This document shows positions 1 through 64,000 of a stretch of 64,000 nt of DNA, piece by piece. Location: NCBI RefSeq assembly GCF_002259415.1, contig NZ_NPFY01000035.1, forward strand, positions 186,001 through 250,000, read 5' to 3'. The stretch's first letter is position 1, and each line of letters begins with the position of its first letter. Made by a program: the position numbers and the translations under genes. The stretch is from Rhodococcus sp. 14-2470-1b. GTDB taxonomy: Bacteria > Actinomycetota > Actinomycetes > Mycobacteriales > Mycobacteriaceae. The notes under the pieces are model-generated. The model had not been told where the DNA came from. It saw only the letters and a program-made list of their open reading frames with translations, and searched no databases.

Positions 1-1718
1 CCCGAGTGGCCCTGAGTCGCACCCTTGCGCCACGCCGGATCGACGGACACGCACACCACATCGCCTTCGGTGATCTGCCCTGTCTCGACCGTCACCTTGT
101 GCGTCCACACCTTCTTGGCGATCTTCTGCACATCGTCGACCTTCACGGACAGTCCAGGCGCCGTGATGGAGCCGATGTCCGCGATCTGACCACCGGACTC
201 CGCATACAGCGGGCTCCGGTCGAGGATCACCTCGACCGATTCTCCGGCAGTAGCCGTCGGGACTCGGACGCCGCCGGAGATCAAGGCCAGAACGTTCGCC
301 TCGGAGGACAATTCGTCGAAGCCGGTGAACTCGGTCGGTCCACGATCGACGAAATCCTTGTACACCGACAGGTCGGTGTGCGCGTGCTTGCGGGCCCGAG
401 CGTCGTCCTTGGCGCGTTGACGCTGCTCGGCCATGAGCGACCGGAACCCGTCCTCGTCGACGGTCAGCCCTGCCTCCGACGCCATCTCGAGAGTCAGGTC
501 GATCGGGAATCCGTAGGTGTCGTGCAACGCGAACGCTTCGGCGCCGCCGATCGTCTTCCGGCCCGAGGACTTGACCGTCTCCGCGGCTGTGTCGAACAGC
601 TTGGACCCCGACGTCAGGGTCTTCAGGAATGCCGTCTCCTCGCCGACCGAGACATTGAGGATGCGGTCGAACCCGGTGACCAGTTCGGGGTACGACTCGG
701 CCATCGTGTCACGGACGACGGTGATCAACTGAGCCATCGTTTGATCCGGCGCACCGAGCAGGCGTGCGGACCGCACGATTCGGCGCAACAGACGCCGCAG
801 AACGTAGCCGCGTCCGTCGTTGCCGGGGTTGACGCCGTCCGAGATCAGCAGTGCTGCCGTGCGCGCGTGGTCCGCGATGACACGGAACCGAACATCGTCG
901 GTGTGGTCGACGCCGTACTTGCGTCCGCTGAGCTCCTCGGCCTTGGCGATGACCGGACGCACCAAATCGGTCTCGTACACGTTGTCGACACCCTGCAGCA
1001 GGAACGCGACACGCTCGACGCCCATACCGGTGTCGATGTTCTGCTTCGGCAACGGACCGAGGATCTCGAAATCGTCCTTGCTGATTCCCTGGCCGCGCTC
1101 GTTCTGCATGAAGACGAGGTTCCAGATCTCGATGTAGCGATCCTCGTCGGCCTCGGGGCCGCCATCGACTCCGTACTCGGGCCCACGGTCGTAGTAGATC
1201 TCCGAGCACGGACCACACGGCCCGGGGATGCCCATCGACCAGTAGTTGTCCGCCATCCCGCGGCGCTGGATCCGCTCGTCCGGAATTCCGGCGAGTTCCT
1301 TCCACAGCGCAATGGCCTCGTCGTCGTCGAGGTATGCCGTCACCCAGATGCGCTCGGGATCGAACCCGTAGCCACCGTCCTCGACGCGTCCCGTCAGCAG
1401 CGACCACGCGAACTTGATGGCGTCACGCTTGAAGTAGTTGCCGAACGAGAAGTTGCCTGCCATCTGGAAGAAGGTGTTGTGGCGCGTCGTTATCCCGACG
1501 TTCTCGATATCCAGTGTGCGGACGCACTTCTGGACGCTGGTGGCCGTCGCGTACGGCGGAGTCTGCTGACCGAGGAAGTACGGAACGAACTGCACCATGC
1601 CCGCATTGACGAACAGCAGGTTGGGGTCGTCGAGCACGAGCGAGGCACTGGGCACTTCGGTGTGCCCTGCCTTCACGAAGTGGTCGAGGAAACGCCTGCG
1701 AATGTCATGGGTTTGCAC
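1..1718 (-). CDS. alaS: Alanyl-tRNA synthetase, N-terminal two thirds (runs off the window)
   Basis: Charges tRNA-Ala with alanine in the cytoplasm. About 572 codons are present of a protein usually near 890 residues; the C-terminal part lies left of base 1. The product opens with the class II catalytic core ([13 protein letters not shown], then [11 protein letters not shown] and the [17 protein letters not shown] stretch). The window cuts just inside the editing domain: the last codons read QGHSG, the first residues of the HxxxH zinc motif. The start is GTG at 1718, giving MQTHDI as in other AlaRS. The gene lies 55 bases downstream of rarA on the same strand and may share its transcript. Family assignment is certain; only completeness is unknown. 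Confidence 0.97.
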
Positions 1719-1773
1719 TGGTACAGGTTAACCGGAGAACCACGGCGCCCGTGCATGCGCCGCGACCTGCGCG

Positions 1774-3180
1774 TCATCCACCGCGCACGATCCTGCGGAG
1801 CTTGCCGACGCGTGTACCGATCTCCCGTTCGACTCCATGATCGGTGGGTTCGTAGTAGTTCACCCCGACCAGCTCGTCGGGTGGGTACTGCTGGCGAAGT
1901 ACCCCACCGGGATCGTTGTGCGGGTACTTGTATCCAACCGCGTTACCGAGCGCCTCGGCGCCCTTGTAATGGCCATCACGTAGATGCGGAGGGACAGTCC
2001 CGGACTTGCCTGCCGAGACGTCGGACATGGCTGCACCGAGCGCAGCGATCACTGCTCCCGATTTGGGCGCCGTCGCCAGATGAATGGTGGCCTGAGCCAG
2101 CGCCAGCCGCGCCTCCGGCATACCGATCAATTGCACCGCGGTCGCTGCGGCCGTCGCGGTCTGGAGCGCAGTGGGGTCCGCCATACCGACGTCCTCGCTT
2201 GCGTGAACGACGAGTCGCCTGGCGATGAACCTAGGATCCTCGCCTGCCGTGATCATCCGCGCCAGATAATGCAGTGCCGCATCGACATCGGAACCACGAA
2301 TCGACTTGATGAACGCGCTGATGACGTCGTAGTGCTGATCTCCGTCACGGTCGTACCTGACCGCCGCCTTGTCCACGCTGGCTTCGACGGTCGCCAGATC
2401 CAGCACCGGACCGGTAGCCGCACCCGCCGCGGCCTCCAGCGCGGTCAGTGCGCGTCGGGCATCGCCTGCAGCGAGCCGGACAAGATGTTCCATCGCGTCC
2501 TCGTCGATGGACACGGCACCGTCGAGTCCGCGTGGATCGTTCGCCGCGCGGGTCAGCAACATCTCGATGTCCGACGACGCCAGAGGCTGCAACTGCAGCA
2601 CGAGCGACCTCGACAGCAACGGCGACACCACCGAGAACGAGGGATTCTCCGTTGTCGCGGCGACCAGAAGCACGATGCGGTTCTCCACTGCGGCGAGCAA
2701 CGCGTCCTGCTGTGTCTTGGAGAACCGGTGCACCTCGTCGATGAACAGGACGGTCTGTTCACCCGCAGTCAGTCGACGCCGCGCGAGATCGATGACCCCA
2801 CGGACCTCCTTCACGCCGGCCGACAACGCGGACAGTGCCTCGAACTTGCGTCCGGTCGCGCCCGAGATGAGCGAGGCGAGCGTGGTCTTGCCCGTCCCCG
2901 GAGGTCCGTAGAGCATGACCGACGACGCGCCCGAACCGTCGACGAGCCGCCGCAGCGGAGCTCCCGGCTTCAGCAGATGACTTTGGCCGACGACCTCGTC
3001 CAGCGTGACGGGCCGCATGCGCACCGCCAAGGGCGCCTCGGGTGGCGTGTACGGACGCGTCTGAAACGACTGTTCGGGAACCGAATCCAGTTCACCCGTC
3101 GTGGTTGGCTCGTCGGTCGGCGCGTCGAACAAACCGTGTTCGTCGTTGTCGTCCAACCCGGAGCCGAAACTCGCGTTCAT
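1774..3180 (-). CDS. rarA: Replication-associated recombination ATPase RarA (MgsA)
   Basis: AAA+ ATPase of the RarA/MgsA/WRNIP1 family, which acts at stalled replication forks and interacts with single-strand binding protein in E. coli. The 468-residue product has Walker [10 protein letters not shown] at residues 92-100, Walker B with IDEVH near 147-151, the sensor stretch AATTENPSF, and the C-terminal MgsA region ending near [11 protein letters not shown]. The first roughly 45 residues are an acidic extension common in actinobacteria. ATG 3180 was chosen because the homologous region follows soon after; an upstream in-frame extension to 3246 would run into the next gene. Its start is 7 bases after the stop of the APH-like gene, so the two are probably co-transcribed, with alaS next. 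Confidence 0.95.
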
Positions 3181-3187
3181 TCCCCGA

Positions 3188-4378
3188 TCAGCGATCCCAC
3201 TTGCTCTCCAGCGCCGTGACGACGCGGAGGGCGAACGCGGCGACATCGGTGTCGCCCGTCCGAGTTGCTTGGTCGACGAGTACGTTCCACCGCGAGATCA
3301 GCGCGTCAGAGCGAGGCACGGACAGATGATGCGCGCGTGCAGCAGCGATACGCGTGTGGTCGTTCGGGAGGAACCAGTACGTCGTCAACCAGACCCAGAT
3401 GAGCTGGGCGTCCAGAATCTTCGACGCCAGAACACCGTCGTCGGCCAGATGCGGCCAGATGCCGACGACCTCTGCACGCCACGCGTCGATCATGGCCTGC
3501 GCCCGGTCTGCCGACAGCTCGAAGTGGCACAGGCAGCCGGGGAACGACGCCAGCGCGTACGTGATGTCCAGTGTGGCGTCGCGGAAGCCGCCCCACTCGT
3601 AGTCCAGGAAACGGACGCCTTCGTCGTTGACGAGGATGTTGTCCGGGCAGAGGTCGGACGGGCTGAACGCACGAAACGCACCGTGTGCGAACAGACGGCC
3701 GCTGCGCTCGACACGTTCACGCACGGCGTCCGGAGTGTCGGTGATGCCGAGGTCCTCCTCGAGCATCCGGGGGACGGCGACGAGAGCGTCGGGGATCTGC
3801 GCCGAGATACCGTCGGCGCTGTTCGGCACACCGGCCCGACGCAACAGTGCCGCGAAATCGTCCTCCCGGCCCACTGTTGCAGCATGCATTCGCCCGAGCG
3901 CTTGAGCCATGGCCATGAGCGAGTTGGTGACCGACGCTGCGTCGGAGTGCTTCAACAACGCCGTGATCGGACTCGCGTCGCCGAGGTCGCTGAGAATCAG
4001 CAAGCGCGCACCCAGATCGTAGGCAAGCAGGTCCGGACCCGGCCTGCTGTCGGTGGCCAGCGCAGTAGCGAATTGATACGACGCAGCCTCACGAAGAAAA
4101 GCGGAGTGTCCGCCGGACTCCGAATCGGACGCAGAATCGGACGCCGAGTCGACCTCGGAACCGGATTCCGCCGACGCTTCCCTGACCTGCTTGATCACCA
4201 GAGTGCGCGGTAGTTGAAACGGATTTTCCGCCACCCGAACTCGGAGAACGGTTGCTTGACCACTGCCTCCGAGATCGACTGGGTCCACCAGCCTGACAGG
4301 TGCGCCGGTGCGCCTCGTCAGCAAGTGCTGAGCGGCGGCCACCACCTCGGATACAGGGTCTGCCAATGTTGCGGTCAT
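3188..4378 (-). CDS. APH/choline-kinase-like phosphotransferase, possibly catalytically altered
   Basis: The 396-residue protein looks like the aminoglycoside phosphotransferase/choline kinase fold. An N-lobe contains TLVIKQVRE (the candidate ATP-binding lysine) and a C-lobe contains [10 protein letters not shown] (residues 241-250) followed by FLDYEWGG (257-264), matching the catalytic loop and the metal-binding D(F/Y) motif. The catalytic-loop Asp (242) and Asn (247) are present, but the position two before the Asp, usually His in HxDxxxxN, is Pro240. Residues about 69-90 are an insert rich in Ser, Asp, Glu and Ala in the N-lobe, probably a disordered loop. ATG 4378 gives the conserved start MTATLADP. 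The substrate cannot be told from sequence; nothing nearby suggests antibiotic resistance. Confidence 0.75.
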
Positions 4379-4458
4379 CGGGTACCAAGATACCCGGTAC
4401 TTCCGACAGACTGTGGCGCCTGACGGCACCTACTGGAGGAACCTACGTACCGATTTCG

Positions 4459-5367
4459 TCACGACGCAGGGAAATCGACCGGAGCCACGTCCACGGACAC
4501 CGAGATGCTGCTTTCCTCTGCCTCGGTGTAGATGACGCCGCGCAGAGGCGGGACGTCGGCGTAGTCACGGCCCCATGCCACCGTCGTGTATCGCTCGTCG
4601 ACGAGTTGGTCGTTGGTCGGATCGAAAGCCAGCCACCCACTCGCGCCAGTCCACACCGCGGCCCAGGCATGGGTCGCGTCCACCCCGATCATTCGTTCCT
4701 TGCCCGGTGGGGGTTCGGTGGCGAGATAACCGGACACGTACCGAGCAGCAAGACCTTTCGCACGCAGACACGCGATCGCCAGGCGAGCGAAGTCCTGGCA
4801 CACTCCCGATCGTGCCTCGAGCACGTCGGCAACTTTCGTCGATACGGTCGTCGACCCGGACTGGTAGGTGAAATCGGTGAAGATGCGGTGCGTCAGGTCG
4901 ACGATCGCCTCCCTGAGCGGTCGACCTGCCGGAAAGCTCGCGTCCGCGTACGCCACGACCCCGTCGGTCACCTCCGGGGTGTCGAGGTCGAGAACGAACT
5001 CCACTGCCGAGGCACGGGCACCGGAGGCGGTGTACTCCCCCGGAGCCAGTGGTCTCGCTGTCTCCCACGCCTCCGCCGCACCCAGCCGAAGGTCTCTCGG
5101 AGACGGCTCGTCGACCTCCACGAGTGAATCGGCCGTGACGATCAACTTGTCGTGGTCGCTCGTCACATGGAAGTAGACGTCCTCGTTGCCGAACACGTCG
5201 ACACCGTAGGACTGATCCGTCGGCGCCGGCTGCACCTCCACCGACTTCTCGACGCAACGCTGGCCGTCGAACTCTCGCGGAGCGAGAAATCCCCGCCCGT
5301 AGGAGGACGTCACGCGATCCGAGTACGTGTAGGTGGTGATGTGGCGGATTCGATACTGCCTGCTCAT
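4459..5367 (-). CDS. Transglutaminase-like cysteine protease-fold protein
   Basis: A 302-residue protein with an N-terminal beta-rich domain (bacterial transglutaminase-like N-terminal region, about 1-90) and a transglutaminase/protease-like core. The catalytic triad is visible: Cys190 in GVCQDFAR, His233 in DATHAWAAV and Asp249 in LAFDPTND. No signal peptide or membrane segment is seen, so it is probably cytoplasmic. It is the last gene of a three-gene unit; its ATG overlaps the stop of the ATP-grasp/alpha-E gene by four bases (ATGA), implying coupled translation. M. tuberculosis Rv2569c is the likely counterpart. Proteins of this neighbourhood are predicted to hydrolyse or transfer amide bonds made by the partner ligases; no substrate is known. 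Confidence 0.9.
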   Translation of the reverse strand: MSRQYRIRHITTYTYSDRVTSSYGRGFLAPREFDGQRCVEKSVEVQPAPTDQSYGVDVFGNEDVYFHVTSDHDKLIVTADSLVEVDEPSPRDLRLGAAEAWETARPLAPGEYTASGARASAVEFVLDLDTPEVTDGVVAYADASFPAGRPLREAIVDLTHRIFTDFTYQSGSTTVSTKVADVLEARSGVCQDFARLAIACLRAKGLAARYVSGYLATEPPPGKERMIGVDATHAWAAVWTGASGWLAFDPTNDQLVDERYTTVAWGRDYADVPPLRGVIYTEAEESSISVSVDVAPVDFPAS

Positions 5368-8099
5368 CGGAAGTCACCGCTTCCCGTCGTCTGACGCTGC
5401 GTGCGGTTGCCGCGGACGGTCCCCCACAACGGCTGCGTGCCACCGGGAAGCACCATGTGCGTCGCCAGCACCACCCGAGAGAGCTCCTCGAGCTGGTCGT
5501 GGATGCCGTCGACCAGTTCGACGAGGTCCACGCGCCTGCCCGAAGCGTCGACGCTTTCGAGGTCGCCCGGGTCGACGCGACGCAGCCGCACTGCAATCTG
5601 TTCGACGAGTTGTTCCGCGCGTGACGTGCCCGACGCGTCGGGCAGCGCCCCGAGATCGTCCTTGACCCGATCCAATTGGTAGACCAGCGAACGTGGGTTG
5701 TGCTCGTCGAACAACAGCAATTGAGCGACTGCAGCGGGGCGCGCACGTCCCCGATTGCGACGACGATAGATCACCGACGATTCGGCTGCGCTGAGCACGG
5801 AATCGATCACCGCCTGCTCCGTCGACGGTGTCAGTGCGTGGCTCAGCGTCGCTGACAGTAGCGCAGTCAATTGCAGCCCTCGCTCGATCCGTCGGCCGCA
5901 GTCCATCAGGTACCAGCCCGCGTCACGGACCATCGACTCCGACGCCAGACCGGACAGCGACAGCAGACCACGCAGCACCGACGACTGCGACGCCGCCAGT
6001 TGCGCACCGTCGGAACCGTCGGCGTCCGACAGATCGTCGAGCGCCGTCTCGATCCGGCTCAGAACAGCCCACGTGTCGTTGGACAGCTGATCCCTGACGC
6101 CTCTCGCGGCTTGCTGGAGACGATCCACCGACTGCGCGACCGAGCCGAGTCGGTCCACGGCGAGCATCAGAGACCGAAGCTCGGTGACCGCGTCGGCGCA
6201 CACGTCCTCGTCGAAGAACCCAGGGCCGGTACGAGACACCTTGGTCACGGCCTGCAGCAGGATCGGCAGGCTGTCACTGCCGTCGAGCCACGGCATCGAG
6301 CGGTAATCCTGGTGTCGTTCGCGCGCCGCGATCAAGAGGCGTGTCATGTCCTCGGCGCGTTCGCTGTAGCGACCGAACCAGAAGAGATCACCGAGCACAC
6401 GAGGCGAACTGACCACGTCGACGTTCTCCGTCGCCGCGTATTGCGGAAGCTCCTCCACCGAGGCGGGCGGCGTGTGGGCAGCCGAATCTGCCGTCGTCAC
6501 CCGCTCGGCAGAACGCACCCACACGTCCTTCGACGCCACCGTGATCAGGGGGTCGGCCACCGGCGACGTGACGAGGACCTGACCCAGGCCGCCCGTCATC
6601 GGCGTGTACCCGGTGCGCTGGGCGACGCTGAACAGCCTCATCCCCACTTCGGCGGCCCCGATCGTGCCGCCGAAACCCGACCCTGCGGGCGCGATGGAGA
6701 ACTCCGGGACTTCCTGCCCGGCCCACGCCCACGGCTGTGCGCGCAGGCGGTCGACGAATTCGGCCGCAGCGACATCGGTCAGGTCGTGGCCGACGACGGT
6801 TTCGCGAGTAGTCACCGACCGGAAGATCATCGAGCGAACGCCCGCCGTCAGGCGCGAGACTCCGTGATGCTCGCCTCCCCAGATCGACGGCGTCGACTCG
6901 AGCAGCAGGTCCTCGTCGAGCAACGCACGACTCAGCGCGGGCAGTAGGGAAGGAAGTGCCGGATTCTCGAGCACGCCACTGCCGAGAGTGTTGACTACCG
7001 TGACCGCACCGCGACGCAGAACCTCCACCAGACCCACGACACCCAACCGTGAATCGGGGCGCAGATCCAACGGGTCGGTGAATTCGGCGTCGACGCGCCG
7101 CAATACGACGTCCACCCGACGAAGTTTGCCGAGCGAGCGCATCCACAAGCATCCGTCGCGCACCACCAAATCCGCGTTCTCCACCAACGGGAATCCGAGT
7201 ACAGTCGCGAGATATGCCTGGTCGAAGGCAGTCTCCGAGTGCGATCCAGGACTGAGAACCACGACGACGGGGTCCTCGGCCGCCGCCGGAGCCGCGTCGA
7301 TGAGCGCAGACCGGACAGCGCGAGCGAACGTCGACAACGGGCGCGGATTCGTGTCCTGGAACAGCTCGGGCGTCGCTCGCGACATCACACGTCGATCCGC
7401 GAGCGCATACCCGATTCCCGAAGGCGCCTGGGTCCGATCGGCGATCACTCGGAACCGGCCGTCGGACGCCCTACCTACGTCGGCTGCGTGGAAGAAAAGC
7501 TGCCGTGGACCGGGAACGGTGATGCCGTGCGCCTCGCGGACGTACCCCGGGTCGCCGAACACCAATTGTGGAGGAATCACCCCGCCGGTGACTGTGCGCA
7601 TGTCGCCGTAGAGATCGGTGAGAACCGCATCGAGCAGACGTGCACGCTGAATCAGACCGGCTTCGAGAACGTCCCAGTCCCCTGCGGCCAGCACAAGGGG
7701 AATCCCGTCGAGGCCCCACCTGACCGGAGTCGTGAGGGCCTCGGAACCGCCGACCGAAACTGGGTTGTACGTGATCCCGTGTTCGTCGACGAGACTGCGA
7801 ACTCGATTCTGCAGAGCGCGTTCGCCTCCGCGACCGGCCCGGTCGAGACCGGCGATCAGTTCCGACCACTGCCGCCGAAGACCCGCAACGTGCGTATGTT
7901 CTTCGCCGCCGGCGTCGCTCAGCAGTTCGTCGTACCGTCCCTCCGTTCCCGGAAGCTCACGTCGACGGGTCCGATAGGCCTCGATCGCTTCCATCGAACC
8001 GAACTCGTCCGCCGAACCGGGCTGAACTGGCGTTGTCGACGAACCGGACGACGAGCCGACCGGGGCCGCGCTGCTCGGTGTCGCATCCACGGGCACCAT
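5364..8099 (-). CDS. Circularly permuted ATP-grasp / alpha-E domain fusion protein
   Basis: A 911-residue fusion. After a Ser/Pro-rich tail (about 1-35), residues from roughly 100 to 560 match the circularly permuted ATP-grasp ligase family (DUF404/CP_ATPgrasp); typical stretches are HSETAFDQAYLATVLGFPLV and NTLGSGVLENPAL. From about 580 to 890 comes the helical alpha-E domain (DUF403), opening with LFWFGRYSERAEDMTRLL. In many bacteria these are two separate genes; here, as in M. tuberculosis Rv2567, they are one chain. ATP-grasp enzymes join a carboxylate to an amine with ATP; alpha-E is a partner of unknown biochemical role. The start ATG 8099 has a modest upstream AAGGA; Met36 is an alternative. 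The gene starts 48 bases downstream of the large transglutaminase and overlaps the small one by four bases. Confidence 0.92.
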   Translation of the reverse strand: MVPVDATPSSAAPVGSSSGSSTTPVQPGSADEFGSMEAIEAYRTRRRELPGTEGRYDELLSDAGGEEHTHVAGLRRQWSELIAGLDRAGRGGERALQNRVRSLVDEHGITYNPVSVGGSEALTTPVRWGLDGIPLVLAAGDWDVLEAGLIQRARLLDAVLTDLYGDMRTVTGGVIPPQLVFGDPGYVREAHGITVPGPRQLFFHAADVGRASDGRFRVIADRTQAPSGIGYALADRRVMSRATPELFQDTNPRPLSTFARAVRSALIDAAPAAAEDPVVVVLSPGSHSETAFDQAYLATVLGFPLVENADLVVRDGCLWMRSLGKLRRVDVVLRRVDAEFTDPLDLRPDSRLGVVGLVEVLRRGAVTVVNTLGSGVLENPALPSLLPALSRALLDEDLLLESTPSIWGGEHHGVSRLTAGVRSMIFRSVTTRETVVGHDLTDVAAAEFVDRLRAQPWAWAGQEVPEFSIAPAGSGFGGTIGAAEVGMRLFSVAQRTGYTPMTGGLGQVLVTSPVADPLITVASKDVWVRSAERVTTADSAAHTPPASVEELPQYAATENVDVVSSPRVLGDLFWFGRYSERAEDMTRLLIAARERHQDYRSMPWLDGSDSLPILLQAVTKVSRTGPGFFDEDVCADAVTELRSLMLAVDRLGSVAQSVDRLQQAARGVRDQLSNDTWAVLSRIETALDDLSDADGSDGAQLAASQSSVLRGLLSLSGLASESMVRDAGWYLMDCGRRIERGLQLTALLSATLSHALTPSTEQAVIDSVLSAAESSVIYRRRNRGRARPAAVAQLLLFDEHNPRSLVYQLDRVKDDLGALPDASGTSRAEQLVEQIAVRLRRVDPGDLESVDASGRRVDLVELVDGIHDQLEELSRVVLATHMVLPGGTQPLWGTVRGNRTQRQTTGSGDFR

Positions 8100-8147
8100 C
8101 GAGTCGTCATTCCTTCCGTCGGGCGTCGCGGGTGGCCACGCGGGCCA

Positions 8148-11100
8148 CTAGCCGGCGTAGACACCCGTACGCCGGAGATCGAGCATCCCAGGCGCCGTCA
8201 CGTCGATCGATTGGCGCGCCTGCAACTCGAGCAATCTTGCTACGTCCACCTTGCCGGAGGTGAACCCACCCTCCTCGAAACGACCGTTGCGACGCGCCTC
8301 GGCCTCGACGGAGTTCACCGGCGGCCCGTTGTACGACCGTCCACCTGGGTGGACCACGTGGTACGTGCAGCCACCGACTGCTCGTCCCGTTTGCTTTTCC
8401 ACGAGGTCGAACCGAAGTGGACTCTGTACCTCGATGGTCGGGTGCAGTGCACTCGGTGGCTGCCACGCGCGGTAGCGGACGCCGGCGACCTGAACGTCCT
8501 GCCGTTCGGTTCGCAGCATCGGCACCGGAACGCCGTTGCACGTGACCATGTATCTGCCCTCGTCCGCGCCGGCGATCTTCACCTGAAGTCGCTCGACGGA
8601 CGAGTCGACGTACCGTGCGGTGCCGGACGACGTCGACTCCTCACCGAGTGTGTTCCACGGCTCGATCGCGCCGCGCAGTTCCAATTCCGCATCACCGATC
8701 ACGGTGGTCCCCAGCCGCGGGAACCGGAATTCGGTGAAGGGGTCCAACCAGCTGGTGTCGAATTCGATATCGTGCTCTCGCAGGTCCTCCGCGACTCGGC
8801 CGATGTCGCTGATCACGAAGTGCGGCAACATGTATCGGCCGTGCAGGTTCGACCCGTGCCGAATCAGCGGTGCGTCGAGCGGCGTGTCCCAGAACCTCGA
8901 CACCATCGACCGCACGAGCAGTGACTGCACCATCGCCATCTGGTGGTGCGGCGGCATCTCGAATCCGCGCAGTTCCAGCAGACCCAACCGCCCGCGTGTG
9001 CTGTCCGGGCTGTAGAGCTTGTCGATGCAGAACTCCGCACGATGAGTGTTCCCGGTGATATCGGTCAGCAGGTGGCGAAGCGCGCGATCCACCACCCACG
9101 GCGATGCCGTTCGGTCCGACCCCGTCAACCTTCGGATTTCGCTGAATGCGACCTCCAGTTCGTACAGCGCCTCTTCGCGGCCTTCGTCGGCGCGCGGCGC
9201 CTGCGACGTCGTTCCGATGAAGCGACCCGAGAACAGATACGACAACGACGGGTGCCGCTGCCAGTGGGTCAGGAGCGACACCAGGAGGTCCGGCCGGCGC
9301 AGAATCGGCGAATCCGACGGTGTGACGCCGCCCAGAGTGATGTGGTTTCCGCCGCCGGTCCCCCGCGTCGTGCCGTCGTTGTCGAATCCTTCCGTGCTCA
9401 GCCGTGATCGGCGTGCTTCGCGGTACAGCGTCTCCATCAGCTCGTTCTGTTCCGCCCAGGACGACGACGGCTGAACGTTCACCTCGATGACGCCGGGATC
9501 GGGGGTGACGGTCAATGTCTGCACGCGTGGGTCCGACGGAGGCCCGTAGCCCTCGATGACGACGGGAGTCTCGATCGCCGACGCGGCGTCCTCCACCCGA
9601 GCCACCAGATCGACGAAGTCCTCCAACCGGTCCACGGGAGGCATGAACACATGCAGGACGCCCTCCCGCACTTCGGCGACGAGCGCCGTCACGCCGTTGC
9701 CGCCGACGACGCCCCGATTCGACTCGTTCGCCTGTGCGAGTCGCGCGTATCGCGCCTCGGCCGGGTCGACGGGCCGAGGCGGGCGCTGCGTCATCTGACG
9801 CGCGGGCAACGGATCCTTGCGGTCGGTCGGGTCCGACGGATTCTCCGGCGGACCACCGGTCCACGAGATGGCACTGAGCGGAAGCCGCAAGCCTGCAGGC
9901 GAGTCGCCCTCCAGAAGCACGATGCGACCACGGCGGAGAGTCCAATCGGCGCTGCGCCACCCCGTTCCGTCGGGCGTCCTGCCGATGGGCAGAACGAACG
10001 CCGCTGGTTCGTCGGTACTGGACTCGAGCTTCGCCAGCAACGCCGCACGGGCGTCCGGGGTGTCGGTGCCGGGTTCGATGTCGGCGTCGACGGGTGGATC
10101 ACCGTACGGCTGCCGGACGTAGTCGAGCAGCCGCACCAACGGATCCTCGAACGCCGGTCGTGCCTGCTCGGCCGGTAACCCCAGGCCTTCCACCAGTTTT
10201 TCCACCAGAGCCCGCGACGCAGAGTTGTCGACATCGGCGGGCCGCTCGTCGGCGGGAAGCCACGGATCGGCGATGAGATCGGAATCGCTCCACAGCGATT
10301 CACCATCGGTCCGCCAATACAGACCGACCTGCCACCTCGGCAGAGGCTCACCGGGGTACCACTTGCCCTGGCTGCGTTGGACCAACCCGTCGGGTGCGTA
10401 GATGCTGCGCAGACGCTCGGCGAGTGCGCTGGCCAATATGCGTTTGTGCGGGCCGTCGGCGGTGGTGTTCCATTCGGGCGCATCCTGATTCTCGATGGCG
10501 ACGAACGTCGGCTCACCTCCCACCGTCAATCGAATGTCCTGCGCACTCATTCGCGCATCGAGCGTCGATGCGGTCCGCCGGATGGCGTCCCACTGTTCTC
10601 GGGTGTACGGCAACGTCGTGCGTGGGTCCTCGTGTACCCGAACCACGGTGTTGGAGAAGTCCAGCTCTGCAGTGCACTTGCTCGTGGCGCCGGAAATGGC
10701 TGCCGCCGTGGACGGGTGGGGTGTCGCGGACAGTGGGATGTGGCCTTCGCCCGCGAACAATCCGGAGGTCGGGTCCATCCCGACCCACCCTGCACCAGGG
10801 AGGTAGACCTCTGTCCATGCGTGGAGGTCGGTGAAGTCGGCTGCAGGCCCGGACGGACCGTCGAGAGACTTCACGTCGGACGCGAGTTGCACGAGGTACC
10901 CGGAGACGAACCGCGCGGCCAATCCCATCTGGCGCAGAACGGATACCAGCAACCACGCCGAGTCTCGACACGAACCGACCGCCGTGGTCAACGTGTGGTC
11001 CGGGCTCTGCACACCCGGTTCCATCCGCACCGAGTAACCGACGTCGCCGAGGACGGCTTGATTCGCCATCACCAGAAAATCGATGGTGCGCAGTGTGTCC

Positions 11101-11546
11101 CCGCGTTCGCGTACCGCCGCCTCCAGCTTTTCCACCCAGGTGGACACGACCGGCCCTGGGCCACTTCCTTCTTCGTCCTCGTCGACGGGCCGCAGATACG
11201 GCTCCAGATCCGGCAGGTCGGCCTTGTCGTACCGAAAACCGAAATGCTCCGCCCAGTCCTCGACGAAGAAATCGAGCGGGTTGATGACGGCCATGTCGGC
11301 GACGAGCCCGACAGTGATCGACATGTGGTCGGTTCGTTCCGGAAAAACGACGCGTGCCAAAAAGTTTCCGAATACGTCCTGCTGCCAATTCACGAAATGT
11401 TCGGCAGGTTCGATCTTCAGCGAATACGCTTCGATGGGTGTCCGAGAATGCGGCGCAGGCCGCAGCCGGATCTCGTGCGGAAACACTTGGACGGTGCGGT
11501 CGAACGAGTAACTTGTTCGATGTTCCAGAGCGACCTTGATGCCCAC
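8148..11546 (-). CDS. Large transglutaminase / DUF2126 (circularly permuted GS-like ligase) protein
   Basis: A 1132-residue two-part protein. The N-terminal part is a transglutaminase with N-terminal beta domain (HRTSYSFDRTV at the start) and catalytic Cys193 in GSCRDSAW, His242 in DLHAWTEV and Asp258 in GMDPTSG. The C-terminal 600 residues are DUF2126, with the signature GGGNHITLGGVTPSDSP and the run PILRRPDLLVSLLTHWQ; published analysis of amidoligases interprets this family as a circularly permuted glutamine-synthetase-like ligase. The start is GTG 11546, with an upstream GAGGGG at good spacing and the family's usual opening GIKVALEH; an in-frame extension to 11669 is unsupported. It is first in the unit with the ATP-grasp/alpha-E and small transglutaminase genes. 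Counterpart: M. tuberculosis Rv2566. Confidence 0.93.
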   Translation of the reverse strand: MGIKVALEHRTSYSFDRTVQVFPHEIRLRPAPHSRTPIEAYSLKIEPAEHFVNWQQDVFGNFLARVVFPERTDHMSITVGLVADMAVINPLDFFVEDWAEHFGFRYDKADLPDLEPYLRPVDEDEEGSGPGPVVSTWVEKLEAAVRERGDTLRTIDFLVMANQAVLGDVGYSVRMEPGVQSPDHTLTTAVGSCRDSAWLLVSVLRQMGLAARFVSGYLVQLASDVKSLDGPSGPAADFTDLHAWTEVYLPGAGWVGMDPTSGLFAGEGHIPLSATPHPSTAAAISGATSKCTAELDFSNTVVRVHEDPRTTLPYTREQWDAIRRTASTLDARMSAQDIRLTVGGEPTFVAIENQDAPEWNTTADGPHKRILASALAERLRSIYAPDGLVQRSQGKWYPGEPLPRWQVGLYWRTDGESLWSDSDLIADPWLPADERPADVDNSASRALVEKLVEGLGLPAEQARPAFEDPLVRLLDYVRQPYGDPPVDADIEPGTDTPDARAALLAKLESSTDEPAAFVLPIGRTPDGTGWRSADWTLRRGRIVLLEGDSPAGLRLPLSAISWTGGPPENPSDPTDRKDPLPARQMTQRPPRPVDPAEARYARLAQANESNRGVVGGNGVTALVAEVREGVLHVFMPPVDRLEDFVDLVARVEDAASAIETPVVIEGYGPPSDPRVQTLTVTPDPGVIEVNVQPSSSWAEQNELMETLYREARRSRLSTEGFDNDGTTRGTGGGNHITLGGVTPSDSPILRRPDLLVSLLTHWQRHPSLSYLFSGRFIGTTSQAPRADEGREEALYELEVAFSEIRRLTGSDRTASPWVVDRALRHLLTDITGNTHRAEFCIDKLYSPDSTRGRLGLLELRGFEMPPHHQMAMVQSLLVRSMVSRFWDTPLDAPLIRHGSNLHGRYMLPHFVISDIGRVAEDLREHDIEFDTSWLDPFTEFRFPRLGTTVIGDAELELRGAIEPWNTLGEESTSSGTARYVDSSVERLQVKIAGADEGRYMVTCNGVPVPMLRTERQDVQVAGVRYRAWQPPSALHPTIEVQSPLRFDLVEKQTGRAVGGCTYHVVHPGGRSYNGPPVNSVEAEARRNGRFEEGGFTSGKVDVARLLELQARQSIDVTAPGMLDLRRTGVYAG

Positions 11547-11662
11547 GGCGAGCCCCTCACAAATCTCGAATCGGTAAGAACTACCAACCTTAGAGGTCCC
11601 CAGCTGTGCCCGCTCGGTGGAGAAACGGCCACGGAACGAAATGCGCGGTGAGCGCGTAGTGC

Positions 11663-11691
11663 TTGACACGCACCCCCGGGTGCGGTTCGCT
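11663..11691 (+). promoter_or_regulatory. Candidate -35 box with adjacent palindrome upstream of the RDD gene
   Basis: TTGACA at 11663-11668 is a perfect -35 hexamer. It is followed directly by a GC palindrome with 7-base arms (CGCACCC-CC-GGGTGCG, 11669-11684) in the spacer position. The expected -10 position (about 11686-11691) reads TTCGCT, which is poor. It could be a promoter with an operator in its spacer, or chance. It lies in the 206-base divergent gap between the large transglutaminase gene and the RDD gene. Confidence 0.3.
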
Positions 11692-11752
11692 CAGCGTCGA
11701 AATCCAGACATTTGTCAACGACTCAACATCACGTCAGTCGAGGGGAACATCA

Positions 11753-12406
11753 GTGAGCGAGAACCCGCCTAACGGACCGCAGTACGGTTCGGATCCGAAT
11801 CAGCCTCAGTATCCCCAGAACCCCGCCGGTGGGTACCCGCCTCCCGGAAACGCCGGCGGATACCCGCCTCCCGGTAACTACCCTCCCCCCGGCAACTACC
11901 CACCACCTCCGGGCAACTACCCGCCGCCGCCGGTCGGCGGTAACGCCGCATACGGGTCCGGTTCGCAGCTGCCCGGAGGCGGACAACCCGGAAGCCTCGG
12001 ATTACGTTTCGGCGCACGTCTCATCGACGGCATCATCGTCGCGATCCCAGTCCTGATCATCGGGCTGTTCCTGCCCTCCGGTTTCGTCGGAACGTTCGTC
12101 TACGGCGTTCTCTCGGCCGCCGCCACGTTCGGATACTTCGTCTACCTCGAATCGTCCCGCGGTCAGACGCTGGGCAAGCAGTTGCTCGGCCTACGCACCG
12201 TCGGTGCCGCAGGCGGCAACCCCACTCAGGCGGAAGCGGCGCGACGCAACGCCTTCGTACTCCTCAGCGTCATTCCGTTCCTGATCGGCAGCGTGCTGGT
12301 GTTCATCGCATGGATCGTCATCGCGGTGACCATCAACTCCAGCCCCACGAAGCAGGGCAAGCACGACGAGATCGCCGGCGGAACCCAGGTCATCACCGCC
12401 AGGTGA
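11753..12406 (+). CDS. RDD-family membrane protein with Pro/Gly/Tyr-rich N-terminus
   Basis: A 217-residue protein. Residues 1-80 are low complexity, built of PPPGNY-type units and almost without charge; from about 83 (GLRFGARLIDGIIVAIPVL) follows an RDD domain with three hydrophobic segments and the family's RGQTLGKQLLGLRTV loop. RDD proteins are small membrane proteins of unclear function, some linked to ion exchange. The GTG at 11753 has AGGGG upstream and encodes VSENPPNGP, the same opening as the next gene, which supports this start over one at 11663. A strong hairpin follows the stop. In M. tuberculosis this locus holds the proline/glycine-rich Rv2560. Confidence 0.88.
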   Translation: MSENPPNGPQYGSDPNQPQYPQNPAGGYPPPGNAGGYPPPGNYPPPGNYPPPPGNYPPPPVGGNAAYGSGSQLPGGGQPGSLGLRFGARLIDGIIVAIPVLIIGLFLPSGFVGTFVYGVLSAAATFGYFVYLESSRGQTLGKQLLGLRTVGAAGGNPTQAEAARRNAFVLLSVIPFLIGSVLVFIAWIVIAVTINSSPTKQGKHDEIAGGTQVITAR

Positions 12407-12422
12407 TGACCTGCTGAACGAT

Positions 12423-12464
12423 CAGCGAGCGGGCCCGCCTACACATCGGCGGGCCCGCTCGCTG
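12423..12464 (+). terminator. Rho-independent-type hairpin after the RDD gene
   Basis: A perfect 17-bp GC-rich stem with an 8-base loop (12440-12447) lies 17 bases after the stop and is followed by CGTTTC. The long perfect stem makes it a likely transcription terminator although the T run is short, as is usual in high-GC actinobacteria. Confidence 0.8.
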
Positions 12465-12550
12465 CGTTTCACCCTTCGATTCACCTGCAGGTTCGGTCCG
12501 CGGACGCGGATCGGTGCGGCACAATCGATCAACCACCGATGAGGAGAATT

Positions 12551-13480
12551 GTGAGCGAGAACCCACCGAACGGACCCCAGGACGGCAAGGACACGAATCC
12601 CGAGCAGTCCGGAGACCCGGGCAAAACACCACCCGGCAACTACCCGCCACCTCCGGGCAGCTATCCCCCGCCGCCCGGCAACTACCCGCCACCGTCCGGC
12701 GGCTACCCACCACCGCCCGGAAACTACCCGCCACCTCCGGGCAGCTATCCCCCGCCGCCCGGCAACTACCCACCGCCGCCCGGCAACTACCCACCGCCCC
12801 CGGGTTTCGGCGGACAGGGTTACGGCGGACACGGCGCCGGCCTGCCGCCGACGCTGAACGTCGGTGACGCACTCTCGTTCGGTTGGAACAAGTTCAAGGA
12901 CAATGCTGGCGTCTGGATCGGCATCGTCGTCATCGCCGCAGTCATTCAGGTGATCCTGAACCTCGTTTTCGGTCGCTCGGGGAGTTCGGGTGACGTGTCC
13001 GCCTTGTTCGGAATCTGGTCGATCATCGGTACCGTCGTCTCCGCGATCGTGGGGTACATCATCAATGCGGCGTTCATCCGAGGCGCACTGCACGAGGTCG
13101 ATGGCAACAAGCCCGCCATCGGGTCCTTCTTCCAGTTCGCCAACGTCGCCTCGATCATCATCGCCAGTGTTCTCGTCGCCATCATGGTTCTGGTCGGATT
13201 CGTCCTGCTTGTCATCCCGGGACTCGTCCTCACCTTCCTGTCATGGTGGACACTGCAATTCGTCATCGACCGCAACGAGGACGCCGTCACCGCCATCAAG
13301 TCCAGTTTCCGAGCGATCTCCTCGAACGCAGGACAACTGTTCCTCCTGGCCCTCGCAATCATCGGAATCAACATCCTCGGAGCCATCCCCTGCTTCCTCG
13401 GGTTGCTCGTGACCATTCCGATCTCGGCCATCGCGTCGACCTACGCGTATCGCATCGTGTCCCGCACGGCTGCGGTCTAG
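12551..13480 (+). CDS. Polytopic membrane protein with PPPPGNY heptad repeats
   Basis: A 309-residue protein. Residues about 26-88 are eight to nine tandem heptads of the form PPPPG(N/S)Y. From about 100 on it has a membrane domain opening with LNVGDALSFGWNKFKDNAGVW and about five hydrophobic segments, ending ISAIASTYAYRIVS. The membrane domain is homologous to that of the following gene, and the first residues (VSENPPNGPQ) are nearly identical to those of the preceding RDD gene. The GTG start at 12551 follows GAGGAG. The repeat region is presumably exposed and disordered; function is unknown. It sits in a run of three tail-plus-membrane-domain genes. Confidence 0.85.
   Translation: MSENPPNGPQDGKDTNPEQSGDPGKTPPGNYPPPPGSYPPPPGNYPPPSGGYPPPPGNYPPPPGSYPPPPGNYPPPPGNYPPPPGFGGQGYGGHGAGLPPTLNVGDALSFGWNKFKDNAGVWIGIVVIAAVIQVILNLVFGRSGSSGDVSALFGIWSIIGTVVSAIVGYIINAAFIRGALHEVDGNKPAIGSFFQFANVASIIIASVLVAIMVLVGFVLLVIPGLVLTFLSWWTLQFVIDRNEDAVTAIKSSFRAISSNAGQLFLLALAIIGINILGAIPCFLGLLVTIPISAIASTYAYRIVSRTAAV
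12629..12805 (+). repeat. In-frame 21-base (PPPPGNY) tandem repeat
   Basis: About eight tandem 21-base units encode PPPPG(N/S)Y heptads inside the membrane-protein gene. Within them a 50-base block at 12638-12687 recurs exactly at 12722-12771, an offset of 84 bases or four units, which indicates recent duplication by slippage or unequal recombination. Confidence 0.9.
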
Positions 13481-13492
13481 ATCCCGGCGCTG

Positions 13493-13516
13493 TACCGAGC
13501 ATCAGACTGCTCGGTA
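13493..13516 (+). terminator. Hairpin downstream of the heptad-repeat membrane gene
   Basis: A 9-bp perfect stem (TACCGAGCA / TGCTCGGTA) with a 6-base loop lies 12 bases after the stop. It is followed by ATCGAAATCG with no T run, so it is a possible terminator only. Confidence 0.5.
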
Positions 13517-13624
13517 TCGAAATCGTCGGTCACTCGCCGTATTGTTCTGTCGTTGCCTGGGTCCACCGTCCGAGAACGGGCCGGTCCAGGCGACGACAGA
13601 CAAGTAGATTCCGGCGAGAGGGAG

Positions 13625-14761
13625 ATGTTGAACGACCACGACGGCGGCGGTACGAGCAACACCGGGGGCGGCGGACCGGATCCAGAGCAGGGCGCACCGC
13701 AGGGTCAGAACCCGCAAGAGGAGTACACCCAGCAACCGTACGACGCCCGGCAGCAAGGCATCGGCGGCTACCCTCAGCAGCCCGTACATCCGACACCGCC
13801 CCCGTATCAAGGCCAGCCCACGTACCCAGGACAGCCCCAGTACCCAGGACAGCCCCAGTACCCAGGACAGCCCCAGTACCCAGGACAGCCTGAGTACTAC
13901 CAGTCGCAACCGGGTTCCGGGCCGCCACCCGCGTACGGCCAACAGCCTGGCTACGGACCGTCCGGCGGTGGGTATCCCTCGTACCCGTCGGCGCAGCCCT
14001 GGGGTGGCCCCCCGTTTCCACAGCCGTACTCGCACCAGCAGTATCCACAACAGCACTACACGCCACCGACGTCACTGAGTGTCGGTGCGGCTCTGAGCTA
14101 CGGCTGGAAGAAGTTCGGCGCCAACATCGGTGTGTGGCTCGGCGTCATGGGGCTCTTCGCGGCGGTGACCGTCTTGGGATATGTCGTGTTCTTCGCCGTC
14201 ATCATCGCCGGTATCTCGAGCTCGACCGAGTTCGAGGACACCATGTTCGCTGCGGCCGGCGACGGTGAGTTGTCGTTCGCCCTGATCGTGGTCACCTTCG
14301 TGGCCGGCCTCATCGGGTTCTATGCGGGAGCCCTGCTCATCCGGGGTGCGCTGCTGGAATTGGACGGTGCGAAGCCCGGCTTCGGCGAGTTCTGGCGTCT
14401 GCCCAACCTGGTGCAGCTGACCCTGTTCGGAGTCGTAGTCTCGTTGATCAGCGCAGTGGCCCCGTCGCTGCCCACCCTGGCATCCCTGTCGATCAGTCTG
14501 CTACTCGGTATTCTGATCTGGTTCGGTCCGCATTTCATCATCGACCGTGGCGCATCGGCGGTGATCGCGTTGACCGCCAACATCAGGTTGCTCGGTGTCA
14601 GCCCGGGCAAGCTCGTCCTGCTGTACCTGGCGGTGGCCGGAATCAACATCGTCGGAGCAGTACCCTGTGGGCTGGGACTTCTGTTCACCATTCCCGCGAG
14701 CGTGATCGCGGTGACCTACGCGTACCGCGTTCTGTCCGCGGGAGCTGTCTCGCCGGCGTAG
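13625..14761 (+). CDS. Polytopic membrane protein with YPGQPQ repeats
   Basis: A 378-residue paralogue of the preceding gene. The N-terminal roughly 150 residues are rich in Gln, Pro, Gly and Tyr, including four YPGQPQ-type units. The membrane domain begins near SLSVGAALSYGWKKFGANIGVWLG and carries about six hydrophobic segments, ending SVIAVTYAYRVLS, clearly matching the neighbour's C-terminus. ATG 13625 follows GAGAGGG closely; the overlapping TTG at 13628 is an alternative with better spacing. The gene converges on aspS with a shared hairpin between them. Function is unknown; the family probably arose by local duplication with different tails. Confidence 0.83.
   Translation: MLNDHDGGGTSNTGGGGPDPEQGAPQGQNPQEEYTQQPYDARQQGIGGYPQQPVHPTPPPYQGQPTYPGQPQYPGQPQYPGQPQYPGQPEYYQSQPGSGPPPAYGQQPGYGPSGGGYPSYPSAQPWGGPPFPQPYSHQQYPQQHYTPPTSLSVGAALSYGWKKFGANIGVWLGVMGLFAAVTVLGYVVFFAVIIAGISSSTEFEDTMFAAAGDGELSFALIVVTFVAGLIGFYAGALLIRGALLELDGAKPGFGEFWRLPNLVQLTLFGVVVSLISAVAPSLPTLASLSISLLLGILIWFGPHFIIDRGASAVIALTANIRLLGVSPGKLVLLYLAVAGINIVGAVPCGLGLLFTIPASVIAVTYAYRVLSAGAVSPA
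13823..13894 (+). repeat. Four tandem 18-base repeats (YPGQPQ codons)
   Basis: Four consecutive 18-base units encode YPGQPQ. The first three are identical and the last differs at two bases, changing the final Gln to Glu. They keep frame within the membrane-protein gene. Confidence 0.92.
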
Positions 14762-14776
14762 GCCTTCGAACAAAAG

Positions 14777-14807
14777 AACCCCCGCAGCTCCGGCGGCTGC
14801 AGGGGTT
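14777..14807. terminator. Bidirectional terminator between a membrane gene and aspS
   Basis: An inverted repeat (AACCCC-CGCAGC / GCTGCA-GGGGTT, one mismatch) lies between the convergent stops at 14761 and 14825. It ends in GGGGTTTCT on the plus strand and is preceded by a run of A residues that reads as U on the minus transcript. It is suited to both directions. Confidence 0.75.
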
Positions 14808-14824
14808 TCTGCTGCGCTGGGCTT

Positions 14825-16636
14825 CTATTCCGCGGAAGGCGCGTCCGCAGTGTCGTCCTTCTTCTCCTGTGCGACCTTTTCCGGCTTGGCATCGATGCCG
14901 GATTCCTTGCGCTGCAACGGGGTGATCGGTGCCGGGGCATCCGTCAACGGGTCCACGCCACCGCCGGACTTCGGGAAGGCGATGACCTCGCGAATCGAGT
15001 CGACGCCTGCCAGGAGCGCGGTGATGCGGTCCCACCCGAACGCGATTCCGCCGTGCGGAGGCGCGCCGTAGCTGAACGCGTCGAGCAGGAAGCCGAACTT
15101 CTCCTGCGCTTCTTCGTGGCCGATGCCCATGATCGCGAACACTCGCTCCTGAATGTCCTTGCGGTGGATACGAATGCTTCCGCCGCCGATCTCGTTTCCG
15201 TTGCACACGATGTCGTACGCGTACGCCAGTGCCGAACCCGGATCGGTGTCGAAGGAATCGATCGATTCCGGCTTCGGGGATGTGAACGCATGGTGGACCG
15301 CGGTCCAGGCACCCGAGCCGACCGCGACGTCGCCGCTCGCGGTGGCGTCGGACGTCGGCTCGAAGAGCGGTGCGTCGACCACCCACACGAACGCCCATGC
15401 TTTCGGGTCGATGAGGTCGAGCTTGCGAGCGATCTCGCCTCGTACAGCGCCGAGGAGAGCTCGCGAAGACTTGACGGCACCGGCGGAGAAGAAGATCGCG
15501 TCACCGGGCTTCGCGCCCACATGGGCAGCGATTCCGTCCCGCTCGGCATCCGTGAGGTTCTTCGCGACGGGCCCACCCAGCGTTCCGTCTTCGGCGACCA
15601 GAACGTAGGCCAGACCCTTGTGTCCACGCTGCTTCGCGAACTCCTGCCACTTGTCCAACTGCTTGCGTGGCTGCGACGCCCCGCCCGGCATGACGACGGC
15701 ACCGACGTACGGCGCCTGGAACACGCGGAACTCCGTGGCGGAGAAGAAGTCCGTGCATTCGACAAGTTCGATGTCGAACCGCAGGTCGGGTTTGTCGGAC
15801 CCGTAGCGACGCATCGCGTCGGCATAGGTGATGCGCGCAATGGGCGACGTGATGTCATGTCCGACGAGCTTCCACAGCGCGGCGAGGATCTCCTCGGCAA
15901 GCAGAATGACATCGTCCTGGGTCACGAAGCTCATCTCGACGTCGAGCTGAGTGAACTCCGGCTGACGGTCGGCGCGGAAGTCCTCGTCGCGGTAGCAGCG
16001 CGCGATCTGGTAGTACCGCTCGATACCGCCGACCATCAGCAGCTGCTTGAACAGCTGGGGGCTCTGCGGCAACGCGTAGAAACTGCCGGGCTGCAGACGC
16101 GCAGGGACCAGGAAGTCGCGGGCACCTTCTGGCGTCGACCGCGTCAGCGTCGGTGTTTCCACCTCGACGAACTCGTGATGCGCCAGGACACCACGCGCCG
16201 CCGCATTGACCTGCGATCGCAGCCGGATCGCATGACCGGGGCCTTCCCGACGCAGGTCCAAGTAGCGGTACTTCAGCCTCGCTTCCTCACCCGGCTGATC
16301 GTCGAGCTGGAAAGGAAGCGGCGCGCTTTCCGACAGAACCTCGATGTCGGTGGCATCGACCTCGACCGCACCGGTGGGGATTTCGTAGTTCTGGTTGCCT
16401 TCGGGGCGACCCTCGACCTTGCCGGTGACCTTCACGACGTACTCGGCGCGCAGACGATGCGCCTTCTCGGCCACGTCGCCCTCGCGGAACACGACCTGGG
16501 CGACGCCCGACGCGTCACGCAGGTCGATGAAGATGACACCGCCATGATCGCGGCGACGCGCAACCCAACCCGTCAGGGTGACTGTTCGGTCGACGTGCTC
16601 GGATCGAAGTGAGCCGGCGAGGTGGGTGCGCAGCAC
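14825..16636 (-). CDS. aspS: Aspartyl-tRNA synthetase (probably non-discriminating, Asp/Asn type)
   Basis: A class IIb synthetase of 603 residues that charges tRNA-Asp, and in many actinobacteria also tRNA-Asn for later amidation. It has an N-terminal OB-fold anticodon-binding domain ([24 protein letters not shown]), a catalytic core with motif 2 around [20 protein letters not shown], a bacterial GAD insertion domain, and motif 3 in [10 protein letters not shown]. The acidic, Lys-rich tail ends DTADAPSAE. The start is GTG 16636 with AAAGGA upstream; a longer in-frame reading to 17131 is spurious. Discrimination cannot be judged without checking for an AsnRS or GatCAB elsewhere. It is divergent from the metallopeptidase gene, with TAGGAT at 16684-16689 as a possible minus-strand -10. 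Confidence 0.96.
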
Positions 16637-16813
16637 TGGTGTCCTTTCACAAAAATGGAACAAAGCGTGTTCGTCGGTCACCAATCCTACGGAGGCGACC
16701 CCCGGACAGGAAACGCGATACCGCCTAGGCATGGGAAGCTGCTGATCGACAAACGTCGGATCGGGCCGCGCAACTCGCCCGGGGGGACGTTCTTCCTGGA
16801 AGGATGACGAGGC

Positions 16814-17740
16814 ATGACGTTCAGAGAAGGCGCTCGACTCGACTCGAAGCGTGTGTCCTCCGGTGGCGGTGGACGAGGCGGCAAGATCGCGCTCGGAGGA
16901 GGTGCGGGCGGCCTGGTGATTCTGGTGCTGGCGCTGCTGTTCGGCGGAGACCCGGGATCGATCCTGGGGCAGTTGACCGACGGAACGGACAGTTCGTCGC
17001 AATCCGCCGGGACCGACGGCGTGCTCGACAAGTGCCAGACAGGAGCCGACGCCAACAGGGACGTCGATTGCCGCATCGTGGGAACGGTCGGGAGCCTCGA
17101 CGATGTCTGGCAGTCCGAGCTCGGCGCCCAAACTGGTGTGGCGTACGTCGAGCCCGCAGTTCAGCTGTTCAGTGGCTCGATCAACACCGGCTGCGGCAAC
17201 GCGACCAGTGCGGTCGGGCCGTTCTACTGCCCCGCAGATTCGTCAGCATACTTCGACACGAGTTTCTTCCAGGTCCTCGTCGATCGGTTCGGATCCAGCG
17301 GCGGTCCGCTGGCGCAGGAATACGTCGTCGCCCACGAGGTCGGCCATCACATCCAGAATCAGTTGGGCGACATCGGACGAGCACAAGCCGATCCGCAGGG
17401 CGCCGAATCCGGTGCGGTGCGGGTGGAGCTGCAGGCCGACTGCTACGCCGGCATCTGGGCGCACCACGCCGCCCTCATCCCCGACCCGAACACCGGTGAA
17501 CCCTTCCTCGAACCGCTGACGGACAACGACATTCGCGACGCACTCTCGGCGGCGTCGTCGGTGGGTGACGATCGGATCCAGCAAGCATCGAGTGGTCGAG
17601 TGAACCCGGAGGGCTGGACTCATGGTTCCTCGGACCAACGCCAGGCGTGGTTCGTGGCTGGTTACAGGACCGGGCAGGTAAGCGCCTGCGACACATTCGC
17701 GGCTCGCGATCTGAACACTCCATCTGCACTGACCCGCTGA
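16814..17740 (+). CDS. Membrane-anchored neutral zinc metallopeptidase (YpfJ/KPN_02809 family)
   Basis: A 308-residue protein with a Gly-rich cytoplasmic start, one membrane segment at about residues 25-44 (signal anchor) and an extracytoplasmic peptidase domain. The zinc motif HEVGH lies at 174-178 inside [16 protein letters not shown], and [12 protein letters not shown] downstream supplies the usual third-ligand region. Several cysteines (for example [13 protein letters not shown]) suggest disulfides outside the cell. ATG 16814 opens [14 protein letters not shown], typical of this family. It stands alone, divergent from aspS and convergent with the radical SAM gene. M. tuberculosis Rv2575 is the likely counterpart; the substrate is unknown. 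Confidence 0.9.
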
Positions 17741-17758
17741 CCCACGAACGGCGCGATC

Positions 17759-18790
17759 TCAGAAGAGGGTGAGGGCGGGATCGCTCGCTTTCGACGTGGA
17801 TGAACTCGATTCAGCGGGAAAGTTCTTGGGCATGGAACGCTCGTCGCCGACGTCGAACCCGTGGCGCTCCAGCATGGGATCGATCCGTCCTCGCAGCCAC
17901 GTCTTGTACTCGGGCGTCACGTAAGCGCCGTGACCGTACAGCTGCCGGTAGCGACGAACCAACGCGGGATGCTGTTCCGCCAACCAGGACATGAACCAGT
18001 CCTTCGTCGACGACCTCAGGTGCATCGGCATCGCGGACACCGAGGTTGCTCCCGCATCGGCGAGCGCTTGAATCAGAGATTCGAGCTGCCGCGCCCCGTC
18101 GGTGAGGAACGGAATCACCGGCGCCACCAGAACGCCGCACGGCAACCCGACGTCGCGGACTGCTCGGATCAGGTCGAGACGAGCCTTGGGGCTCGGCGTA
18201 CCCGGCTCGATCTGCTTCTGCAAACCGGCGTCGTGGATAGCGAGACTGATGTTGATGTGCACGTCCACCTGACGGGAGGCAAGGGCGAGCAGAGGCAGAT
18301 CCCGGCGCAGGAGCGTTCCCTTGGTCAGAATCGAGAACGGCGTGCCGGATTCCGCAAGCGCGCCGATGATTCCCGGCATCAGGCGATAGCGCCCCTCGGC
18401 ACGCTGATAAGGATCGGTGTTGGTGCCCAACGCAACCGGTTCCCTCTTCCAGGACTTACGGGCGAGCTCCTTACGCAGCACTGCAGCGATGTTCGTCTTC
18501 ACGACGATCTGCGAATCGAAGTCGCTACCCGCATCGAGGTCGAGATACTCGTGGGTGGGCCTGGCGAAACAGTACGTGCATGCGTGCGAACACCCCCGCG
18601 CAGGATTGACCGTCCACGAGAACGGCAGCGAATCACCATCGATCTTGTTGAGCGCGCTCTTGCACAGCACCTCGTGAAACGTGATGCCCTCGAACTCGGG
18701 GGTCTGTACGCTGCGAACCAGACCGGCGCGTTCGAGCCCCGGCAGTGCGCCGTCGTCCGCGGCGTCGAGTGTCTGTCCCGCCCATCGCAT
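17759..18790 (-). CDS. Radical SAM protein, Rv2578c family
   Basis: A 343-residue radical S-adenosylmethionine protein. The 4Fe-4S ligands CSHACTYC lie at residues 67-74 (C-x3-C-x2-C), embedded in NPARGCSHACTYCFARPTHEY, and are followed by the family's long C-terminal region. It belongs to the SPL/Rv2578c-like group whose reaction is not established. ATG 18790 gives the conserved opening MRWAGQ; a GTG two codons upstream is the alternative. The stop faces the metallopeptidase stop 18 bases away with no clear hairpin. It is divergent from the DUF3237 gene. Confidence 0.92.
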   Translation of the reverse strand: MRWAGQTLDAADDGALPGLERAGLVRSVQTPEFEGITFHEVLCKSALNKIDGDSLPFSWTVNPARGCSHACTYCFARPTHEYLDLDAGSDFDSQIVVKTNIAAVLRKELARKSWKREPVALGTNTDPYQRAEGRYRLMPGIIGALAESGTPFSILTKGTLLRRDLPLLALASRQVDVHINISLAIHDAGLQKQIEPGTPSPKARLDLIRAVRDVGLPCGVLVAPVIPFLTDGARQLESLIQALADAGATSVSAMPMHLRSSTKDWFMSWLAEQHPALVRRYRQLYGHGAYVTPEYKTWLRGRIDPMLERHGFDVGDERSMPKNFPAESSSSTSKASDPALTLF

Positions 18791-18888
18791 GCACACAGTC
18801 GAACATGTGTTCTATATCGGTGTCAAGGCGACACCCGGCTCACGTCAGCCGCTGCTACACCTGTCGGCCCTGCCGCTACGGTAGAGCT

Positions 18889-19356
18889 GTGACCGCACCT
18901 ATCGCCCCGACACTCGAACCGATTCTCCGCCTCGGACTCAGCCTGGGTAGCGCCATCGACGTCGGCACGGTACCCGACGGAGAACGAGTGGTGACGCCCA
19001 TCCTCGGCGGCGCCGCTCCAGGACCGGACATCGAAGGCACGGTTGCTGTTTCGACGTCCCTCGCCGGGGTGACGCGTGTCGACGGCCGCACCGAGTTCAC
19101 TGCCGACATCGTCCTCGAACTCGCCGAGGGCGGGCATCTCGCTCTGTCATTCCGCGGATTTCAGTTCGGCCCTGCTGAAGTCGTCGAGTCGCTCGCCGGA
19201 ACCGAAGAGGTCGACCCCGCCACGTACTACTTCCGCGGCACCCTCGAAATTTCCACCGCGGTACCGCAATTCACCTATCTGAACCGCGCCCTGGTCGTCA
19301 CCTCGGGCACTCGCTCCGCAGAATCGATCGTCCTCGATGCTTTCCTGGTCACGTAG
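18889..19356 (+). CDS. DUF3237 domain protein
   Basis: A 155-residue soluble protein matching the DUF3237 family, a small beta-rich domain of unknown function. It opens TLEPILRLGLSLGSAIDVGTVPDG and contains TYYFRGTLEISTAVPQFTYLNRALVV, both characteristic. No signal peptide or catalytic motif is evident. The start is taken as GTG 18889; the TACGGTAGAG just upstream offers a -10-like element but no strong ribosome site, so the mRNA may be near-leaderless. Its stop is 3 bases from the convergent stop of the PH-like gene. Confidence 0.82.
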   Translation: MTAPIAPTLEPILRLGLSLGSAIDVGTVPDGERVVTPILGGAAPGPDIEGTVAVSTSLAGVTRVDGRTEFTADIVLELAEGGHLALSFRGFQFGPAEVVESLAGTEEVDPATYYFRGTLEISTAVPQFTYLNRALVVTSGTRSAESIVLDAFLVT

Positions 19357-19359
19357 CCG

Positions 19360-19986
19360 CTAGTTGCCCAACTCGGCGACCTCGCGGTCGGTCAGTGTGG
19401 CGAGAGGGGTTCTGCCCGCCGCCTTGACGAGCTCCGCCGCTCGATAGAGCGGCCGCTCCCCCAGCCCAGCGTCGCGGGCCTCGGCTTTCAACTGGTCGAC
19501 TAGGAGCGAGGCAATCGCTGCAGCCGGCACCAGTTCGCTCGTCCACAATGCGTCGGCGAGCTTGCGGAGCGACAGAATGGGGAGCTCACGGCCCCCGCCG
19601 TTCGTGTACAGCGCCAACGCGAGAGTCAGTTTCACGTTGCCGTCGTACAACCGCAGAGAAATCTGATCTATCCTCGCCGTTCTGACCTGCAGCTCCGCCG
19701 ACACCAAGTCGGGCACCGACAGAGCGCGTGTGCGCAGTCCACCGCGGGCGTGAACGATGTTGCCGTCGAGCCATGTTCGACGTCGGATGCCCACCCACGC
19801 CGACGCCGCGGCCGGTAACCCGACGACGACGCCGAGGACGACTGCAACGGCGGTGGGCAGAAAGAACGAGCTGATCACGGCGACGAGGATGCCGACCACC
19901 AGCGAACCGATCGCTACCTTCCTGAGCCGCGGAACGATCAGCTCGGTAGGTATCAGATCCAGGTCGACGAGCTCGTCACCGGCCAA
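19360..19986 (-). CDS. Two-TM protein with PH-like (YdbT/bPH) domain
   Basis: A 208-residue protein with two adjacent hydrophobic segments (about residues 25-65, the second [21 protein letters not shown]). These are followed by a beta-rich section ([38 protein letters not shown]) that resembles bacterial pleckstrin-homology/YdbT proteins, then a helical tail. The start is TTG 19986, with TGGAGG well placed upstream; it overlaps the end of hisS by 11 bases, so translation probably depends on hisS. Function is unknown; the family assignment is by pattern only and should be confirmed by profile search. Confidence 0.7.
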
Positions 19987-21253
19987 GTCGAGCCTCCAGG
20001 TGCGACACGATCTCGGACAACGCCACGTCGTGCTGCTCTCCCGTCGCCAGTTCCTTGACGACGACGTTGCCGTCGGCCAGTTCCTTGTCGCCGAGGACCA
20101 GGGCGAACTGTGCGCCGGAACGGTCGGCGGCTTTCATCGCGCCCTTGACTCCACGGTTGCCGTAGGCGAGATCGACGCTGACTCCCTTGCCCCGCAGTTC
20201 GCCTGCGATCGCCACGATGCGCGCTTTCGCGTCGGCTCCCAGCGGTACGCCGAACACGTCGCAGCGCGCGGGAGATCCGGCCGACTTTCCTTCGGCTGCG
20301 AGCGCCAGCATGGTTCGGTCGACCCCGAGCCCGAATCCGATGCCGGACAGTTCCTGGCCGCCCAGTTGCGCCATCAGCCCGTCGTATCGGCCACCGCCGC
20401 CGATTCCGGATTGCGCGCCCAGTCCGTCGTGCACGAACTCGAACGTCGTCTTCGTGTAGTAGTCGAGTCCGCGGACCATCCGTGGGTTCACGACGTACGG
20501 AACCTTCAACGCGTCGAGGTGTGCGAGCACCTCGTCGAAGTGCGCCCGTGCGGTGTCGGACAGGTGGTCGAGCATCAGCGGGGCGTCCGCTGTCATCTCG
20601 CGCACCTCCGGCCGTTTGTCGTCGAGGACTCGAAGCGGGTTGATGCGTGCGCGCGTGCGGGTGGCCTCGTCGAGCGGAAGGCCGAAGAGGAACTCCTGCA
20701 ACAATTCTCGATACTGCGGGCGGCACGTGTCGTCCCCCAGCGACGTGATCTCCAACCTGAAGTCCGTCAGACCGAGTGACCGAAATCCGTTGTCCGCCAC
20801 AGCGACGACCTCGGCGTCGAGCGCGGGATCATCCATTCCGATGGCTTCGACTCCGACTTGCTGCAGCTGCCGATAGCGTCCCGCCTGCGGGCGTTCGTAG
20901 CGGAAGAACGGTCCCGCGTACGCGAGTTTCACAGGGAGAGCTCCCCGGTCGAGGCCGTGTTCGATGACGGCGCGCATGACGCCTGCCGTGCCCTCCGGGC
21001 GCAGGGTGACGGATCTGTCGCCCCGATCGGCGAAGGTGTACATCTCCTTGCTCACGACGTCCGTCGACTCGCCGACACCGCGGGCGAACAGCCCGGTGTC
21101 CTCGAAAATGGGCAGTTCGATGTGCCCGTACCCAGCGTTGCGAGCCGCGGTCAGCAACCCCTCACGGACGGCGACGAACTCCGAGGAGTTCGGGGGGACG
21201 TAGTCGGGAATGCCCTTGGGCGCAGAAAAGGTACTCGGCTTGCTCACGGTCAC
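19976..21253 (-). CDS. hisS: Histidyl-tRNA synthetase
   Basis: A class II synthetase of 425 residues. It shows the N-terminal [12 protein letters not shown] motif, motif 2 in [22 protein letters not shown], and the histidine-binding motifs [12 protein letters not shown] and GGGGRYDGL; the C-terminal anticodon-binding domain ends in LARLEAHL-type sequence read as [12 protein letters not shown] 21253 is preferred because it overlaps the stop of the MBL-hydrolase gene by four bases (GTGA) and has AAGGA five bases upstream; GTG 21247, giving VSKPST, is the alternative. Middle gene of an operon, as in M. tuberculosis Rv2580c. Confidence 0.96.
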
Positions 21254-21942
21254 AGTTTTCCTTGTTCGGGGCCTGCGAGTCCAACGAGAAAGGGATTGGA
21301 GGCGCGTTCCTGGCCGATGGTGCTCTGCCCGCCGTGTCCCGGCAACACCACGGTGGCGTCGTCGAGCGGCAGCAGCGTCGTCGCGATCGAGCGAAGCAAC
21401 TGTTCGTGGTCTCCACCGGGAAGGTCGGTTCTCCCGATGGACCCTGCGAACAGCGTGTCGCCGGTCAACGCGATCGCCAGTGTGCCGTCCGGTGTCTCGA
21501 CGTCGATGGAGAACACGACCGACCCCTGCGTGTGGCCGGGAGTGTGAAGCACACCGAAATGGATTCCGGCCAGTTCGAGCGAGGTCTCGCCGCTCAGGTC
21601 GACCACACGTTCGGGCTCGTGGAACTCCGCGTCGCCGAGCAGGGCGGCGAGGGTCGGTCCGGTGCCGCGCAGTGGATCGGACAGCATGAATCTGTCCTCG
21701 TCGTGGATGTAAGCGGGTATACCGAACTTCTCGCACACCGGTTCCACAGACCACGTGTGGTCCAGGTGACCGTGCGTCAGTAACACCGCCTGGGGAGTCA
21801 GGCTGGATTCGCTCAGGAACCGCAGAAGCGGTTCCGTCGCATCCTGTCCCGGGTCGACCACGACACAGTCCGACGAGCCCTCCTGCGCGAGCACGTAACA
21901 GTTCGTCTGAAACATTCCCGCCGGGAATCCGGTGACGAGCAC
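21250..21942 (-). CDS. Metallo-beta-lactamase-fold hydrolase (glyoxalase II-like)
   Basis: A 230-residue binuclear zinc hydrolase. The metal motif THGHLDH lies at residues 56-62 (His57, His59, Asp61, His62), with further ligands in HTPGHTQGS and LTGDTLFAG, and a terminal histidine in [11 protein letters not shown]. This pattern is typical of glyoxalase II-like and related thioesterases; the true substrate is not known for the actinobacterial group (M. tuberculosis Rv2581c). The GTG start at 21942 has CTAGGAG nine bases upstream. First gene of the operon with hisS and the PH-like gene, divergent from the cyclophilins. Confidence 0.92.
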
Positions 21943-22162
21943 AGCTGCCGCTCCTAGTTGTCGTACGCCAAGGTCCGTTCCACCCTAGTTGGACCGTGTT
22001 CACCTGCGTGTGTGCAGTCGGCCGACCGTGCGACGCCGCCATGCCGGTCGGGAACTTCTCAGGTAGTGATGGCACACTCACTCACGGTCGGTTTCGGCTC
22101 GCCGACCGGCAGGAAGACACGTAGGCCGAGCCGGTGGACGACACAAGCGGGAGGACACGCAA

Positions 22163-23020
22163 TTGCCCAGCAACGAGCAGCGGCGCGAGGCAGCGAAGAG
22201 GAAGCTCGAGCGACAACTCGAACGCCGAGCCGAACGAGCGAAGAAGCGTAAACAGCTGACCATCGCCGGATCGGTGCTGGGTGTGGTGGTCGTGGTCGGC
22301 GCGGTTGCCGTCGTGTTCGCCCTCACTCGCGGCGGAGACGAACCCGAGACGACGGCGTCGTCGACGCCCAACGGCGACACACTGATCGCCGACGGTCGGG
22401 CCGAGGCACTGCCCGAGACCGTCGACTGCAGCTACCCCGCGGCCGCGCAGCCCGCTGCGAAGGAAAACACTCCGCCGCGCACCGATGGCGTGCCGACGAG
22501 TGACGAAGCACTCAGTTACAGCATGGAGACGACCCAGGGCAACATCGGCCTGACGCTGAACAATCCGCAGTCGCCGTGCACTGTGAACAGTTTCGTCTCG
22601 CTCGCCAACCAGGGCTACTTCGACGGCACGCAATGCCACCGCCTCACCACGGGCGCGGGTCTGCAGGTTCTGCAGTGCGGCGATCCCGCGGGCACCGGCA
22701 TGGGCGGGCCTGGCTACCAGTTCGCCGACGAGTTCCCGGCCGATCAATACGCAGAAGGCGACCCGGCCGCCGAGCAGCCGATCAGTTACCCGCGCGGAAC
22801 GATCGCGATGGCCAACGCGGGCCCCGGCACCAACGGCAGCCAGTTCTTCCTCGTCTACGGCGACTCCACGCTGCCGCCCGCGTACACGGTGTTCGGCACC
22901 ATCGACGAGACCGGTCTGCAGACACTGGACAAGGTCGCGGCGGCAGGCGTCGAAGGTGGCGCTGCAGACGGCAAGCCTGCGCTTCCGGTGGACATCACCA
23001 GTCTCGTGAGTGACCTGTGA
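22163..23020 (+). CDS. ppiB: Membrane-anchored cyclophilin-type peptidyl-prolyl isomerase
   Basis: A 285-residue single-pass protein. The very basic N-terminus (NEQRREAAKRKLERQLERR) stays inside; a membrane segment follows at about residues 33-53, then a cyclophilin domain from about 117 on, with CHRLTTGAGLQVLQCGDP and GTIAMANAGPGTNGSQFFLVYG, the active-site Arg and core residues of the fold. It should catalyse proline isomerisation outside the membrane. The start is TTG 22163 with GGGAGGA upstream, matching the start context of M. tuberculosis Rv2582. Its stop overlaps the next cyclophilin start by four bases (GTGA). Confidence 0.93.
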   Translation: MPSNEQRREAAKRKLERQLERRAERAKKRKQLTIAGSVLGVVVVVGAVAVVFALTRGGDEPETTASSTPNGDTLIADGRAEALPETVDCSYPAAAQPAAKENTPPRTDGVPTSDEALSYSMETTQGNIGLTLNNPQSPCTVNSFVSLANQGYFDGTQCHRLTTGAGLQVLQCGDPAGTGMGGPGYQFADEFPADQYAEGDPAAEQPISYPRGTIAMANAGPGTNGSQFFLVYGDSTLPPAYTVFGTIDETGLQTLDKVAAAGVEGGAADGKPALPVDITSLVSDL

Positions 23021-23814
23021 AGCGCACGCTAGCGGTGCTCGCCGTGTCGGGCGCGGCCGTTCTCCTCGCGGCAGGCTGTTCGTCGGACAACTCCGAGACT
23101 GCGGCGACGACCGAGTCACCGACGGCGACTACGAGTGCCGCGGCCCCGACCACTCAGCCGCCGCTGGATCTCAGCCTGTTCGGGGTCCTCCCCCCGGTTC
23201 CTGCGCAGGAAGTGTCGACCACCACCTGCGAGTACCCGGAAGCGACGCCTGCGATTCGCGAGAACACCGCGCCGCAGCAGTACGGGGTGTCCACCGTCGG
23301 ACTCGTCGACGTTGCCGTGACGACGAGCCAGGGCCCCGTCGGCCTGTCGCTCGACCGCGCCGAAGCTCCCTGCACCGTCAACAGTTTCACGTCGCTTGCC
23401 ACGCAGGGCTACTTCGACGACACCGTCTGTCACCGGCTGACCACCACCGAGGGCCTGCAGGTCCTGCAGTGCGGTGATCCTTCCGGACAGGGAAACCGTG
23501 GTCCCGGTTACGAGTTCGCCAACGAGTACCCCACGACGGCGTTCCCGGCCGGCGACCCGGCACTGTCGAGCCCCGTCGTCTACCCCCGCGGGACCGTCGC
23601 CATGGCGAACGCCGGACCCGACACCAATGGAAGCCAGTTCTTCCTGGTGTACGAGGATTCCGTCCTTCCGCCGCAGTACACCGTGTTCGGAACGATCGAC
23701 GAGGCCGGGCTGGCGACGCTCGACGCGGTGGCAGAGGCCGGAGTCTCCACACCCGGCAACGACGGACCACCCAACGCCGAGGTCACCGTTCAGTCGGTCG
23801 TCGCCGCTCAGTGA
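23017..23814 (+). CDS. Cyclophilin lipoprotein, tandem paralogue of ppiB
   Basis: A 265-residue lipoprotein. A signal peptide with lipobox LAAGC (Cys20) is followed by a Thr/Ser/Ala-rich linker and a second cyclophilin domain sharing long runs with its neighbour (CHRLTTTEGLQVLQCGDPSG; GTVAMANAGPDTNGSQFFLVY). It thus sits on the outer face of the membrane by lipid anchor, where ppiB uses a transmembrane helix. The GTG start overlaps the ppiB stop (GTGA). The pair looks like a local duplication that exchanged its anchoring mode. A perfect inverted repeat follows the stop. Confidence 0.9.
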   Translation: MKRTLAVLAVSGAAVLLAAGCSSDNSETAATTESPTATTSAAAPTTQPPLDLSLFGVLPPVPAQEVSTTTCEYPEATPAIRENTAPQQYGVSTVGLVDVAVTTSQGPVGLSLDRAEAPCTVNSFTSLATQGYFDDTVCHRLTTTEGLQVLQCGDPSGQGNRGPGYEFANEYPTTAFPAGDPALSSPVVYPRGTVAMANAGPDTNGSQFFLVYEDSVLPPQYTVFGTIDEAGLATLDAVAEAGVSTPGNDGPPNAEVTVQSVVAAQ

Positions 23815-23815
23815 C

Positions 23816-23857
23816 CGTGAGTGGAAATGTAGGTCCCGACCTACATTTCCACTCACG
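23816..23857. terminator. Perfect 19-bp inverted repeat between the cyclophilins and rel
   Basis: Two perfectly complementary 19-base arms (23816-23834 and 23839-23857) are separated by CCCG, between convergent stops at 23814 and 23866. The stem is unusually AT-rich for this genome and has no T run on either side. It can serve as a bidirectional terminator; its sequence style also resembles dispersed palindromic repeats, which cannot be checked here. Confidence 0.7.
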
Positions 23858-23865
23858 TAGGGTGG

Positions 23866-26259
23866 TCAGGCAGCGGACGTCAGGCGATAGACGTCGTACA
23901 CCCCTTCGACGTTGCGCACGACGTTCAGGACGTGGCCCAGGTGCTTCGGGTCGCCCATCTCGAACGTGAACTTGCTGATCGCCACACGGTCCCCCGACGT
24001 AGCCACCGACGCGGACAGAATGTTGACCTTCTCGTCCGCGAGTGCTTTGGTGACGTCCGAAAGCAGGCGATGCCGGTCCAGTGCCTCGATCTGAATCGCG
24101 ACCAGAAACACCGACGACGCGGACGGGGCCCATTCGACGTCGATGAACCGTTCCGACTGCTCGCCCAGCGATTTCGCGTTGGTGCAGTCGGTTCGGTGCA
24201 CACTGACCGACCCCCCGCGGGTGACGAACCCGAGGATTTCGTCGCCGGGAACCGGGGTGCAGCACTTGGCCAGCTTCGCGACGACCCCCTCGGTGCCCGA
24301 CACGAGTACACCGGCGTCACCGACCTGACGCGGACGAGTCGGGATGGTGGACGGTGTCGACCGCTCCGCCAGTTCTTCTTCCACGTCGCCGACGCCGCCG
24401 AGGTGAGCAACCAACCGCTGCACCACGTGCTGCGCGGACACGTGACTCTCGCCGACCGCGGTGTACAGCGCCGAGACGTCGACGTAACGCAGTTCGTGCG
24501 CGATCGTGGACATCGACTCGGCATTCATCAACCGTTGCAGCGGTAGTCCACCGCGGCGCACTTCCTTCGCGATGGCGTCCTTGCCTGCTTCGAGCGCTTC
24601 CTCGCGACGTTCCTTGGCGAACCACTGGCGGATCTTCGTCTTCGCGCGGGGCGAGACGACGAAGCCCTGCCAATCGCGGCTCGGACCGGCGGTGACGGCT
24701 TTCGAGGTGAACACCTCGACGACCTCGCCGTTCTCGAGCGTGCGTTCGAGCGCCACCAGTCGACCGTTCACACGGGCTCCGATACAACGGTGGCCCACCT
24801 CGGTGTGCACGGCATACGCGAAGTCGACGGGACACGAACCCGCAGGCAGCGTGACGACGTCACCTTTCGGAGTGAAGACGAAGATTTCCTTGACGGCCAG
24901 GTCGTAGCGCAACGATTCCAGGAATTCGCCCGGATCCGCTGCCTCACGCTGCCAGTCGAGCAACTGGCGCATCCACGCCATGTCGTCGACCTCGGCGTTG
25001 TCGTTGCCGTGTTTGCCGCGTGTCTCCTTGTACCGCCAGTGCGCGGCGATGCCGAATTCGGCCGTGCGATGCATGTCCCTCGTGCGGATCTGCACCTCGA
25101 GCGGCTTGCCTTCGGGGCCGACGACCGTGGTGTGCAGCGACTGGTAGACGCCGTACCGGGGCTGCGCGATGTAGTCCTTGAACCGGCCTGCCATCGGCTG
25201 CCACAGCGAGTGCACGACGCCCACGGCGGCGTAACAATCGCGGATCTCGTCGCACAGGATGCGTACGCCCACCAGATCGTGGATGTCGTCGAAGTCGCGA
25301 CCCTTGACGATCATCTTCTGATAGATCGACCAATAGTGCTTGGGGCGTCCTTCGACGGCCGCACTGATGCGGGACGCCGACAGCGACGCATTGATCTCGG
25401 CGCGCACTTTCTCGAGGTACGTGTCGCGGGAGGGTGCACGATCGGCGACGAGTCGAACGATCTCGTCGTACTTCTTGGGGTGAAGAATCGCGAATGCGAG
25501 ATCTTCGAGTTCCCACTTGACCGTCGCCATGCCGAGACGGTGTGCGAGCGGCGCGATGACCTCGAGGGTTTCCTTCGCTTTGCGCGCTTGCTTCTCGGGC
25601 GGCAGGAAGCGCATGGTGCGCATGTTGTGCAGGCGGTCGGCTACCTTGATGACCAGAACGCGAGGATCGCGAGCCATGGCGATGATCATCTTGCGAATGG
25701 TCTCGCCCTCGGCCGCGGTGCCGAGAACCACCTTGTCGAGCTTGGTCACCCCGTCGACGAGGTGCGCTACTTCCTCACCGAACTCCTCGGTGAGCTGCTT
25801 CAGCGAGTACCCGGTGTCCTCGACGGTGTCGTGCAGGAGAGCCGCGACCAGAGTCGTGGTGTCCATGCCCAGCTCGGCGAGAATGTTCGCCACCGCCAAT
25901 GGGTGCGTGATGTACGGGTCCCCGGATTTGCGCATCTGAGTGGCGTGGCGCTCGTCGGCGACGTCGTACGCCCGCTGAAGCAACGCGAGATCCGCTTTGG
26001 GATACAGCTCGCGGTGCAGACTCACCAAAGGTTCGAGGACAGGCTTGACTGCGGCGTTGCGGCCGGCCGTGATGCGCCTGGCCAAGCGGGCGCGGACGCG
26101 TCGGGACGCGGACGTCGGGACGGCAGGTGCCGAGCCCTTTCCGACGACCGGTGGAGCAGAGTCCGGTGTTGCTTGCGGCGTGTCCGCAGTAGCCGCCTTA
26201 CCCGATTCCGGTTCGGACGCGGGTCGATCCGGCAAGGGTTGGTCGAGGTAACGGGTCAC
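23866..26259 (-). CDS. rel: Bifunctional (p)ppGpp synthetase/hydrolase Rel
   Basis: A 797-residue RelA/SpoT homologue that makes and degrades (p)ppGpp in the stringent response. Domains in order: HD hydrolase ([10 protein letters not shown] then LLHDTVEDT, with [12 protein letters not shown]), synthetase ([36 protein letters not shown]), TGS ([18 protein letters not shown]), a helical/zinc-finger-like middle ([19 protein letters not shown]), and a C-terminal ACT domain. Hydrolase motifs are intact, so it is bifunctional. GTG 26259 has GGAGG nine bases upstream and gives a length matching the mycobacterial Rel (790); the longer in-frame reading is spurious. It lies 119 bases downstream of apt. 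Confidence 0.97.
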
Positions 26260-26378
26260 AATGTTCGCCTCCTGCCGCGTGGTCTGCTCTCGTTCGCTTG
26301 GCTCATGGCCCCTCGGTCGACTGGCATCGACCTCGGTTACGGATCTTCGACAACAGCAGTGTTCACCAACTTTAGTCC

Positions 26379-26924
26379 TCAGACCTGCCGAAGGCAGACA
26401 AGCGGGTAGCCCTCGCACTTGCCTCGACCCGCGAGGACCGCGATCTCGAGCGCGACCGCGGCACCGACGATCTCGGCACCGCACGCTCGCAACAACTCCG
26501 CGGTGGCCGCGATGGTGCCACCGGTGGCGAGAACGTCGTCGACGATCAGGACCTTCCGGCCCGAGATGTCGACGTCGGCCGGGATTTCGAGTTCCGCCGA
26601 CCCGTACTCCAATTCGTAGCTCTGCGCCACCACGGGTGGCGGGAGCTTGCCTGCCTTGCGGACCGCGAGAATGCCGGTGCCGAGTTCCAACGCCACACCC
26701 GCGCCCAGCAAGAAGCCGCGCGCGTCGATTCCTGCAACGAGGTCAGCCCCCGAACCGGCTTCGGCCAGTGCCGCAACCACGGCCTTCAGACCGTCCGGAT
26801 CTGCGAACACCGGCGTCAGATCGGCGAACCTCACCCCGTCGACCGGGAAATCATCGGCCCAACGGGTGAGCCGGTCGATGTGGTCCGACGCGATCGACGC
26901 TCTCTCTTCCGAAACTCTGTTCAC
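26379..26924 (-). CDS. apt: Adenine phosphoribosyltransferase
   Basis: Converts adenine plus PRPP to AMP (purine salvage). The 181-residue protein has the type I PRTase motif [13 protein letters not shown] at residues 125-137, the family's [14 protein letters not shown], and [14 protein letters not shown] 26924 overlaps the stop of the upstream lipoprotein gene by four bases (GTGA), which fixes the start. A short hairpin (CTGCC/GGCAG) at its very end is too weak to call as a terminator. Order secD-secF-lipoprotein-apt-rel is the same as in M. tuberculosis Rv2587c-Rv2583c. Confidence 0.95.
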
Positions 26925-28633
26925 CTGTGCAGTATCCAACGATCCATGTTCCACCCCGCACCCGCCACCGTCGGATTCGCGACGACGTTGGTCATGCCGT
27001 CCGCCACGGCCAGTGTTCGCGGCTGGTTGAACAGTGGAAGCGAGGGCATCTCGTTCCAGAGGATCCGCTCCCCCTCGGTCGCGAGAGAAAGCACGGTCCC
27101 AGCCGACGGCGCTGTGGCCAGCTCGTCGACGATCGCATCGATTCTGCCGTTGGTGTATCCACCGACGTTGCTGCCGTTCCCACTGTGCACGCTGTAACGC
27201 GCCGCTTCCTCGGACACCGCTCCCGACGGTCCCGAGGCAGACGCAGTAGCTCCGAGAACGGCGTCGACCGCCCCGGTGCGTAGTGCACTCGGCGAGAAGT
27301 CCGGAGACCCTGCATCGGTGACGGTGATTCCGGCCGGCGCGCATGCGGCCGCAATGTCGGCGACGATCTGTGCGCGGCGCGGATCGGGAGCGAGGTAGCC
27401 GATTCGAACGGCGAGGCTGTCCAGATCGGCGTTGTTTCGCTCGGTCGTCGACGCCGCGACGTCCGCTTGCCGGTAGCGGCCGTCCGCGGTGGCGGCTACC
27501 GGTCCGTAGAGCAGCGCGCTCGGACGGACGAGCCGGGAATCGACGACGGCCGAGCCGATGCCTGCGGACTCGTCGTATCCCGGGTGGCCGACGCCCTCGA
27601 ACAGTTGCTCCCGCGGCACACAGGCGGCAAGTGCGCGGCGCGCTGCGGACGACGCGAGCGAACCGCTGGTCGCGAACGTCAGTTGCTCCACGCCGTGGGA
27701 CGGAAAGTCGGTGCGCTCGAAGCCGTCCGACGGGATGTCGCCGCCTGCACCGTGATCGACGACCTCGAGGTCACCTTCGGTTGCGCGTGCGGCGACGTCG
27801 GTTCCCTTCGGCCACACGACGATGCGTTCGGTCTCGGGCGGGACTCCCCACCACGACTCGTTGGCGACGAGTACCAGACCGTCTTCCTGGGTGTACGAGT
27901 CGACGCGGTACGGCCCGTTCGATGGCAGCAGGGACGTGTCGATCTGTCCAGGGACGAGGTTCCATCCCGTGTTCCAGAACTCGGCGATCCTCCCGACGGC
28001 CGCGAGGTCGCCGGACAGGATCGGGTCGACGACGTTGGGGACCCCGGCGACGCGAGCTGCAACGTGGGAGGGCAGTAGGTCGGTGGCGCCGAACAAGGAC
28101 CGCCAGCCGTCGTAGTTGCGACCCGCGCGGTAGACGACCGTGGCGTCCTTGCTTCCCGGGACGCAGTCGACTCGTTCGATGTCTCGGTATCCCGCGCTCG
28201 ACGCAGCATCGAACAGGGGCAGGTCGTTCTCCCCCGCCACGAAGCGTCCGCTGTTCGCCGCCCAGGTCAGAACCAGGTCGTCGCAGGTCATCGGAACACC
28301 GTCGGAATAGGTGGCCTGTGGCGCGATCGTGTACGACACCGTGAGGACGTCGCCCGGTACGACCGACATCCCTCCGACGTCGTTGTCGGCCAGCGCTTCG
28401 CCTTCGGGTCCGACGTAGCCGAAGCCGGTCTGGACCCGAGGAAAAGCCTGCCGGGCCGCCGACGCTGCGCCGTCGACCGTATTGGCGTTGTACGTGGTCA
28501 ACACCGTATCGACAGCGTATCCGATGGACGGAACCTGGTCCTCTGCCGTCGAGCACGCGACGAGAGCGCCTGCCGCGACGGCGACGACCGCCACGGCTGC
28601 CGTCGTCCGCGACCTCTGGACTCGCACGTTCAT
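26921..28633 (-). CDS. Lipoprotein, oligopeptide ABC-transporter substrate-binding family
   Basis: A 570-residue secreted lipoprotein. A signal peptide ends in a lipobox with Cys27 (GALVACST), and the mature part matches the SBP_bac_5 (oligopeptide/dipeptide-binding) family: GDVLTVSYTIAPQATYSDGVPMTCDDLV near the start, NGPYRVDSYTQEDGLVLVAN in the middle. No permease or ATPase gene is nearby, so it may serve a transporter elsewhere or act as a chaperone-like partner. The ATG at 28633 overlaps the secF stop by one base (TGATG); an in-frame reading back through secF is not real. M. tuberculosis has Rv2585c at this place. Confidence 0.88.
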   Translation of the reverse strand: MNVRVQRSRTTAAVAVVAVAAGALVACSTAEDQVPSIGYAVDTVLTTYNANTVDGAASAARQAFPRVQTGFGYVGPEGEALADNDVGGMSVVPGDVLTVSYTIAPQATYSDGVPMTCDDLVLTWAANSGRFVAGENDLPLFDAASSAGYRDIERVDCVPGSKDATVVYRAGRNYDGWRSLFGATDLLPSHVAARVAGVPNVVDPILSGDLAAVGRIAEFWNTGWNLVPGQIDTSLLPSNGPYRVDSYTQEDGLVLVANESWWGVPPETERIVVWPKGTDVAARATEGDLEVVDHGAGGDIPSDGFERTDFPSHGVEQLTFATSGSLASSAARRALAACVPREQLFEGVGHPGYDESAGIGSAVVDSRLVRPSALLYGPVAATADGRYRQADVAASTTERNNADLDSLAVRIGYLAPDPRRAQIVADIAAACAPAGITVTDAGSPDFSPSALRTGAVDAVLGATASASGPSGAVSEEAARYSVHSGNGSNVGGYTNGRIDAIVDELATAPSAGTVLSLATEGERILWNEMPSLPLFNQPRTLAVADGMTNVVANPTVAGAGWNMDRWILHR

Positions 28634-29826
28634 CAACGCCTCTTCTTGGCACGCTTTCCGGTAGGCCGCGAGCCCACCCGAGGGGTCACCGGCGCGTCGG
28701 GGACAGTGCCCGACCCTGCCACGACCGGGGTGTCCGACCCTACGCGCTTCGCAGCTTCGGCACGCTTGCCCAACACCTTCTTGGTGTGGGCCGCGACGGG
28801 ACCCCACTTCTCCTTGATGGACACCAGCAACGGCGTCGCGAAGAAGATCGACGAGTACGCGCCGACGATCATGCCGACGAGCTGCACGAGCGCGAGGTCT
28901 TTGAGAGTGCCGACACCGAGCAGCCAGACGGCGACGATCATCAGCGCCAACACCGGCAGAACGCCGATGACGGTGGTGTTGATCGACCGCATCAGGGTCT
29001 GGTTGACGGCCAGGTTGGCCTGCTCGGCGTAGGTCTTGCGGCCCAGGTGCAGGATTCCGCGCGTGTTCTCCTCGACCTTGTCGAAGACCACGACGGAGTC
29101 GTACAGCGAGAACCCGAGGATGGTGAGCAGGCCGATGACCGTCGCGGGCGTGACCTCGAACCCGACGAGCGAGTACACACCGGCGGTGACCAGCAGGTCG
29201 AAGAACAAGGCAGCGAGTGCAGCTATCGCCATGTCCCTCTCGTATCGGATCGCGATGTAGATACTGACGATGACCAGGAACACGACGAGCGCGATCAGTG
29301 CCTTCTGCGTGATCTGCCCGCCCCACGTCTCGCTGACGTCGGAGAAACTGATGGCGTTGGGGCTCGCCGTTCCTGTGCTGTCCACCGGCTGGAAGGCGTC
29401 GAACAGTGCAAGACGTACCTGGTCGACCTGTCCTGCGTCGAGTGCCTCGGAACGCACCTGCACCGTGGCAGCCGCTCCGGAGCCGACGGTCTGCACCGCT
29501 TCCGGACCGAAGCCGAGAGTGTCGGTGAACACCGTCTCCACCTGCTCGGAGGTGACACCGCCGTCGGCGGGTACTTGAATCTTGGTGCCGCCCTCGAAGT
29601 CGATCCCGAGGGTGAACCCACGGAAGACCATGCTGAGCAGGCACACCAAAACGATCGCTGCGGTGAGGATGTAGTAGAACCGGCGCCTACCGACGACCTC
29701 GAACGCGCCCGTTCCGGTGTACAGCCGCGAGAGCCAGCTACGCGTGGGTTGCGCGCTCTGATCGACGCCGGAGTCCTGCAGCAGGACCGAGCCGGTGCCC
29801 TCGGTGTTCTCTGATGAATCGGACAT
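28633..29826 (-). CDS. secF: Protein translocase accessory subunit SecF
   Basis: A 397-residue membrane protein of the SecDF complex, which uses the proton gradient to pull exported proteins through SecYEG. It has an N-terminal tail, a first TM segment (FYYILTAAIVLVCLLSMVF), the signature FRGFTLGIDFEGGTKIQ, a periplasm-side loop, then five TM segments including VIGLLTILGFSLYDSVVVFDKVEEN. A Lys/Arg-rich tail ends GKRAKKRR. ATG 29826 lies one base after the secD stop; a start 21 codons upstream is possible but overlaps secD. Confidence 0.96.
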   Translation of the reverse strand: MSDSSENTEGTGSVLLQDSGVDQSAQPTRSWLSRLYTGTGAFEVVGRRRFYYILTAAIVLVCLLSMVFRGFTLGIDFEGGTKIQVPADGGVTSEQVETVFTDTLGFGPEAVQTVGSGAAATVQVRSEALDAGQVDQVRLALFDAFQPVDSTGTASPNAISFSDVSETWGGQITQKALIALVVFLVIVSIYIAIRYERDMAIAALAALFFDLLVTAGVYSLVGFEVTPATVIGLLTILGFSLYDSVVVFDKVEENTRGILHLGRKTYAEQANLAVNQTLMRSINTTVIGVLPVLALMIVAVWLLGVGTLKDLALVQLVGMIVGAYSSIFFATPLLVSIKEKWGPVAAHTKKVLGKRAEAAKRVGSDTPVVAGSGTVPDAPVTPRVGSRPTGKRAKKRR

Positions 29827-29827
29827 C

Positions 29828-31597
29828 TCAGGCCCCCTTCGTCGCAGCATCGGATGCGGACTTGCTTGCCATGGCACGTGCGGCGGCACGCTTGCGTTCC
29901 TGCGCGATCTGCGCGACGGCGCCGAGCCCGTTCACACCGGGCTTGGACCAGAACTTGGACTTCGACGCCAGGTACACCAATGGCCAGGTGACCAGGACTA
30001 CCACCATGACGTCGAGGATCGTGGTGAGGCCGAGCGTGAACGCGAAGCCCTGCACCTGCCCCACGGCCAGTGCGTAGAGCACCGCTGCGGCGATGAAACT
30101 CACGGCATTACCGGACAGAATTGTCTTGCGGGCACGCGTCCAGCCTCGTGGAACGGCGGATCGGAAGCTTCTGCCCTCCCGGATTTCGTCCTTGATGCGC
30201 TCGAAGAACACGACGAACGAGTCGGCCGTCATGCCGATGCCGATGATCAGACCGGCGATCCCGGCGAGATCGAGGGTGAAGTTGATCCATCGGCCGAGCA
30301 GAACGAGAATCCCGTAGACCATCGCACCCGCGAGCACGAGCGACAACGCGGTGAGGAATCCGAGCGCACGGTAGTAGACGAGGCAGTAGACCAGCACGAG
30401 AGCGAGGCCGATCGCTCCGGCAAGCAGACCCGCTTCGAGCGAAGCCAGCCCCAGCGTCGCGGACACCGTTTCTGCTTCCGACGATGCGAAGGACAACGGA
30501 AGCGATCCGTACTTCAAGGTGTTCGCGAGATCCGACGCACCTTGGGCGGTGAACTGCCCGGTGATGGACGTCGCGCTACCGGCGGGCGTCGCGCCCTGGA
30601 TCACCGGTGCGCTGACGACCTTGGAGTCGAGTGTGAACGCAGCCTGGCTGCCGATGTTGGCTCCGGTGAACTGCGCCCACGTGTTGCTGCCTTCGGAATC
30701 GAAGCTCAGGCTGACCTCGTGACGTGACTGCTGGGAGTTGAATCCGGAGGTCGCATCGGAGATCTGCTGGCCGTCGATGATGCTCGGCCCGAGGACGTAC
30801 ACGGCGGCACCGTCGGTGGAACATGCGACCAACGGCAAGGCCGGGTCGTCGTTGCCCTGCAACGGGTCGGGAGCGTTGCAGTCGATCGTCGCGAGCGCAG
30901 CCTGCTGGACCTGAGGGTCCTCGCTCTGACGAAGCGCCTTCGCTTCGGCGATCTGGTCCGCAGCCTGCTCGGCTTCGGTGCCCGCGGGCTCGTCCGCAGC
31001 CGGGTCCTCAGCAGCAGGATCACCTGCGGGGTCGGCCGCCGGCGCCGCGGGAGTGGGCGCGGGTGTCGGATCGACCGCGCTGGGATCCTGTGCCGGGAAC
31101 GGGCGACCCTGAGGCACCGCATCTCCGGACGGCGCAGGAGTGTCGGCAGCAGGTGTCTCGGCCGGTGTTCCGCCTGCCGGGGCCTGCTCGGTTCCCCCCG
31201 CGGGAGCGCCCGCCGCGGGCTGTGCAGCTTGAATCACCGGGCGAATGAACAACCGCGCGGTCTGGCCCAGAGTGCGTGCCTGCGAGCTGTCGTCACCGGG
31301 AACAGTGATCACGAGGTTCTCGCCGTCGATGAGCACCTCCGAGCCCGCGACACCGAGACCGTCGACGCGAGTGGTGATGATCTGCTGTGCCTGGATCAGG
31401 CTCTCACGGCTCGGCGCGCTGCCGTCCGGTGTTCGCGCCGTCAGCGTGACACGGGTGCCGCCTTCGAGATCGATACCGAGCTTCGGCTCGGGCGACTTGT
31501 CTCCGGTGAAGAAGACCAAGGCGTACACAACGGCCATCAGGACGCCGAACACGGCGAGATAGCGGGATGGATGCACCGATCCGCTTGAAGGTGCCAC
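29828..31597 (-). CDS. secD: Protein translocase accessory subunit SecD
   Basis: A 589-residue partner of SecF, with six expected TM segments: one near the N-terminus ([18 protein letters not shown]) and five after residue 390. Signatures include [36 protein letters not shown] and [19 protein letters not shown] Pro/Ala/Asp-rich stretch of about 100 residues (around 120-225) interrupts the first extracytoplasmic domain, an expansion seen in actinobacterial SecD. The gap of 142 bases to yajC holds nothing recognisable. The Ala/Lys-rich tail ends SDAATKGA. Confidence 0.96.
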
Positions 31598-31739
31598 GGT
31601 GTGTGATTCTCCTCTTGGCGTTTGAGGGTGAGTGACGAAAAGTAACTCGCGGGAGGTTCAGGGCATACCGGACGCCTGGACCCTCGCACGCGAAACCGCT
31701 GCCGGACCGTGTCCGACAGCGGCTGCGATCATCGCGAAG

Positions 31740-32156
31740 TCACTCCTTGTCGAGGCGACGCGTGCTCTGTTCCACGGTTTCGTCGGCGGAGGGCTGCGAC
31801 GAGACGGTCTTGTCGAGCGACGGACCTGCGCCCTCCACACCGGACAGGTCGTCGGGTGCGGTGATCGCGTCGCCTGGATGATTGTCGAACTCGTCGTCGG
31901 TCTCCGGTGGGAGAACCTCACGGACGACTGCCCGCGACCAAGTGGTGATGATGCCGTCGGCGATCTCGAGGTCGACGGTGTCTTCTTCCACCAATGCGAC
32001 GCGGGCGTAGAGGCCTGCGGTCGTCACGACCTCGTCACCGACCTTCAGCGAGTCCTGCAGAGCCTGGGTGTCGGCGAGGACCTTCTTCTGCTTGCGCACG
32101 TTGAGGAACATCGGTACGAGCAGCGCCACGATCAGCAGCGGAAATAGCAGTTCCAT
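31740..32156 (-). CDS. yajC: Preprotein translocase subunit YajC
   Basis: A 138-residue protein: one N-terminal TM segment (LLFPLLIVALLVPMFL) and the YajC core with KVGDEVVTTAGLYARVALVEEDTVDLEIADG. A poorly conserved acidic tail of about 45 residues, longer than in most YajC, follows. It associates with SecDF. The ATG start lies 150 bases downstream of ruvB; the gap contains a short AT-rich patch (about 32305-32322) but no clear terminator. Order ruvB-yajC-secD-secF is the classic one. Confidence 0.93.
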   Translation of the reverse strand: MELLFPLLIVALLVPMFLNVRKQKKVLADTQALQDSLKVGDEVVTTAGLYARVALVEEDTVDLEIADGIITTWSRAVVREVLPPETDDEFDNHPGDAITAPDDLSGVEGAGPSLDKTVSSQPSADETVEQSTRRLDKE

Positions 32157-32306
32157 CTTCTACGTCAGTCCTAAGAGGTGTCGTTGTTCTTGTCGTGTCG
32201 GCGTCCGACAGAGAGTTCGTCGCTCACCGTCGAAGTGCCGTGCGTCGGGTCCAGTGTGCCATTACCTCACCGCCGACTTGTCCGGCTCCTGAGCTTTGCC
32301 GCGCAA

Positions 32307-33383
32307 TTATTCGAATAATCCCTGCTGAGCTTCGTTCGTCCGGACGGAAATGCCGCCGATGGCGAGGTCCGGCGGCGGTACGAGACCGAGATGCTGCCAC
32401 GCTGCGGCGGTCGCGACCCGTCCCCGGGGAGTCCGTGCGACCATGCCCGCGCGGACCAGGAACGGTTCGCAGACCTCTTCGACCGTCGACGGTTCCTCGC
32501 CGACGGCGACTGCGAGTGTCGACACCCCGACGGGCCCGCCGCCGAAACTCCTGATCAGTGCGCTGAGAACTGCACGGTCCAGCCTGTCGAGACCCAACTG
32601 GTCGACGTCGTACACGACGAGTGCTTCCTGCGCCGTCTGTTTGGTCACGGTGCCGTCCCCGCGCACCTCGGCGTAGTCACGCACACGGCGAAGCAGACGG
32701 TTGGCGATACGAGGGGTGCCGCGCGAGCGTCCGGCGATCTCGGCGCATCCTGCCGCGTCGATCGGTACGCCGAGGATGCCTGCCGAGCGCACGAGTATCC
32801 GCTGAAGTTCCTCGGGTTCGTAGAAATCCATGTGCGCGACGAAACCGAAGCGATCCCGCAGCGGTCCGGTCAGAGCGCCCGATCGGGTGGTGGCTCCGAC
32901 CAGTGTGAACGGCGCGACTTCGAGTGGAATCGAGGTTGCGCCCGGCCCCTTGCCCACCACAACGTCGACTCGAAAGTCCTCCATGGCGAGGTACAGCATT
33001 TCCTCCGCCGGGCGCGCGATGCGGTGGATCTCGTCGATGAACAGAACGTCGCCCTCGACGAGGTTGCTGAGCATGGCGGCGAGATCACCTGCCCGTTCGA
33101 GCGCAGGCCCCGACGTCAGCCGCAGCGACGTACCCAGTTCCTGGGCGATGATCATCGCCATCGATGTCTTGCCGAGTCCGGGTGGGCCCGACATCAGGAT
33201 GTGATCGGGTGTGCCGCCACGAAGCTTCGCACCGGTCAGGACGAGTTGGAGTTGCTCGCGCACTCGCGGCTGACCGATGAAGTCCGTCAGCGATTTCGGA
33301 CGCAGACTGGTCTCGACGTCGACGTCGTCCGCGGTGACCTCGGCAGTCACCTGCGACTCCTCGAGGTCGGCGTCGTCGGTCAT
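32307..33383 (-). CDS. ruvB: Holliday junction branch migration ATPase RuvB
   Basis: A 358-residue AAA+ motor that drives branch migration with RuvA. Walker A GPPGLGKT lies at residues 66-73, Walker B in VLFIDEIHR, and the characteristic [22 protein letters not shown] follows; the winged-helix C-terminus reads [23 protein letters not shown] and [14 protein letters not shown]. The ATG overlaps the ruvA stop by four bases (ATGA). Complete and normal. Confidence 0.98.
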
Positions 33384-33988
33384 CTCGTCTTACCCAGGTA
33401 CGCGAGCGCGGAGCGTAGAGCAGCCGACGTCGACGCATCGGGCTGAGCGGCCAGCACAGATGTTGTCGCGTCCTCGGCTTGTTTGACCGCGAACCCGAGT
33501 CCGGTGAGGGCTTCGACGATTTGGTCGTGCACTGCGCCGCCGCTCGCGCCTGCGGTCGGCGTCGCGGACGCTCCCCCTCCACCGACGATGGCGTCGACCT
33601 TGTCCCGCAGTTCGACGACCATCCGCTCGGCACCGCGTTTTCCGATTCCGGGTACACGCGTCAACGCGGTGACGTTGCCGTCCGCCAACGCGGTCCGCAA
33701 TGCCGCCGGATCGAGCACGGCGAGGGTGGCCATCGCGATACGAGGCCCGACACCGGACACCGTCAGCAACAGTACGAACAGGTCCCGTGACTCGGTGTCC
33801 GAGAACCCGTAGAGGGTCATCGAGTCCTCGCGGACGATCATGGTCGTCAGCAGTCTCGACTCGGCTCCCCGAGTCAACGACGCAAGTGTCGAGGGTGTCG
33901 CGTTGACTCGATAGCCGACCCCGGACGCTTCGAGGACTGCGTGGTCGAGCGCGATGTCCAGTACTTCCCCGCGGATGGATGCGATCAT
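33380..33988 (-). CDS. ruvA: Holliday junction-binding protein RuvA
   Basis: A 202-residue junction-binding subunit. Domain I is an OB fold starting [12 protein letters not shown], domain II holds the tandem helix-hairpin-helix motifs ([35 protein letters not shown]), and a flexible linker leads to the RuvB-contacting domain III ([16 protein letters not shown]...). Both ends overlap its neighbours by four bases (ATGA with ruvC upstream and ruvB downstream), so the three genes are translated as one coupled unit. Confidence 0.97.
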
Positions 33989-34614
33989 CCGACGCCCGCC
34001 TCTCCGACAGCCCGAGCCGCTACGGCTCGGGCGCTCTTCTTCGCCGCGGCTGCCCGTGCTCTACGCTCCTCGGCCAGCCGTACCTCGTACTTGCGCCGCT
34101 GTTCCTTGGCCATCGCCTCGGCCTTCGCCATCCTCGCGATCATCGGCGCGCGCCAGCAGTGACAGATACCCAGAGCGAGAGCATCGGCCGCGTCGGCGGG
34201 AGTAGGGGCGGTCTGCAGTCCGAGAATCCGCATGACCATGGCTGTGACCTGCGCTTTGTCCGCACTACCGTTGCCGGTGACCGCGGCTTTCACCTCGCTG
34301 GGAGTGTGGAAGCAGACGTCGATACCTCGGCGGGCTGCGGCAAGCGCGATCACTCCCCCGGCTTGCGCCGTGCCCATCGCGGTGCGCACGTTGTGTTGCG
34401 CGAACACGCGCTCGACGGCGACGACGTCAGGCTTGTGAGTATCGAGCCAGTACTCCGCGGCCTCGGAGATTCGGAGCAACCGCTGCGCCAGATCCATGTC
34501 CGCCGGAGTACGCACGACATCGACGTCCAATGCGATGACACTGCGCCCCGAACCGCCCTCGATCAAACTCAACCCGCACCGGGTCAAGCCTGGGTCGACG
34601 CCCATCACTCGCAC
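33985..34614 (-). CDS. ruvC: Holliday junction resolvase RuvC
   Basis: A 209-residue endonuclease that cuts Holliday junctions. The N-terminal [16 protein letters not shown] carries the first catalytic Asp; [11 protein letters not shown] carries the catalytic Glu; [16 protein letters not shown] sequence lies near the end of the core. The C-terminal about 30 residues are Arg/Ala-rich, an extension beyond E. coli RuvC. GTG 34614 is supported by GGAAGG eight bases upstream. The 92 bases up to yebC hold a likely promoter region but no motif I trust. Confidence 0.96.
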
Positions 34615-34706
34615 GTGTTCACCTTCCGCTTACGAACTGTTGTTCGATAGCGTAGCGGAGGGCAGGCCGAGCGGGCGTGTGCGACACCCGACCGGCCTCC
34701 GACGGG

Positions 34707-35462
34707 TCAGTCCTCGTCGAGTTGCGCGAGAACCTCGTCGGACAGTTCGACGTTGGAGTAGACGTTCTGAACGTCGTCGCTGTCCTCGAGCGCGTCGATC
34801 AACTTGAACACCTTGCGTGCGCCGTCGACGTCGACGGGAACGCTGACCGACGCCTGGAAGCTGGCCTCGGCCGAGTCGTAGTCGATCCCGGCCTCCTGCA
34901 GCGCCGTCCGGACCGCGACAAGATCGGTTGGCTCACTGACGATCTCGAAGGTGTCACCGTTGTCGGTGACTTCCTCGGCTCCGGCGTCGAGAACCGCCAT
35001 CAGAACGTCGTCCTCGGACTGACCGTTCTTCTCCAACGTCACCAGACCCTTGCGCGAGAACAGGTACGACACCGATCCTGGGTCCGCCATGTTGCCGCCG
35101 TTGCGGGTCATCGCCACTCGGACCTCACCCGCAGCGCGGTTACGGTTGTCGGTGAGGCACTCGATGAGCACCGCCACACCGTTGGGTCCGTAGCCCTCGT
35201 ACATGATGGTCTGCCAGTCTGCGCCGCCGGCTTCTTCGCCCGCGCCACGCTTGCGCGCACGCTCGATGTTGTCGTTGGGAACCGACGTCTTCTTCGCCTT
35301 CTGAATAGCGTCGAACAGCGTTGGATTACCCGTGGGATCGCCACCACCGGTGCGGGCCGCCACCTCGATGTTCTTGATGAGTTTGGCGAACGACTTGCCA
35401 CGCTTGGCGTCGATCACCGCCTTCTTGTGCTTGGTGGTGGCCCATTTGGAGTGGCCGCTCAT
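34707..35462 (-). CDS. yebC: YebC/TACO1-family DNA-binding or translation factor
   Basis: A 251-residue YebC-family protein. It opens [22 protein letters not shown], the hallmark of the family, and contains [20 protein letters not shown] and the acidic C-terminus [17 protein letters not shown]. Members were long annotated as transcriptional regulators; recent work also links some to translation of proline-rich stretches. The latter would fit a genome with PPPPGNY-repeat proteins, but that is inference. AAAGGGG precedes ATG 35462. Confidence 0.95.
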
Positions 35463-35563
35463 GCGATGGAGCCCCTTTCGTACTTACAACAAGTGTTCGT
35501 AGTTTACGCGTGCTTCAGCCGCACCGATTCCGTACACGTCGATGGACCTGCCGACGTCGCGGC

Positions 35564-36166
35564 TCAGAGCTCGCGCACGAGGTCGACGAAGAGGCCGTGC
35601 ACGCGGCGGTCCCCGGTGACCTCGGGATGAAAGCTGGTTGCCATGACCCGGCCCTGACGCACTGCGACGACGCGCCCCGCCGCAGGGCCGTCGGGAACCG
35701 TGGCGAGGACCTCGACACCGTCGCCGACGCGTTCCACCCACGGCGCTCGGATGAACACGGCCCGCATGAGGTCACCCTCGAGTCCGGCGAACTCGAGATC
35801 GGTTTCGAAGGAGTCGACCTGACGACCGAAGGCATTGCGCCGCACGGTGATGTCGAGGGCATCCAGATGCTGGGCGTCCTCTCTGGTATCGAGAACTTCG
35901 CTCGCCAACATGATCATGCCCGCACACGATCCGTATGCGGGCAGCCCGTCACGCAGCCGGGCACGCAGCGGTTCGAGCAGTTCGAAGACCGTCAGAAGCC
36001 TGCTCATCGTCGTCGATTCACCGCCAGGAACGACGAGTCCGTCGACGGCACCCAGTTCCGCCGGCCGCCGAACCGCGACTGCATCGGCGCCGCTGGCACT
36101 CAGAGCAGCGAGGTGTTCTCGGACATCACCCTGCAACGCGAGGACGCCGATCCTGGGCCCGCTCAC
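35564..36166 (-). CDS. pdxT: Pyridoxal 5'-phosphate synthase glutaminase subunit PdxT
   Basis: Releases ammonia from glutamine for PdxS in the DXP-independent PLP pathway. The 200-residue class I amidotransferase has [13 protein letters not shown] at the N-terminus, [12 protein letters not shown], the nucleophile Cys in [10 protein letters not shown], and His/Glu in [13 protein letters not shown] 36166 overlaps the tesB stop (GTGA). In this window tesB and a plus-strand gene separate it from pdxS, as M. tuberculosis has Rv2604c-Rv2605c-Rv2606c. Confidence 0.96.
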
Positions 36167-37014
36167 CTGGGCTTGAACGAATCAGTAGCCGATTTCGACT
36201 GGTCACGCTCGAAGCGCATCAAGCCCTCCTGCACGACGGCAGCGACCATGCGCCCCTGCCGGTCGAAGATTCGACCCTGGGCCAGAGCCCGCCCGAAGTC
36301 GGCGGACGGCGACGTCTGGTCGTAGAGAAGCCACTCGTCGGCACGAAACGGGCGCAGGAACCACAACGCGTGATCGAGTGACGCCGTCTGAGTCGCCACC
36401 CCCGGGTGCGGAACTTTCGCCGAACCGATCAGGGTCATGTCGGACATGTACGCGAGCGCGCATACGTGGAACACCTGGTTGTCCGGCAGACGGTCGCGGT
36501 AACGGAACCACACCCGCTGCTGGGCAGCGAGGCTCGCGTATTTCTCGGTCTGCTCGTCCGGGACTCTGCGGATATCCCATTCCTTCCACTCCTCGTAGAA
36601 CGAATTGTCGAACTCCGGGAGTGTGCGCGGGTCCGGCAGGGTCTCCGGATCTACGACGCGGGGCATGGTGTCCTGGTGCGAGATGCCGTCGTCGTCGACA
36701 TGGAACGACGCGGACATGGTGAAGATCGCCTTGCCGTCCTGAATTCCGGTGACGCGGCGGGTACAGAAGGACCTGCCGTCACGGATTCGATCGACCATGT
36801 AGACGGTCGGCTCCGTGGGCTTGCCGGGGCGGATGAAGTAGCCGTGCAACGAGTGCACGCGGTAGTCCTCGCCGACCGTGTTCACGGCCGACACCAGAGC
36901 CTGCCCGGCGACCTGCCCGCCGAACGTCCGCTGCAACATGCTCGGGAAGGTTCGACCACGGAAGATGTCGTTCTCGATACGTTCCAATTCGAGAATGTCC
37001 TCGATACTGGCCAT
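36163..37014 (-). CDS. tesB: Acyl-CoA thioesterase II
   Basis: A 283-residue double hot-dog protein that hydrolyses acyl-CoA to free acid and CoA. Typical stretches are [50 protein letters not shown], and [23 protein letters not shown], with [25 protein letters not shown] near the end. ATG 37014 opens [14 protein letters not shown]. It is translationally coupled to pdxT, perhaps only by history. Its upstream side faces the degenerate kinase gene on the plus strand. Confidence 0.94.
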
Positions 37015-37075
37015 TGTTCACCTCTCGTCGCTGCTGGTGAAGGCTAACAAGCGCGGAGACAGGCAAGATGAACCG

Positions 37076-37702
37076 GTGCCGAACCGCGACCTGCCGACGC
37101 CTGTGCCGATTTTTCCGGAACTACTCGCCCAGGCAGTGGCCGACCGAATTCCGAACGGCTGCCGCGCAATCGGTGTCATCGACGGCGTGGACGCCGCTCG
37201 TCCGGTCGAATTCGCCCTGTCGGTCCGTGACCTCGTCGGCGCGTCCGGACGGCATTGTGACGTAATCGATCTCCACGATTACGTGCGGCCTGCCTCACTG
37301 AGGTTCGAGTACTCTCGGACCGACGAATCGACCTACCGCACAGCCTGGTTCGACTTCGCTGCAGTGGAGCGGGAGATCGTCGCACCGATGCGCGCCGGAG
37401 GCCGAGGGACATTCCTCCCTCGGCTCTGGGACGAGTCGGCCGATCGGTCCGCGAGAGCGAGCCTCGTCGACGCGGCTCCCGATCATGTTCTGCTGATCGC
37501 CGGTCCGATGACCCTCGGCCGGATTCCCGATGTCGCGGTGACGGTGCACCTGAAGATCAGCGAAGCCACCATGCGGCGTCGGACCCCGGAGGCCGACGCG
37601 TGGACTGTTGCGCCGCTGCTCGAGTTCTACGCCGGTGCACCGACCGCGGACGTGGTGGTCCGCTGGGATCACCCGAACCGGCCCGCGATACTCCAGGCCT
37701 GA
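37076..37702 (+). CDS. Uridine-kinase-like protein with a ruined P-loop
   Basis: A 208-residue protein whose layout follows actinobacterial uridine kinase-like P-loop proteins: a buried strand and loop (residues 33-43), then VIDLHDYVRPASLRFEY, FDFAAVEREIVAP and a later ILLIAGPM-like strand read as VLLIAGPMTLGRIP. The loop reads GVIDGVDAARP where active kinases have GxDGxxGSGKT, so the glycine-lysine-threonine of Walker A is gone. It is the only plus-strand gene between 24 and 45 kb, convergent with pdxS (4-base gap) and divergent from tesB. GTG 37076 is chosen; GTG 37037 is possible. It may be a non-catalytic relative with a binding or regulatory role. Confidence 0.6.
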   Translation: MPNRDLPTPVPIFPELLAQAVADRIPNGCRAIGVIDGVDAARPVEFALSVRDLVGASGRHCDVIDLHDYVRPASLRFEYSRTDESTYRTAWFDFAAVEREIVAPMRAGGRGTFLPRLWDESADRSARASLVDAAPDHVLLIAGPMTLGRIPDVAVTVHLKISEATMRRRTPEADAWTVAPLLEFYAGAPTADVVVRWDHPNRPAILQA

Positions 37703-37706
37703 GACG

Positions 37707-38627
37707 TCACCAGCCGCGTTCGGCCAAACGGTGAGCAACCGGAAGATCGTCGACGTTGATTCCCACCATGGCCTCACCCAGCCCACGCGAGACCTTGGCG
37801 AGGACGTCGGGATCGTCGTGGAAGGTCGTTGCCTTGACGATCGCCTCGGCGCGCTCCTTGGGGTTGCCGGACTTGAAGATTCCGGATCCGACGAAGACGC
37901 CCTCGGCGCCGAGCTGCATCATCATCGCAGCGTCCGCCGGAGTCGCGATGCCGCCGGCCGTGAACAGTGTCACGGGCAGCTTGCCGGCACGAGCAACTTC
38001 GACAACGAGGTCGTAGGGCGCCTGAAGCTCCTTCGCGGCGACATACAGCTCATCCTCGGGCAACGACGTCAACCGGCGAATCTCGTCGCGGATCTTGCGC
38101 ATGTGCGTGGTCGCGTTGGACACGTCGCCTGTTCCGGCCTCGCCCTTGGACCGGATCATCGCCGCGCCTTCGGTGATTCGACGCAGCGCTTCGCCGAGGT
38201 TGGTCGCGCCACAGACGAACGGGACCGTGAAGTTCCACTTGTCGATGTGGTTCGCGTAGTCCGCCGGGGTCAGCACCTCCGATTCGTCGACGTAGTCGAC
38301 GCCGAGACTCTGCAGGATCTGCGCTTCGACGAAGTGCCCGATCCTTGCCTTCGCCATGACGGGAATGGACACGGCGGCGATGATGCTGTCGATCATGTCC
38401 GGATCGCTCATCCGCGACACACCACCCTGCGCGCGGATGTCCGCGGGAACGCGTTCGAGTGCCATGACCGCCACGGCGCCTGCATCCTCGGCGATCTTGG
38501 CCTGATCGGCGGTCACCACGTCCATGATGACGCCGCCCTTGAGCATTTCGGCCATGCCGCGCTTGACGCGTGCTGTCCCCCGGCCGTTGTCTTCGACGTC
38601 TGATGCCGGAACGATGGGCGTACTCAA
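37707..38627 (-). CDS. pdxS: Pyridoxal 5'-phosphate synthase lyase subunit PdxS
   Basis: The synthase subunit of the PdxST complex, making PLP from ribose 5-phosphate, glyceraldehyde 3-phosphate and ammonia. The 306-residue TIM barrel shows [41 protein letters not shown], the lysine in [13 protein letters not shown], and [32 protein letters not shown]. The start is TTG 38627 with AGGAGA six bases upstream; the longer in-frame reading to 38711 lacks support. The 144 bases up to the nudix gene hold nothing clear. Confidence 0.96.
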
Positions 38628-38771
38628 AGGACTCTCCTGCAGCTGTGGGAACACGGGACGGCCTCGGTCGAGGCGTGCCCGACAGTAGACCGAACTGGCT
38701 TTCGTTCCCATAGCCAGTGGAGAATTGCTGGACCCCTGTCGGAGCGTTTCGTCCTGCTGTGTCCGACGGCC

Positions 38772-39797
38772 TCAGCGGATGGCGCGTACGTCCGGTTCCG
38801 TTCTGCGCGCGAGCACGATGTTGACCTCGTCGAGCAGTTCGGCGAGATCCTGCGGATACACCGTTTCACCGGTCGCCGCGAGTGACCTGATGTCGTCCTC
38901 GGTGCACCACTTGTGGCCCGTCACCGTTCGCCGTTCGAAGTCGGTGAATCCCGAATGTTCGGGCTCGAACTCCTGAGTCCTCAGCGCGAAGAACAGCTCC
39001 TCGGACCGCAGGAGCACTCCGTTGAACGGGAACGTCGCGACACGCCGCCACATCGGCCCCTTCAGCTCGGTCGATGCGACACCCAGTCCGGTCTCCTCCC
39101 GTACCTCGCGAACCGCGGCCTCCCGAAGATTCTCGCCGGGCTCGACCGCGCCGCCGATGGTGAACCAGAAGTAGACGTCGGGAACCGTCGGGTCGTGGCC
39201 ACGCAGCAGCAGTACCCGTCCCCGTTCGTCGACGAGAACGACTCTCGCCGACGTGCGCTGCACCGCTCGACCCTCGGACCCGAAGGTATCGGCAGCAGAC
39301 CGCTCGGCGATTTCGAAGTATGTCGGCAGAGGCGCGGTTCCGCCCAGGTGCAGCGCACGAACAGCCGCAGTCGTGCGCAGCGCCAACGTGTCTCGCACCG
39401 CGTCGTTGTGGAACCTACGTGCGATCAAGACCCGCGCCTCGGCGTCGGCTAGCTCGGCCACCAGCTGCGGGGGCAGATCGTCGGGGTCGAGCGTGGCCAA
39501 CGCCACCGACACCGCGTTCTCGGCCGCCTCCCGATGTGCGCGGTCGGCCCGTTCGGCGGCGTCGGCGAGTGCCGCCAGTCGCCGGCTGTGCTCCAACTGT
39601 GCTCTGGTCGCCGACGCCACGGCTCTGGCCACCACCGCACGACGCGCCAGGGCGGAATCGAGTGACTGCCACGACAGGTCGGATCGTACGTGCAGCCGAT
39701 CGAGCCGATTGGCCGTCGCATACGCCCACAGCCCGACCACGAGGACCAAGACCGCGACGAGGCCGACGATCAGAATCGTCAACGCGGACAGTGTCAT
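38772..39797 (-). CDS. Membrane-anchored LemA-like / NUDIX hydrolase fusion
   Basis: A 341-residue protein. A TM segment (about 5-25) is followed by a helical region resembling LemA (LDRLHVRSDLSWQSLDSALARRAVVARAVA, roughly 30-160). A NUDIX domain with a perfect Nudix box G-x5-E-x7-REVREETGL lies at about 216-237. NUDIX enzymes hydrolyse nucleoside diphosphates linked to another group. ATG 39797 overlaps the pimA stop by one base (TGATG), placing it as the last gene of the PIM operon; M. tuberculosis has Rv2609c here. A substrate among nucleotide sugars or CDP-linked lipids is a guess from context. Confidence 0.85.
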   Translation of the reverse strand: MTLSALTILIVGLVAVLVLVVGLWAYATANRLDRLHVRSDLSWQSLDSALARRAVVARAVASATRAQLEHSRRLAALADAAERADRAHREAAENAVSVALATLDPDDLPPQLVAELADAEARVLIARRFHNDAVRDTLALRTTAAVRALHLGGTAPLPTYFEIAERSAADTFGSEGRAVQRTSARVVLVDERGRVLLLRGHDPTVPDVYFWFTIGGAVEPGENLREAAVREVREETGLGVASTELKGPMWRRVATFPFNGVLLRSEELFFALRTQEFEPEHSGFTDFERRTVTGHKWCTEDDIRSLAATGETVYPQDLAELLDEVNIVLARRTEPDVRAIR

Positions 39798-40921
39798 CAG
39801 CTCGCCGCTCGCACTTTCTGACCCCCGACTGTCACCGTCTCGTACACCCGCATGATCTGCTCCGCCACGACGGGCCAATCGTATTCGGCGACAGCACGAG
39901 TCGCCGCCTGCACGACTCTGTCCCTGATGTCGTCCGAGGACAGCACCGAGTCGACAGCGTCTGCCAACGCGACATCGTCGTCGATCGGCACCAGCAGACC
40001 GGCGGTACCGTCGCGAAGAACCCGCCGGAACGCGTCGAGCTCGCTGGCCACGACCGCGGTCCCCGACGCCATCGCCTCGACGAGCACGATCCCGAAGCTC
40101 TCGCCGCCGAGGTTCGGGGCGCAGTACACGTCGGCGCTCCGCATCGCCGACGCCTTCTCCTCGTCGTCGACCTGCCCGAGAAACCGGATGTGCGACGCCG
40201 CCGCGCCCGCTTCTTTTCGTAGTCTGTCCTCGTCTCCGCGTCCCACGACGAGCACTTCCACGTCGGGGTGCCGCTCGACCAGTGTCGGGAGTGCGCGCAT
40301 CAGGACCGCCATCCCCTTGCGGGGTTCGTCGAAGCGGCCCAGGAACAGTACTGTACCTCCGGCTCGGGGGTATCCGGGAAGCAGCGGTGCGCGGCGAAAC
40401 GCGGGGACGTCGACGCCGTTGGGGATTTCGACGGCGTCGCTGCCGAGCGCTTCGACCTGCCACCTGCGAGCGAGTTCGGATACCGCGATCCGTCCGCTGA
40501 TCTTTTCGTGGTACGGCCGCAGAACACCTTGAAAGGTACTGAGCACCAACGACTTCGTGGTGGAGGTGTGGAACGTTGCAACTATCGGGCCGTCGGCGGC
40601 CTTGAGTGCCAGCATCGACAGGCTCGGGGCATTCGGCTCGTGGATGTGCAGGACGTCGAAGTCGTTCTCGGCGATCCATTTTCGGATACGAGAGTACGTG
40701 ACCGGCCCGAATCGAAGCCGCGCCACCGAACCGTTGTACGGAATGGCAAGGGCTTCACCGGCGGAGACGACGAAGTCGGGTAGTTCGGTGTCCTCGGACG
40801 CCGGTGCGAGGACGCTCACTCGGTGACCGCGTTCGATGAACACCTCGGCGAGTTGCTGCACGTGTGCCTGAACGCCACCCGGCACGTCGAAGGAGTACGG
40901 ACAGACCATCCCGATCTTCAC
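39797..40921 (-). CDS. pimA: Phosphatidylinositol alpha-mannosyltransferase PimA
   Basis: Transfers the first mannose from GDP-mannose to phosphatidylinositol on the inner membrane face, starting PIM/LM/LAM synthesis. The 374-residue GT4 glycosyltransferase opens KIGMVCPYSFDVPGGVQAHV, contains the acceptor-side histidine region VATFHTSTTKS, LFLGRFDEPRKGM and the EX7E-type motif in APNLGGESFGIVLVEAMASGTAVVAS. GTG 40921 overlaps the patA stop by four bases (GTGA). Essential in mycobacteria. Confidence 0.96.
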   Translation of the reverse strand: MKIGMVCPYSFDVPGGVQAHVQQLAEVFIERGHRVSVLAPASEDTELPDFVVSAGEALAIPYNGSVARLRFGPVTYSRIRKWIAENDFDVLHIHEPNAPSLSMLALKAADGPIVATFHTSTTKSLVLSTFQGVLRPYHEKISGRIAVSELARRWQVEALGSDAVEIPNGVDVPAFRRAPLLPGYPRAGGTVLFLGRFDEPRKGMAVLMRALPTLVERHPDVEVLVVGRGDEDRLRKEAGAAASHIRFLGQVDDEEKASAMRSADVYCAPNLGGESFGIVLVEAMASGTAVVASELDAFRRVLRDGTAGLLVPIDDDVALADAVDSVLSSDDIRDRVVQAATRAVAEYDWPVVAEQIMRVYETVTVGGQKVRAAS

Positions 40922-41823
40922 GTGCCCTCGATCCGTGCTCGCCTGGAATCGGACAGGTCGTCCATCCACAGAGGTTGGAGCATGTGCCAGTCAGCGGGGT
41001 ACGTCGCGATGTTGTCCGCGAAGCGGTCGGCGAGCTTCTGGGTGGCGGTCTCGACTCCCTCGCCCACGTCGATGCGCGGTGAGATGGAGAAGCCCCAGGC
41101 ATCTCCGTCGAAGTAGCAGTGGACCGGCAGCAAGTGCGCACCTGTGTCGATTGCGAGGCGGGCAGGTCCCGCTGCCATTCGTGTCGGTTCTCCGAAGAAC
41201 GTGACGGGCACACCGTGCCTCGCCAGATCGCGTTCGCTCAGCAGGCAGACGACCTTGTTCTGCCGCAGACGGTCGGACAGGGCTGCGAACGGTGGCACCT
41301 CTCCTCCGCTGAGCGGGAAGATCTCGAAACCGAGGCTCTCCCGGTAGGCGACGAACCGCTGGTAGAGCGACTCGGGTTTCAACCGTTCCGCGACGGTCGC
41401 GAAGGTGCCGTGGGTTCGAGCCAGCCATACTCCTGCCATGTCCCAGTTCCCGCTGTGCGGTAGCGCGAGAACGGCACCTCGACCGTCGTTGAGCGCGGCG
41501 TTCAGGTGCTCCTGGCCGTGAATACTGGAATCGAGCGAGGCCGCCAACGCGTCCAGGTCCATCGACGGAAGTCGGAACGCCTCTCGCCAGTATCGGGCGT
41601 ACGAGCGCAGCGACGCTCGGATAAGTTCGTCGGGCACCTGATCCGCTGTCGTTCCCAGCACGCGCGCCAGGTTTCGACGTAATTGGACCGGGCCGCCACC
41701 TCGCCGAGCCGCAACATCCGCTCCCGCGTCGAACAGCTTGGTCGCCAGTCCGGCCGGGAGCGATCGCACGAGCCGCCAGCCCGCGGCGTACCCTGCGTCG
41801 CCGACGCGCTCGCCGAGCGTCAC
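40918..41823 (-). CDS. patA: Phosphatidylinositol mannoside acyltransferase PatA
   Basis: Adds palmitate to the mannose of PIM1/PIM2. The 301-residue protein belongs to the lysophospholipid/LpxL-like acyltransferases; the catalytic HX4D motif is HSGNWD (His123-Asp128), and FFGEPTRMAAGPARLAIDTGAHLLPVHCYF carries the second conserved region. GTG 41823 overlaps the pgsA stop (GTGA). Upstream in-frame codons to 42195 lie within pgsA and are not used. Confidence 0.95.
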   Translation of the reverse strand: MTLGERVGDAGYAAGWRLVRSLPAGLATKLFDAGADVAARRGGGPVQLRRNLARVLGTTADQVPDELIRASLRSYARYWREAFRLPSMDLDALAASLDSSIHGQEHLNAALNDGRGAVLALPHSGNWDMAGVWLARTHGTFATVAERLKPESLYQRFVAYRESLGFEIFPLSGGEVPPFAALSDRLRQNKVVCLLSERDLARHGVPVTFFGEPTRMAAGPARLAIDTGAHLLPVHCYFDGDAWGFSISPRIDVGEGVETATQKLADRFADNIATYPADWHMLQPLWMDDLSDSRRARIEGT

Positions 41824-42506
41824 GGCGTATCGGTCTTCGTGTCGCCGTCGGGCGTGGGCGAGGATTCCTTGCTGATGATGTCGCGGGCGCCCTCGGAGCG
41901 GCGCACGGCGAGTACCCGTTGAAACACGGTGACCGCACTGAGCACTGCGAGAACCCACATCGCCGGATAGATGAGGCTGTCGAGCCAGGGGACGTCGTAG
42001 TGACGACCGATCCCCGTCAGTCCGGCGCCGACGAGAACGATGACCAAGCGGTCGGGCCGTTCGATCCATCCACCGTCGGCCGACAGACCACTCGCTTCCG
42101 CTCGCGCCTTCGCATAGGAGATGACCTGCGATGTCACCAGGCACACGAGCGTGGCGATCAGCAGAAGCTTGTCTTGCTCGCTGTAGACCGCCCACCAGGC
42201 CAGGCCGGCGAAAATCGCGCCGTCCGCGACACGGTCACACGTCGCGTCGAGTACCGCGCCGTACTTCGTTCCTCCCCCGCGTGCGCGCGCCATCGCACCG
42301 TCGAGCATGTCGAACAGCACGAACAGCGTGATCACCATCGTGCCCCAGAAGAGGTACCCGGCCGGGAACATCGTCACTGCCGCAGCCACTGTCACGACGG
42401 TGCCGATCAGCGTAACCGAATTGGGAGTCAGCCCGGTGGCGTTGAGCGCTCGCCCGAGCGGTGCCGTCACCTTGGACATCGGAGTCCTACCCAGAATGCT
42501 CAGCAC
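41820..42506 (-). CDS. pgsA: Phosphatidylinositol phosphate synthase (PgsA, CDP-alcohol phosphotransferase)
   Basis: Makes phosphatidylinositol phosphate from CDP-diacylglycerol and inositol phosphate, supplying the lipid for PimA. The 228-residue membrane enzyme has the full CDP-alcohol phosphotransferase motif D-x2-DG-x2-AR-x8-G-x3-D-x3-D at residues 66-91 and about six TM segments. GTG 42506 has AAAGGGGGG upstream and gives VLSILGRTPMSKVTAPLG; the conserved part starts soon after. It overlaps patA by four bases and starts 25 bases after the HIT gene. Confidence 0.95.
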   Translation of the reverse strand: MLSILGRTPMSKVTAPLGRALNATGLTPNSVTLIGTVVTVAAAVTMFPAGYLFWGTMVITLFVLFDMLDGAMARARGGGTKYGAVLDATCDRVADGAIFAGLAWWAVYSEQDKLLLIATLVCLVTSQVISYAKARAEASGLSADGGWIERPDRLVIVLVGAGLTGIGRHYDVPWLDSLIYPAMWVLAVLSAVTVFQRVLAVRRSEGARDIISKESSPTPDGDTKTDTP

Positions 42507-42531
42507 CGCGAACCCCCCTTTCGACGTGTGT

Positions 42532-43074
42532 TCATTCGGCCCAGGCCGACGCCAACAGCGCGCGCGTGTCACGCAGCAGCTGCGGCATGACCTTCGCTCC
42601 GCCGACGACCGTGATGAAATTTGCGTCGCCGCCCCATCGGGGAACGATGTGCTGGTGCAGATGTTCCGCAAGCGATCCCCCGGCCGCCGCACCCAGGTTG
42701 AGGCCGACGTTGAAACCGTGCGGGTTCGACACGCGTTTGATCGTTTTGATGACGTGCTGAGTGAAGGACATGAGCTCGGCGCTCTCGGCAGGCGTCAGGT
42801 CCTCCAACGCAGCGACGCGTCGATACGGAACGACCATCGTGTGGCCCGGGTTGTACGGGTACAGATTGAGCACCGCGTACACCTGCTCGCCTCGCGCGAC
42901 CACGAGACCGTCCTCGTCGGTCATCTTCGGGATGTCCGAGAACGGCTCGCTCGACTTGCTCGTCGCACCGGGAGCTTCGGTGATGTACGACATGCGGTGC
43001 GGCGTCCACAGACGTTGGAGTCGGTCGGGGTCACCGAAGCCGGTGTCAACGATCGCCGCGTCCTTGTCGGGCAT
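42532..43074 (-). CDS. HIT-family diadenosine tetraphosphate phosphorylase-like protein
   Basis: A 180-residue histidine-triad protein. The triad is His138, His140 and His142 in HLHQHIVPR, preceded by NVGLNLGAAAGGSLAE. The N-terminal extension with LQRLWTPHRMSYI is typical of the actinobacterial group to which M. tuberculosis Rv2613c, an Ap4A phosphorylase, belongs. It lies 2 bases after the thrS stop, so it is co-transcribed with thrS; aminoacyl-tRNA synthetases are a known source of Ap4A, which makes the pairing sensible. Confidence 0.92.
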   Translation of the reverse strand: MPDKDAAIVDTGFGDPDRLQRLWTPHRMSYITEAPGATSKSSEPFSDIPKMTDEDGLVVARGEQVYAVLNLYPYNPGHTMVVPYRRVAALEDLTPAESAELMSFTQHVIKTIKRVSNPHGFNVGLNLGAAAGGSLAEHLHQHIVPRWGGDANFITVVGGAKVMPQLLRDTRALLASAWAE

Positions 43075-43076
43075 GG

Positions 43077-45137
43077 TCAGCTCACTCCTGAGGTCTCGGC
43101 GACGAGGGTTGCGGTGGGAGATGCATTGTTGCGTGAGCTGATCCAGTCCGCGATCAACTCGACAGCACGGTCGGTAGAGACTCCGTTGACCTGAGTGCCG
43201 TCGCGGAACCGGAAGCTGACTGCTCCGGCTTCGACGTCACGTTCGCCGGCGAGGAGCATGAACGGCACCTTCTGTGCGGTCTGGTTGAAGATCTTCTTCT
43301 GCATACGGTCGTCCGACGCATCGACCTCGGCCCGGATTCCGCGCTTCTTCAGTTCGGCCACCACGGCGAACAGATGATCCTGATGCACCTCTGCCACCGG
43401 GATACCGACGACCTGAACTGGGGACAGCCACGCCGGGAACGCACCCGCGTAGTGCTCGGTGAGTACACCGAAGAACCGCTCGATCGAGCCGAACAATGCT
43501 CGGTGAATCATCACCGGGCGTTCCTTGCTTCCCCCGGTTGCGGTGTACTCGAGCTCGAAGCGTTCGGGCAGGTTGAAATCGAGCTGGATGGTGGACATCT
43601 GCCATGTCCTACCCAGCGCATCCTTGGCCTGAACCGAGATCTTCGGGCCGTAGAACGCCGCGCCACCCGGATCGGGAACCAGATCGAGACCGGAAGCGGC
43701 TGCCACCTCGGCGAGCGTGTTGGTCGCTTCCTCCCACGCTTCGTCGCTGCCGACCGACTTGTCCGGGTTGCGGGTGGACAGCTCGAGATAGAAGTCGTCG
43801 AGGCCGTAGTCCTTCAGCAGACCGAGCACGAATTCGAGCGTCGTGGTCAATTCGTCGCGCATCTGCGCACGGGTACAGAAGATGTGGGCGTCGTCCTGGG
43901 TCAGTCCTCGAACGCGGGTGAGTCCGTGGATCACTCCGGACTTCTCGTAGCGGTACACGGTCCCGAACTCGAACAAGCGCAGGGGAAGCTCCCGATACGA
44001 GCGCCCCCGCGACCGGAAGATCAGGTTGTGCATCGGGCAGTTCATCGGCTTGAGGTAGTAGTCCTGGCCGGGTTTGCGCACAGCACCGTTCTCGTCGAGC
44101 TCGGCGTCGAGATGCATGGCCGGGAACATCCCGTCGCGATACCAGTCCAGGTGACCGGACACCTCGTACAGATGCCCCTTGGTGATGTGCGGGGTGTTGA
44201 CGAAGTCGTACCCCTCTTCGATGTGCCGCTGCCGGGAGTAGTTCTCCAGCTCGTTCCTGATGATTCCGCCCTTGGGGTGGAACACCGGGAGCCCGGATCC
44301 CAGCTCGTCCGGGAAGCTGAAGAGGTCGAGCTCCGACCCGAGCTTGCGGTGGTCGCGGCGCTCCGCCTCGGCCAGCAGCTCCAGGTGGCGCTCGAGAGCT
44401 TCGGACGATTCCCACGCCGTTCCGTAGATGCGCTGCAGTCCAGCGTTGTCCTGATTGCCGCGCCAGTAGGCCGCGGAACTGCGGGTCAGTTTGAACGCGG
44501 GGATGTACTTGGTGGTCGGAATGTGGGGGCCGCGGCACAGGTCGCCCCAGATTCGATCTCCCGTCCGCGGATTCAGATTGTCGTACGCGGTCAGCTCGCC
44601 GCCACCGACCTCCATGATCTCGGGATCGTCTATACCGGACTTGTCGTTGACCAATTCCAGCTTGTAGGGCTCGTTCGCCAGTTCCTCGCGGGCCTGTTCG
44701 ATCGAGTCGTAGACGCGACGCGAGAATCGCTGACCGGCCTTCACGATCTGCTTCATCTTCTTCTCGAGAGCGGTCAGGTCCTCAGGAGTGAACGGCTGCT
44801 CGACATCGAAGTCGTAGTAGAAGCCGTCCTTGATGAACGGGCCGATGCCCAGCTTCGCACTGGGAAACAGGTCCTGGACCGCCTGCGCCAGCACGTGCGC
44901 GGCGGAATGCCTGATGACACTGCGGCCGTCCTCGGTGTTCGCGGCTACCGGCTCGACCTCGGCATCACCGTCGGGAGCCCAGGACAGATCGCGAAGTTTG
45001 CCGTCGGCGTCACGCACGACGACGATCGCGTCAGGTCCCTTGTTGGGCAAGCCCGTGTCCCGAAGTGCCGTTCCGGCAGTCGTTCCGGCCGGCACCATGA
45101 TGCGGGCGGGCGAGACGGCGGTTACGGGCGTGGTCAC
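43077..45137 (-). CDS. thrS: Threonyl-tRNA synthetase
   Basis: A 686-residue class II synthetase. Domains in order: TGS (from about residue 5), an editing domain with [15 protein letters not shown] and its distal [19 protein letters not shown] region, the catalytic core ([41 protein letters not shown] motif 2; the zinc ligands include this Cys and later His), and an anticodon domain. GTG 45137 has AAGGAG upstream. It heads the run thrS-HIT-pgsA-patA-pimA-nudix. No T-box leader was seen. Confidence 0.97.
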
Positions 45138-45290
45138 GGCGATGTACTCCTTGGTCGATCCTCGCAGGGAAGATCCCGGCAAAAGTGGATACTGGCGGTC
45201 GGTGAGACCGAGGACAGCCTATCGGCTGTCGGGTGCACGTTCGCCGTCACATCGCGGACGCGTCGTCACAGTCGAATCGTGGACGGATCG

Positions 45291-45737
45291 TCACAGTGGA
45301 CTGGACAACCAGCTCCAGTCGAGACCGAACCATCCGCCGACGAGCGAAAACGTGCCGAGCAACCACAGCGTCACCAGCACGAAGGCCGTCGTGAGCAGAA
45401 CCCCGAGCCCTTTGACGAACACGGACTGGTGCGAGAACCACTCCATGAAACGGTCGTAGTGCTTGCGCGCGAACTTCAGGAGTCGGTGCGCCCAGGTGAA
45501 TTCCGACGCGAGAATGCCGAGGCCCGCGAAGACGATCAGCCACCCGGGGCCCGGATACGGAATCGCCAGGATTCCCAACCCCAAGACGATCAGGCCGACC
45601 ACGCCGACAGTGATCCGGTACGCGAGATCGAGAGTGGGATTGGCTCTGATCTTGGCGCGGAACTGGCGTCGCCGTTCCGACACCCGGTCGAATACGCCGT
45701 CGTCGTGGGTTGTTTCGGCGCGATCGTCTGCAGTCAC
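45291..45737 (-). CDS. PGPGW-motif membrane protein (TIGR02611 family)
   Basis: A 148-residue small membrane protein with three or four hydrophobic segments. The signature PYPGPGW follows the first pair of segments (VGVVGLIVLGLGILAIPYPGPGWLIVFAGLGILASEF), which identifies the PGPGW/TIGR02611 group of unknown function. The N-terminus is charged (MTADDRAETTHDDG). The start is GTG 45737. It lies 153 bases upstream of thrS on the same strand and after the tRNA-Val hairpin. Confidence 0.85.
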   Translation of the reverse strand: MTADDRAETTHDDGVFDRVSERRRQFRAKIRANPTLDLAYRITVGVVGLIVLGLGILAIPYPGPGWLIVFAGLGILASEFTWAHRLLKFARKHYDRFMEWFSHQSVFVKGLGVLLTTAFVLVTLWLLGTFSLVGGWFGLDWSWLSSPL

Positions 45738-45761
45738 CGCATCAGGTTACCGGCGTGAAAC

Positions 45762-45798
45762 GGCGAAAGCCCCACGCTGGACGCGTGGGGCTTTCGCC
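45762..45798 (-). terminator. Terminator hairpin downstream of tRNA-Val(CAC)
   Basis: A perfect 16-bp stem with a 5-base loop (45778-45782) lies 14 bases beyond the 3' end of tRNA-Val on the minus strand. Being symmetrical, the fold is available on both strands. It also separates the tRNA from the PGPGW gene. Confidence 0.85.
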
Positions 45799-45812
45799 GT
45801 GACCGAATTCTG

Positions 45813-45884
45813 TGGTCCCGGCTGGGATCGAACCAGCGACCTTCCGCGTGTGAAGCGGACGCTCTTCCACTGAGCCACGGGACC
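45813..45884 (-). tRNA. valT: tRNA-Val (anticodon CAC)
   Basis: A 72-base cloverleaf: acceptor GGTCCCG pairs with CGGGACC, the D arm is GCTC...GAGC, and the anticodon stem TCCGC/GCGGA carries loop TTCACAC (anticodon CAC). The T arm is GCTGG TTCGATC CCAGC and the discriminator base is A. CCA is not encoded. It decodes GUG. It is divergent from the five-tRNA array 254 bases away. A TAATGT at 45927-45932 on the minus strand is a possible -10. Confidence 0.96.
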
Positions 45885-46067
45885 GTCTTCGTTCGATCGC
45901 GATGCACGCCTCTCGAACGAGGCAGAACATTAACATGTGTCTCGCAGGTTCCCCGAATCGCCCTGTTCGTCGAGCGTTCCGCGCACACCCTTCCCCTGTT
46001 TCGACGCTCGCACCCGACCCGCTCGTGACGCCACTCGGGCAGCCGACAGTGGCACTGACGAGGCGAT

Positions 46068-46097
46068 TTGTGAGTTCGCCAGAAGTTGGTCTAGTGT
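46068..46097 (+). promoter_or_regulatory. Candidate promoter of the tRNA array
   Basis: TTGTGA (46068-46073) and TAGTGT (46092-46097) with an 18-base spacer lie about 40 bases upstream of the first tRNA. Both hexamers are close to the vegetative consensus and the position suits a stable-RNA promoter. Inferred from sequence only. Confidence 0.5.
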
Positions 46098-46138
46098 TTT
46101 CACCGCACCACGGAGACGGTAACGGTTCCGCGGGGCAT

Positions 46139-46210
46139 GCGGATGTGGCGCAGTGGTAGCGCATCACCTTGCCAAGGTGAGGGTCGCGGGTTCGAATCCC
46201 GTCATCCGCT
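46139..46210 (+). tRNA. glyV: tRNA-Gly (anticodon GCC), copy 1
   Basis: A 72-base cloverleaf: acceptor GCGGATG with CATCCGC, D stem GCGC/GCGC, anticodon stem TCACC/GGTGA around loop TTGCCAA (anticodon GCC), T arm CGGGTTCGAATCCCG, discriminator T, no encoded CCA. Identical to the copy at 46588-46659. Confidence 0.97.
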
Positions 46211-46294
46211 CGAGGCTGGAACAATCTCAGGGCCGAACCGGCATGATTCGATGTCGATTCGGATCAAGGGCAATCGAGAGAACGCCTGGCCCAT

Positions 46295-46365
46295 GGTGGA
46301 GTGGCCGAGTGGTGAGGCAACGGCCTGCAAAGCCGTGCACACGGGTTCGATTCCCGTCTCCACCT
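46295..46365 (+). tRNA. cysU: tRNA-Cys (anticodon GCA)
   Basis: A 71-base cloverleaf: acceptor GGTGGAG with CTCCACC, anticodon stem ACGGC/GCCGT around loop CTGCAAA (anticodon GCA), T arm CGGGTTCGATTCCCG, discriminator T, no encoded CCA. The only Cys tRNA in the window; it sits between the first Gly and first Val copies, as in the mycobacterial glyV-cysU-valV cluster. Confidence 0.97.
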
Positions 46366-46405
46366 CGCATCGTGTTGGAGGCAACTGCCTTCGATGCAAG
46401 TACCT

Positions 46406-46480
46406 GCGCGATTAGCTCAGCGGGAGAGCGCTTCCCTGACACGGAAGAGGTCACTGGTTCAATCCCAGTATCGCGCACCA
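46406..46480 (+). tRNA. valV: tRNA-Val (anticodon GAC), copy 1
   Basis: A 75-base gene including an encoded CCA: acceptor GCGCGAT with ATCGCGC, D arm GCTC...GAGC, anticodon stem CTTCC/GGAAG around loop CTGACAC (anticodon GAC), T arm CTGGTTCAATCCCAG. It decodes GUC and GUU. Identical to the copy at 46681-46755 and followed by a terminator hairpin. Confidence 0.97.
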
Positions 46481-46485
46481 CGCGA

Positions 46486-46513
46486 AGAACCCCGGTCTTG
46501 TGCCGGGGTTCTT
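46486..46513 (+). terminator. Terminator after the first Gly-Cys-Val tRNA group
   Basis: AGAACCCCGG / CCGGGGTTCT stem (10 bp) with a 7-base loop, directly followed by TTTTC. A classic intrinsic terminator 5 bases after the Val tRNA. Confidence 0.92.
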
Positions 46514-46587
46514 TTCGTCCGACGAAATGTCGGGTGTTTCACCGCATCACCCGCAGAATTGTGCGAAATTCGGCGCGTGATGCACAT

Positions 46588-46659
46588 GCGGATGTGGCGC
46601 AGTGGTAGCGCATCACCTTGCCAAGGTGAGGGTCGCGGGTTCGAATCCCGTCATCCGCT
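46588..46659 (+). tRNA. tRNA-Gly (anticodon GCC), copy 2
   Basis: Sequence identical to the Gly tRNA at 46139-46210, with the same CAT just upstream. It lies beyond a terminator, so it probably has its own promoter or depends on readthrough. Confidence 0.97.
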
Positions 46660-46680
46660 CGTTTGTTTCGATGTTCGCTT

Positions 46681-46755
46681 GCGCGATTAGCTCAGCGGGA
46701 GAGCGCTTCCCTGACACGGAAGAGGTCACTGGTTCAATCCCAGTATCGCGCACCA
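46681..46755 (+). tRNA. tRNA-Val (anticodon GAC), copy 2
   Basis: Identical to the Val tRNA at 46406-46480 including the encoded CCA. Only 21 bases separate it from the second Gly copy, so the two form one short transcript ending at the following hairpin. Confidence 0.97.
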
Positions 46756-46761
46756 TCCGAG

Positions 46762-46795
46762 AATGCCCTTCAGCCTCGAGCTGAGGGGCATTTTT
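46762..46795 (+). terminator. Terminator after the second Gly-Val tRNA pair
   Basis: AATGCCCTTCAG / CTGAGGGGCATT inverted repeat (one G-T type mismatch), 7-base loop, followed by a run of T. It ends the tRNA array 7 bases after the last tRNA. Confidence 0.9.
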
Positions 46796-46878
46796 CGTAG
46801 TCGGTGGCGCCGGGGGTGGTGATTCACGTCATACACGTGCACTCTGGAGGGACATCCCCGACCGGAAGGAAGCCACCG

Positions 46879-47115
46879 ATGGCCGACCGTACGAACGAGG
46901 CAGACACCGGCGCCGAAGGTGTCGCAACGACCGCGGACCCGAGCACGGAGGAGAAGGCGAAGTCCGACGCGGCGGAGATCGACGCCCAGTACGAACCCGG
47001 AGCACGGCCGACAGTCACGCTGCCCGGAACGGACGGCATGGTATCCGGGACGGCATTCGCCGACATGGTCGACGACGACGGCGGCCTGAAGGAGGACTCG
47101 ACACCGGATGCCTGA
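46879..47115 (+). CDS. Small acidic hypothetical protein
   Basis: A 78-residue, strongly acidic protein rich in Asp, Glu, Ala and Thr, with no hydrophobic segment or cysteine; probably disordered in the first half. The middle reads YEPGARPTVTLPGTDGMVSGTAFADMVDDD. ATG 46879 follows GGAAGGA at good spacing. The last 8 bases overlap the start of the hydrolase gene, suggesting coupled expression. I do not recognise the family. Confidence 0.65.
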   Translation: MADRTNEADTGAEGVATTADPSTEEKAKSDAAEIDAQYEPGARPTVTLPGTDGMVSGTAFADMVDDDGGLKEDSTPDA

Positions 47116-47764
47116 GGCGCCCACCGACACGTACGAAGTACTCGGTGTCGACGGAGTGCGTGGGTATCTTCATCGCGCCGACGGGCCCGAGGTGGCTGCA
47201 CTCGCACTGACACACGGGGCCGGTAGTGACTGCACGGCCAAGTTTCTCGTCGACGTCGCCACCGCGTGGTCCGCGCACGGGGTGACCGTTCTACGGTTCG
47301 ATCTCGCGTTCCGTCAGGCGAAGCCGTCCGGCCCCCCGCATCCGTCGAAGTCCGCGGCCGATCGGGAAAGTGTGGCGCGCGCAGTCGATCACCTCGGCAG
47401 CGTCACCGCGGCGCCTCTCGTGGTGGGAGGGCACTCCTATGGAGGCCGCCAGGCATCGATGACGGTGTCTGAGGGACTCTCGGCCGTCGGTGCGCTGCTG
47501 TTGTCCTATCCCCTGCATCCGCCGGGAAAACCCGAGAAGGCACGTACTGCGCACCTGCCTGGGATACACATTCCCACCGTGTTCGTCTCAGGCACGAAGG
47601 ATCCATTCGGCACACCCGACGAGCTGAGGCAGGCTATCGCGACGATTCCCGCCCCGACGGAATTTCTCGAGATCGACGGTGCAGGCCACGATCTGTCCGC
47701 GGCCAAGCACCGCGTCGCAGAGCGATCGTTCGAGCACGCGTCACGTTTGCTCGGGATCGTCTGA
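47108..47764 (+). CDS. Alpha/beta hydrolase (KANL3/Tex30-like, dienelactone-hydrolase fold)
   Basis: A 218-residue alpha/beta hydrolase with nucleophile elbow GHSYGGRQASM and a late His in DGAGHDLSAAKHR; the acid is probably the Asp in SGTKDPFGTPDEL. Early LTHGAGSDCTAKFLVDVATAWSAHGVTVLRFDL is the hallmark of the KANL3/Tex30-like group, whose bacterial substrates are unknown. It is cytoplasmic with no signal peptide. It overlaps the small acidic gene upstream. Confidence 0.85.
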   Translation: MPEAPTDTYEVLGVDGVRGYLHRADGPEVAALALTHGAGSDCTAKFLVDVATAWSAHGVTVLRFDLAFRQAKPSGPPHPSKSAADRESVARAVDHLGSVTAAPLVVGGHSYGGRQASMTVSEGLSAVGALLLSYPLHPPGKPEKARTAHLPGIHIPTVFVSGTKDPFGTPDELRQAIATIPAPTEFLEIDGAGHDLSAAKHRVAERSFEHASRLLGIV

Positions 47765-47824
47765 CATTCGCCCACCGGCGAGTCCCCGTGCGGCACGAAA
47801 CTGCTCGAATGTTCTACTTGTCTC

Positions 47825-48097
47825 ATGCCCACCTGGGGATGGTTCGTCGTTGCCCTCGTCCTGATCGACGCGGCAGTTCTGGCTGCGTGGCTGCTGGCTC
47901 GAAAGCGACCGGGCACGCGCACGGAATCGACGGCATCCTCGGCGCCACTCGCGTCGACGGCGGTCCTGTGGGCCGACATCGAACCGACCCTTCGAACGCT
48001 CAAACACGAGGGGAACTCGCTCGCAGCGATCAAACTTCTGCGGTCCCGCACCGGGCTGCCGCTGCGTGAAGCCAAAGAGGCGGTGGATCGACTGTGA
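47825..48097 (+). CDS. Single-TM protein with a ribosomal L7/L12 C-terminal-like motif
   Basis: A 90-residue protein: an N-terminal TM segment (WGWFVVALVLIDAAVLAAWLLA), a short Thr/Ser/Ala linker, and a C-terminal half with HEGNSLAAIKLLRSRTG followed by LPLREAKEAVDRL. This half closely follows the helix-turn-helix part of the bL12 C-terminal domain (AIK-x2-R-x2-TGL-x-L-x-EAK). It is not a ribosomal protein by length or anchor. The stop overlaps the acetyltransferase start by four bases (GTGA). Its role is unknown; L12-like tails in other small proteins suggest a protein-binding function. Confidence 0.7.
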   Translation: MPTWGWFVVALVLIDAAVLAAWLLARKRPGTRTESTASSAPLASTAVLWADIEPTLRTLKHEGNSLAAIKLLRSRTGLPLREAKEAVDRL

Positions 48098-48624
48098 CCG
48101 TGACCGTGGGCCGAGCCGGAATCTGGGAGGCCGAACAACTTGCCGACGTCGCGGCTGTGACGTTTCCTCTGGCGTGTCCACCCGGGTCGACCAAGGAGTC
48201 GATCGAGGCCTTCGTCGGCGAGGTGCTCTCGCACGAACGGTTCGCCGACTACCTGGACGACCCGGATCGAACGATTCTCGCTGCGCGCGAGAACGACTCG
48301 ATCGTCGGGTACGCCATGCTGATCCGCGGCGAGCCGGCCGACCCGTCGATCTCCGCGGTCCTGTCGACTTCGCCGACGATGGAACTGTCCAAGATGTACG
48401 TCCTACCGGGTCATCACGGGAGTGAGGTCTCGGCGGCACTGATGGCGGCGACAGTGCAACTGGCGATCGAGTTCGGCTGCGCCGGAATCTGGTTGGGCGT
48501 GAACCAGCAGAACGCCCGAGCTCAGCGGTACTACGCCAAGCACGGGTTCCACCGTGTCGGTACCAAGACGTTCACCGTCGGCGCCGAGGTGCACGACGAT
48601 TTCGTGTTCGAACGAGTTCTCTGA
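48094..48624 (+). CDS. GNAT-family N-acetyltransferase
   Basis: A 176-residue GNAT protein. The acetyl-CoA region shows STSPTMELSKMYVLPGHHGSEVSAALMAATVQLA, with the GHHGSEVSA loop in place of the usual Q/RxxGxG/A, and NQQNARAQRYYAKHGFHRVG near the C-terminus. It starts at GTG 48094, overlapping the L12-like gene. Similar to M. tuberculosis Rv2669. The acceptor is unknown. Its stop is 3 bases from the convergent zapE stop. Confidence 0.88.
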   Translation: MTVTVGRAGIWEAEQLADVAAVTFPLACPPGSTKESIEAFVGEVLSHERFADYLDDPDRTILAARENDSIVGYAMLIRGEPADPSISAVLSTSPTMELSKMYVLPGHHGSEVSAALMAATVQLAIEFGCAGIWLGVNQQNARAQRYYAKHGFHRVGTKTFTVGAEVHDDFVFERVL

Positions 48625-48626
48625 CG

Positions 48627-49643
48627 TCAGCCGACGGCTGCGAAACGAGACAGCGCGAGCAAGCGCGAGGTGGCACGCAGGTACTTCTTGCGATACCCGC
48701 CTGCCAACATCTCTTCGGTGAATATCTCGTCGAGCTTTCCGCCGGACGCTGTCACCGGGATGCTCGCGTCGTACAGGCGGTCGGCCAACACGACAAGCCG
48801 GAGTGCCACCGCCTGATCGGCAGCGGGGTGCACGTTCTTCCAGAACACCGCCTCGACGCCGTCGAGCAACTTGCCGTACCGCGACGGGTGCAACGTGCTC
48901 AGATGAGCGAGCAGCTCGTCGAAATCGTCGAGGGTTGCGCCCTCGACCTGGTTCGCGCGCTCGACCAGTTCGGACTCCGAGGTGGGATCGGGAGCAGGCG
49001 GAAGATCGCGGTGCCGGTAGTCGGGACCGTCGACACGAATCGACTCGAAGATCGACCCGAGCTTCTTGATCTCGCGCATGAAGTCCTCGGCAGCGAATCG
49101 GCCCTCGCCGAGCTGACCGGGCAGAGTGTTCGACGTCGCGACGATGGACACTCCACGCGCGGAGAGCTCCGACAGCAGACGGGACACCAGCATGGTGTCA
49201 CCCGGGTCGTCGAGTTCGAACTCGTCGATGCACAGGACACTGTGGTTCGACAGCTGATCGAGTGCCTGGTTGAAGCCGAGCGCCCCGACCACATGCGTCA
49301 GCTCCACGAACGTTCCGAACGCCTTGGGCTCGGGCACGCTGTGGAAGATCGACGCCAACAGGTGGGTCTTGCCGACGCCGAACCCGCCGTCCAGGTACAG
49401 ACCCGCACCGGTTGCCGGGGTCTTCTTGCCGAACAGGCCGCGCTTGCCACCCTTCCCGCGGATCTTGGTGACCTTCTGCGCGAACGCCTCGGCCTTCGCG
49501 ACCGCCTCGGCCTGGCTGGGCTCGTTCGGATCGGGAATGTACGACGAGAAGCTGACGTCGTCGAACATGGCCGGCGGAACCATTTGAGCGATCAACTGAT
49601 CGGATGGAACGACGGGGTTTCGATCGACAAGACGTGCAGGCAT
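48627..49643 (-). CDS. zapE: AFG1/ZapE-family P-loop ATPase
   Basis: A 338-residue ATPase of the AFG1-like family; E. coli ZapE binds the division ring, and the mitochondrial relative LACE1 acts in protein quality control. Walker A GGFGVGKTHLL starts at residue 86, Walker B is VLCIDEFELDDPGD, and SNTLPGQLGEGRF fits sensor 1. Counterpart of M. tuberculosis Rv2670c. It stands alone, convergent with the acetyltransferase and divergent from the RibD-like gene across 34 bases. Confidence 0.92.
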   Translation of the reverse strand: MPARLVDRNPVVPSDQLIAQMVPPAMFDDVSFSSYIPDPNEPSQAEAVAKAEAFAQKVTKIRGKGGKRGLFGKKTPATGAGLYLDGGFGVGKTHLLASIFHSVPEPKAFGTFVELTHVVGALGFNQALDQLSNHSVLCIDEFELDDPGDTMLVSRLLSELSARGVSIVATSNTLPGQLGEGRFAAEDFMREIKKLGSIFESIRVDGPDYRHRDLPPAPDPTSESELVERANQVEGATLDDFDELLAHLSTLHPSRYGKLLDGVEAVFWKNVHPAADQAVALRLVVLADRLYDASIPVTASGGKLDEIFTEEMLAGGYRKKYLRATSRLLALSRFAAVG

Positions 49644-49677
49644 TGAACGAGCGTAGCGACGTGGTGTTATCTACCTT

Positions 49678-50469
49678 ATGCAGCTACTGGATATTGCGAC
49701 CTACTTCACATCCGAGAGCGATGTGTCACGCGTTGCGAAGGGTCGGCTGGACGAGGCCGACCTGTCGCGCCTGTACGCCTATCCCCCTCGACCCAGGCGC
49801 CCGTGGATTCGGGCGAACTTCGTGGCCAGCATCGACGGAGCAGTGACGGCCGACGGAGTGTCCGCCGGTCTCGGGACCCCCGCCGACCAGGCAGTCTTCG
49901 CCGTCCTACGGTCCCTGACCGACGCGGTCCTCGTCGGCGCCGGAACCGTTCGCGCCGAGAACTACGGCGGTGTCTCTCTGCCCGACGAGACCCGCCAGGC
50001 GCGCGTCGACCGCGGGTTGGACGAACTCCCCCCGGTCGTGGTCGTGACGGCCTCCGCCGAACTCGACCCCGACGCGCGAGTGTTCACCGACACCACCGTC
50101 GCGCCGATCGTCGTGACCACGGCAACCGCGTCCGCCGACAACAAGAAGGTGTTGTCCGACGCCGGAGCCAGGATCGTCGAGGCGGGTGAGACTACCGTGA
50201 CGACCGTCGACCTGATCGGCGCGCTGGACGGCCTCGGTCTTCACCGCGTGCTGTGCGAGGGCGGCCCGGGACTGTTCGGCCAGCTGATCGCCGACGACGC
50301 CGTGGACGACGTCTGCCTCACGGTGTCGCCGCTTCTCGTGGCGGGGTCTGCCGGCAGGATCTCGCATTCCGCATCCGGCGCGGTCCGGCGCATGACGAGG
50401 GCGCATGTCGTCGCCGACGACGACGGCACGCTGCTGACCAGGTGGGTCAAGCACCGAACCGAACACTGA
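49678..50469 (+). CDS. RibD C-terminal-like pyrimidine reductase
   Basis: A 263-residue protein of the RibD reductase/dihydrofolate-reductase-like fold without the deaminase domain. It has RANFVASIDGAVTADGVSAGLGTPAD at the N-terminal core and LCEGGPGLFGQLIADDAVDDVCLTVSPLL at the NADPH-binding end. M. tuberculosis Rv2671 is the counterpart; that protein was reported to have weak dihydrofolate reductase activity, so a role in folate rather than riboflavin metabolism is possible. ATG 49678. Confidence 0.88.
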   Translation: MQLLDIATYFTSESDVSRVAKGRLDEADLSRLYAYPPRPRRPWIRANFVASIDGAVTADGVSAGLGTPADQAVFAVLRSLTDAVLVGAGTVRAENYGGVSLPDETRQARVDRGLDELPPVVVVTASAELDPDARVFTDTTVAPIVVTTATASADNKKVLSDAGARIVEAGETTVTTVDLIGALDGLGLHRVLCEGGPGLFGQLIADDAVDDVCLTVSPLLVAGSAGRISHSASGAVRRMTRAHVVADDDGTLLTRWVKHRTEH

Positions 50470-50526
50470 CCGCCCGGTCGGATGGGTCGCCGACCGCCTG
50501 GTGCGGGAACTAGATAGCCTCGCAGC

Positions 50527-52092
50527 GTGACGCAGAATCGATCGTTGCTGGTGTTCGTCGTGTGCCTGTCGCTGTTCGCGGCCGCGTGCGGGGCCGGGCC
50601 GTCCGGTCGGCCCGACGTGGCGGTCGAGCAGAACTCACCGGGACAGCCCGCCGACACCGAATCGGCGGACCCCGCGCCGGAGCCTCCTGCACTGCAGGTT
50701 CCGGTGACGGATCTGTCCTGGCGTGACTGCACGTCGGACACCCTCGGCCGGTACGGCTACGCACCCCGTACTCCCGGCCTGATCCTCGAGTGCGCGGATT
50801 TCGAAGCGCCCGTCGACGCGTCGGGTGAGATGTTCGGGTCCTTCTCCGTCGGTGCACTGCGCGCCCGTCTGGATCGGACGCCTGCCGACGCTCCCCCGAT
50901 GGTGCTGACGTCAGGGGCGGACCGCGCGTCGATCGAGACGCTTGCCGACATGGCAGCAGGTCAAGGCGCGACCCTTCTGGCGACCAATCCCGTGGTCGCG
51001 GTAGACCGACGCGGTATCGGCCGATCCACGGCGGTGGACTGCACCAAGTTCGACGCCCGCGCAGCTCTTGCGGACCTCGGGCAGTTCGCCGGAGGGGGCA
51101 GTGACGCGGTCGATCGAGCCGTCGACGCAGGCCGGGACGCGACCATCGAATGCACCGACCTCCTGCAACCACAGGAACTGGCCTTCGCGACGTCGTATGC
51201 AGCGGACGACCTGGAGCGACTGCGGCTCACCTGGGGCGTCGACAGCATCGGACTCATCGGCACCGGAAACGGTGCACCGACGGCACTGGCGTTCGCTGCG
51301 CAGTACCCCGACCGCCTCTCCCGACTCGTACTCGACTCGCCCACCGGACTCGGCGCGGATCAGATGACCGTGGCCGAGCAGAAGACGCAGGGTCGCGAAT
51401 CTGCCTTCACCGCCTTCGCCGAGCGATGCATCGCGCTCGACTGTTCACTCGGCCCCGATCCACGAGCGGCCGTTGCCGACCTGGTGCAGCGTGCACGATC
51501 GGGAGGGCTGAGGCCGCTGTCCACCCACGCGCTGCTCGACGGAATCGCCTACGCCCTGGCATCGTCGGCAGGCGACCCGACGCAGCGCGCGCTCACACTG
51601 TCGAACACGCTGTCCTCGGCACGTGCCGGTGACACCGCAGCCCTGACCGAGTTGGCCGATCGAGCCGCCGACGCCTACGGCACGGACGGACAGTTCGTCG
51701 CCCGCTGCACCGACGGACAGCAGTGGCCGTCGCCCCAGGCGGTGCGTGACGCCACCGGATCGTGGTCCGAGCTGTATCCCGTCTTCGGCACCGATGCTGC
51801 TCTGGCCTCACTGACGTGTGCATCCTGGCCGACGGCACCCGCAGCGCCGCTGCCCTCGGAACTACCGATTCCGGTGTTGTTTCTCAGCGGCGCCGCGGAT
51901 CCCGTCGTCGGCAACGGCGGTTTCGCCGCAGTCTCCGGAATGATCGCGACGACGGGTACGCAGGCGGCGTCGATGACATGGCAGGGCGCGGGTCACCCCA
52001 CGGTAGGTGGTTCGGCGTGTGCTCAGTCCGCGGTTGCCGGCTACGTCGCCGACGCAGCACTGCCGCCGGACGGCAGCGTGTGCCCTGCATGA
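50527..52092 (+). CDS. Secreted TAP-like alpha/beta-hydrolase-fold lipoprotein lacking the nucleophile Ser
   Basis: A 521-residue lipoprotein: a signal peptide with lipobox FAAAC (Cys21), a Pro-rich linker, an alpha/beta hydrolase fold, and a C-terminal TAP-like region with SGAADPVVG (acid) and GAGHPTVGGSACAQS (His). The family, annotated as tripeptidyl aminopeptidase/proline iminopeptidase-like, normally has GxSxG at the nucleophile elbow. Here the corresponding IGLIGTGNGAPTALAF reads G-T-Gly247-N-G. GTG 50527 start. M. tuberculosis Rv2672 is in the same place. Whether it is active is open. Confidence 0.82.
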   Translation: MTQNRSLLVFVVCLSLFAAACGAGPSGRPDVAVEQNSPGQPADTESADPAPEPPALQVPVTDLSWRDCTSDTLGRYGYAPRTPGLILECADFEAPVDASGEMFGSFSVGALRARLDRTPADAPPMVLTSGADRASIETLADMAAGQGATLLATNPVVAVDRRGIGRSTAVDCTKFDARAALADLGQFAGGGSDAVDRAVDAGRDATIECTDLLQPQELAFATSYAADDLERLRLTWGVDSIGLIGTGNGAPTALAFAAQYPDRLSRLVLDSPTGLGADQMTVAEQKTQGRESAFTAFAERCIALDCSLGPDPRAAVADLVQRARSGGLRPLSTHALLDGIAYALASSAGDPTQRALTLSNTLSSARAGDTAALTELADRAADAYGTDGQFVARCTDGQQWPSPQAVRDATGSWSELYPVFGTDAALASLTCASWPTAPAAPLPSELPIPVLFLSGAADPVVGNGGFAAVSGMIATTGTQAASMTWQGAGHPTVGGSACAQSAVAGYVADAALPPDGSVCPA

Positions 52093-52193
52093 CACGCGTG
52101 GGCGGTCGAGGGCGGAAACAAGGTCCGGAGGGGTTGTCACGGCCGGGGTGTCTGACGTCGGTCCGACGGGGCGGTCAATGTACCGTTCCGTAG

Positions 52194-53444
52194 GTGTCAC
52201 TTAGCTTCCTCGAGCCACGAACCGGCCGGTCCACCGCAGAAGTAGTCAAGTTCGCGCTGTGGCCGTTGGCCGTCATGACGGTGCTCAACCGGGTCCTGGT
52301 TCGAGCGATCAACGGCGACATCACCGACGACTTCACCCCGGTGTACCGCGCGGCTCTGGCGTTTCTCAACCGGCAGCCGGTCTACACGGCGAACTTCGAT
52401 TCGGTGGATCCGCACTACCTGTACCCGCCCGGGGCCACGATGCTGCTCTCCCCCGTCGCCGTGATCGACCCGGAACGCTCTCGGTGGCTGTTCATCTTCG
52501 CCAGCACTCTCGCGATCCTGATTGCTCTGTACATTCTGCTGCGCATCTTCGGCTACGGTCTGAACTCCGTCGTTGCACCTGTGTTGCTCCTTGCCGCGTT
52601 CGCGAGCGAAACAGTGACGAACACACTGGTGTTCACCAATTTCAACGGCTTCGTGTTACTCGGCGAGGTCGCGTTCATCGGCTTCCTGTTGAAGCGAAAA
52701 GACCTGTGGGCAGGCGTCGCGATCGGCCTCACCATCGTGGTCAAGCCCATTCTCGTTCCGCTGCTGATCATTCCGCTCATGACCAGACAGTGGAAGGTGT
52801 TCGTCACCGCCGTCGCCATTCCCCTGATCTTCACCGCGATCGCATGGCCGCTGTCCGTCGACCCCATGGACTTCGTGAACCGCACCGTGCCGTACCTACT
52901 CGAATCCAGGGACTACTTCAACAGCGCCGTTGTCGGAAACGGGCGCTACTACGGACTGCCCGAGTTCTTGATTCTCGGAATCCGCGGTGTCCTCGGACTC
53001 ATGGTTCTCGCCTCGTTGTGGATCCTCTACAAGTATTGCCGCGAGGACCGATTGTTCTTCGTCGCCACCACATCCGGCCTCGTCCTCACTGCACATTGGC
53101 TGCTGGGTTCGTTGGGCCAGATGTACTACTCGATGATGCTGTTCCCACTTCTCATGACGGTCGTCCTGAAGAACTCGGTGCTCCGGAACTGGCCGGCCTG
53201 GCTCGCCATCTACGGTTTCACCTGCTACGACCGCTGGCTGTCCGGCCGGTTCTACACCACGGGACGAGCCTTCGACTACATGCGCACCACCTTCGGATGG
53301 AGTCTGCTGATCATCGTCGTCTTCGGCGTGCTCGTCGGGCGCTACTACGCAGCTCGGCAGGACGGCCGACTCGACCGGGGAATCGAACCCGACTATCTAC
53401 TGGACGACCCGCGACCAGCGGAGACGACGAAGTCCGGCGGATAG
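52194..53444 (+). CDS. aftC: Arabinofuranosyltransferase AftC (GT-C, GT87-like)
   Basis: A 416-residue polytopic enzyme with about ten TM segments. AftC uses decaprenylphosphoryl-arabinose to add alpha-1,3 branches to arabinogalactan and lipoarabinomannan outside the membrane. The first loop carries INGDITDDFTPVYRAALAFL (the acidic GT-C catalytic motif region) and YLYPPGATMLLSPVA. The start GTG 52194 gives VSLSFLEPRTGRS. Its location after the RibD-like gene and the secreted hydrolase, and before msrB, is the same as M. tuberculosis Rv2673. The cytoplasmic tail is acidic and ends ETTKSGG. Confidence 0.92.
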   Translation: MSLSFLEPRTGRSTAEVVKFALWPLAVMTVLNRVLVRAINGDITDDFTPVYRAALAFLNRQPVYTANFDSVDPHYLYPPGATMLLSPVAVIDPERSRWLFIFASTLAILIALYILLRIFGYGLNSVVAPVLLLAAFASETVTNTLVFTNFNGFVLLGEVAFIGFLLKRKDLWAGVAIGLTIVVKPILVPLLIIPLMTRQWKVFVTAVAIPLIFTAIAWPLSVDPMDFVNRTVPYLLESRDYFNSAVVGNGRYYGLPEFLILGIRGVLGLMVLASLWILYKYCREDRLFFVATTSGLVLTAHWLLGSLGQMYYSMMLFPLLMTVVLKNSVLRNWPAWLAIYGFTCYDRWLSGRFYTTGRAFDYMRTTFGWSLLIIVVFGVLVGRYYAARQDGRLDRGIEPDYLLDDPRPAETTKSGG

Positions 53445-53459
53445 TATTAGCGTGAAGGC

Positions 53460-53897
53460 ATGAGTTCAGCGACGGACAAGAATCCTGCCCCAGCAGTACA
53501 GCTCACCGACGCGCAGTGGCGAGAGAAACTCTCACCCGAGGAGTACGCGGTTCTACGGCAAGCCGGAACCGAGCGACCCTTCGTCGGCGAATACACCGAC
53601 ACGACCACCGAAGGCATTTACCAGTGCCGTGCCTGTGGCGCGGAACTGTTCCGCAGTACCGAGAAGTTCGAGTCCCACTGTGGCTGGCCTTCCTTCTTCG
53701 ACCCGGCCGACAGCGACGCCGTTATCCTCAACGAGGACAATTCGCTCGGAATGCGCCGCATCGAAGTGATCTGCAAGAACTGCCACAGTCACCTCGGACA
53801 CGTCTTCGAGGGCGAGGGCTACCCGACGCCCACCGATCAGCGTTACTGCATCAACTCCATATCGCTGATCTTCAACCCGGCGGTCGACGCACAGTAG
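53460..53897 (+). CDS. msrB: Peptide-methionine (R)-S-oxide reductase MsrB
   Basis: Reduces methionine R-sulfoxide in proteins. The 145-residue protein has two CxxC zinc sites (Cys56/Cys59 and Cys105/Cys108), the ESHCGWPSFF motif, and catalytic Cys130 in QRYCINSISL. ATG 53460 lies 15 bases after the aftC stop, so co-transcription is likely. Cytoplasmic, of normal length. Confidence 0.97.
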   Translation: MSSATDKNPAPAVQLTDAQWREKLSPEEYAVLRQAGTERPFVGEYTDTTTEGIYQCRACGAELFRSTEKFESHCGWPSFFDPADSDAVILNEDNSLGMRRIEVICKNCHSHLGHVFEGEGYPTPTDQRYCINSISLIFNPAVDAQ

Positions 53898-53998
53898 TCG
53901 CACCGAAGTCGCGCCCCGGGTTCAGCTCGCGCCGCGTACCCACTGCAGCTTGCTTCATGTACCGCACGGTATTCAAAACTCTGCGGTATCTTTCTGCA

Positions 53999-54811
53999 AT
54001 GACTGCGGCGATCAAGACTTTCTGGTGGCGTCAGCTCAAACTCACAGGCCTTCGCCCGAACTTCGGGGACGAGCTGACTCCGGGGCTGGTGAAGTCTCTC
54101 TTCGGTCGGAAGTGTGCGTGGAGGCGCCCGAAGTGCAGCGAGTTCACCGGCGCCGGTTCGACGCTCGAGATGGTTCAGCTCATGAACGCGCCGAAGACCC
54201 TGAAGGTATGGGGTTCCGGTTTCGGAGTGCGCGAGGGAACCACCGAGAGAAACTTCAGCAACCCTGGGTACGACATCTACGCCGTACGTGGGCAACTCAC
54301 TCTGGGCCGTATCGACTCCGACCGCGACATCGCAGTCGGGGATCCAGGGCTTCTGACAAACAAGGTCTACCCGCCTTCGCAACGGGTGCACGGTCGAGTC
54401 GGCCTCGTCTATCACTGGATGCACAAGAGCGACACAGTGGTACAGACCCTCGCACGTGAGGGAAACATTCTGCTGATCGATCCGTCGAGGAAGCCGTCCA
54501 AGGTCGTCGCGGACATCACGTCGTGCGAGTTCGTGATGTCCACGAGTCTTCACGGACTCATCGTCGCGGACTCGTACGGTATCCCGAATGCGTGGATCGA
54601 GCTGACGCAGGAGATCGGCGGCAAGGGATACAAGTTCGAGGACTACTACTCCGCTTTCGGCGGACAGGCGGTTCAGCATTCATCGGACCTCGCGTGGGAT
54701 GCAGATCGGATCGCGGCTCTCCGAGACGAGTATCGCCCGATTCCGAATCTCACGGAGATACAGGACAAACTCATCGCCGCGTTTCCGTACCCCGCGATCG
54801 ACGCACGATGA
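53999..54811 (+). CDS. Polysaccharide pyruvyl transferase family protein
   Basis: A 270-residue protein of the PS_pyruv_trans family (pyruvylation of exopolysaccharide sugars). Conserved points: WRQLKLTGLRPNFGDELTP at the start, VWGSGFGVREG, YAVRGQLTLGR, IAVGDPGLL and VMSTSLHGLIVADSYGIPNAWIE. ATG 53999 is favoured because homologues begin near the FW-W motif; ATG 53957 is possible and neither has a good ribosome site. The GC content looks clearly lower than its neighbours (roughly mid to high 50s) and no glycosyltransferase cluster is adjacent, suggesting transfer. Confidence 0.8.
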   Translation: MTAAIKTFWWRQLKLTGLRPNFGDELTPGLVKSLFGRKCAWRRPKCSEFTGAGSTLEMVQLMNAPKTLKVWGSGFGVREGTTERNFSNPGYDIYAVRGQLTLGRIDSDRDIAVGDPGLLTNKVYPPSQRVHGRVGLVYHWMHKSDTVVQTLAREGNILLIDPSRKPSKVVADITSCEFVMSTSLHGLIVADSYGIPNAWIELTQEIGGKGYKFEDYYSAFGGQAVQHSSDLAWDADRIAALRDEYRPIPNLTEIQDKLIAAFPYPAIDAR

Positions 54812-54906
54812 AACGAACAACCGCGAAGTGCGGCAACGATTAGCCGTCGGTCGGCGCGTTCGTACAAGAAGTGCAGAGCACGTCCCCTCACATGCATACT
54901 GTGATG

Positions 54907-55365
54907 ATGCGCACCTTCACTTCACCCGAGCAGTTGAAAGCGGCGGTCGGCGAGAATCTGGGAGTCAGCGACTGGCTCCAGATCACGCAGGAACGCGTGA
55001 ACACCTTCGCCGACGCCACCGGTGACCACCAGTGGATCCATGTGGATGTCGAACGCGCGACCAAGGAAAGCCCGTTCGGTGCGCCGGTCGCCCACGGGTA
55101 TCTGAGTTTGTCTCTCGTTCCGATGCTCAACTGGCAGATCTACACGATCGAGAACACCAAGCTCGGAGTCAATTACGGCTCCAACAAGGTTCGTTTCATC
55201 AACCCGGTGAAGGTGGGCTCGCACGTTCGCCTTCAGACGACGCTGACCTCGGTGGACGAAGTATCCGGCGGGGCTCTTCAGGTCGTCGCCACCAGCACGC
55301 TGGAGATCGAGGGAGAGACAAAGCCTGCGCTCGTGGCGGAGACGATCGGTCGGATCATGTTCTGA
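54907..55365 (+). CDS. MaoC-family hot-dog dehydratase
   Basis: A 152-residue single hot-dog protein of the MaoC/R-hydratase (NodN-like) group. The hydratase motif FADATGDHQWIHVD and GAPVAHGYLSLSLVPML are present, with the catalytic Asp and His. It would hydrate an enoyl-CoA. ATG 54907 gives MRTFTSPEQLK; ATG 54904 and GTG 54901 are alternatives. CATACT just upstream could be a -10 for a leaderless message. Its last 11 bases overlap the end of the convergent molybdoenzyme gene. Confidence 0.88.
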   Translation: MRTFTSPEQLKAAVGENLGVSDWLQITQERVNTFADATGDHQWIHVDVERATKESPFGAPVAHGYLSLSLVPMLNWQIYTIENTKLGVNYGSNKVRFINPVKVGSHVRLQTTLTSVDEVSGGALQVVATSTLEIEGETKPALVAETIGRIMF

Positions 55366-57661
55366 CAGCTGCTCTGTCGAGCAACTCGGGCGGATCGAAC
55401 GCGGTGATCGGAGGCAGTTCTCCGTCGTAGCGTTCGATCTGCACCAGAACGTGCTGGCCCGTCGATCCTCGCGCGAGCGACGATGTGCCGACGTCGGGGG
55501 TCAGCACATTCGGGTTACCGTGTTTGCACAGCGTGGCGGGATCGGCAGGGTCGAGCGGGTCGTACCACGCACCGGTGGACAGTTGTACGACGCTGTCCAT
55601 CATGGCGTCGTCGATGATCACACCGGCCAGGCACGCTCCGCGATCGTTGAACACCCTGACCACATCGCCGGCGGCGATCCCTCGCGCGGCAGCCGCAGTG
55701 GAATGGATCCGAATCGGCTCTCGCCCTGCAATTTTCGACGCCTGGCTGGTGGCGCCGTGATCCAGTTGGCTGTGCAACCGAGTGCGGGGCTGATTGGCGA
55801 TCAAATGCAGTGGATATGTCGCAGCTCGTGCGCCGCCCAACCATTCGTCCGGTTCGAACCAGGCCGGGTGTCCGATGCAGTCGACATAATCGAAGCCCGC
55901 GATCGTCTCGGAGAAGATCTCGATCTTCCCACTCGGTGTACGCAGGGCGTTCCGTCGAGGATCCGCCCGATAGTCGGCAAGCAGGGTGAGGTCGTCCTCG
56001 GTGGTCATCCGGAACGAACCGGTGTGCCAGAAGTCGTCGAACTCCGGGGTGTCGACGCCGGCTGCGCGCAGGTAACCGCGCCACTGGTCGTAGAGATGCT
56101 CGACCCACTGCCGGGACGACCGACCTTCCGTGAATGCCTCTGCCACGCCGAGCTTCTCGGACAGCGCCGCGAAGGTGTCGTAATCGTCACGCGATTCGGC
56201 GTATCGAGGCACAGCGCGGTGCATGGCCACGAGGAGCGGATCGTTGCGGGTGCAACTGAGATCCTCGCGTTCCAGCGACGTGGTGGACGGAACCACGATG
56301 TCCGCATGTTTGGCCATCGGCGTCCAGTAGGGATCGTGCACGACGACGGTGTCCGGGCGCGCCAGTGCGCGCCGCAGTCGGCCCAGGTCCTGGTGGTGAT
56401 GGAACGGGTTGCCCCCCGCCCAGTGCACGAGCTTGATATCGGGGTATGTCAGTCGTTTGCCGTCGTAGTCGAACTCGGAGCCGGGTCGGAGCAGCATGTC
56501 CGAGACAGCGGCCACCGGAATGAAGGACGTGACCGGGTTCAGCCCCTGCGGAAGGGTCGGCAACGGGTACGGCACCGGCGCGAGACCCGGCTCGTTCATC
56601 GAGCCGTAGCCGTGGCCGAATCCCCCACCCGGAATGCCGATCTGGCCGAGCATCGATGCCAGCGTCAATCCCATCCACGGGGCTTGTTCACCGCTCTGGA
56701 CTCGCTGCAACGACCAGGTGACCGTCAGCAAGGTGCGTTGCGACGCCATCGACCTGGCGAGTTCGGTGATCACCTCGGGGGCCAACCCGGATTTCTCGGA
56801 CGCCCACTGGGGCGACTTCGGTGTGCCGTCGGTCGCACCGAGGAGGTAACGCTCGAACACGTCGTAGCCGGTGGTGTAATCGTCCAGAAATGCTCGGTCG
56901 AGCAGGTTTTCGGTCGCCAGAACGTGAGCGAGCCCGAGCATCACCGCAACATCGGAGCCGGGACGGGGCGCGAGCCACGTCGCGGCACCCGTCATGTCGT
57001 CTTGCAGCGGACTGACGGTGACGATCTTCCCACCGCGAGCCCGGAGCGCATCGAGTGCAGATTCGGTGGGGTGATTCGATGTGCCGCCGTGATTGACGGA
57101 CGTGTTCTTCACCGGCACTCCGCCGAACGCCACCAGAAGATCGGTCTCGCGCGCGATGACATTCCAGGATGTCGAACGTGAGAACAATTTCCAATGCGCG
57201 CCGACGACGTGTGGCATGACCACGGACGTGGCGCCGGTCGAGTAACTGTTCACCGACCGGGTGTATCCGCCAAGGCAGTTGAGGAAGCGATGGACCTGGG
57301 ACTGAGCGTGGTGGAAACGGCCAGCACTGGCCCACCCGTAGGACCCACCATAGATCGCACTGTTTCCGTACCGGTCGATGACCCGCCGGAGTTCGTCGGC
57401 GAGGAGGTCGGTGAGCTCCCCCCAGGTGACGGACACGAACTGATCGCTTCCGCGACGCTCGCTCGGACCCGGCCCGTGTTCGAGCCACCCTCGTCGCACT
57501 GCTGGTCCGGTCACGCGTGAGCGGTGACGCACCGAACCGGGAAGATTACCCAGGACGGGGGACGGACTGGAATCGCCGGCGTCGGGAGTGATCTCGGTTA
57601 CCTCGCCGTCCACGCCCGCGGCCTGGAACATGCCCCAGTGGGCCATGTGCTGTGCACTCAC
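55355..57661 (-). CDS. Molybdopterin oxidoreductase, BisC/TorA-like
   Basis: A 768-residue molybdenum bis-MGD enzyme of the DMSO reductase superfamily, biotin-sulfoxide/TMAO reductase branch. SYSTGATSVVMPHVVG holds the likely Mo-ligating Ser, HWAGGNPFHHHQDL and DPYWTPMAKHADIVVPSTTSLEREDL bind the cofactor, and NQPRTRLHSQLDHG begins the C-terminal domain. No twin-arginine signal and no 4Fe-4S cysteines are seen, fitting a cytoplasmic S- or N-oxide reductase. GTG 57661 overlaps the HAD stop (GTGA). Confidence 0.88.
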   Translation of the reverse strand: MSAQHMAHWGMFQAAGVDGEVTEITPDAGDSSPSPVLGNLPGSVRHRSRVTGPAVRRGWLEHGPGPSERRGSDQFVSVTWGELTDLLADELRRVIDRYGNSAIYGGSYGWASAGRFHHAQSQVHRFLNCLGGYTRSVNSYSTGATSVVMPHVVGAHWKLFSRSTSWNVIARETDLLVAFGGVPVKNTSVNHGGTSNHPTESALDALRARGGKIVTVSPLQDDMTGAATWLAPRPGSDVAVMLGLAHVLATENLLDRAFLDDYTTGYDVFERYLLGATDGTPKSPQWASEKSGLAPEVITELARSMASQRTLLTVTWSLQRVQSGEQAPWMGLTLASMLGQIGIPGGGFGHGYGSMNEPGLAPVPYPLPTLPQGLNPVTSFIPVAAVSDMLLRPGSEFDYDGKRLTYPDIKLVHWAGGNPFHHHQDLGRLRRALARPDTVVVHDPYWTPMAKHADIVVPSTTSLEREDLSCTRNDPLLVAMHRAVPRYAESRDDYDTFAALSEKLGVAEAFTEGRSSRQWVEHLYDQWRGYLRAAGVDTPEFDDFWHTGSFRMTTEDDLTLLADYRADPRRNALRTPSGKIEIFSETIAGFDYVDCIGHPAWFEPDEWLGGARAATYPLHLIANQPRTRLHSQLDHGATSQASKIAGREPIRIHSTAAAARGIAAGDVVRVFNDRGACLAGVIIDDAMMDSVVQLSTGAWYDPLDPADPATLCKHGNPNVLTPDVGTSSLARGSTGQHVLVQIERYDGELPPITAFDPPELLDRAAVRT

Positions 57662-58344
57662 AGGTCGATGCCGCGGCTTTTCACTGCATCCAGCAACGCG
57701 GTGGGTCGCTCGCCCGTCGGAACGGGATCGACGAGCGCGAACGAACATCCGATCGTGCGTGCGGCACCGTCCGCTTCTTCGCTGTCCCCGACCATCAGGG
57801 TTCGCGACGGATCGACCCCGAGACCGTCGACGGCGATGCGGAAGATCTCCGGTTGCGGTTTGACGACGCCGACCTCGAAGGACAGCGTGAACTGGTCGAT
57901 GTGTTCCTCGATGCCGAGCTGCGCGAACGCCGGCCTGATGTCGAAGGGGATGTTACTCAACACTCCGACCGAGATCGACTTCGCAGCAAGAGCTTTCACC
58001 ACCGCAACCGTATCGGGATACGGCGTCCAGCTGGCCGCGTCGATGACGCGGCCGTACACGGATTCCGCCTGCTCCGGTCGATCTATTCCTGATTCCTTCA
58101 GAACGTGAAGGTATGCCTGCCGGTGCAGCGCCGGGTCCAGGTCTCGGTTCCGCCACGCGTGGCGGGTGATGTCGTCGAACTGCACGACCTCCCCGACCGG
58201 CGCGGTCATACGGCGCATCAACTCCGCTGCGTGATGCCCGTCCACCGGGGCCCCGTCGGAGTGGGTGACGCCGTCGAACCAGGAATCGTCCTCGTCCAGC
58301 CGGAAGAGCGTGCCGGAGAAATCGAAGATGACCGCCTCGATCAT
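57658..58344 (-). CDS. HAD-superfamily hydrolase
   Basis: A 228-residue HAD protein with a helical cap. Motif I is DFSGTLF (Asp8, with Ser10 where most phosphatases have the second Asp), motif II is in VGVLSNIP, motif III Lys in [12 protein letters not shown], motif [12 protein letters not shown]. The missing second Asp argues against ordinary phosphatase chemistry. Four-base overlaps join it to chdC upstream (ATGA) and to the molybdoenzyme downstream (GTGA). Confidence 0.9.
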
Positions 58345-59036
58345 GGCAGGGATGCCACGAGCGCCTCGACGTCGACGCGTGGTCCGGTGAAGAAGGGTGT
58401 CTCCTCGCGTACGTGGCGTCGCGCTTCGGTGGCGCGAAGGTCGCGCATGAGGTCGACGATGCGGTCGAGTTCCGGTGCCTCGAAGGCGAGGATCCATTCG
58501 TAGTCCCCGAGCGCGAACGACGGCACGGTGTTGGCGCGGACGTCTTTGTATCCGCGGGCGGCCATGCCGTGATCGGCGAGCATCGTACGGCGCTCCTCGT
58601 CGGGCAGCAGGTACCAGTCGATGGATCGGACGAACGGGTAGACGCAGATGTAGGCGCCCGGGTCCTCGCCTGCGATGAACGCCGGCACATGACTCTTGTT
58701 GAACTCGGCCGGGCGATGCAGCGCGGAGTTGCTCCACACCGGAGTGCTCGCCCTACCCAGAGCCGTGGTTCGGCGGAAGTCGGAGTACGTGGCCTGCAGG
58801 TCCTCGATACGCTCGGCGTGTGTCCAGACCATGAAGTCGGCATCGGCGCGCATTCCGGCGATGTCGTAGACGCCGCGCACCGCGACGCCTTTCTCTTCCT
58901 GGCTCTCGAAGAACACGCGGGCTTCCTTCGATGCTGCGGCGCGGTCGTCGCCCAGAACTCCTGGGGTGACCTTGTACACCGAGAACATCAGGTAGCGAAG
59001 TGTGGAGTTGAGCGCTGAGTAGTCGAGGCGTGCCAT
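58341..59036 (-). CDS. chdC: Coproheme decarboxylase ChdC (HemQ)
   Basis: Converts coproheme to heme b by two oxidative decarboxylations, the last step of the coproporphyrin-dependent pathway. The 231-residue chlorite-dismutase-fold protein has Tyr133 in [12 protein letters not shown] and the axial His156 in [11 protein letters not shown]. These positions match, with an offset of two, the catalytic Tyr and proximal His known in the actinobacterial enzyme. ATG 59036 lies 5 bases after the cgoX stop. Counterpart: M. tuberculosis Rv2676c. Confidence 0.95.
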
Positions 59037-59041
59037 GCGCC

Positions 59042-60403
59042 CTATCGTGCCACCTCGGATACGGCGGCGGCCGCTCTGGTGGCGGATGCGACACAAGCGG
59101 GGACTCCGACGCCGTGGCTCCATGCACCGGCGACGGCGAGCCCGGGTACGCCACGAACTGCGGCTTCGATCTCGGAGACTCGCTCGACGTGGCCCGGCGC
59201 GTACTGCGGTAGCCCGCCTCGCCAGCGCTGCACCACGGTCTCGACGGGTGCGACGTCCAGGCCGGTGACCGTACACAGATCTTGCGTGGCGACCTCGACG
59301 AGTTCCTTGTCGGTCATCTCCAGCGCTGCGGTGTCGCCGAAACGGCCGAGTGACGCACGCAGCAGCGGTGTTTCCCGGTCGCCCAGGTGTGTCCACTTAC
59401 GACTCGAGAGTGTGAACGCTTTCACCGAGAGTCCCGCGTCCGTGGCGACGAGGACACCCGAGTTGTCCGGAAGTTCGGTGGCCGGCGGTAAGGACATGGC
59501 CACCACGACGGACGACGCGAGTTCGATGTCCGCGGCGGCGTCCGCGGCGTCAGGAACTGTGTCCGCGAGGATGCGTGCGAGAGCCGGGGCAGGTACGGCG
59601 AGGACCACGACATCCACGTGACCGATGGGGTCGACGCGCCAGCCACGCCGCTCACCTCGGATGGACACGACTTGGGTACCCAGGACAGTTCTGGCGTTCG
59701 TCGCCGATACCAGCGCGTCGACCAGTACTCCGTACCCGTCGCGGAGCGCACCGAACACCGGTCCGGAGCTGGGCGGGGGCAGTGCCCGCGTCACTGCGGC
59801 CGTCAAGCTGCTCGCTCCTGCGTCGAGTGCTGCGGCCAATGTCGGCAGCGCGGCACGTACGCCGATCGAGTCCGACAGACCGGAATAGACCCCGCCGAGC
59901 AACGGGTCGACGGATCGACGAAGCACCTGCTCGCCGAACCGACCGCCCACCAACTCCGCGACGCTGACGTCACCGCCCACGCGCCAGGTCATCGGCGAGT
60001 CGGACTCGGCCGAGATCCTCTGCACAGTCTCGTCGTCGACCATCCCGCGTAGCGCGGCGGCGTCCGACGGGATTCCCATCAACGTGCCGGGTGGCATCGG
60101 ATGCACCGCACCGCCCGCGTAGAAGAGTGGTCGCCGCCCCGCCGGATGCACCAACTGCTCGGACAGGCCCAGCTCGTTCAGCAGGGCGGGAACCTCGGGC
60201 CGTCGCCCGATGAAGGCCTCCGCACCCACGTCGAGTGGACCGTCTGCGATGCGCGCCGTTCGCAACGTTCCGCCGAGCCGCTCGGATGCCTCGACGACAG
60301 TGATCTCCGCGTCCGGGCCCAGGCTACGGCGCAGCCTGTAGGCAGCGACCAGTCCGGTGATTCCGCCGCCGACCACCGCGGCGCGAGGCGCCGACACCGT
60401 CAC
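59042..60403 (-). CDS. cgoX: Coproporphyrinogen III oxidase CgoX (HemY/HemG-type FAD enzyme)
   Basis: A 453-residue FAD-dependent oxidase that forms coproporphyrin III in the actinobacterial branch; older annotation calls it protoporphyrinogen oxidase. It has the dinucleotide-binding [16 protein letters not shown] near the N-terminus, ERLGGTLRT, and the C-terminal [21 protein letters not shown] that closes the FAD site. GTG 60403 overlaps the hemE stop (GTGA). It comes next after hemE and before chdC. Counterpart: Rv2677c. Confidence 0.95.
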
Positions 60404-61479
60404 AGCGAATGCACCAGCTCCACCACACGAGTGAGGACATCGGGGTCGGTATCCGGCAGTACCCCGTGACCGAGGTTGAACACGTGCCCGGTGGCCCCCG
60501 CCGCGAGCGCCCGATCCGCCTCGCCGACGATTCGCCGTACTTCGGTCTCGACGGCGTCCCAGCCCGCGAACAGCACGGCCGGGTCGAGGTTGCCCTGCAG
60601 GGCTTTTCCTGCCCCGACGCGGGTGACTGCGTCGTCGAGTGGGATCCGCCAGTCGACGCCGACCACGTCGGCACCCGCGTCGCCCATCGCGCCGAGAAGT
60701 TCCCCCGTACCGACTCCGAAGTGAATCTTCGGTACACCGGCCGAGCTCACCGCGTCGAACACCTTGGTCGAGTGCGGAAGGACGAATTCGCGGTAGTCGG
60801 CAAGCGAAAGTGCCCCTGCCCAGGAGTCGAACAGCTGGAGCGCATCGATTCCGGCCGCGAGCTGCGCCTTCAGGAACGTGATGGTGGTGTCCGCAAGTGT
60901 GTCCAGCAACGTGTGCCAGGTCTGCGGGTCGGACCGCATCAACGCCTTCGTCTTCTCGTGGTTTCGGCTGGGCCCACCCTCGACCAGATACGAGGCGAGT
61001 GTGAACGGAGCACCGGCGAAGCCGATCAGCGCTGTCTCACCTAGTTCCCTCGTCAGCAGAGCAACCGCGTCCGCAACGGGCTGTACCTGCTCGGTGCTCA
61101 AATGCGGTAGCGCATCGACGTCGGCACGCGATCGAATCGGGTTCGCCACGACCGGGCCCGTGCCGGCGACGATGTCGAGGTCGATGCCCGCGGCCTTGAG
61201 CGGCACGACGATGTCCGAGAACAGAATTGCGGCGTCGACACCGTGCCGCCTGACCGGTTGCATCGTGATCTCGGTGACCAGCTCCGCATCGAAGCAGGAT
61301 TCCAGCATGCCGATCCCGGCGCGGATCTTGCGGTACTCGGGCAGCGACCGCCCGGCCTGCCGCATGAACCAGACAGGTCGACGAGTCGGAACGCGGCCCG
61401 CGGCAGCGGCCAGCAAGGGCGCATCGGGAAGGTGGCGGCGCGAGGACGGCGTGTCGGTGCTGGGCGTGACGGTGTTCAT
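60400..61479 (-). CDS. hemE: Uroporphyrinogen III decarboxylase
   Basis: Makes coproporphyrinogen III, the entry to the branch served by cgoX and chdC. The 359-residue enzyme shows [16 protein letters not shown], the [15 protein letters not shown] stretch, [17 protein letters not shown], and [14 protein letters not shown] 61479 is preferred over an upstream start six codons earlier. It heads the hemE-cgoX-chdC-HAD-molybdoenzyme unit, divergent from the DUF3000 gene over 109 bases. Confidence 0.96.
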
Positions 61480-61588
61480 TGCCGTCCATGCTGCCACGCC
61501 TCACGGTCGACGCCTCTACGCAGGTCCGTGCTGGTACTTCGGCGCGCCTCCGACGAACGGGAACGTGAGAAGTCTAACGTCCGATGAC

Positions 61589-62185
61589 GTGACCACACCC
61601 GGATCCGCTGCCGAGCCTGCGCCGTTTCGATCGGCTGTCGAGGCGATGCACCGGGCAGTCGTGCACCCCTCGATCGAAGTCGGCCCGATCAGACCGCCGC
61701 AGCGTCTCGCGCCGTACAGCTATGCGGTGGGCGCCGAGGTCAAGCATACCGTCGGGGAGGACGTCGGCGAGCAGTCCGACGGTGACGCATTCGGCCGACT
61801 CATCTTGTTGTACGACCCCGACGGTGACGAGGCGTGGAACGGCACCATGCGCCTCGTCGCCTACATTCAGGCCGACGTCGACGAGACCCTAGCGTCGGAC
61901 CCACTGCTTCCCGAGGTCGGGTGGAGCTGGTTGGTCGATGCTCTCGGTAATCGTGCCGAGCCGGTGACCGCGCTGGGTGGGACTGTCACATCGACCAGTT
62001 CGGTCAGGTACGGGGACATCGCCGGGCCCCCGAAGGCGCATCAACTCGAGCTCCGCGCGTCGTGGACGGCGGGCTCGGTGGAGCTCGCGTCACATGTGGA
62101 GGCGTTCTGTGAGGTCCTGGCCTACGCCGCCGGACTGCCTCCGGCCGGGATCACCGAGTTACGGAGTACAGCCGAGAAACGGTGA
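61589..62185 (+). CDS. DUF3000 domain protein
   Basis: A 198-residue protein of the actinobacterial DUF3000 family (M. tuberculosis Rv2680). Typical are PIRPPQRLAPYSYAVGAEV, GRLILLYDPDGDEAWNGTMRLVAYIQAD, WSWLVDALGNR and ASWTAGSVELASHVEAFCEVLAYAAGLPP. No signal peptide or known catalytic motif. GTG 61589 is chosen, with TCTAAC ten bases upstream as a possible -10 of a leaderless message; GTG 61565 is the alternative. Its link to RNase D downstream is conserved, but the function is unknown. Confidence 0.83.
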   Translation: MTTPGSAAEPAPFRSAVEAMHRAVVHPSIEVGPIRPPQRLAPYSYAVGAEVKHTVGEDVGEQSDGDAFGRLILLYDPDGDEAWNGTMRLVAYIQADVDETLASDPLLPEVGWSWLVDALGNRAEPVTALGGTVTSTSSVRYGDIAGPPKAHQLELRASWTAGSVELASHVEAFCEVLAYAAGLPPAGITELRSTAEKR

Positions 62186-62249
62186 CGCGACCCGAACTGG
62201 ATCGTGAGTTCGCACGCGGTCCGCTCGTTTGGGCTTAGAGTCACCTCTC

Positions 62250-63521
62250 ATGTCAGCGACAAGTTCCAGTGAACCGTCGGATGTAACGGACGGTCCTCCG
62301 CCTGCCGTTCCTCTGCTCGCGCCCGCCGACGGTGTCCCCCCTGTCGTCGACACCGTCGCCGGCGTCGCCGAGGCCGCGGCTGCACTCGCGGGCGGTCACG
62401 GTCCGCTCGCCGTGGACGCCGAACGTGCGTCGGGCTTTCGCTACTCACAGCGTGCGTACCTGCTGCAGTTCCGACGCCGCGGTGCGGGAACAGTACTGCT
62501 GGATCCCATACCGGTCACCGGGCAGCTCACCGCCTTGGCCGAAGTGATCAACCCGTTGGAGTGGGTGTTGCACTCGGCCGACCAGGATCTTCCCGGCCTC
62601 GAAGAACTGGGCCTCGTCCCGACGACGCTGTACGACACCGAACTTGCCGGCCGTCTGGCGGGCTTCGAGCGCGTCGGACTCGGCGCGATCGTCGAGAGAA
62701 CGCTCGGCCTGTCGTTGCAGAAAGGGCACGGCGCTGCCGATTGGTCGACGCGGCCACTCCCGGACACGTGGTTGAACTACGCCGCACTCGACGTGGAAGT
62801 ACTGCTGGAGCTGCGTGACGCTATGGCCGCCGAACTCGAGAGCCAAGGCAAGACGGAGTGGGCGGCGCAGGAGTTCGCACACATTCTGACCCTGGGTCCG
62901 CCGAAGCCGAAGACCGACCGTTGGCGCCGGACATCGGGTATTCATGCGGTGAAATCTCAGCGTGTCCTCGCTGCGGTGCGTGAATTGTGGCAGGCACGCG
63001 ACGAGCTCGCTCGCCGCCGCGACATCGCCGCCGGACGGATTCTGCCGGACTCGGCCATCGTCGCCGCCGCCACGGCGGACCCGAAGAACGAGAACGAGTT
63101 GAAGGCGTTGCCAGTCTTCGGCGGCCCCCGCCAGCGCCGGTCCGCGAAAGTGTGGCTGGGCGCGCTCGGCCGGGCACGCGCACTGCCTGCCTCGGACCTG
63201 CCGCCCAAGGCAGCACCGTTCGACGGTCCGCCCCCGGTGAACCGGTGGGCTCGCCGCGACCAGGATGCCGCCGATCGTCTCGCCGCGACACGGGCCGCGA
63301 TGACCGAGCTCAGCGAACGCGTCTCGGTCCCCGTCGAGAACCTGCTGTTACCCGATCTGCTGCGCCGACTCGTGTGGGACTGGAAACCGGCCACCCCGGA
63401 GGACGCTGTCACGGTGATCGAGAACGAGCTGGCCGATGGCGGCGCCCGTCCCTGGCAGCGTGAGCTCGTCGTCCCCGTGCTCACGGCCGCTTTGACCCCT
63501 CCTCAAGTTACCGACGGGTAA
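62250..63521 (+). CDS. rnd: Ribonuclease D
   Basis: A 423-residue 3'-5' exoribonuclease of the DEDD-y type for tRNA and stable RNA maturation. The N-terminal exonuclease domain has AVDAERASGF (Asp56/Glu58), WVLHSADQDLPGL, and LNYAALDVEVLLEL with the Tyr and last Asp; an HRDC domain follows (SQRVLAAVRELWQARDELARRRDIAAGRILPDSAI). ATG 62250 is very close to TAGAGT (62236-62241), so the transcript may be leaderless. Follows the DUF3000 gene by 64 bases. Counterpart: M. tuberculosis Rv2681. Confidence 0.95.
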   Translation: MSATSSSEPSDVTDGPPPAVPLLAPADGVPPVVDTVAGVAEAAAALAGGHGPLAVDAERASGFRYSQRAYLLQFRRRGAGTVLLDPIPVTGQLTALAEVINPLEWVLHSADQDLPGLEELGLVPTTLYDTELAGRLAGFERVGLGAIVERTLGLSLQKGHGAADWSTRPLPDTWLNYAALDVEVLLELRDAMAAELESQGKTEWAAQEFAHILTLGPPKPKTDRWRRTSGIHAVKSQRVLAAVRELWQARDELARRRDIAAGRILPDSAIVAAATADPKNENELKALPVFGGPRQRRSAKVWLGALGRARALPASDLPPKAAPFDGPPPVNRWARRDQDAADRLAATRAAMTELSERVSVPVENLLLPDLLRRLVWDWKPATPEDAVTVIENELADGGARPWQRELVVPVLTAALTPPQVTDG

Positions 63522-63542
63522 TACCGGCTACAGTGGGCGTCA

Positions 63543-63560
63543 GCCCGGCGTCGGCCGGGC
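63543..63560 (+). other. Short hairpin in the RNase D-thiolase gap
   Basis: A 7-bp perfect stem (GCCCGGC/GCCGGGC) with loop GTCG, no T run. It could be a weak terminator or part of the thiolase leader. TACAGT at 63529-63534 is a possible -10 for the thiolase. Confidence 0.35.
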
Positions 63561-63591
63561 CCATGTCCGCATCTGTCGGGAGGATCGAAGC

Positions 63592-64000
63592 GTGTCTGTA
63601 CCCGCGTCCACCAGCTCACAGCGGAATGTCGTGTTCGTCGACGGCATCCGCACACCGTTCGGCAAGGCAGGCCCCAAGGGCATCTACGCCGACACTCGCG
63701 CCGACGACCTCGTCGTCAAAGCCATCCGCGAACTGCTCCGCAAGAACCCCAACCTCCCTCCCGAACGAATCGACGAGGTCGCGATCGCTGCGACCACGCA
63801 GACCGGCGATCAAGGCCTGACCATCGGCCGCACCTCCGCCCTGCTCGCTGGACTCCCTCGCAGCGTCCCCGGTTTTGCCATCGATCGCATGTGCGCAGGT
63901 GCGATGACGTCGGTGACCACCACCGGCTCGGGCATCGGCTTCGGCCAGTACGACGTCGTCATCGCAGGCGGGGTCGAGCACATGGGTCGTCACCCGATGG
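63592..64000 (+). CDS. fadA: Acetyl-CoA C-acyltransferase (thiolase), 5' part
   Basis: The first 136 codons of a thiolase (about 400 residues when complete); the rest lies beyond the window. RNVVFVDGIRTPFGKAG is the usual thiolase opening, and the acyl-binding Cys101 sits in IDRMCAGAMTSV; VIAGGVEHMGRHPM ends the visible part. GTG 63592 follows GGGAGG at nine bases. The type with MCAGAM resembles the beta subunit of the fatty acid oxidation complex (FadA), so a fadB is expected next; that is inference. Confidence 0.92.
   Translation, partial: MSVPASTSSQRNVVFVDGIRTPFGKAGPKGIYADTRADDLVVKAIRELLRKNPNLPPERIDEVAIAATTQTGDQGLTIGRTSALLAGLPRSVPGFAIDRMCAGAMTSVTTTGSGIGFGQYDVVIAGGVEHMGRHPM

Follow-up and report, generated by a model that had tools for sequence, protein, structure and literature searches.

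The window, the whole stretch of 64,000 nucleotides analysed here, derives from a Rhodococcus genome of 5.9 Mb. It contains an operon of three adjacent genes on the reverse strand, encoding in order a papain-like transglutaminase domain joined to a DUF2126 (glutamine-synthetase-type) amidoligase domain (TG-DUF2126), a circularly permuted ATP-grasp (CP-ATP-grasp) domain fused to an alpha-E domain, and a small transglutaminase (Table 1). Pfam profile searches confirmed the co-oriented genes and their domains, as put forward in the original prediction, and the two transglutaminase triads described there as intact are indeed kept in every relative compared. The ATGA overlap reported for the second and third genes is present as well. 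The GTG start of gene 1 is consistent with relatives aligning from residue 1. Spacing between the genes (48 bases, the overlap and then 29 bases) is too tight for a Pup-type small tag ORF inside the operon.

Synteny of the fourth co-oriented gene is kept in many relatives, not in all. Its matches to PF01636 (E 0.0023) and LxmK (E 2.8e-05) lie below and far below the cut-off, respectively. The gene stands ahead of rarA, and the string of small transglutaminase, fourth gene and rarA is also found in rhodococci and Williamsia. Divergent from the operon, at 11663-14761 (+), three successive genes carry N-terminal proline/glycine-rich repeats (YPPPPGN-like); the first encodes an RDD protein, and the other two are without Pfam match.

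Gene 1 scores 1153 bits with PF09899 (cut-off 27), covering profile positions 2-826 of 826. DUF2126 has been described as circularly permuted. Structure comparison found a glutamine-synthetase-type fold, in agreement with the earlier view of DUF2126 as a GS-like ligase; confidence in the model is moderate (pLDDT 74), and identity to glutamine synthetase and GmaS is 7-14% in the listed rows. A residue conservation test gave no sign of lost ATP- or metal-binding residues, and DUF2126 is likely the sole active ligase encoded in this operon. In two other genomes DUF2126 matches are split across frames (G176:C189:44044-46256 and G006:C5:211172-214187), which may reflect frameshifts, sequencing errors or split genes. 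The closest solved relative of gene 3 is 3isr.

The same gene order was found again in mycobacteria (loci L011, L012, L013 and L015 equal the window's three-gene order), in other actinobacteria and in proteobacteria. Among named relatives, the one closest to the fused protein comes from Rhodococcoides fascians (97% identity); for DUF2126, the closest named loci belong to R. yunnanensis (89%) and R. ruber (87%). The R. ruber strain of locus L016 likewise carries all three genes. The gene set is an ordinary member of a known set, whose families were previously described and are already named in Pfam. The source genome has one DUF2126, two alpha-E, two CP-ATP-grasp and three bacterial transglutaminase N-domain matches.

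Table 1. Features of the operon and its surroundings (positions in the window)
Feature	Position	Strand	Details
TG-DUF2126 protein (gene 1)	8148..11546	(-)	1132 aa, GTG start; Pfam; structure comparison
Transglutaminase triad of gene 1	10773..10970	(-)	C193 (10968-10970), H242 (10821-10823), D258 (10773-10775); kept in 112/112 relatives
DUF2126 domain	8172..10679	(-)	residues 290-1125; predicted active ligase
Fused CP-ATP-grasp/alpha-E protein (gene 2)	5364..8099	(-)	911 aa; predicted pseudo-ligase
CP-ATP-grasp domain	6576..7700	(-)	residues 134-508; Pfam
Degenerate metal motif	7434..7442	(-)	residues 220-222, A-D-R vs E-D-N in intact relatives
Lost ATP-binding Lys and glycine-rich loop	6798..6821	(-)	residues 427-434, R-S-V-T-T-R-E-T
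alpha-E domain	5463..6404	(-)	residues 566-879; Pfam
ATGA overlap of genes 2 and 3	5364..5367	(-)	
Small transglutaminase-like protein (gene 3)	4459..5367	(-)	302 aa; Pfam
Triad of small transglutaminase	4621..4800	(-)	C190 (4798-4800), H233 (4669-4671), D249 (4621-4623); kept in 75/75 relatives
Fourth co-oriented gene, weakly APH phosphotransferase-like	3188..4429	(-)	29-base gap after small transglutaminase

Motifs of the fused ATP-grasp protein

The alpha-E part of the fused protein matches PF04168 with 218 bits; across 48 rows W574, G576, R577, R581 and R587 are invariant and E580 nearly so, and the E-R motif is present. The CP-ATP-grasp fold was found too, with its motifs degenerate. Residues 427-434 align with K-P-V-E-G-S-G-G-Y-G in the genome's own intact copy, R427 occupies the position of the ATP-binding Lys, the loop is without S-G-G-Y-G, and the motif N-S-S-Q-G-G-G is absent. 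In contrast, the solved relative 3n6x (a putative glutathionylspermidine synthase of Methylobacillus flagellatus), whose motif letters are nearly those of the same intact copy, keeps E-D-N, K and S-G-G-Y-G. From what is known of the fold, such motif loss is expected to block the use of ATP. In glutathione synthetase, a fold relative of CP-ATP-grasp, two magnesium ions are bound by acidic residues and the phosphates are expected to be contacted by a conserved glycine loop, according to a passage of PMC2845819. We infer that the motifs lost from the fusion are those for metal and ATP, and the fused ATP-grasp is predicted to be a pseudoenzyme. The claim that two ligases are encoded together here is hence not supported, since the ATP-grasp is without E-D-N, glycine loop and N-S-S-Q-G-G-G, leaving one predicted active ligase. 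Loss of ATP- and metal-binding residues from both ligases, named at the outset as speaking against the original prediction, was seen in the ATP-grasp and not in DUF2126.

The loss is a property of the whole group of fusions. After own-genome duplicates, one identical row and all rows shorter than 350 core letters had been removed, 154 of 166 rows remained for this comparison. E plus N (E-x-N) was found in 0/101 fusion rows as against 42/42 stand-alone rows and 11/11 related GCS2-type rows, the fusion rows including fragments that stop short of the last motifs. Two of the 101 retain E alone, and 46 keep the ATP-binding Lys, the window's not among them. As the same pattern runs through all 101 rows, proteobacteria and bacteroidetes included, a Rhodococcus-only oddity was rejected. 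The fusions form a single clade with a support of 100/100 in a tree of 62 rows (32 fusions, namely the window's, 24 random and 7 extra ones, besides 6 GCS2 fusions and 24 others); in a faster tree the clade was weakly supported (0.52). A database search with the fusion returned 3801 proteins at E <= 1e-30, among which longer stand-alone relatives are possibly included. The best 120 of these 3801 matches all have both domains and none showed E-D-N (118 had other letters, 2 fell outside the search pattern); judged by their motifs, the listed proteins are probably not active ligases.

The fusion event itself was rejected as the cause of motif loss, because GCS2-CP-ATP-grasp fusions keep E and N. 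These proteins (L131, L133, L135, L139) likewise bring a GS-type ligase together with CP-ATP-grasp and occur in the same bacterial family; unlike in the window, E-D-N is intact and both ligases form one chain. In genus g4 the loci L131, L143 and L144 each have a tandem pair of long CP-ATP-grasp genes of the GCS2-fused type, with E-D-N in 6/6, and GCS2 was confirmed by Pfam in the pair of L131. In this type both ligases appear active within one chain, which sets it apart from the window's operon.

Intact ATP-grasp copies and the distribution of DUF2126

A second locus in the same genome (G000:C2:136.9-139.4 kb) encodes CP-ATP-grasp, alpha-E and transglutaminase as three separate genes. Its ATP-grasp has the motifs E-D-N-L-R, K-P-V-E-G-S-G-G-Y-G, H-V-D-L-R and N-S-S-Q-G-G-G. 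A second, intact CP-ATP-grasp accompanies DUF2126 in every genome sampled. In the family sample DUF2126 is present in 49/201 genomes, 49/49 of these have at least two CP-ATP-grasp matches, and the best match in all 49 reaches E 2.5e-161 or below, as stand-alone copies do; strong copies occur in 113/201 genomes. In the phylum sample, 9/246 genomes have DUF2126, 9/9 of them with at least two CP-ATP-grasp matches, one strong, and strong copies occur in 33/246. The samples overlap, five of the nine phylum DUF2126 genomes being in both, and the thresholds for a strong copy were chosen by eye (E up to 2.5e-161 for the family, up to 1.1e-150 for the phylum). Fisher tests on the family and phylum counts, in which relatedness is ignored, gave 2e-15 and 5e-9.

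Strong copies were read in all DUF2126 genomes (49/49 of the family, 9/9 of the phylum), that is in the own genome, 48 others of the family sample, G409, and L152, L155 and L156; E-D-N, Lys with glycine loop, and D-L-R are intact throughout. The fusion with an adjoining small transglutaminase was found in 16 of 26 DUF2126-negative genomes, hand-picked from the negatives of the family sample, and each of these 16 genomes has a stand-alone copy as well, with the same three motifs intact. N-S-S-Q-G-G-G falls beyond the stretches fetched for the 48 family genomes, G409 and the 16 negative genomes. A DUF2126 remnant next to the DUF2126-less fusions was considered and rejected, the match there being limited to the transglutaminase part. 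Within the window's genus DUF2126 is patchy (7/15 listed genomes); five of the eight genomes without it keep fusion and small transglutaminase, and three are without any CP-ATP-grasp match.

Among 80 DUF2126 loci, 26 have both fusion and stand-alone copy, 29 the fusion only, 15 the stand-alone copy only and 10 neither, within fetched stretches of at most about 21 kb and with several of the "neither" loci on short contigs. That ATP-grasp and alpha-E are one chain was correctly noted at the outset. As a novelty it does not hold, as the fusion occurs in 55/80 DUF2126 loci (54 + 1, including L040, the same DNA as L149 and earlier removed as a duplicate) and in 120/120 listed relatives. Since the fusion persists in the 16/26 genomes without DUF2126, it is not solely a DUF2126 adaptor; the loci with stand-alone copy only (15/80) or neither (10/80) imply that DUF2126 may not always need the fusion. 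In some actinobacteria intact and predicted inactive ATP-grasp versions lie in one cluster. L152, L155 and L156 hold stand-alone ATP-grasp, alpha-E, fusion, small transglutaminase and TG-DUF2126 within about 11 kb, and L157 and L158 have the same cluster minus DUF2126.

Published relatives and a proposed role

An amidoligase/peptide system with these domain families was reportedly described by Iyer et al. in 2009. The original prediction had tied the operon to that system, and the tie is supported: passages of PMC5666114 and PMC6376114 describe the Anbu operon and cite Iyer et al. 2009 for a role in peptide synthesis or tagging, and a passage of PMC2588565 covers Rv2566. The Anbu-type operon (CP-ATP-grasp, alpha-E, transglutaminase, Anbu) has the same domain families, and the second locus shares its order of ATP-grasp, alpha-E and transglutaminase. 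The window's operon differs in that ATP-grasp and alpha-E are one chain, the ATP-grasp is degenerate, DUF2126 is added and Anbu was not found in the genome. A genome-wide search for this NTN hydrolase gave, from the proteasome family, the 20S alpha and beta subunits only (PrcA, PrcB); Anbu therefore appears absent, an Anbu-like peptidase elsewhere in the genome was rejected, and the lack of the NTN hydrolase noted before is supported. Its absence is no novelty, as this gene set commonly lacks it.

A published example of the domains paired in gene 1 is Rv2566 of Mycobacterium tuberculosis. Its neighbours Rv2567 and Rv2569c we take to be orthologues of genes 2 and 3, Rv2569c being of the small transglutaminase kind. 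Rv2566 is presented in part of PMC2588565 as a transglutaminase/carboxylate-amine ligase fusion that is likely peptide-forming. Rv2569c has been reported, in a passage of PMC11081392, to be a serine protease of the cell wall, sensitive to PMSF and AEBSF and not to E-64 or N-ethylmaleimide. In contrast, gene 3 has an invariant Cys-His-Asp triad with the cysteine at the nucleophile position in 75/75 relatives.

Our preferred reading, to which we assign a probability of about 60%, is that the operon supplies half of a system for making amide bonds, with DUF2126 as its sole active ligase in this operon and the inactivated ATP-grasp as an adaptor. DUF2126 would follow glutamine synthetase chemistry, activating a carboxylate with ATP and linking it to an amine, and the transglutaminase domains would cut or trim the amide product. 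The fused protein, a putative degenerate version of the intact ATP-grasp/alpha-E pair, would bind substrate or a partner without ATP turnover and might dock with that pair, with DUF2126 or with both. A version in which it serves DUF2126 alone was dropped, because the fusion is also found in DUF2126-less genomes and intact copies accompany it. According to passages of PMC6376114, the stand-alone ATP-grasp releases phosphate, the Anbu tested showed no activity, and a pull-down with the Anbu operon gave no specific complex among its products; by analogy, the last result would count against the preferred reading. More tentatively, and with some doubt, a paired-subunit machine may be envisaged: an intact permuted ATP-grasp with alpha-E would work with an ATP-grasp that was inactivated long ago and is fused to a second alpha-E, the fusion acting as a pseudo-symmetric adaptor that passes the growing product from the ATP-grasp to DUF2126 and the trimming transglutaminases. 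The window would then hold the adaptor half and the intact half would lie elsewhere in the genome.

Several alternatives were weighed. It is possible, though on balance improbable, that the operon serves nitrogen salvage under starvation, the GS-type ligase gamma-glutamylating amines or peptides and transglutaminase-type amidases freeing usable nitrogen. Burkholderia cenocepacia I35_5080-5083 (DUF404/407, DUF403, transglutaminase and large transglutaminase protein), with the same domain names, are in the NtrC regulon list, at -6.0 to -9.4 in an ntrC mutant, in passages of PMC5491218; excerpts of PMC5666114 and PMC3597751 report, respectively, that Anbu increases under nitrogen limitation in Pseudomonas putida and that in marine metagenomes urea genes correlate with these domains, DUF2126 not being among those named. 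The fold matches of DUF2126 include gamma-glutamylmethylamide synthetase. Against this, a scan for GlnR-like boxes found none in the gap upstream of the operon (8 matches in the window vs 5.2 expected), and there is no amine-utilisation gene among six neighbouring genes scanned. Nitrogen salvage is compatible with the preferred reading and not exclusive of it.

A changed mechanism of the fusion is unlikely. Asp221 (99 of 101 rows), Glu378 (98) and Arg488 (98) could form a new site for perhaps another nucleotide or a phosphate-free transfer, and some class-specific residues substitute for old ones rather than drifting at random. However, the former E position holds A, G, S, D, N or E, the former N position R, W, Y, H, L or S, and loop length differs between fusions; a lost site therefore fits better than a new one. 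As Asp221, Arg488 and partly the Lys are retained, unusual chemistry or nucleotide binding stays conceivable. Quite improbable is that both ligases, ATP-grasp as well as DUF2126, make amide bonds, with two transglutaminases cleaving or transferring amides, given that E-x-N, glycine loop, N-S-S-Q-G-G-G and the window's Lys are lost, in a pattern common to the clade and with E-D-N in none of the 120 best database matches. A functionless decaying duplicate would explain the lost catalytic motifs but is hardly credible, as selection and conservation contradict it: the open frame of 911 codons is under purifying selection (dN/dS 0.11-0.15), belongs to one clade spanning actinobacteria, proteobacteria and bacteroidetes, and adjoins the small transglutaminase in 16/16 fetched DUF2126-less loci.

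The original prediction is partly supported. The gene set is known and widespread; a predicted dead ligase with its intact counterpart elsewhere may be undescribed. As far as our searches go, which did not cover Iyer et al. 2009, what appears new is a fused ATP-grasp inactivated, by its motifs, across the rows of its clade and with an intact copy alongside. The descriptively named matches among the 120 listed are called "circularly permuted (type 2) ATP-grasp protein", a name that implies an active ligase. On the preferred reading the candidates for activity shift to DUF2126 and the stand-alone ATP-grasp, and the fusion becomes a candidate binding partner. The second locus would be a concrete place for the missing partner, in a system with published predictions.
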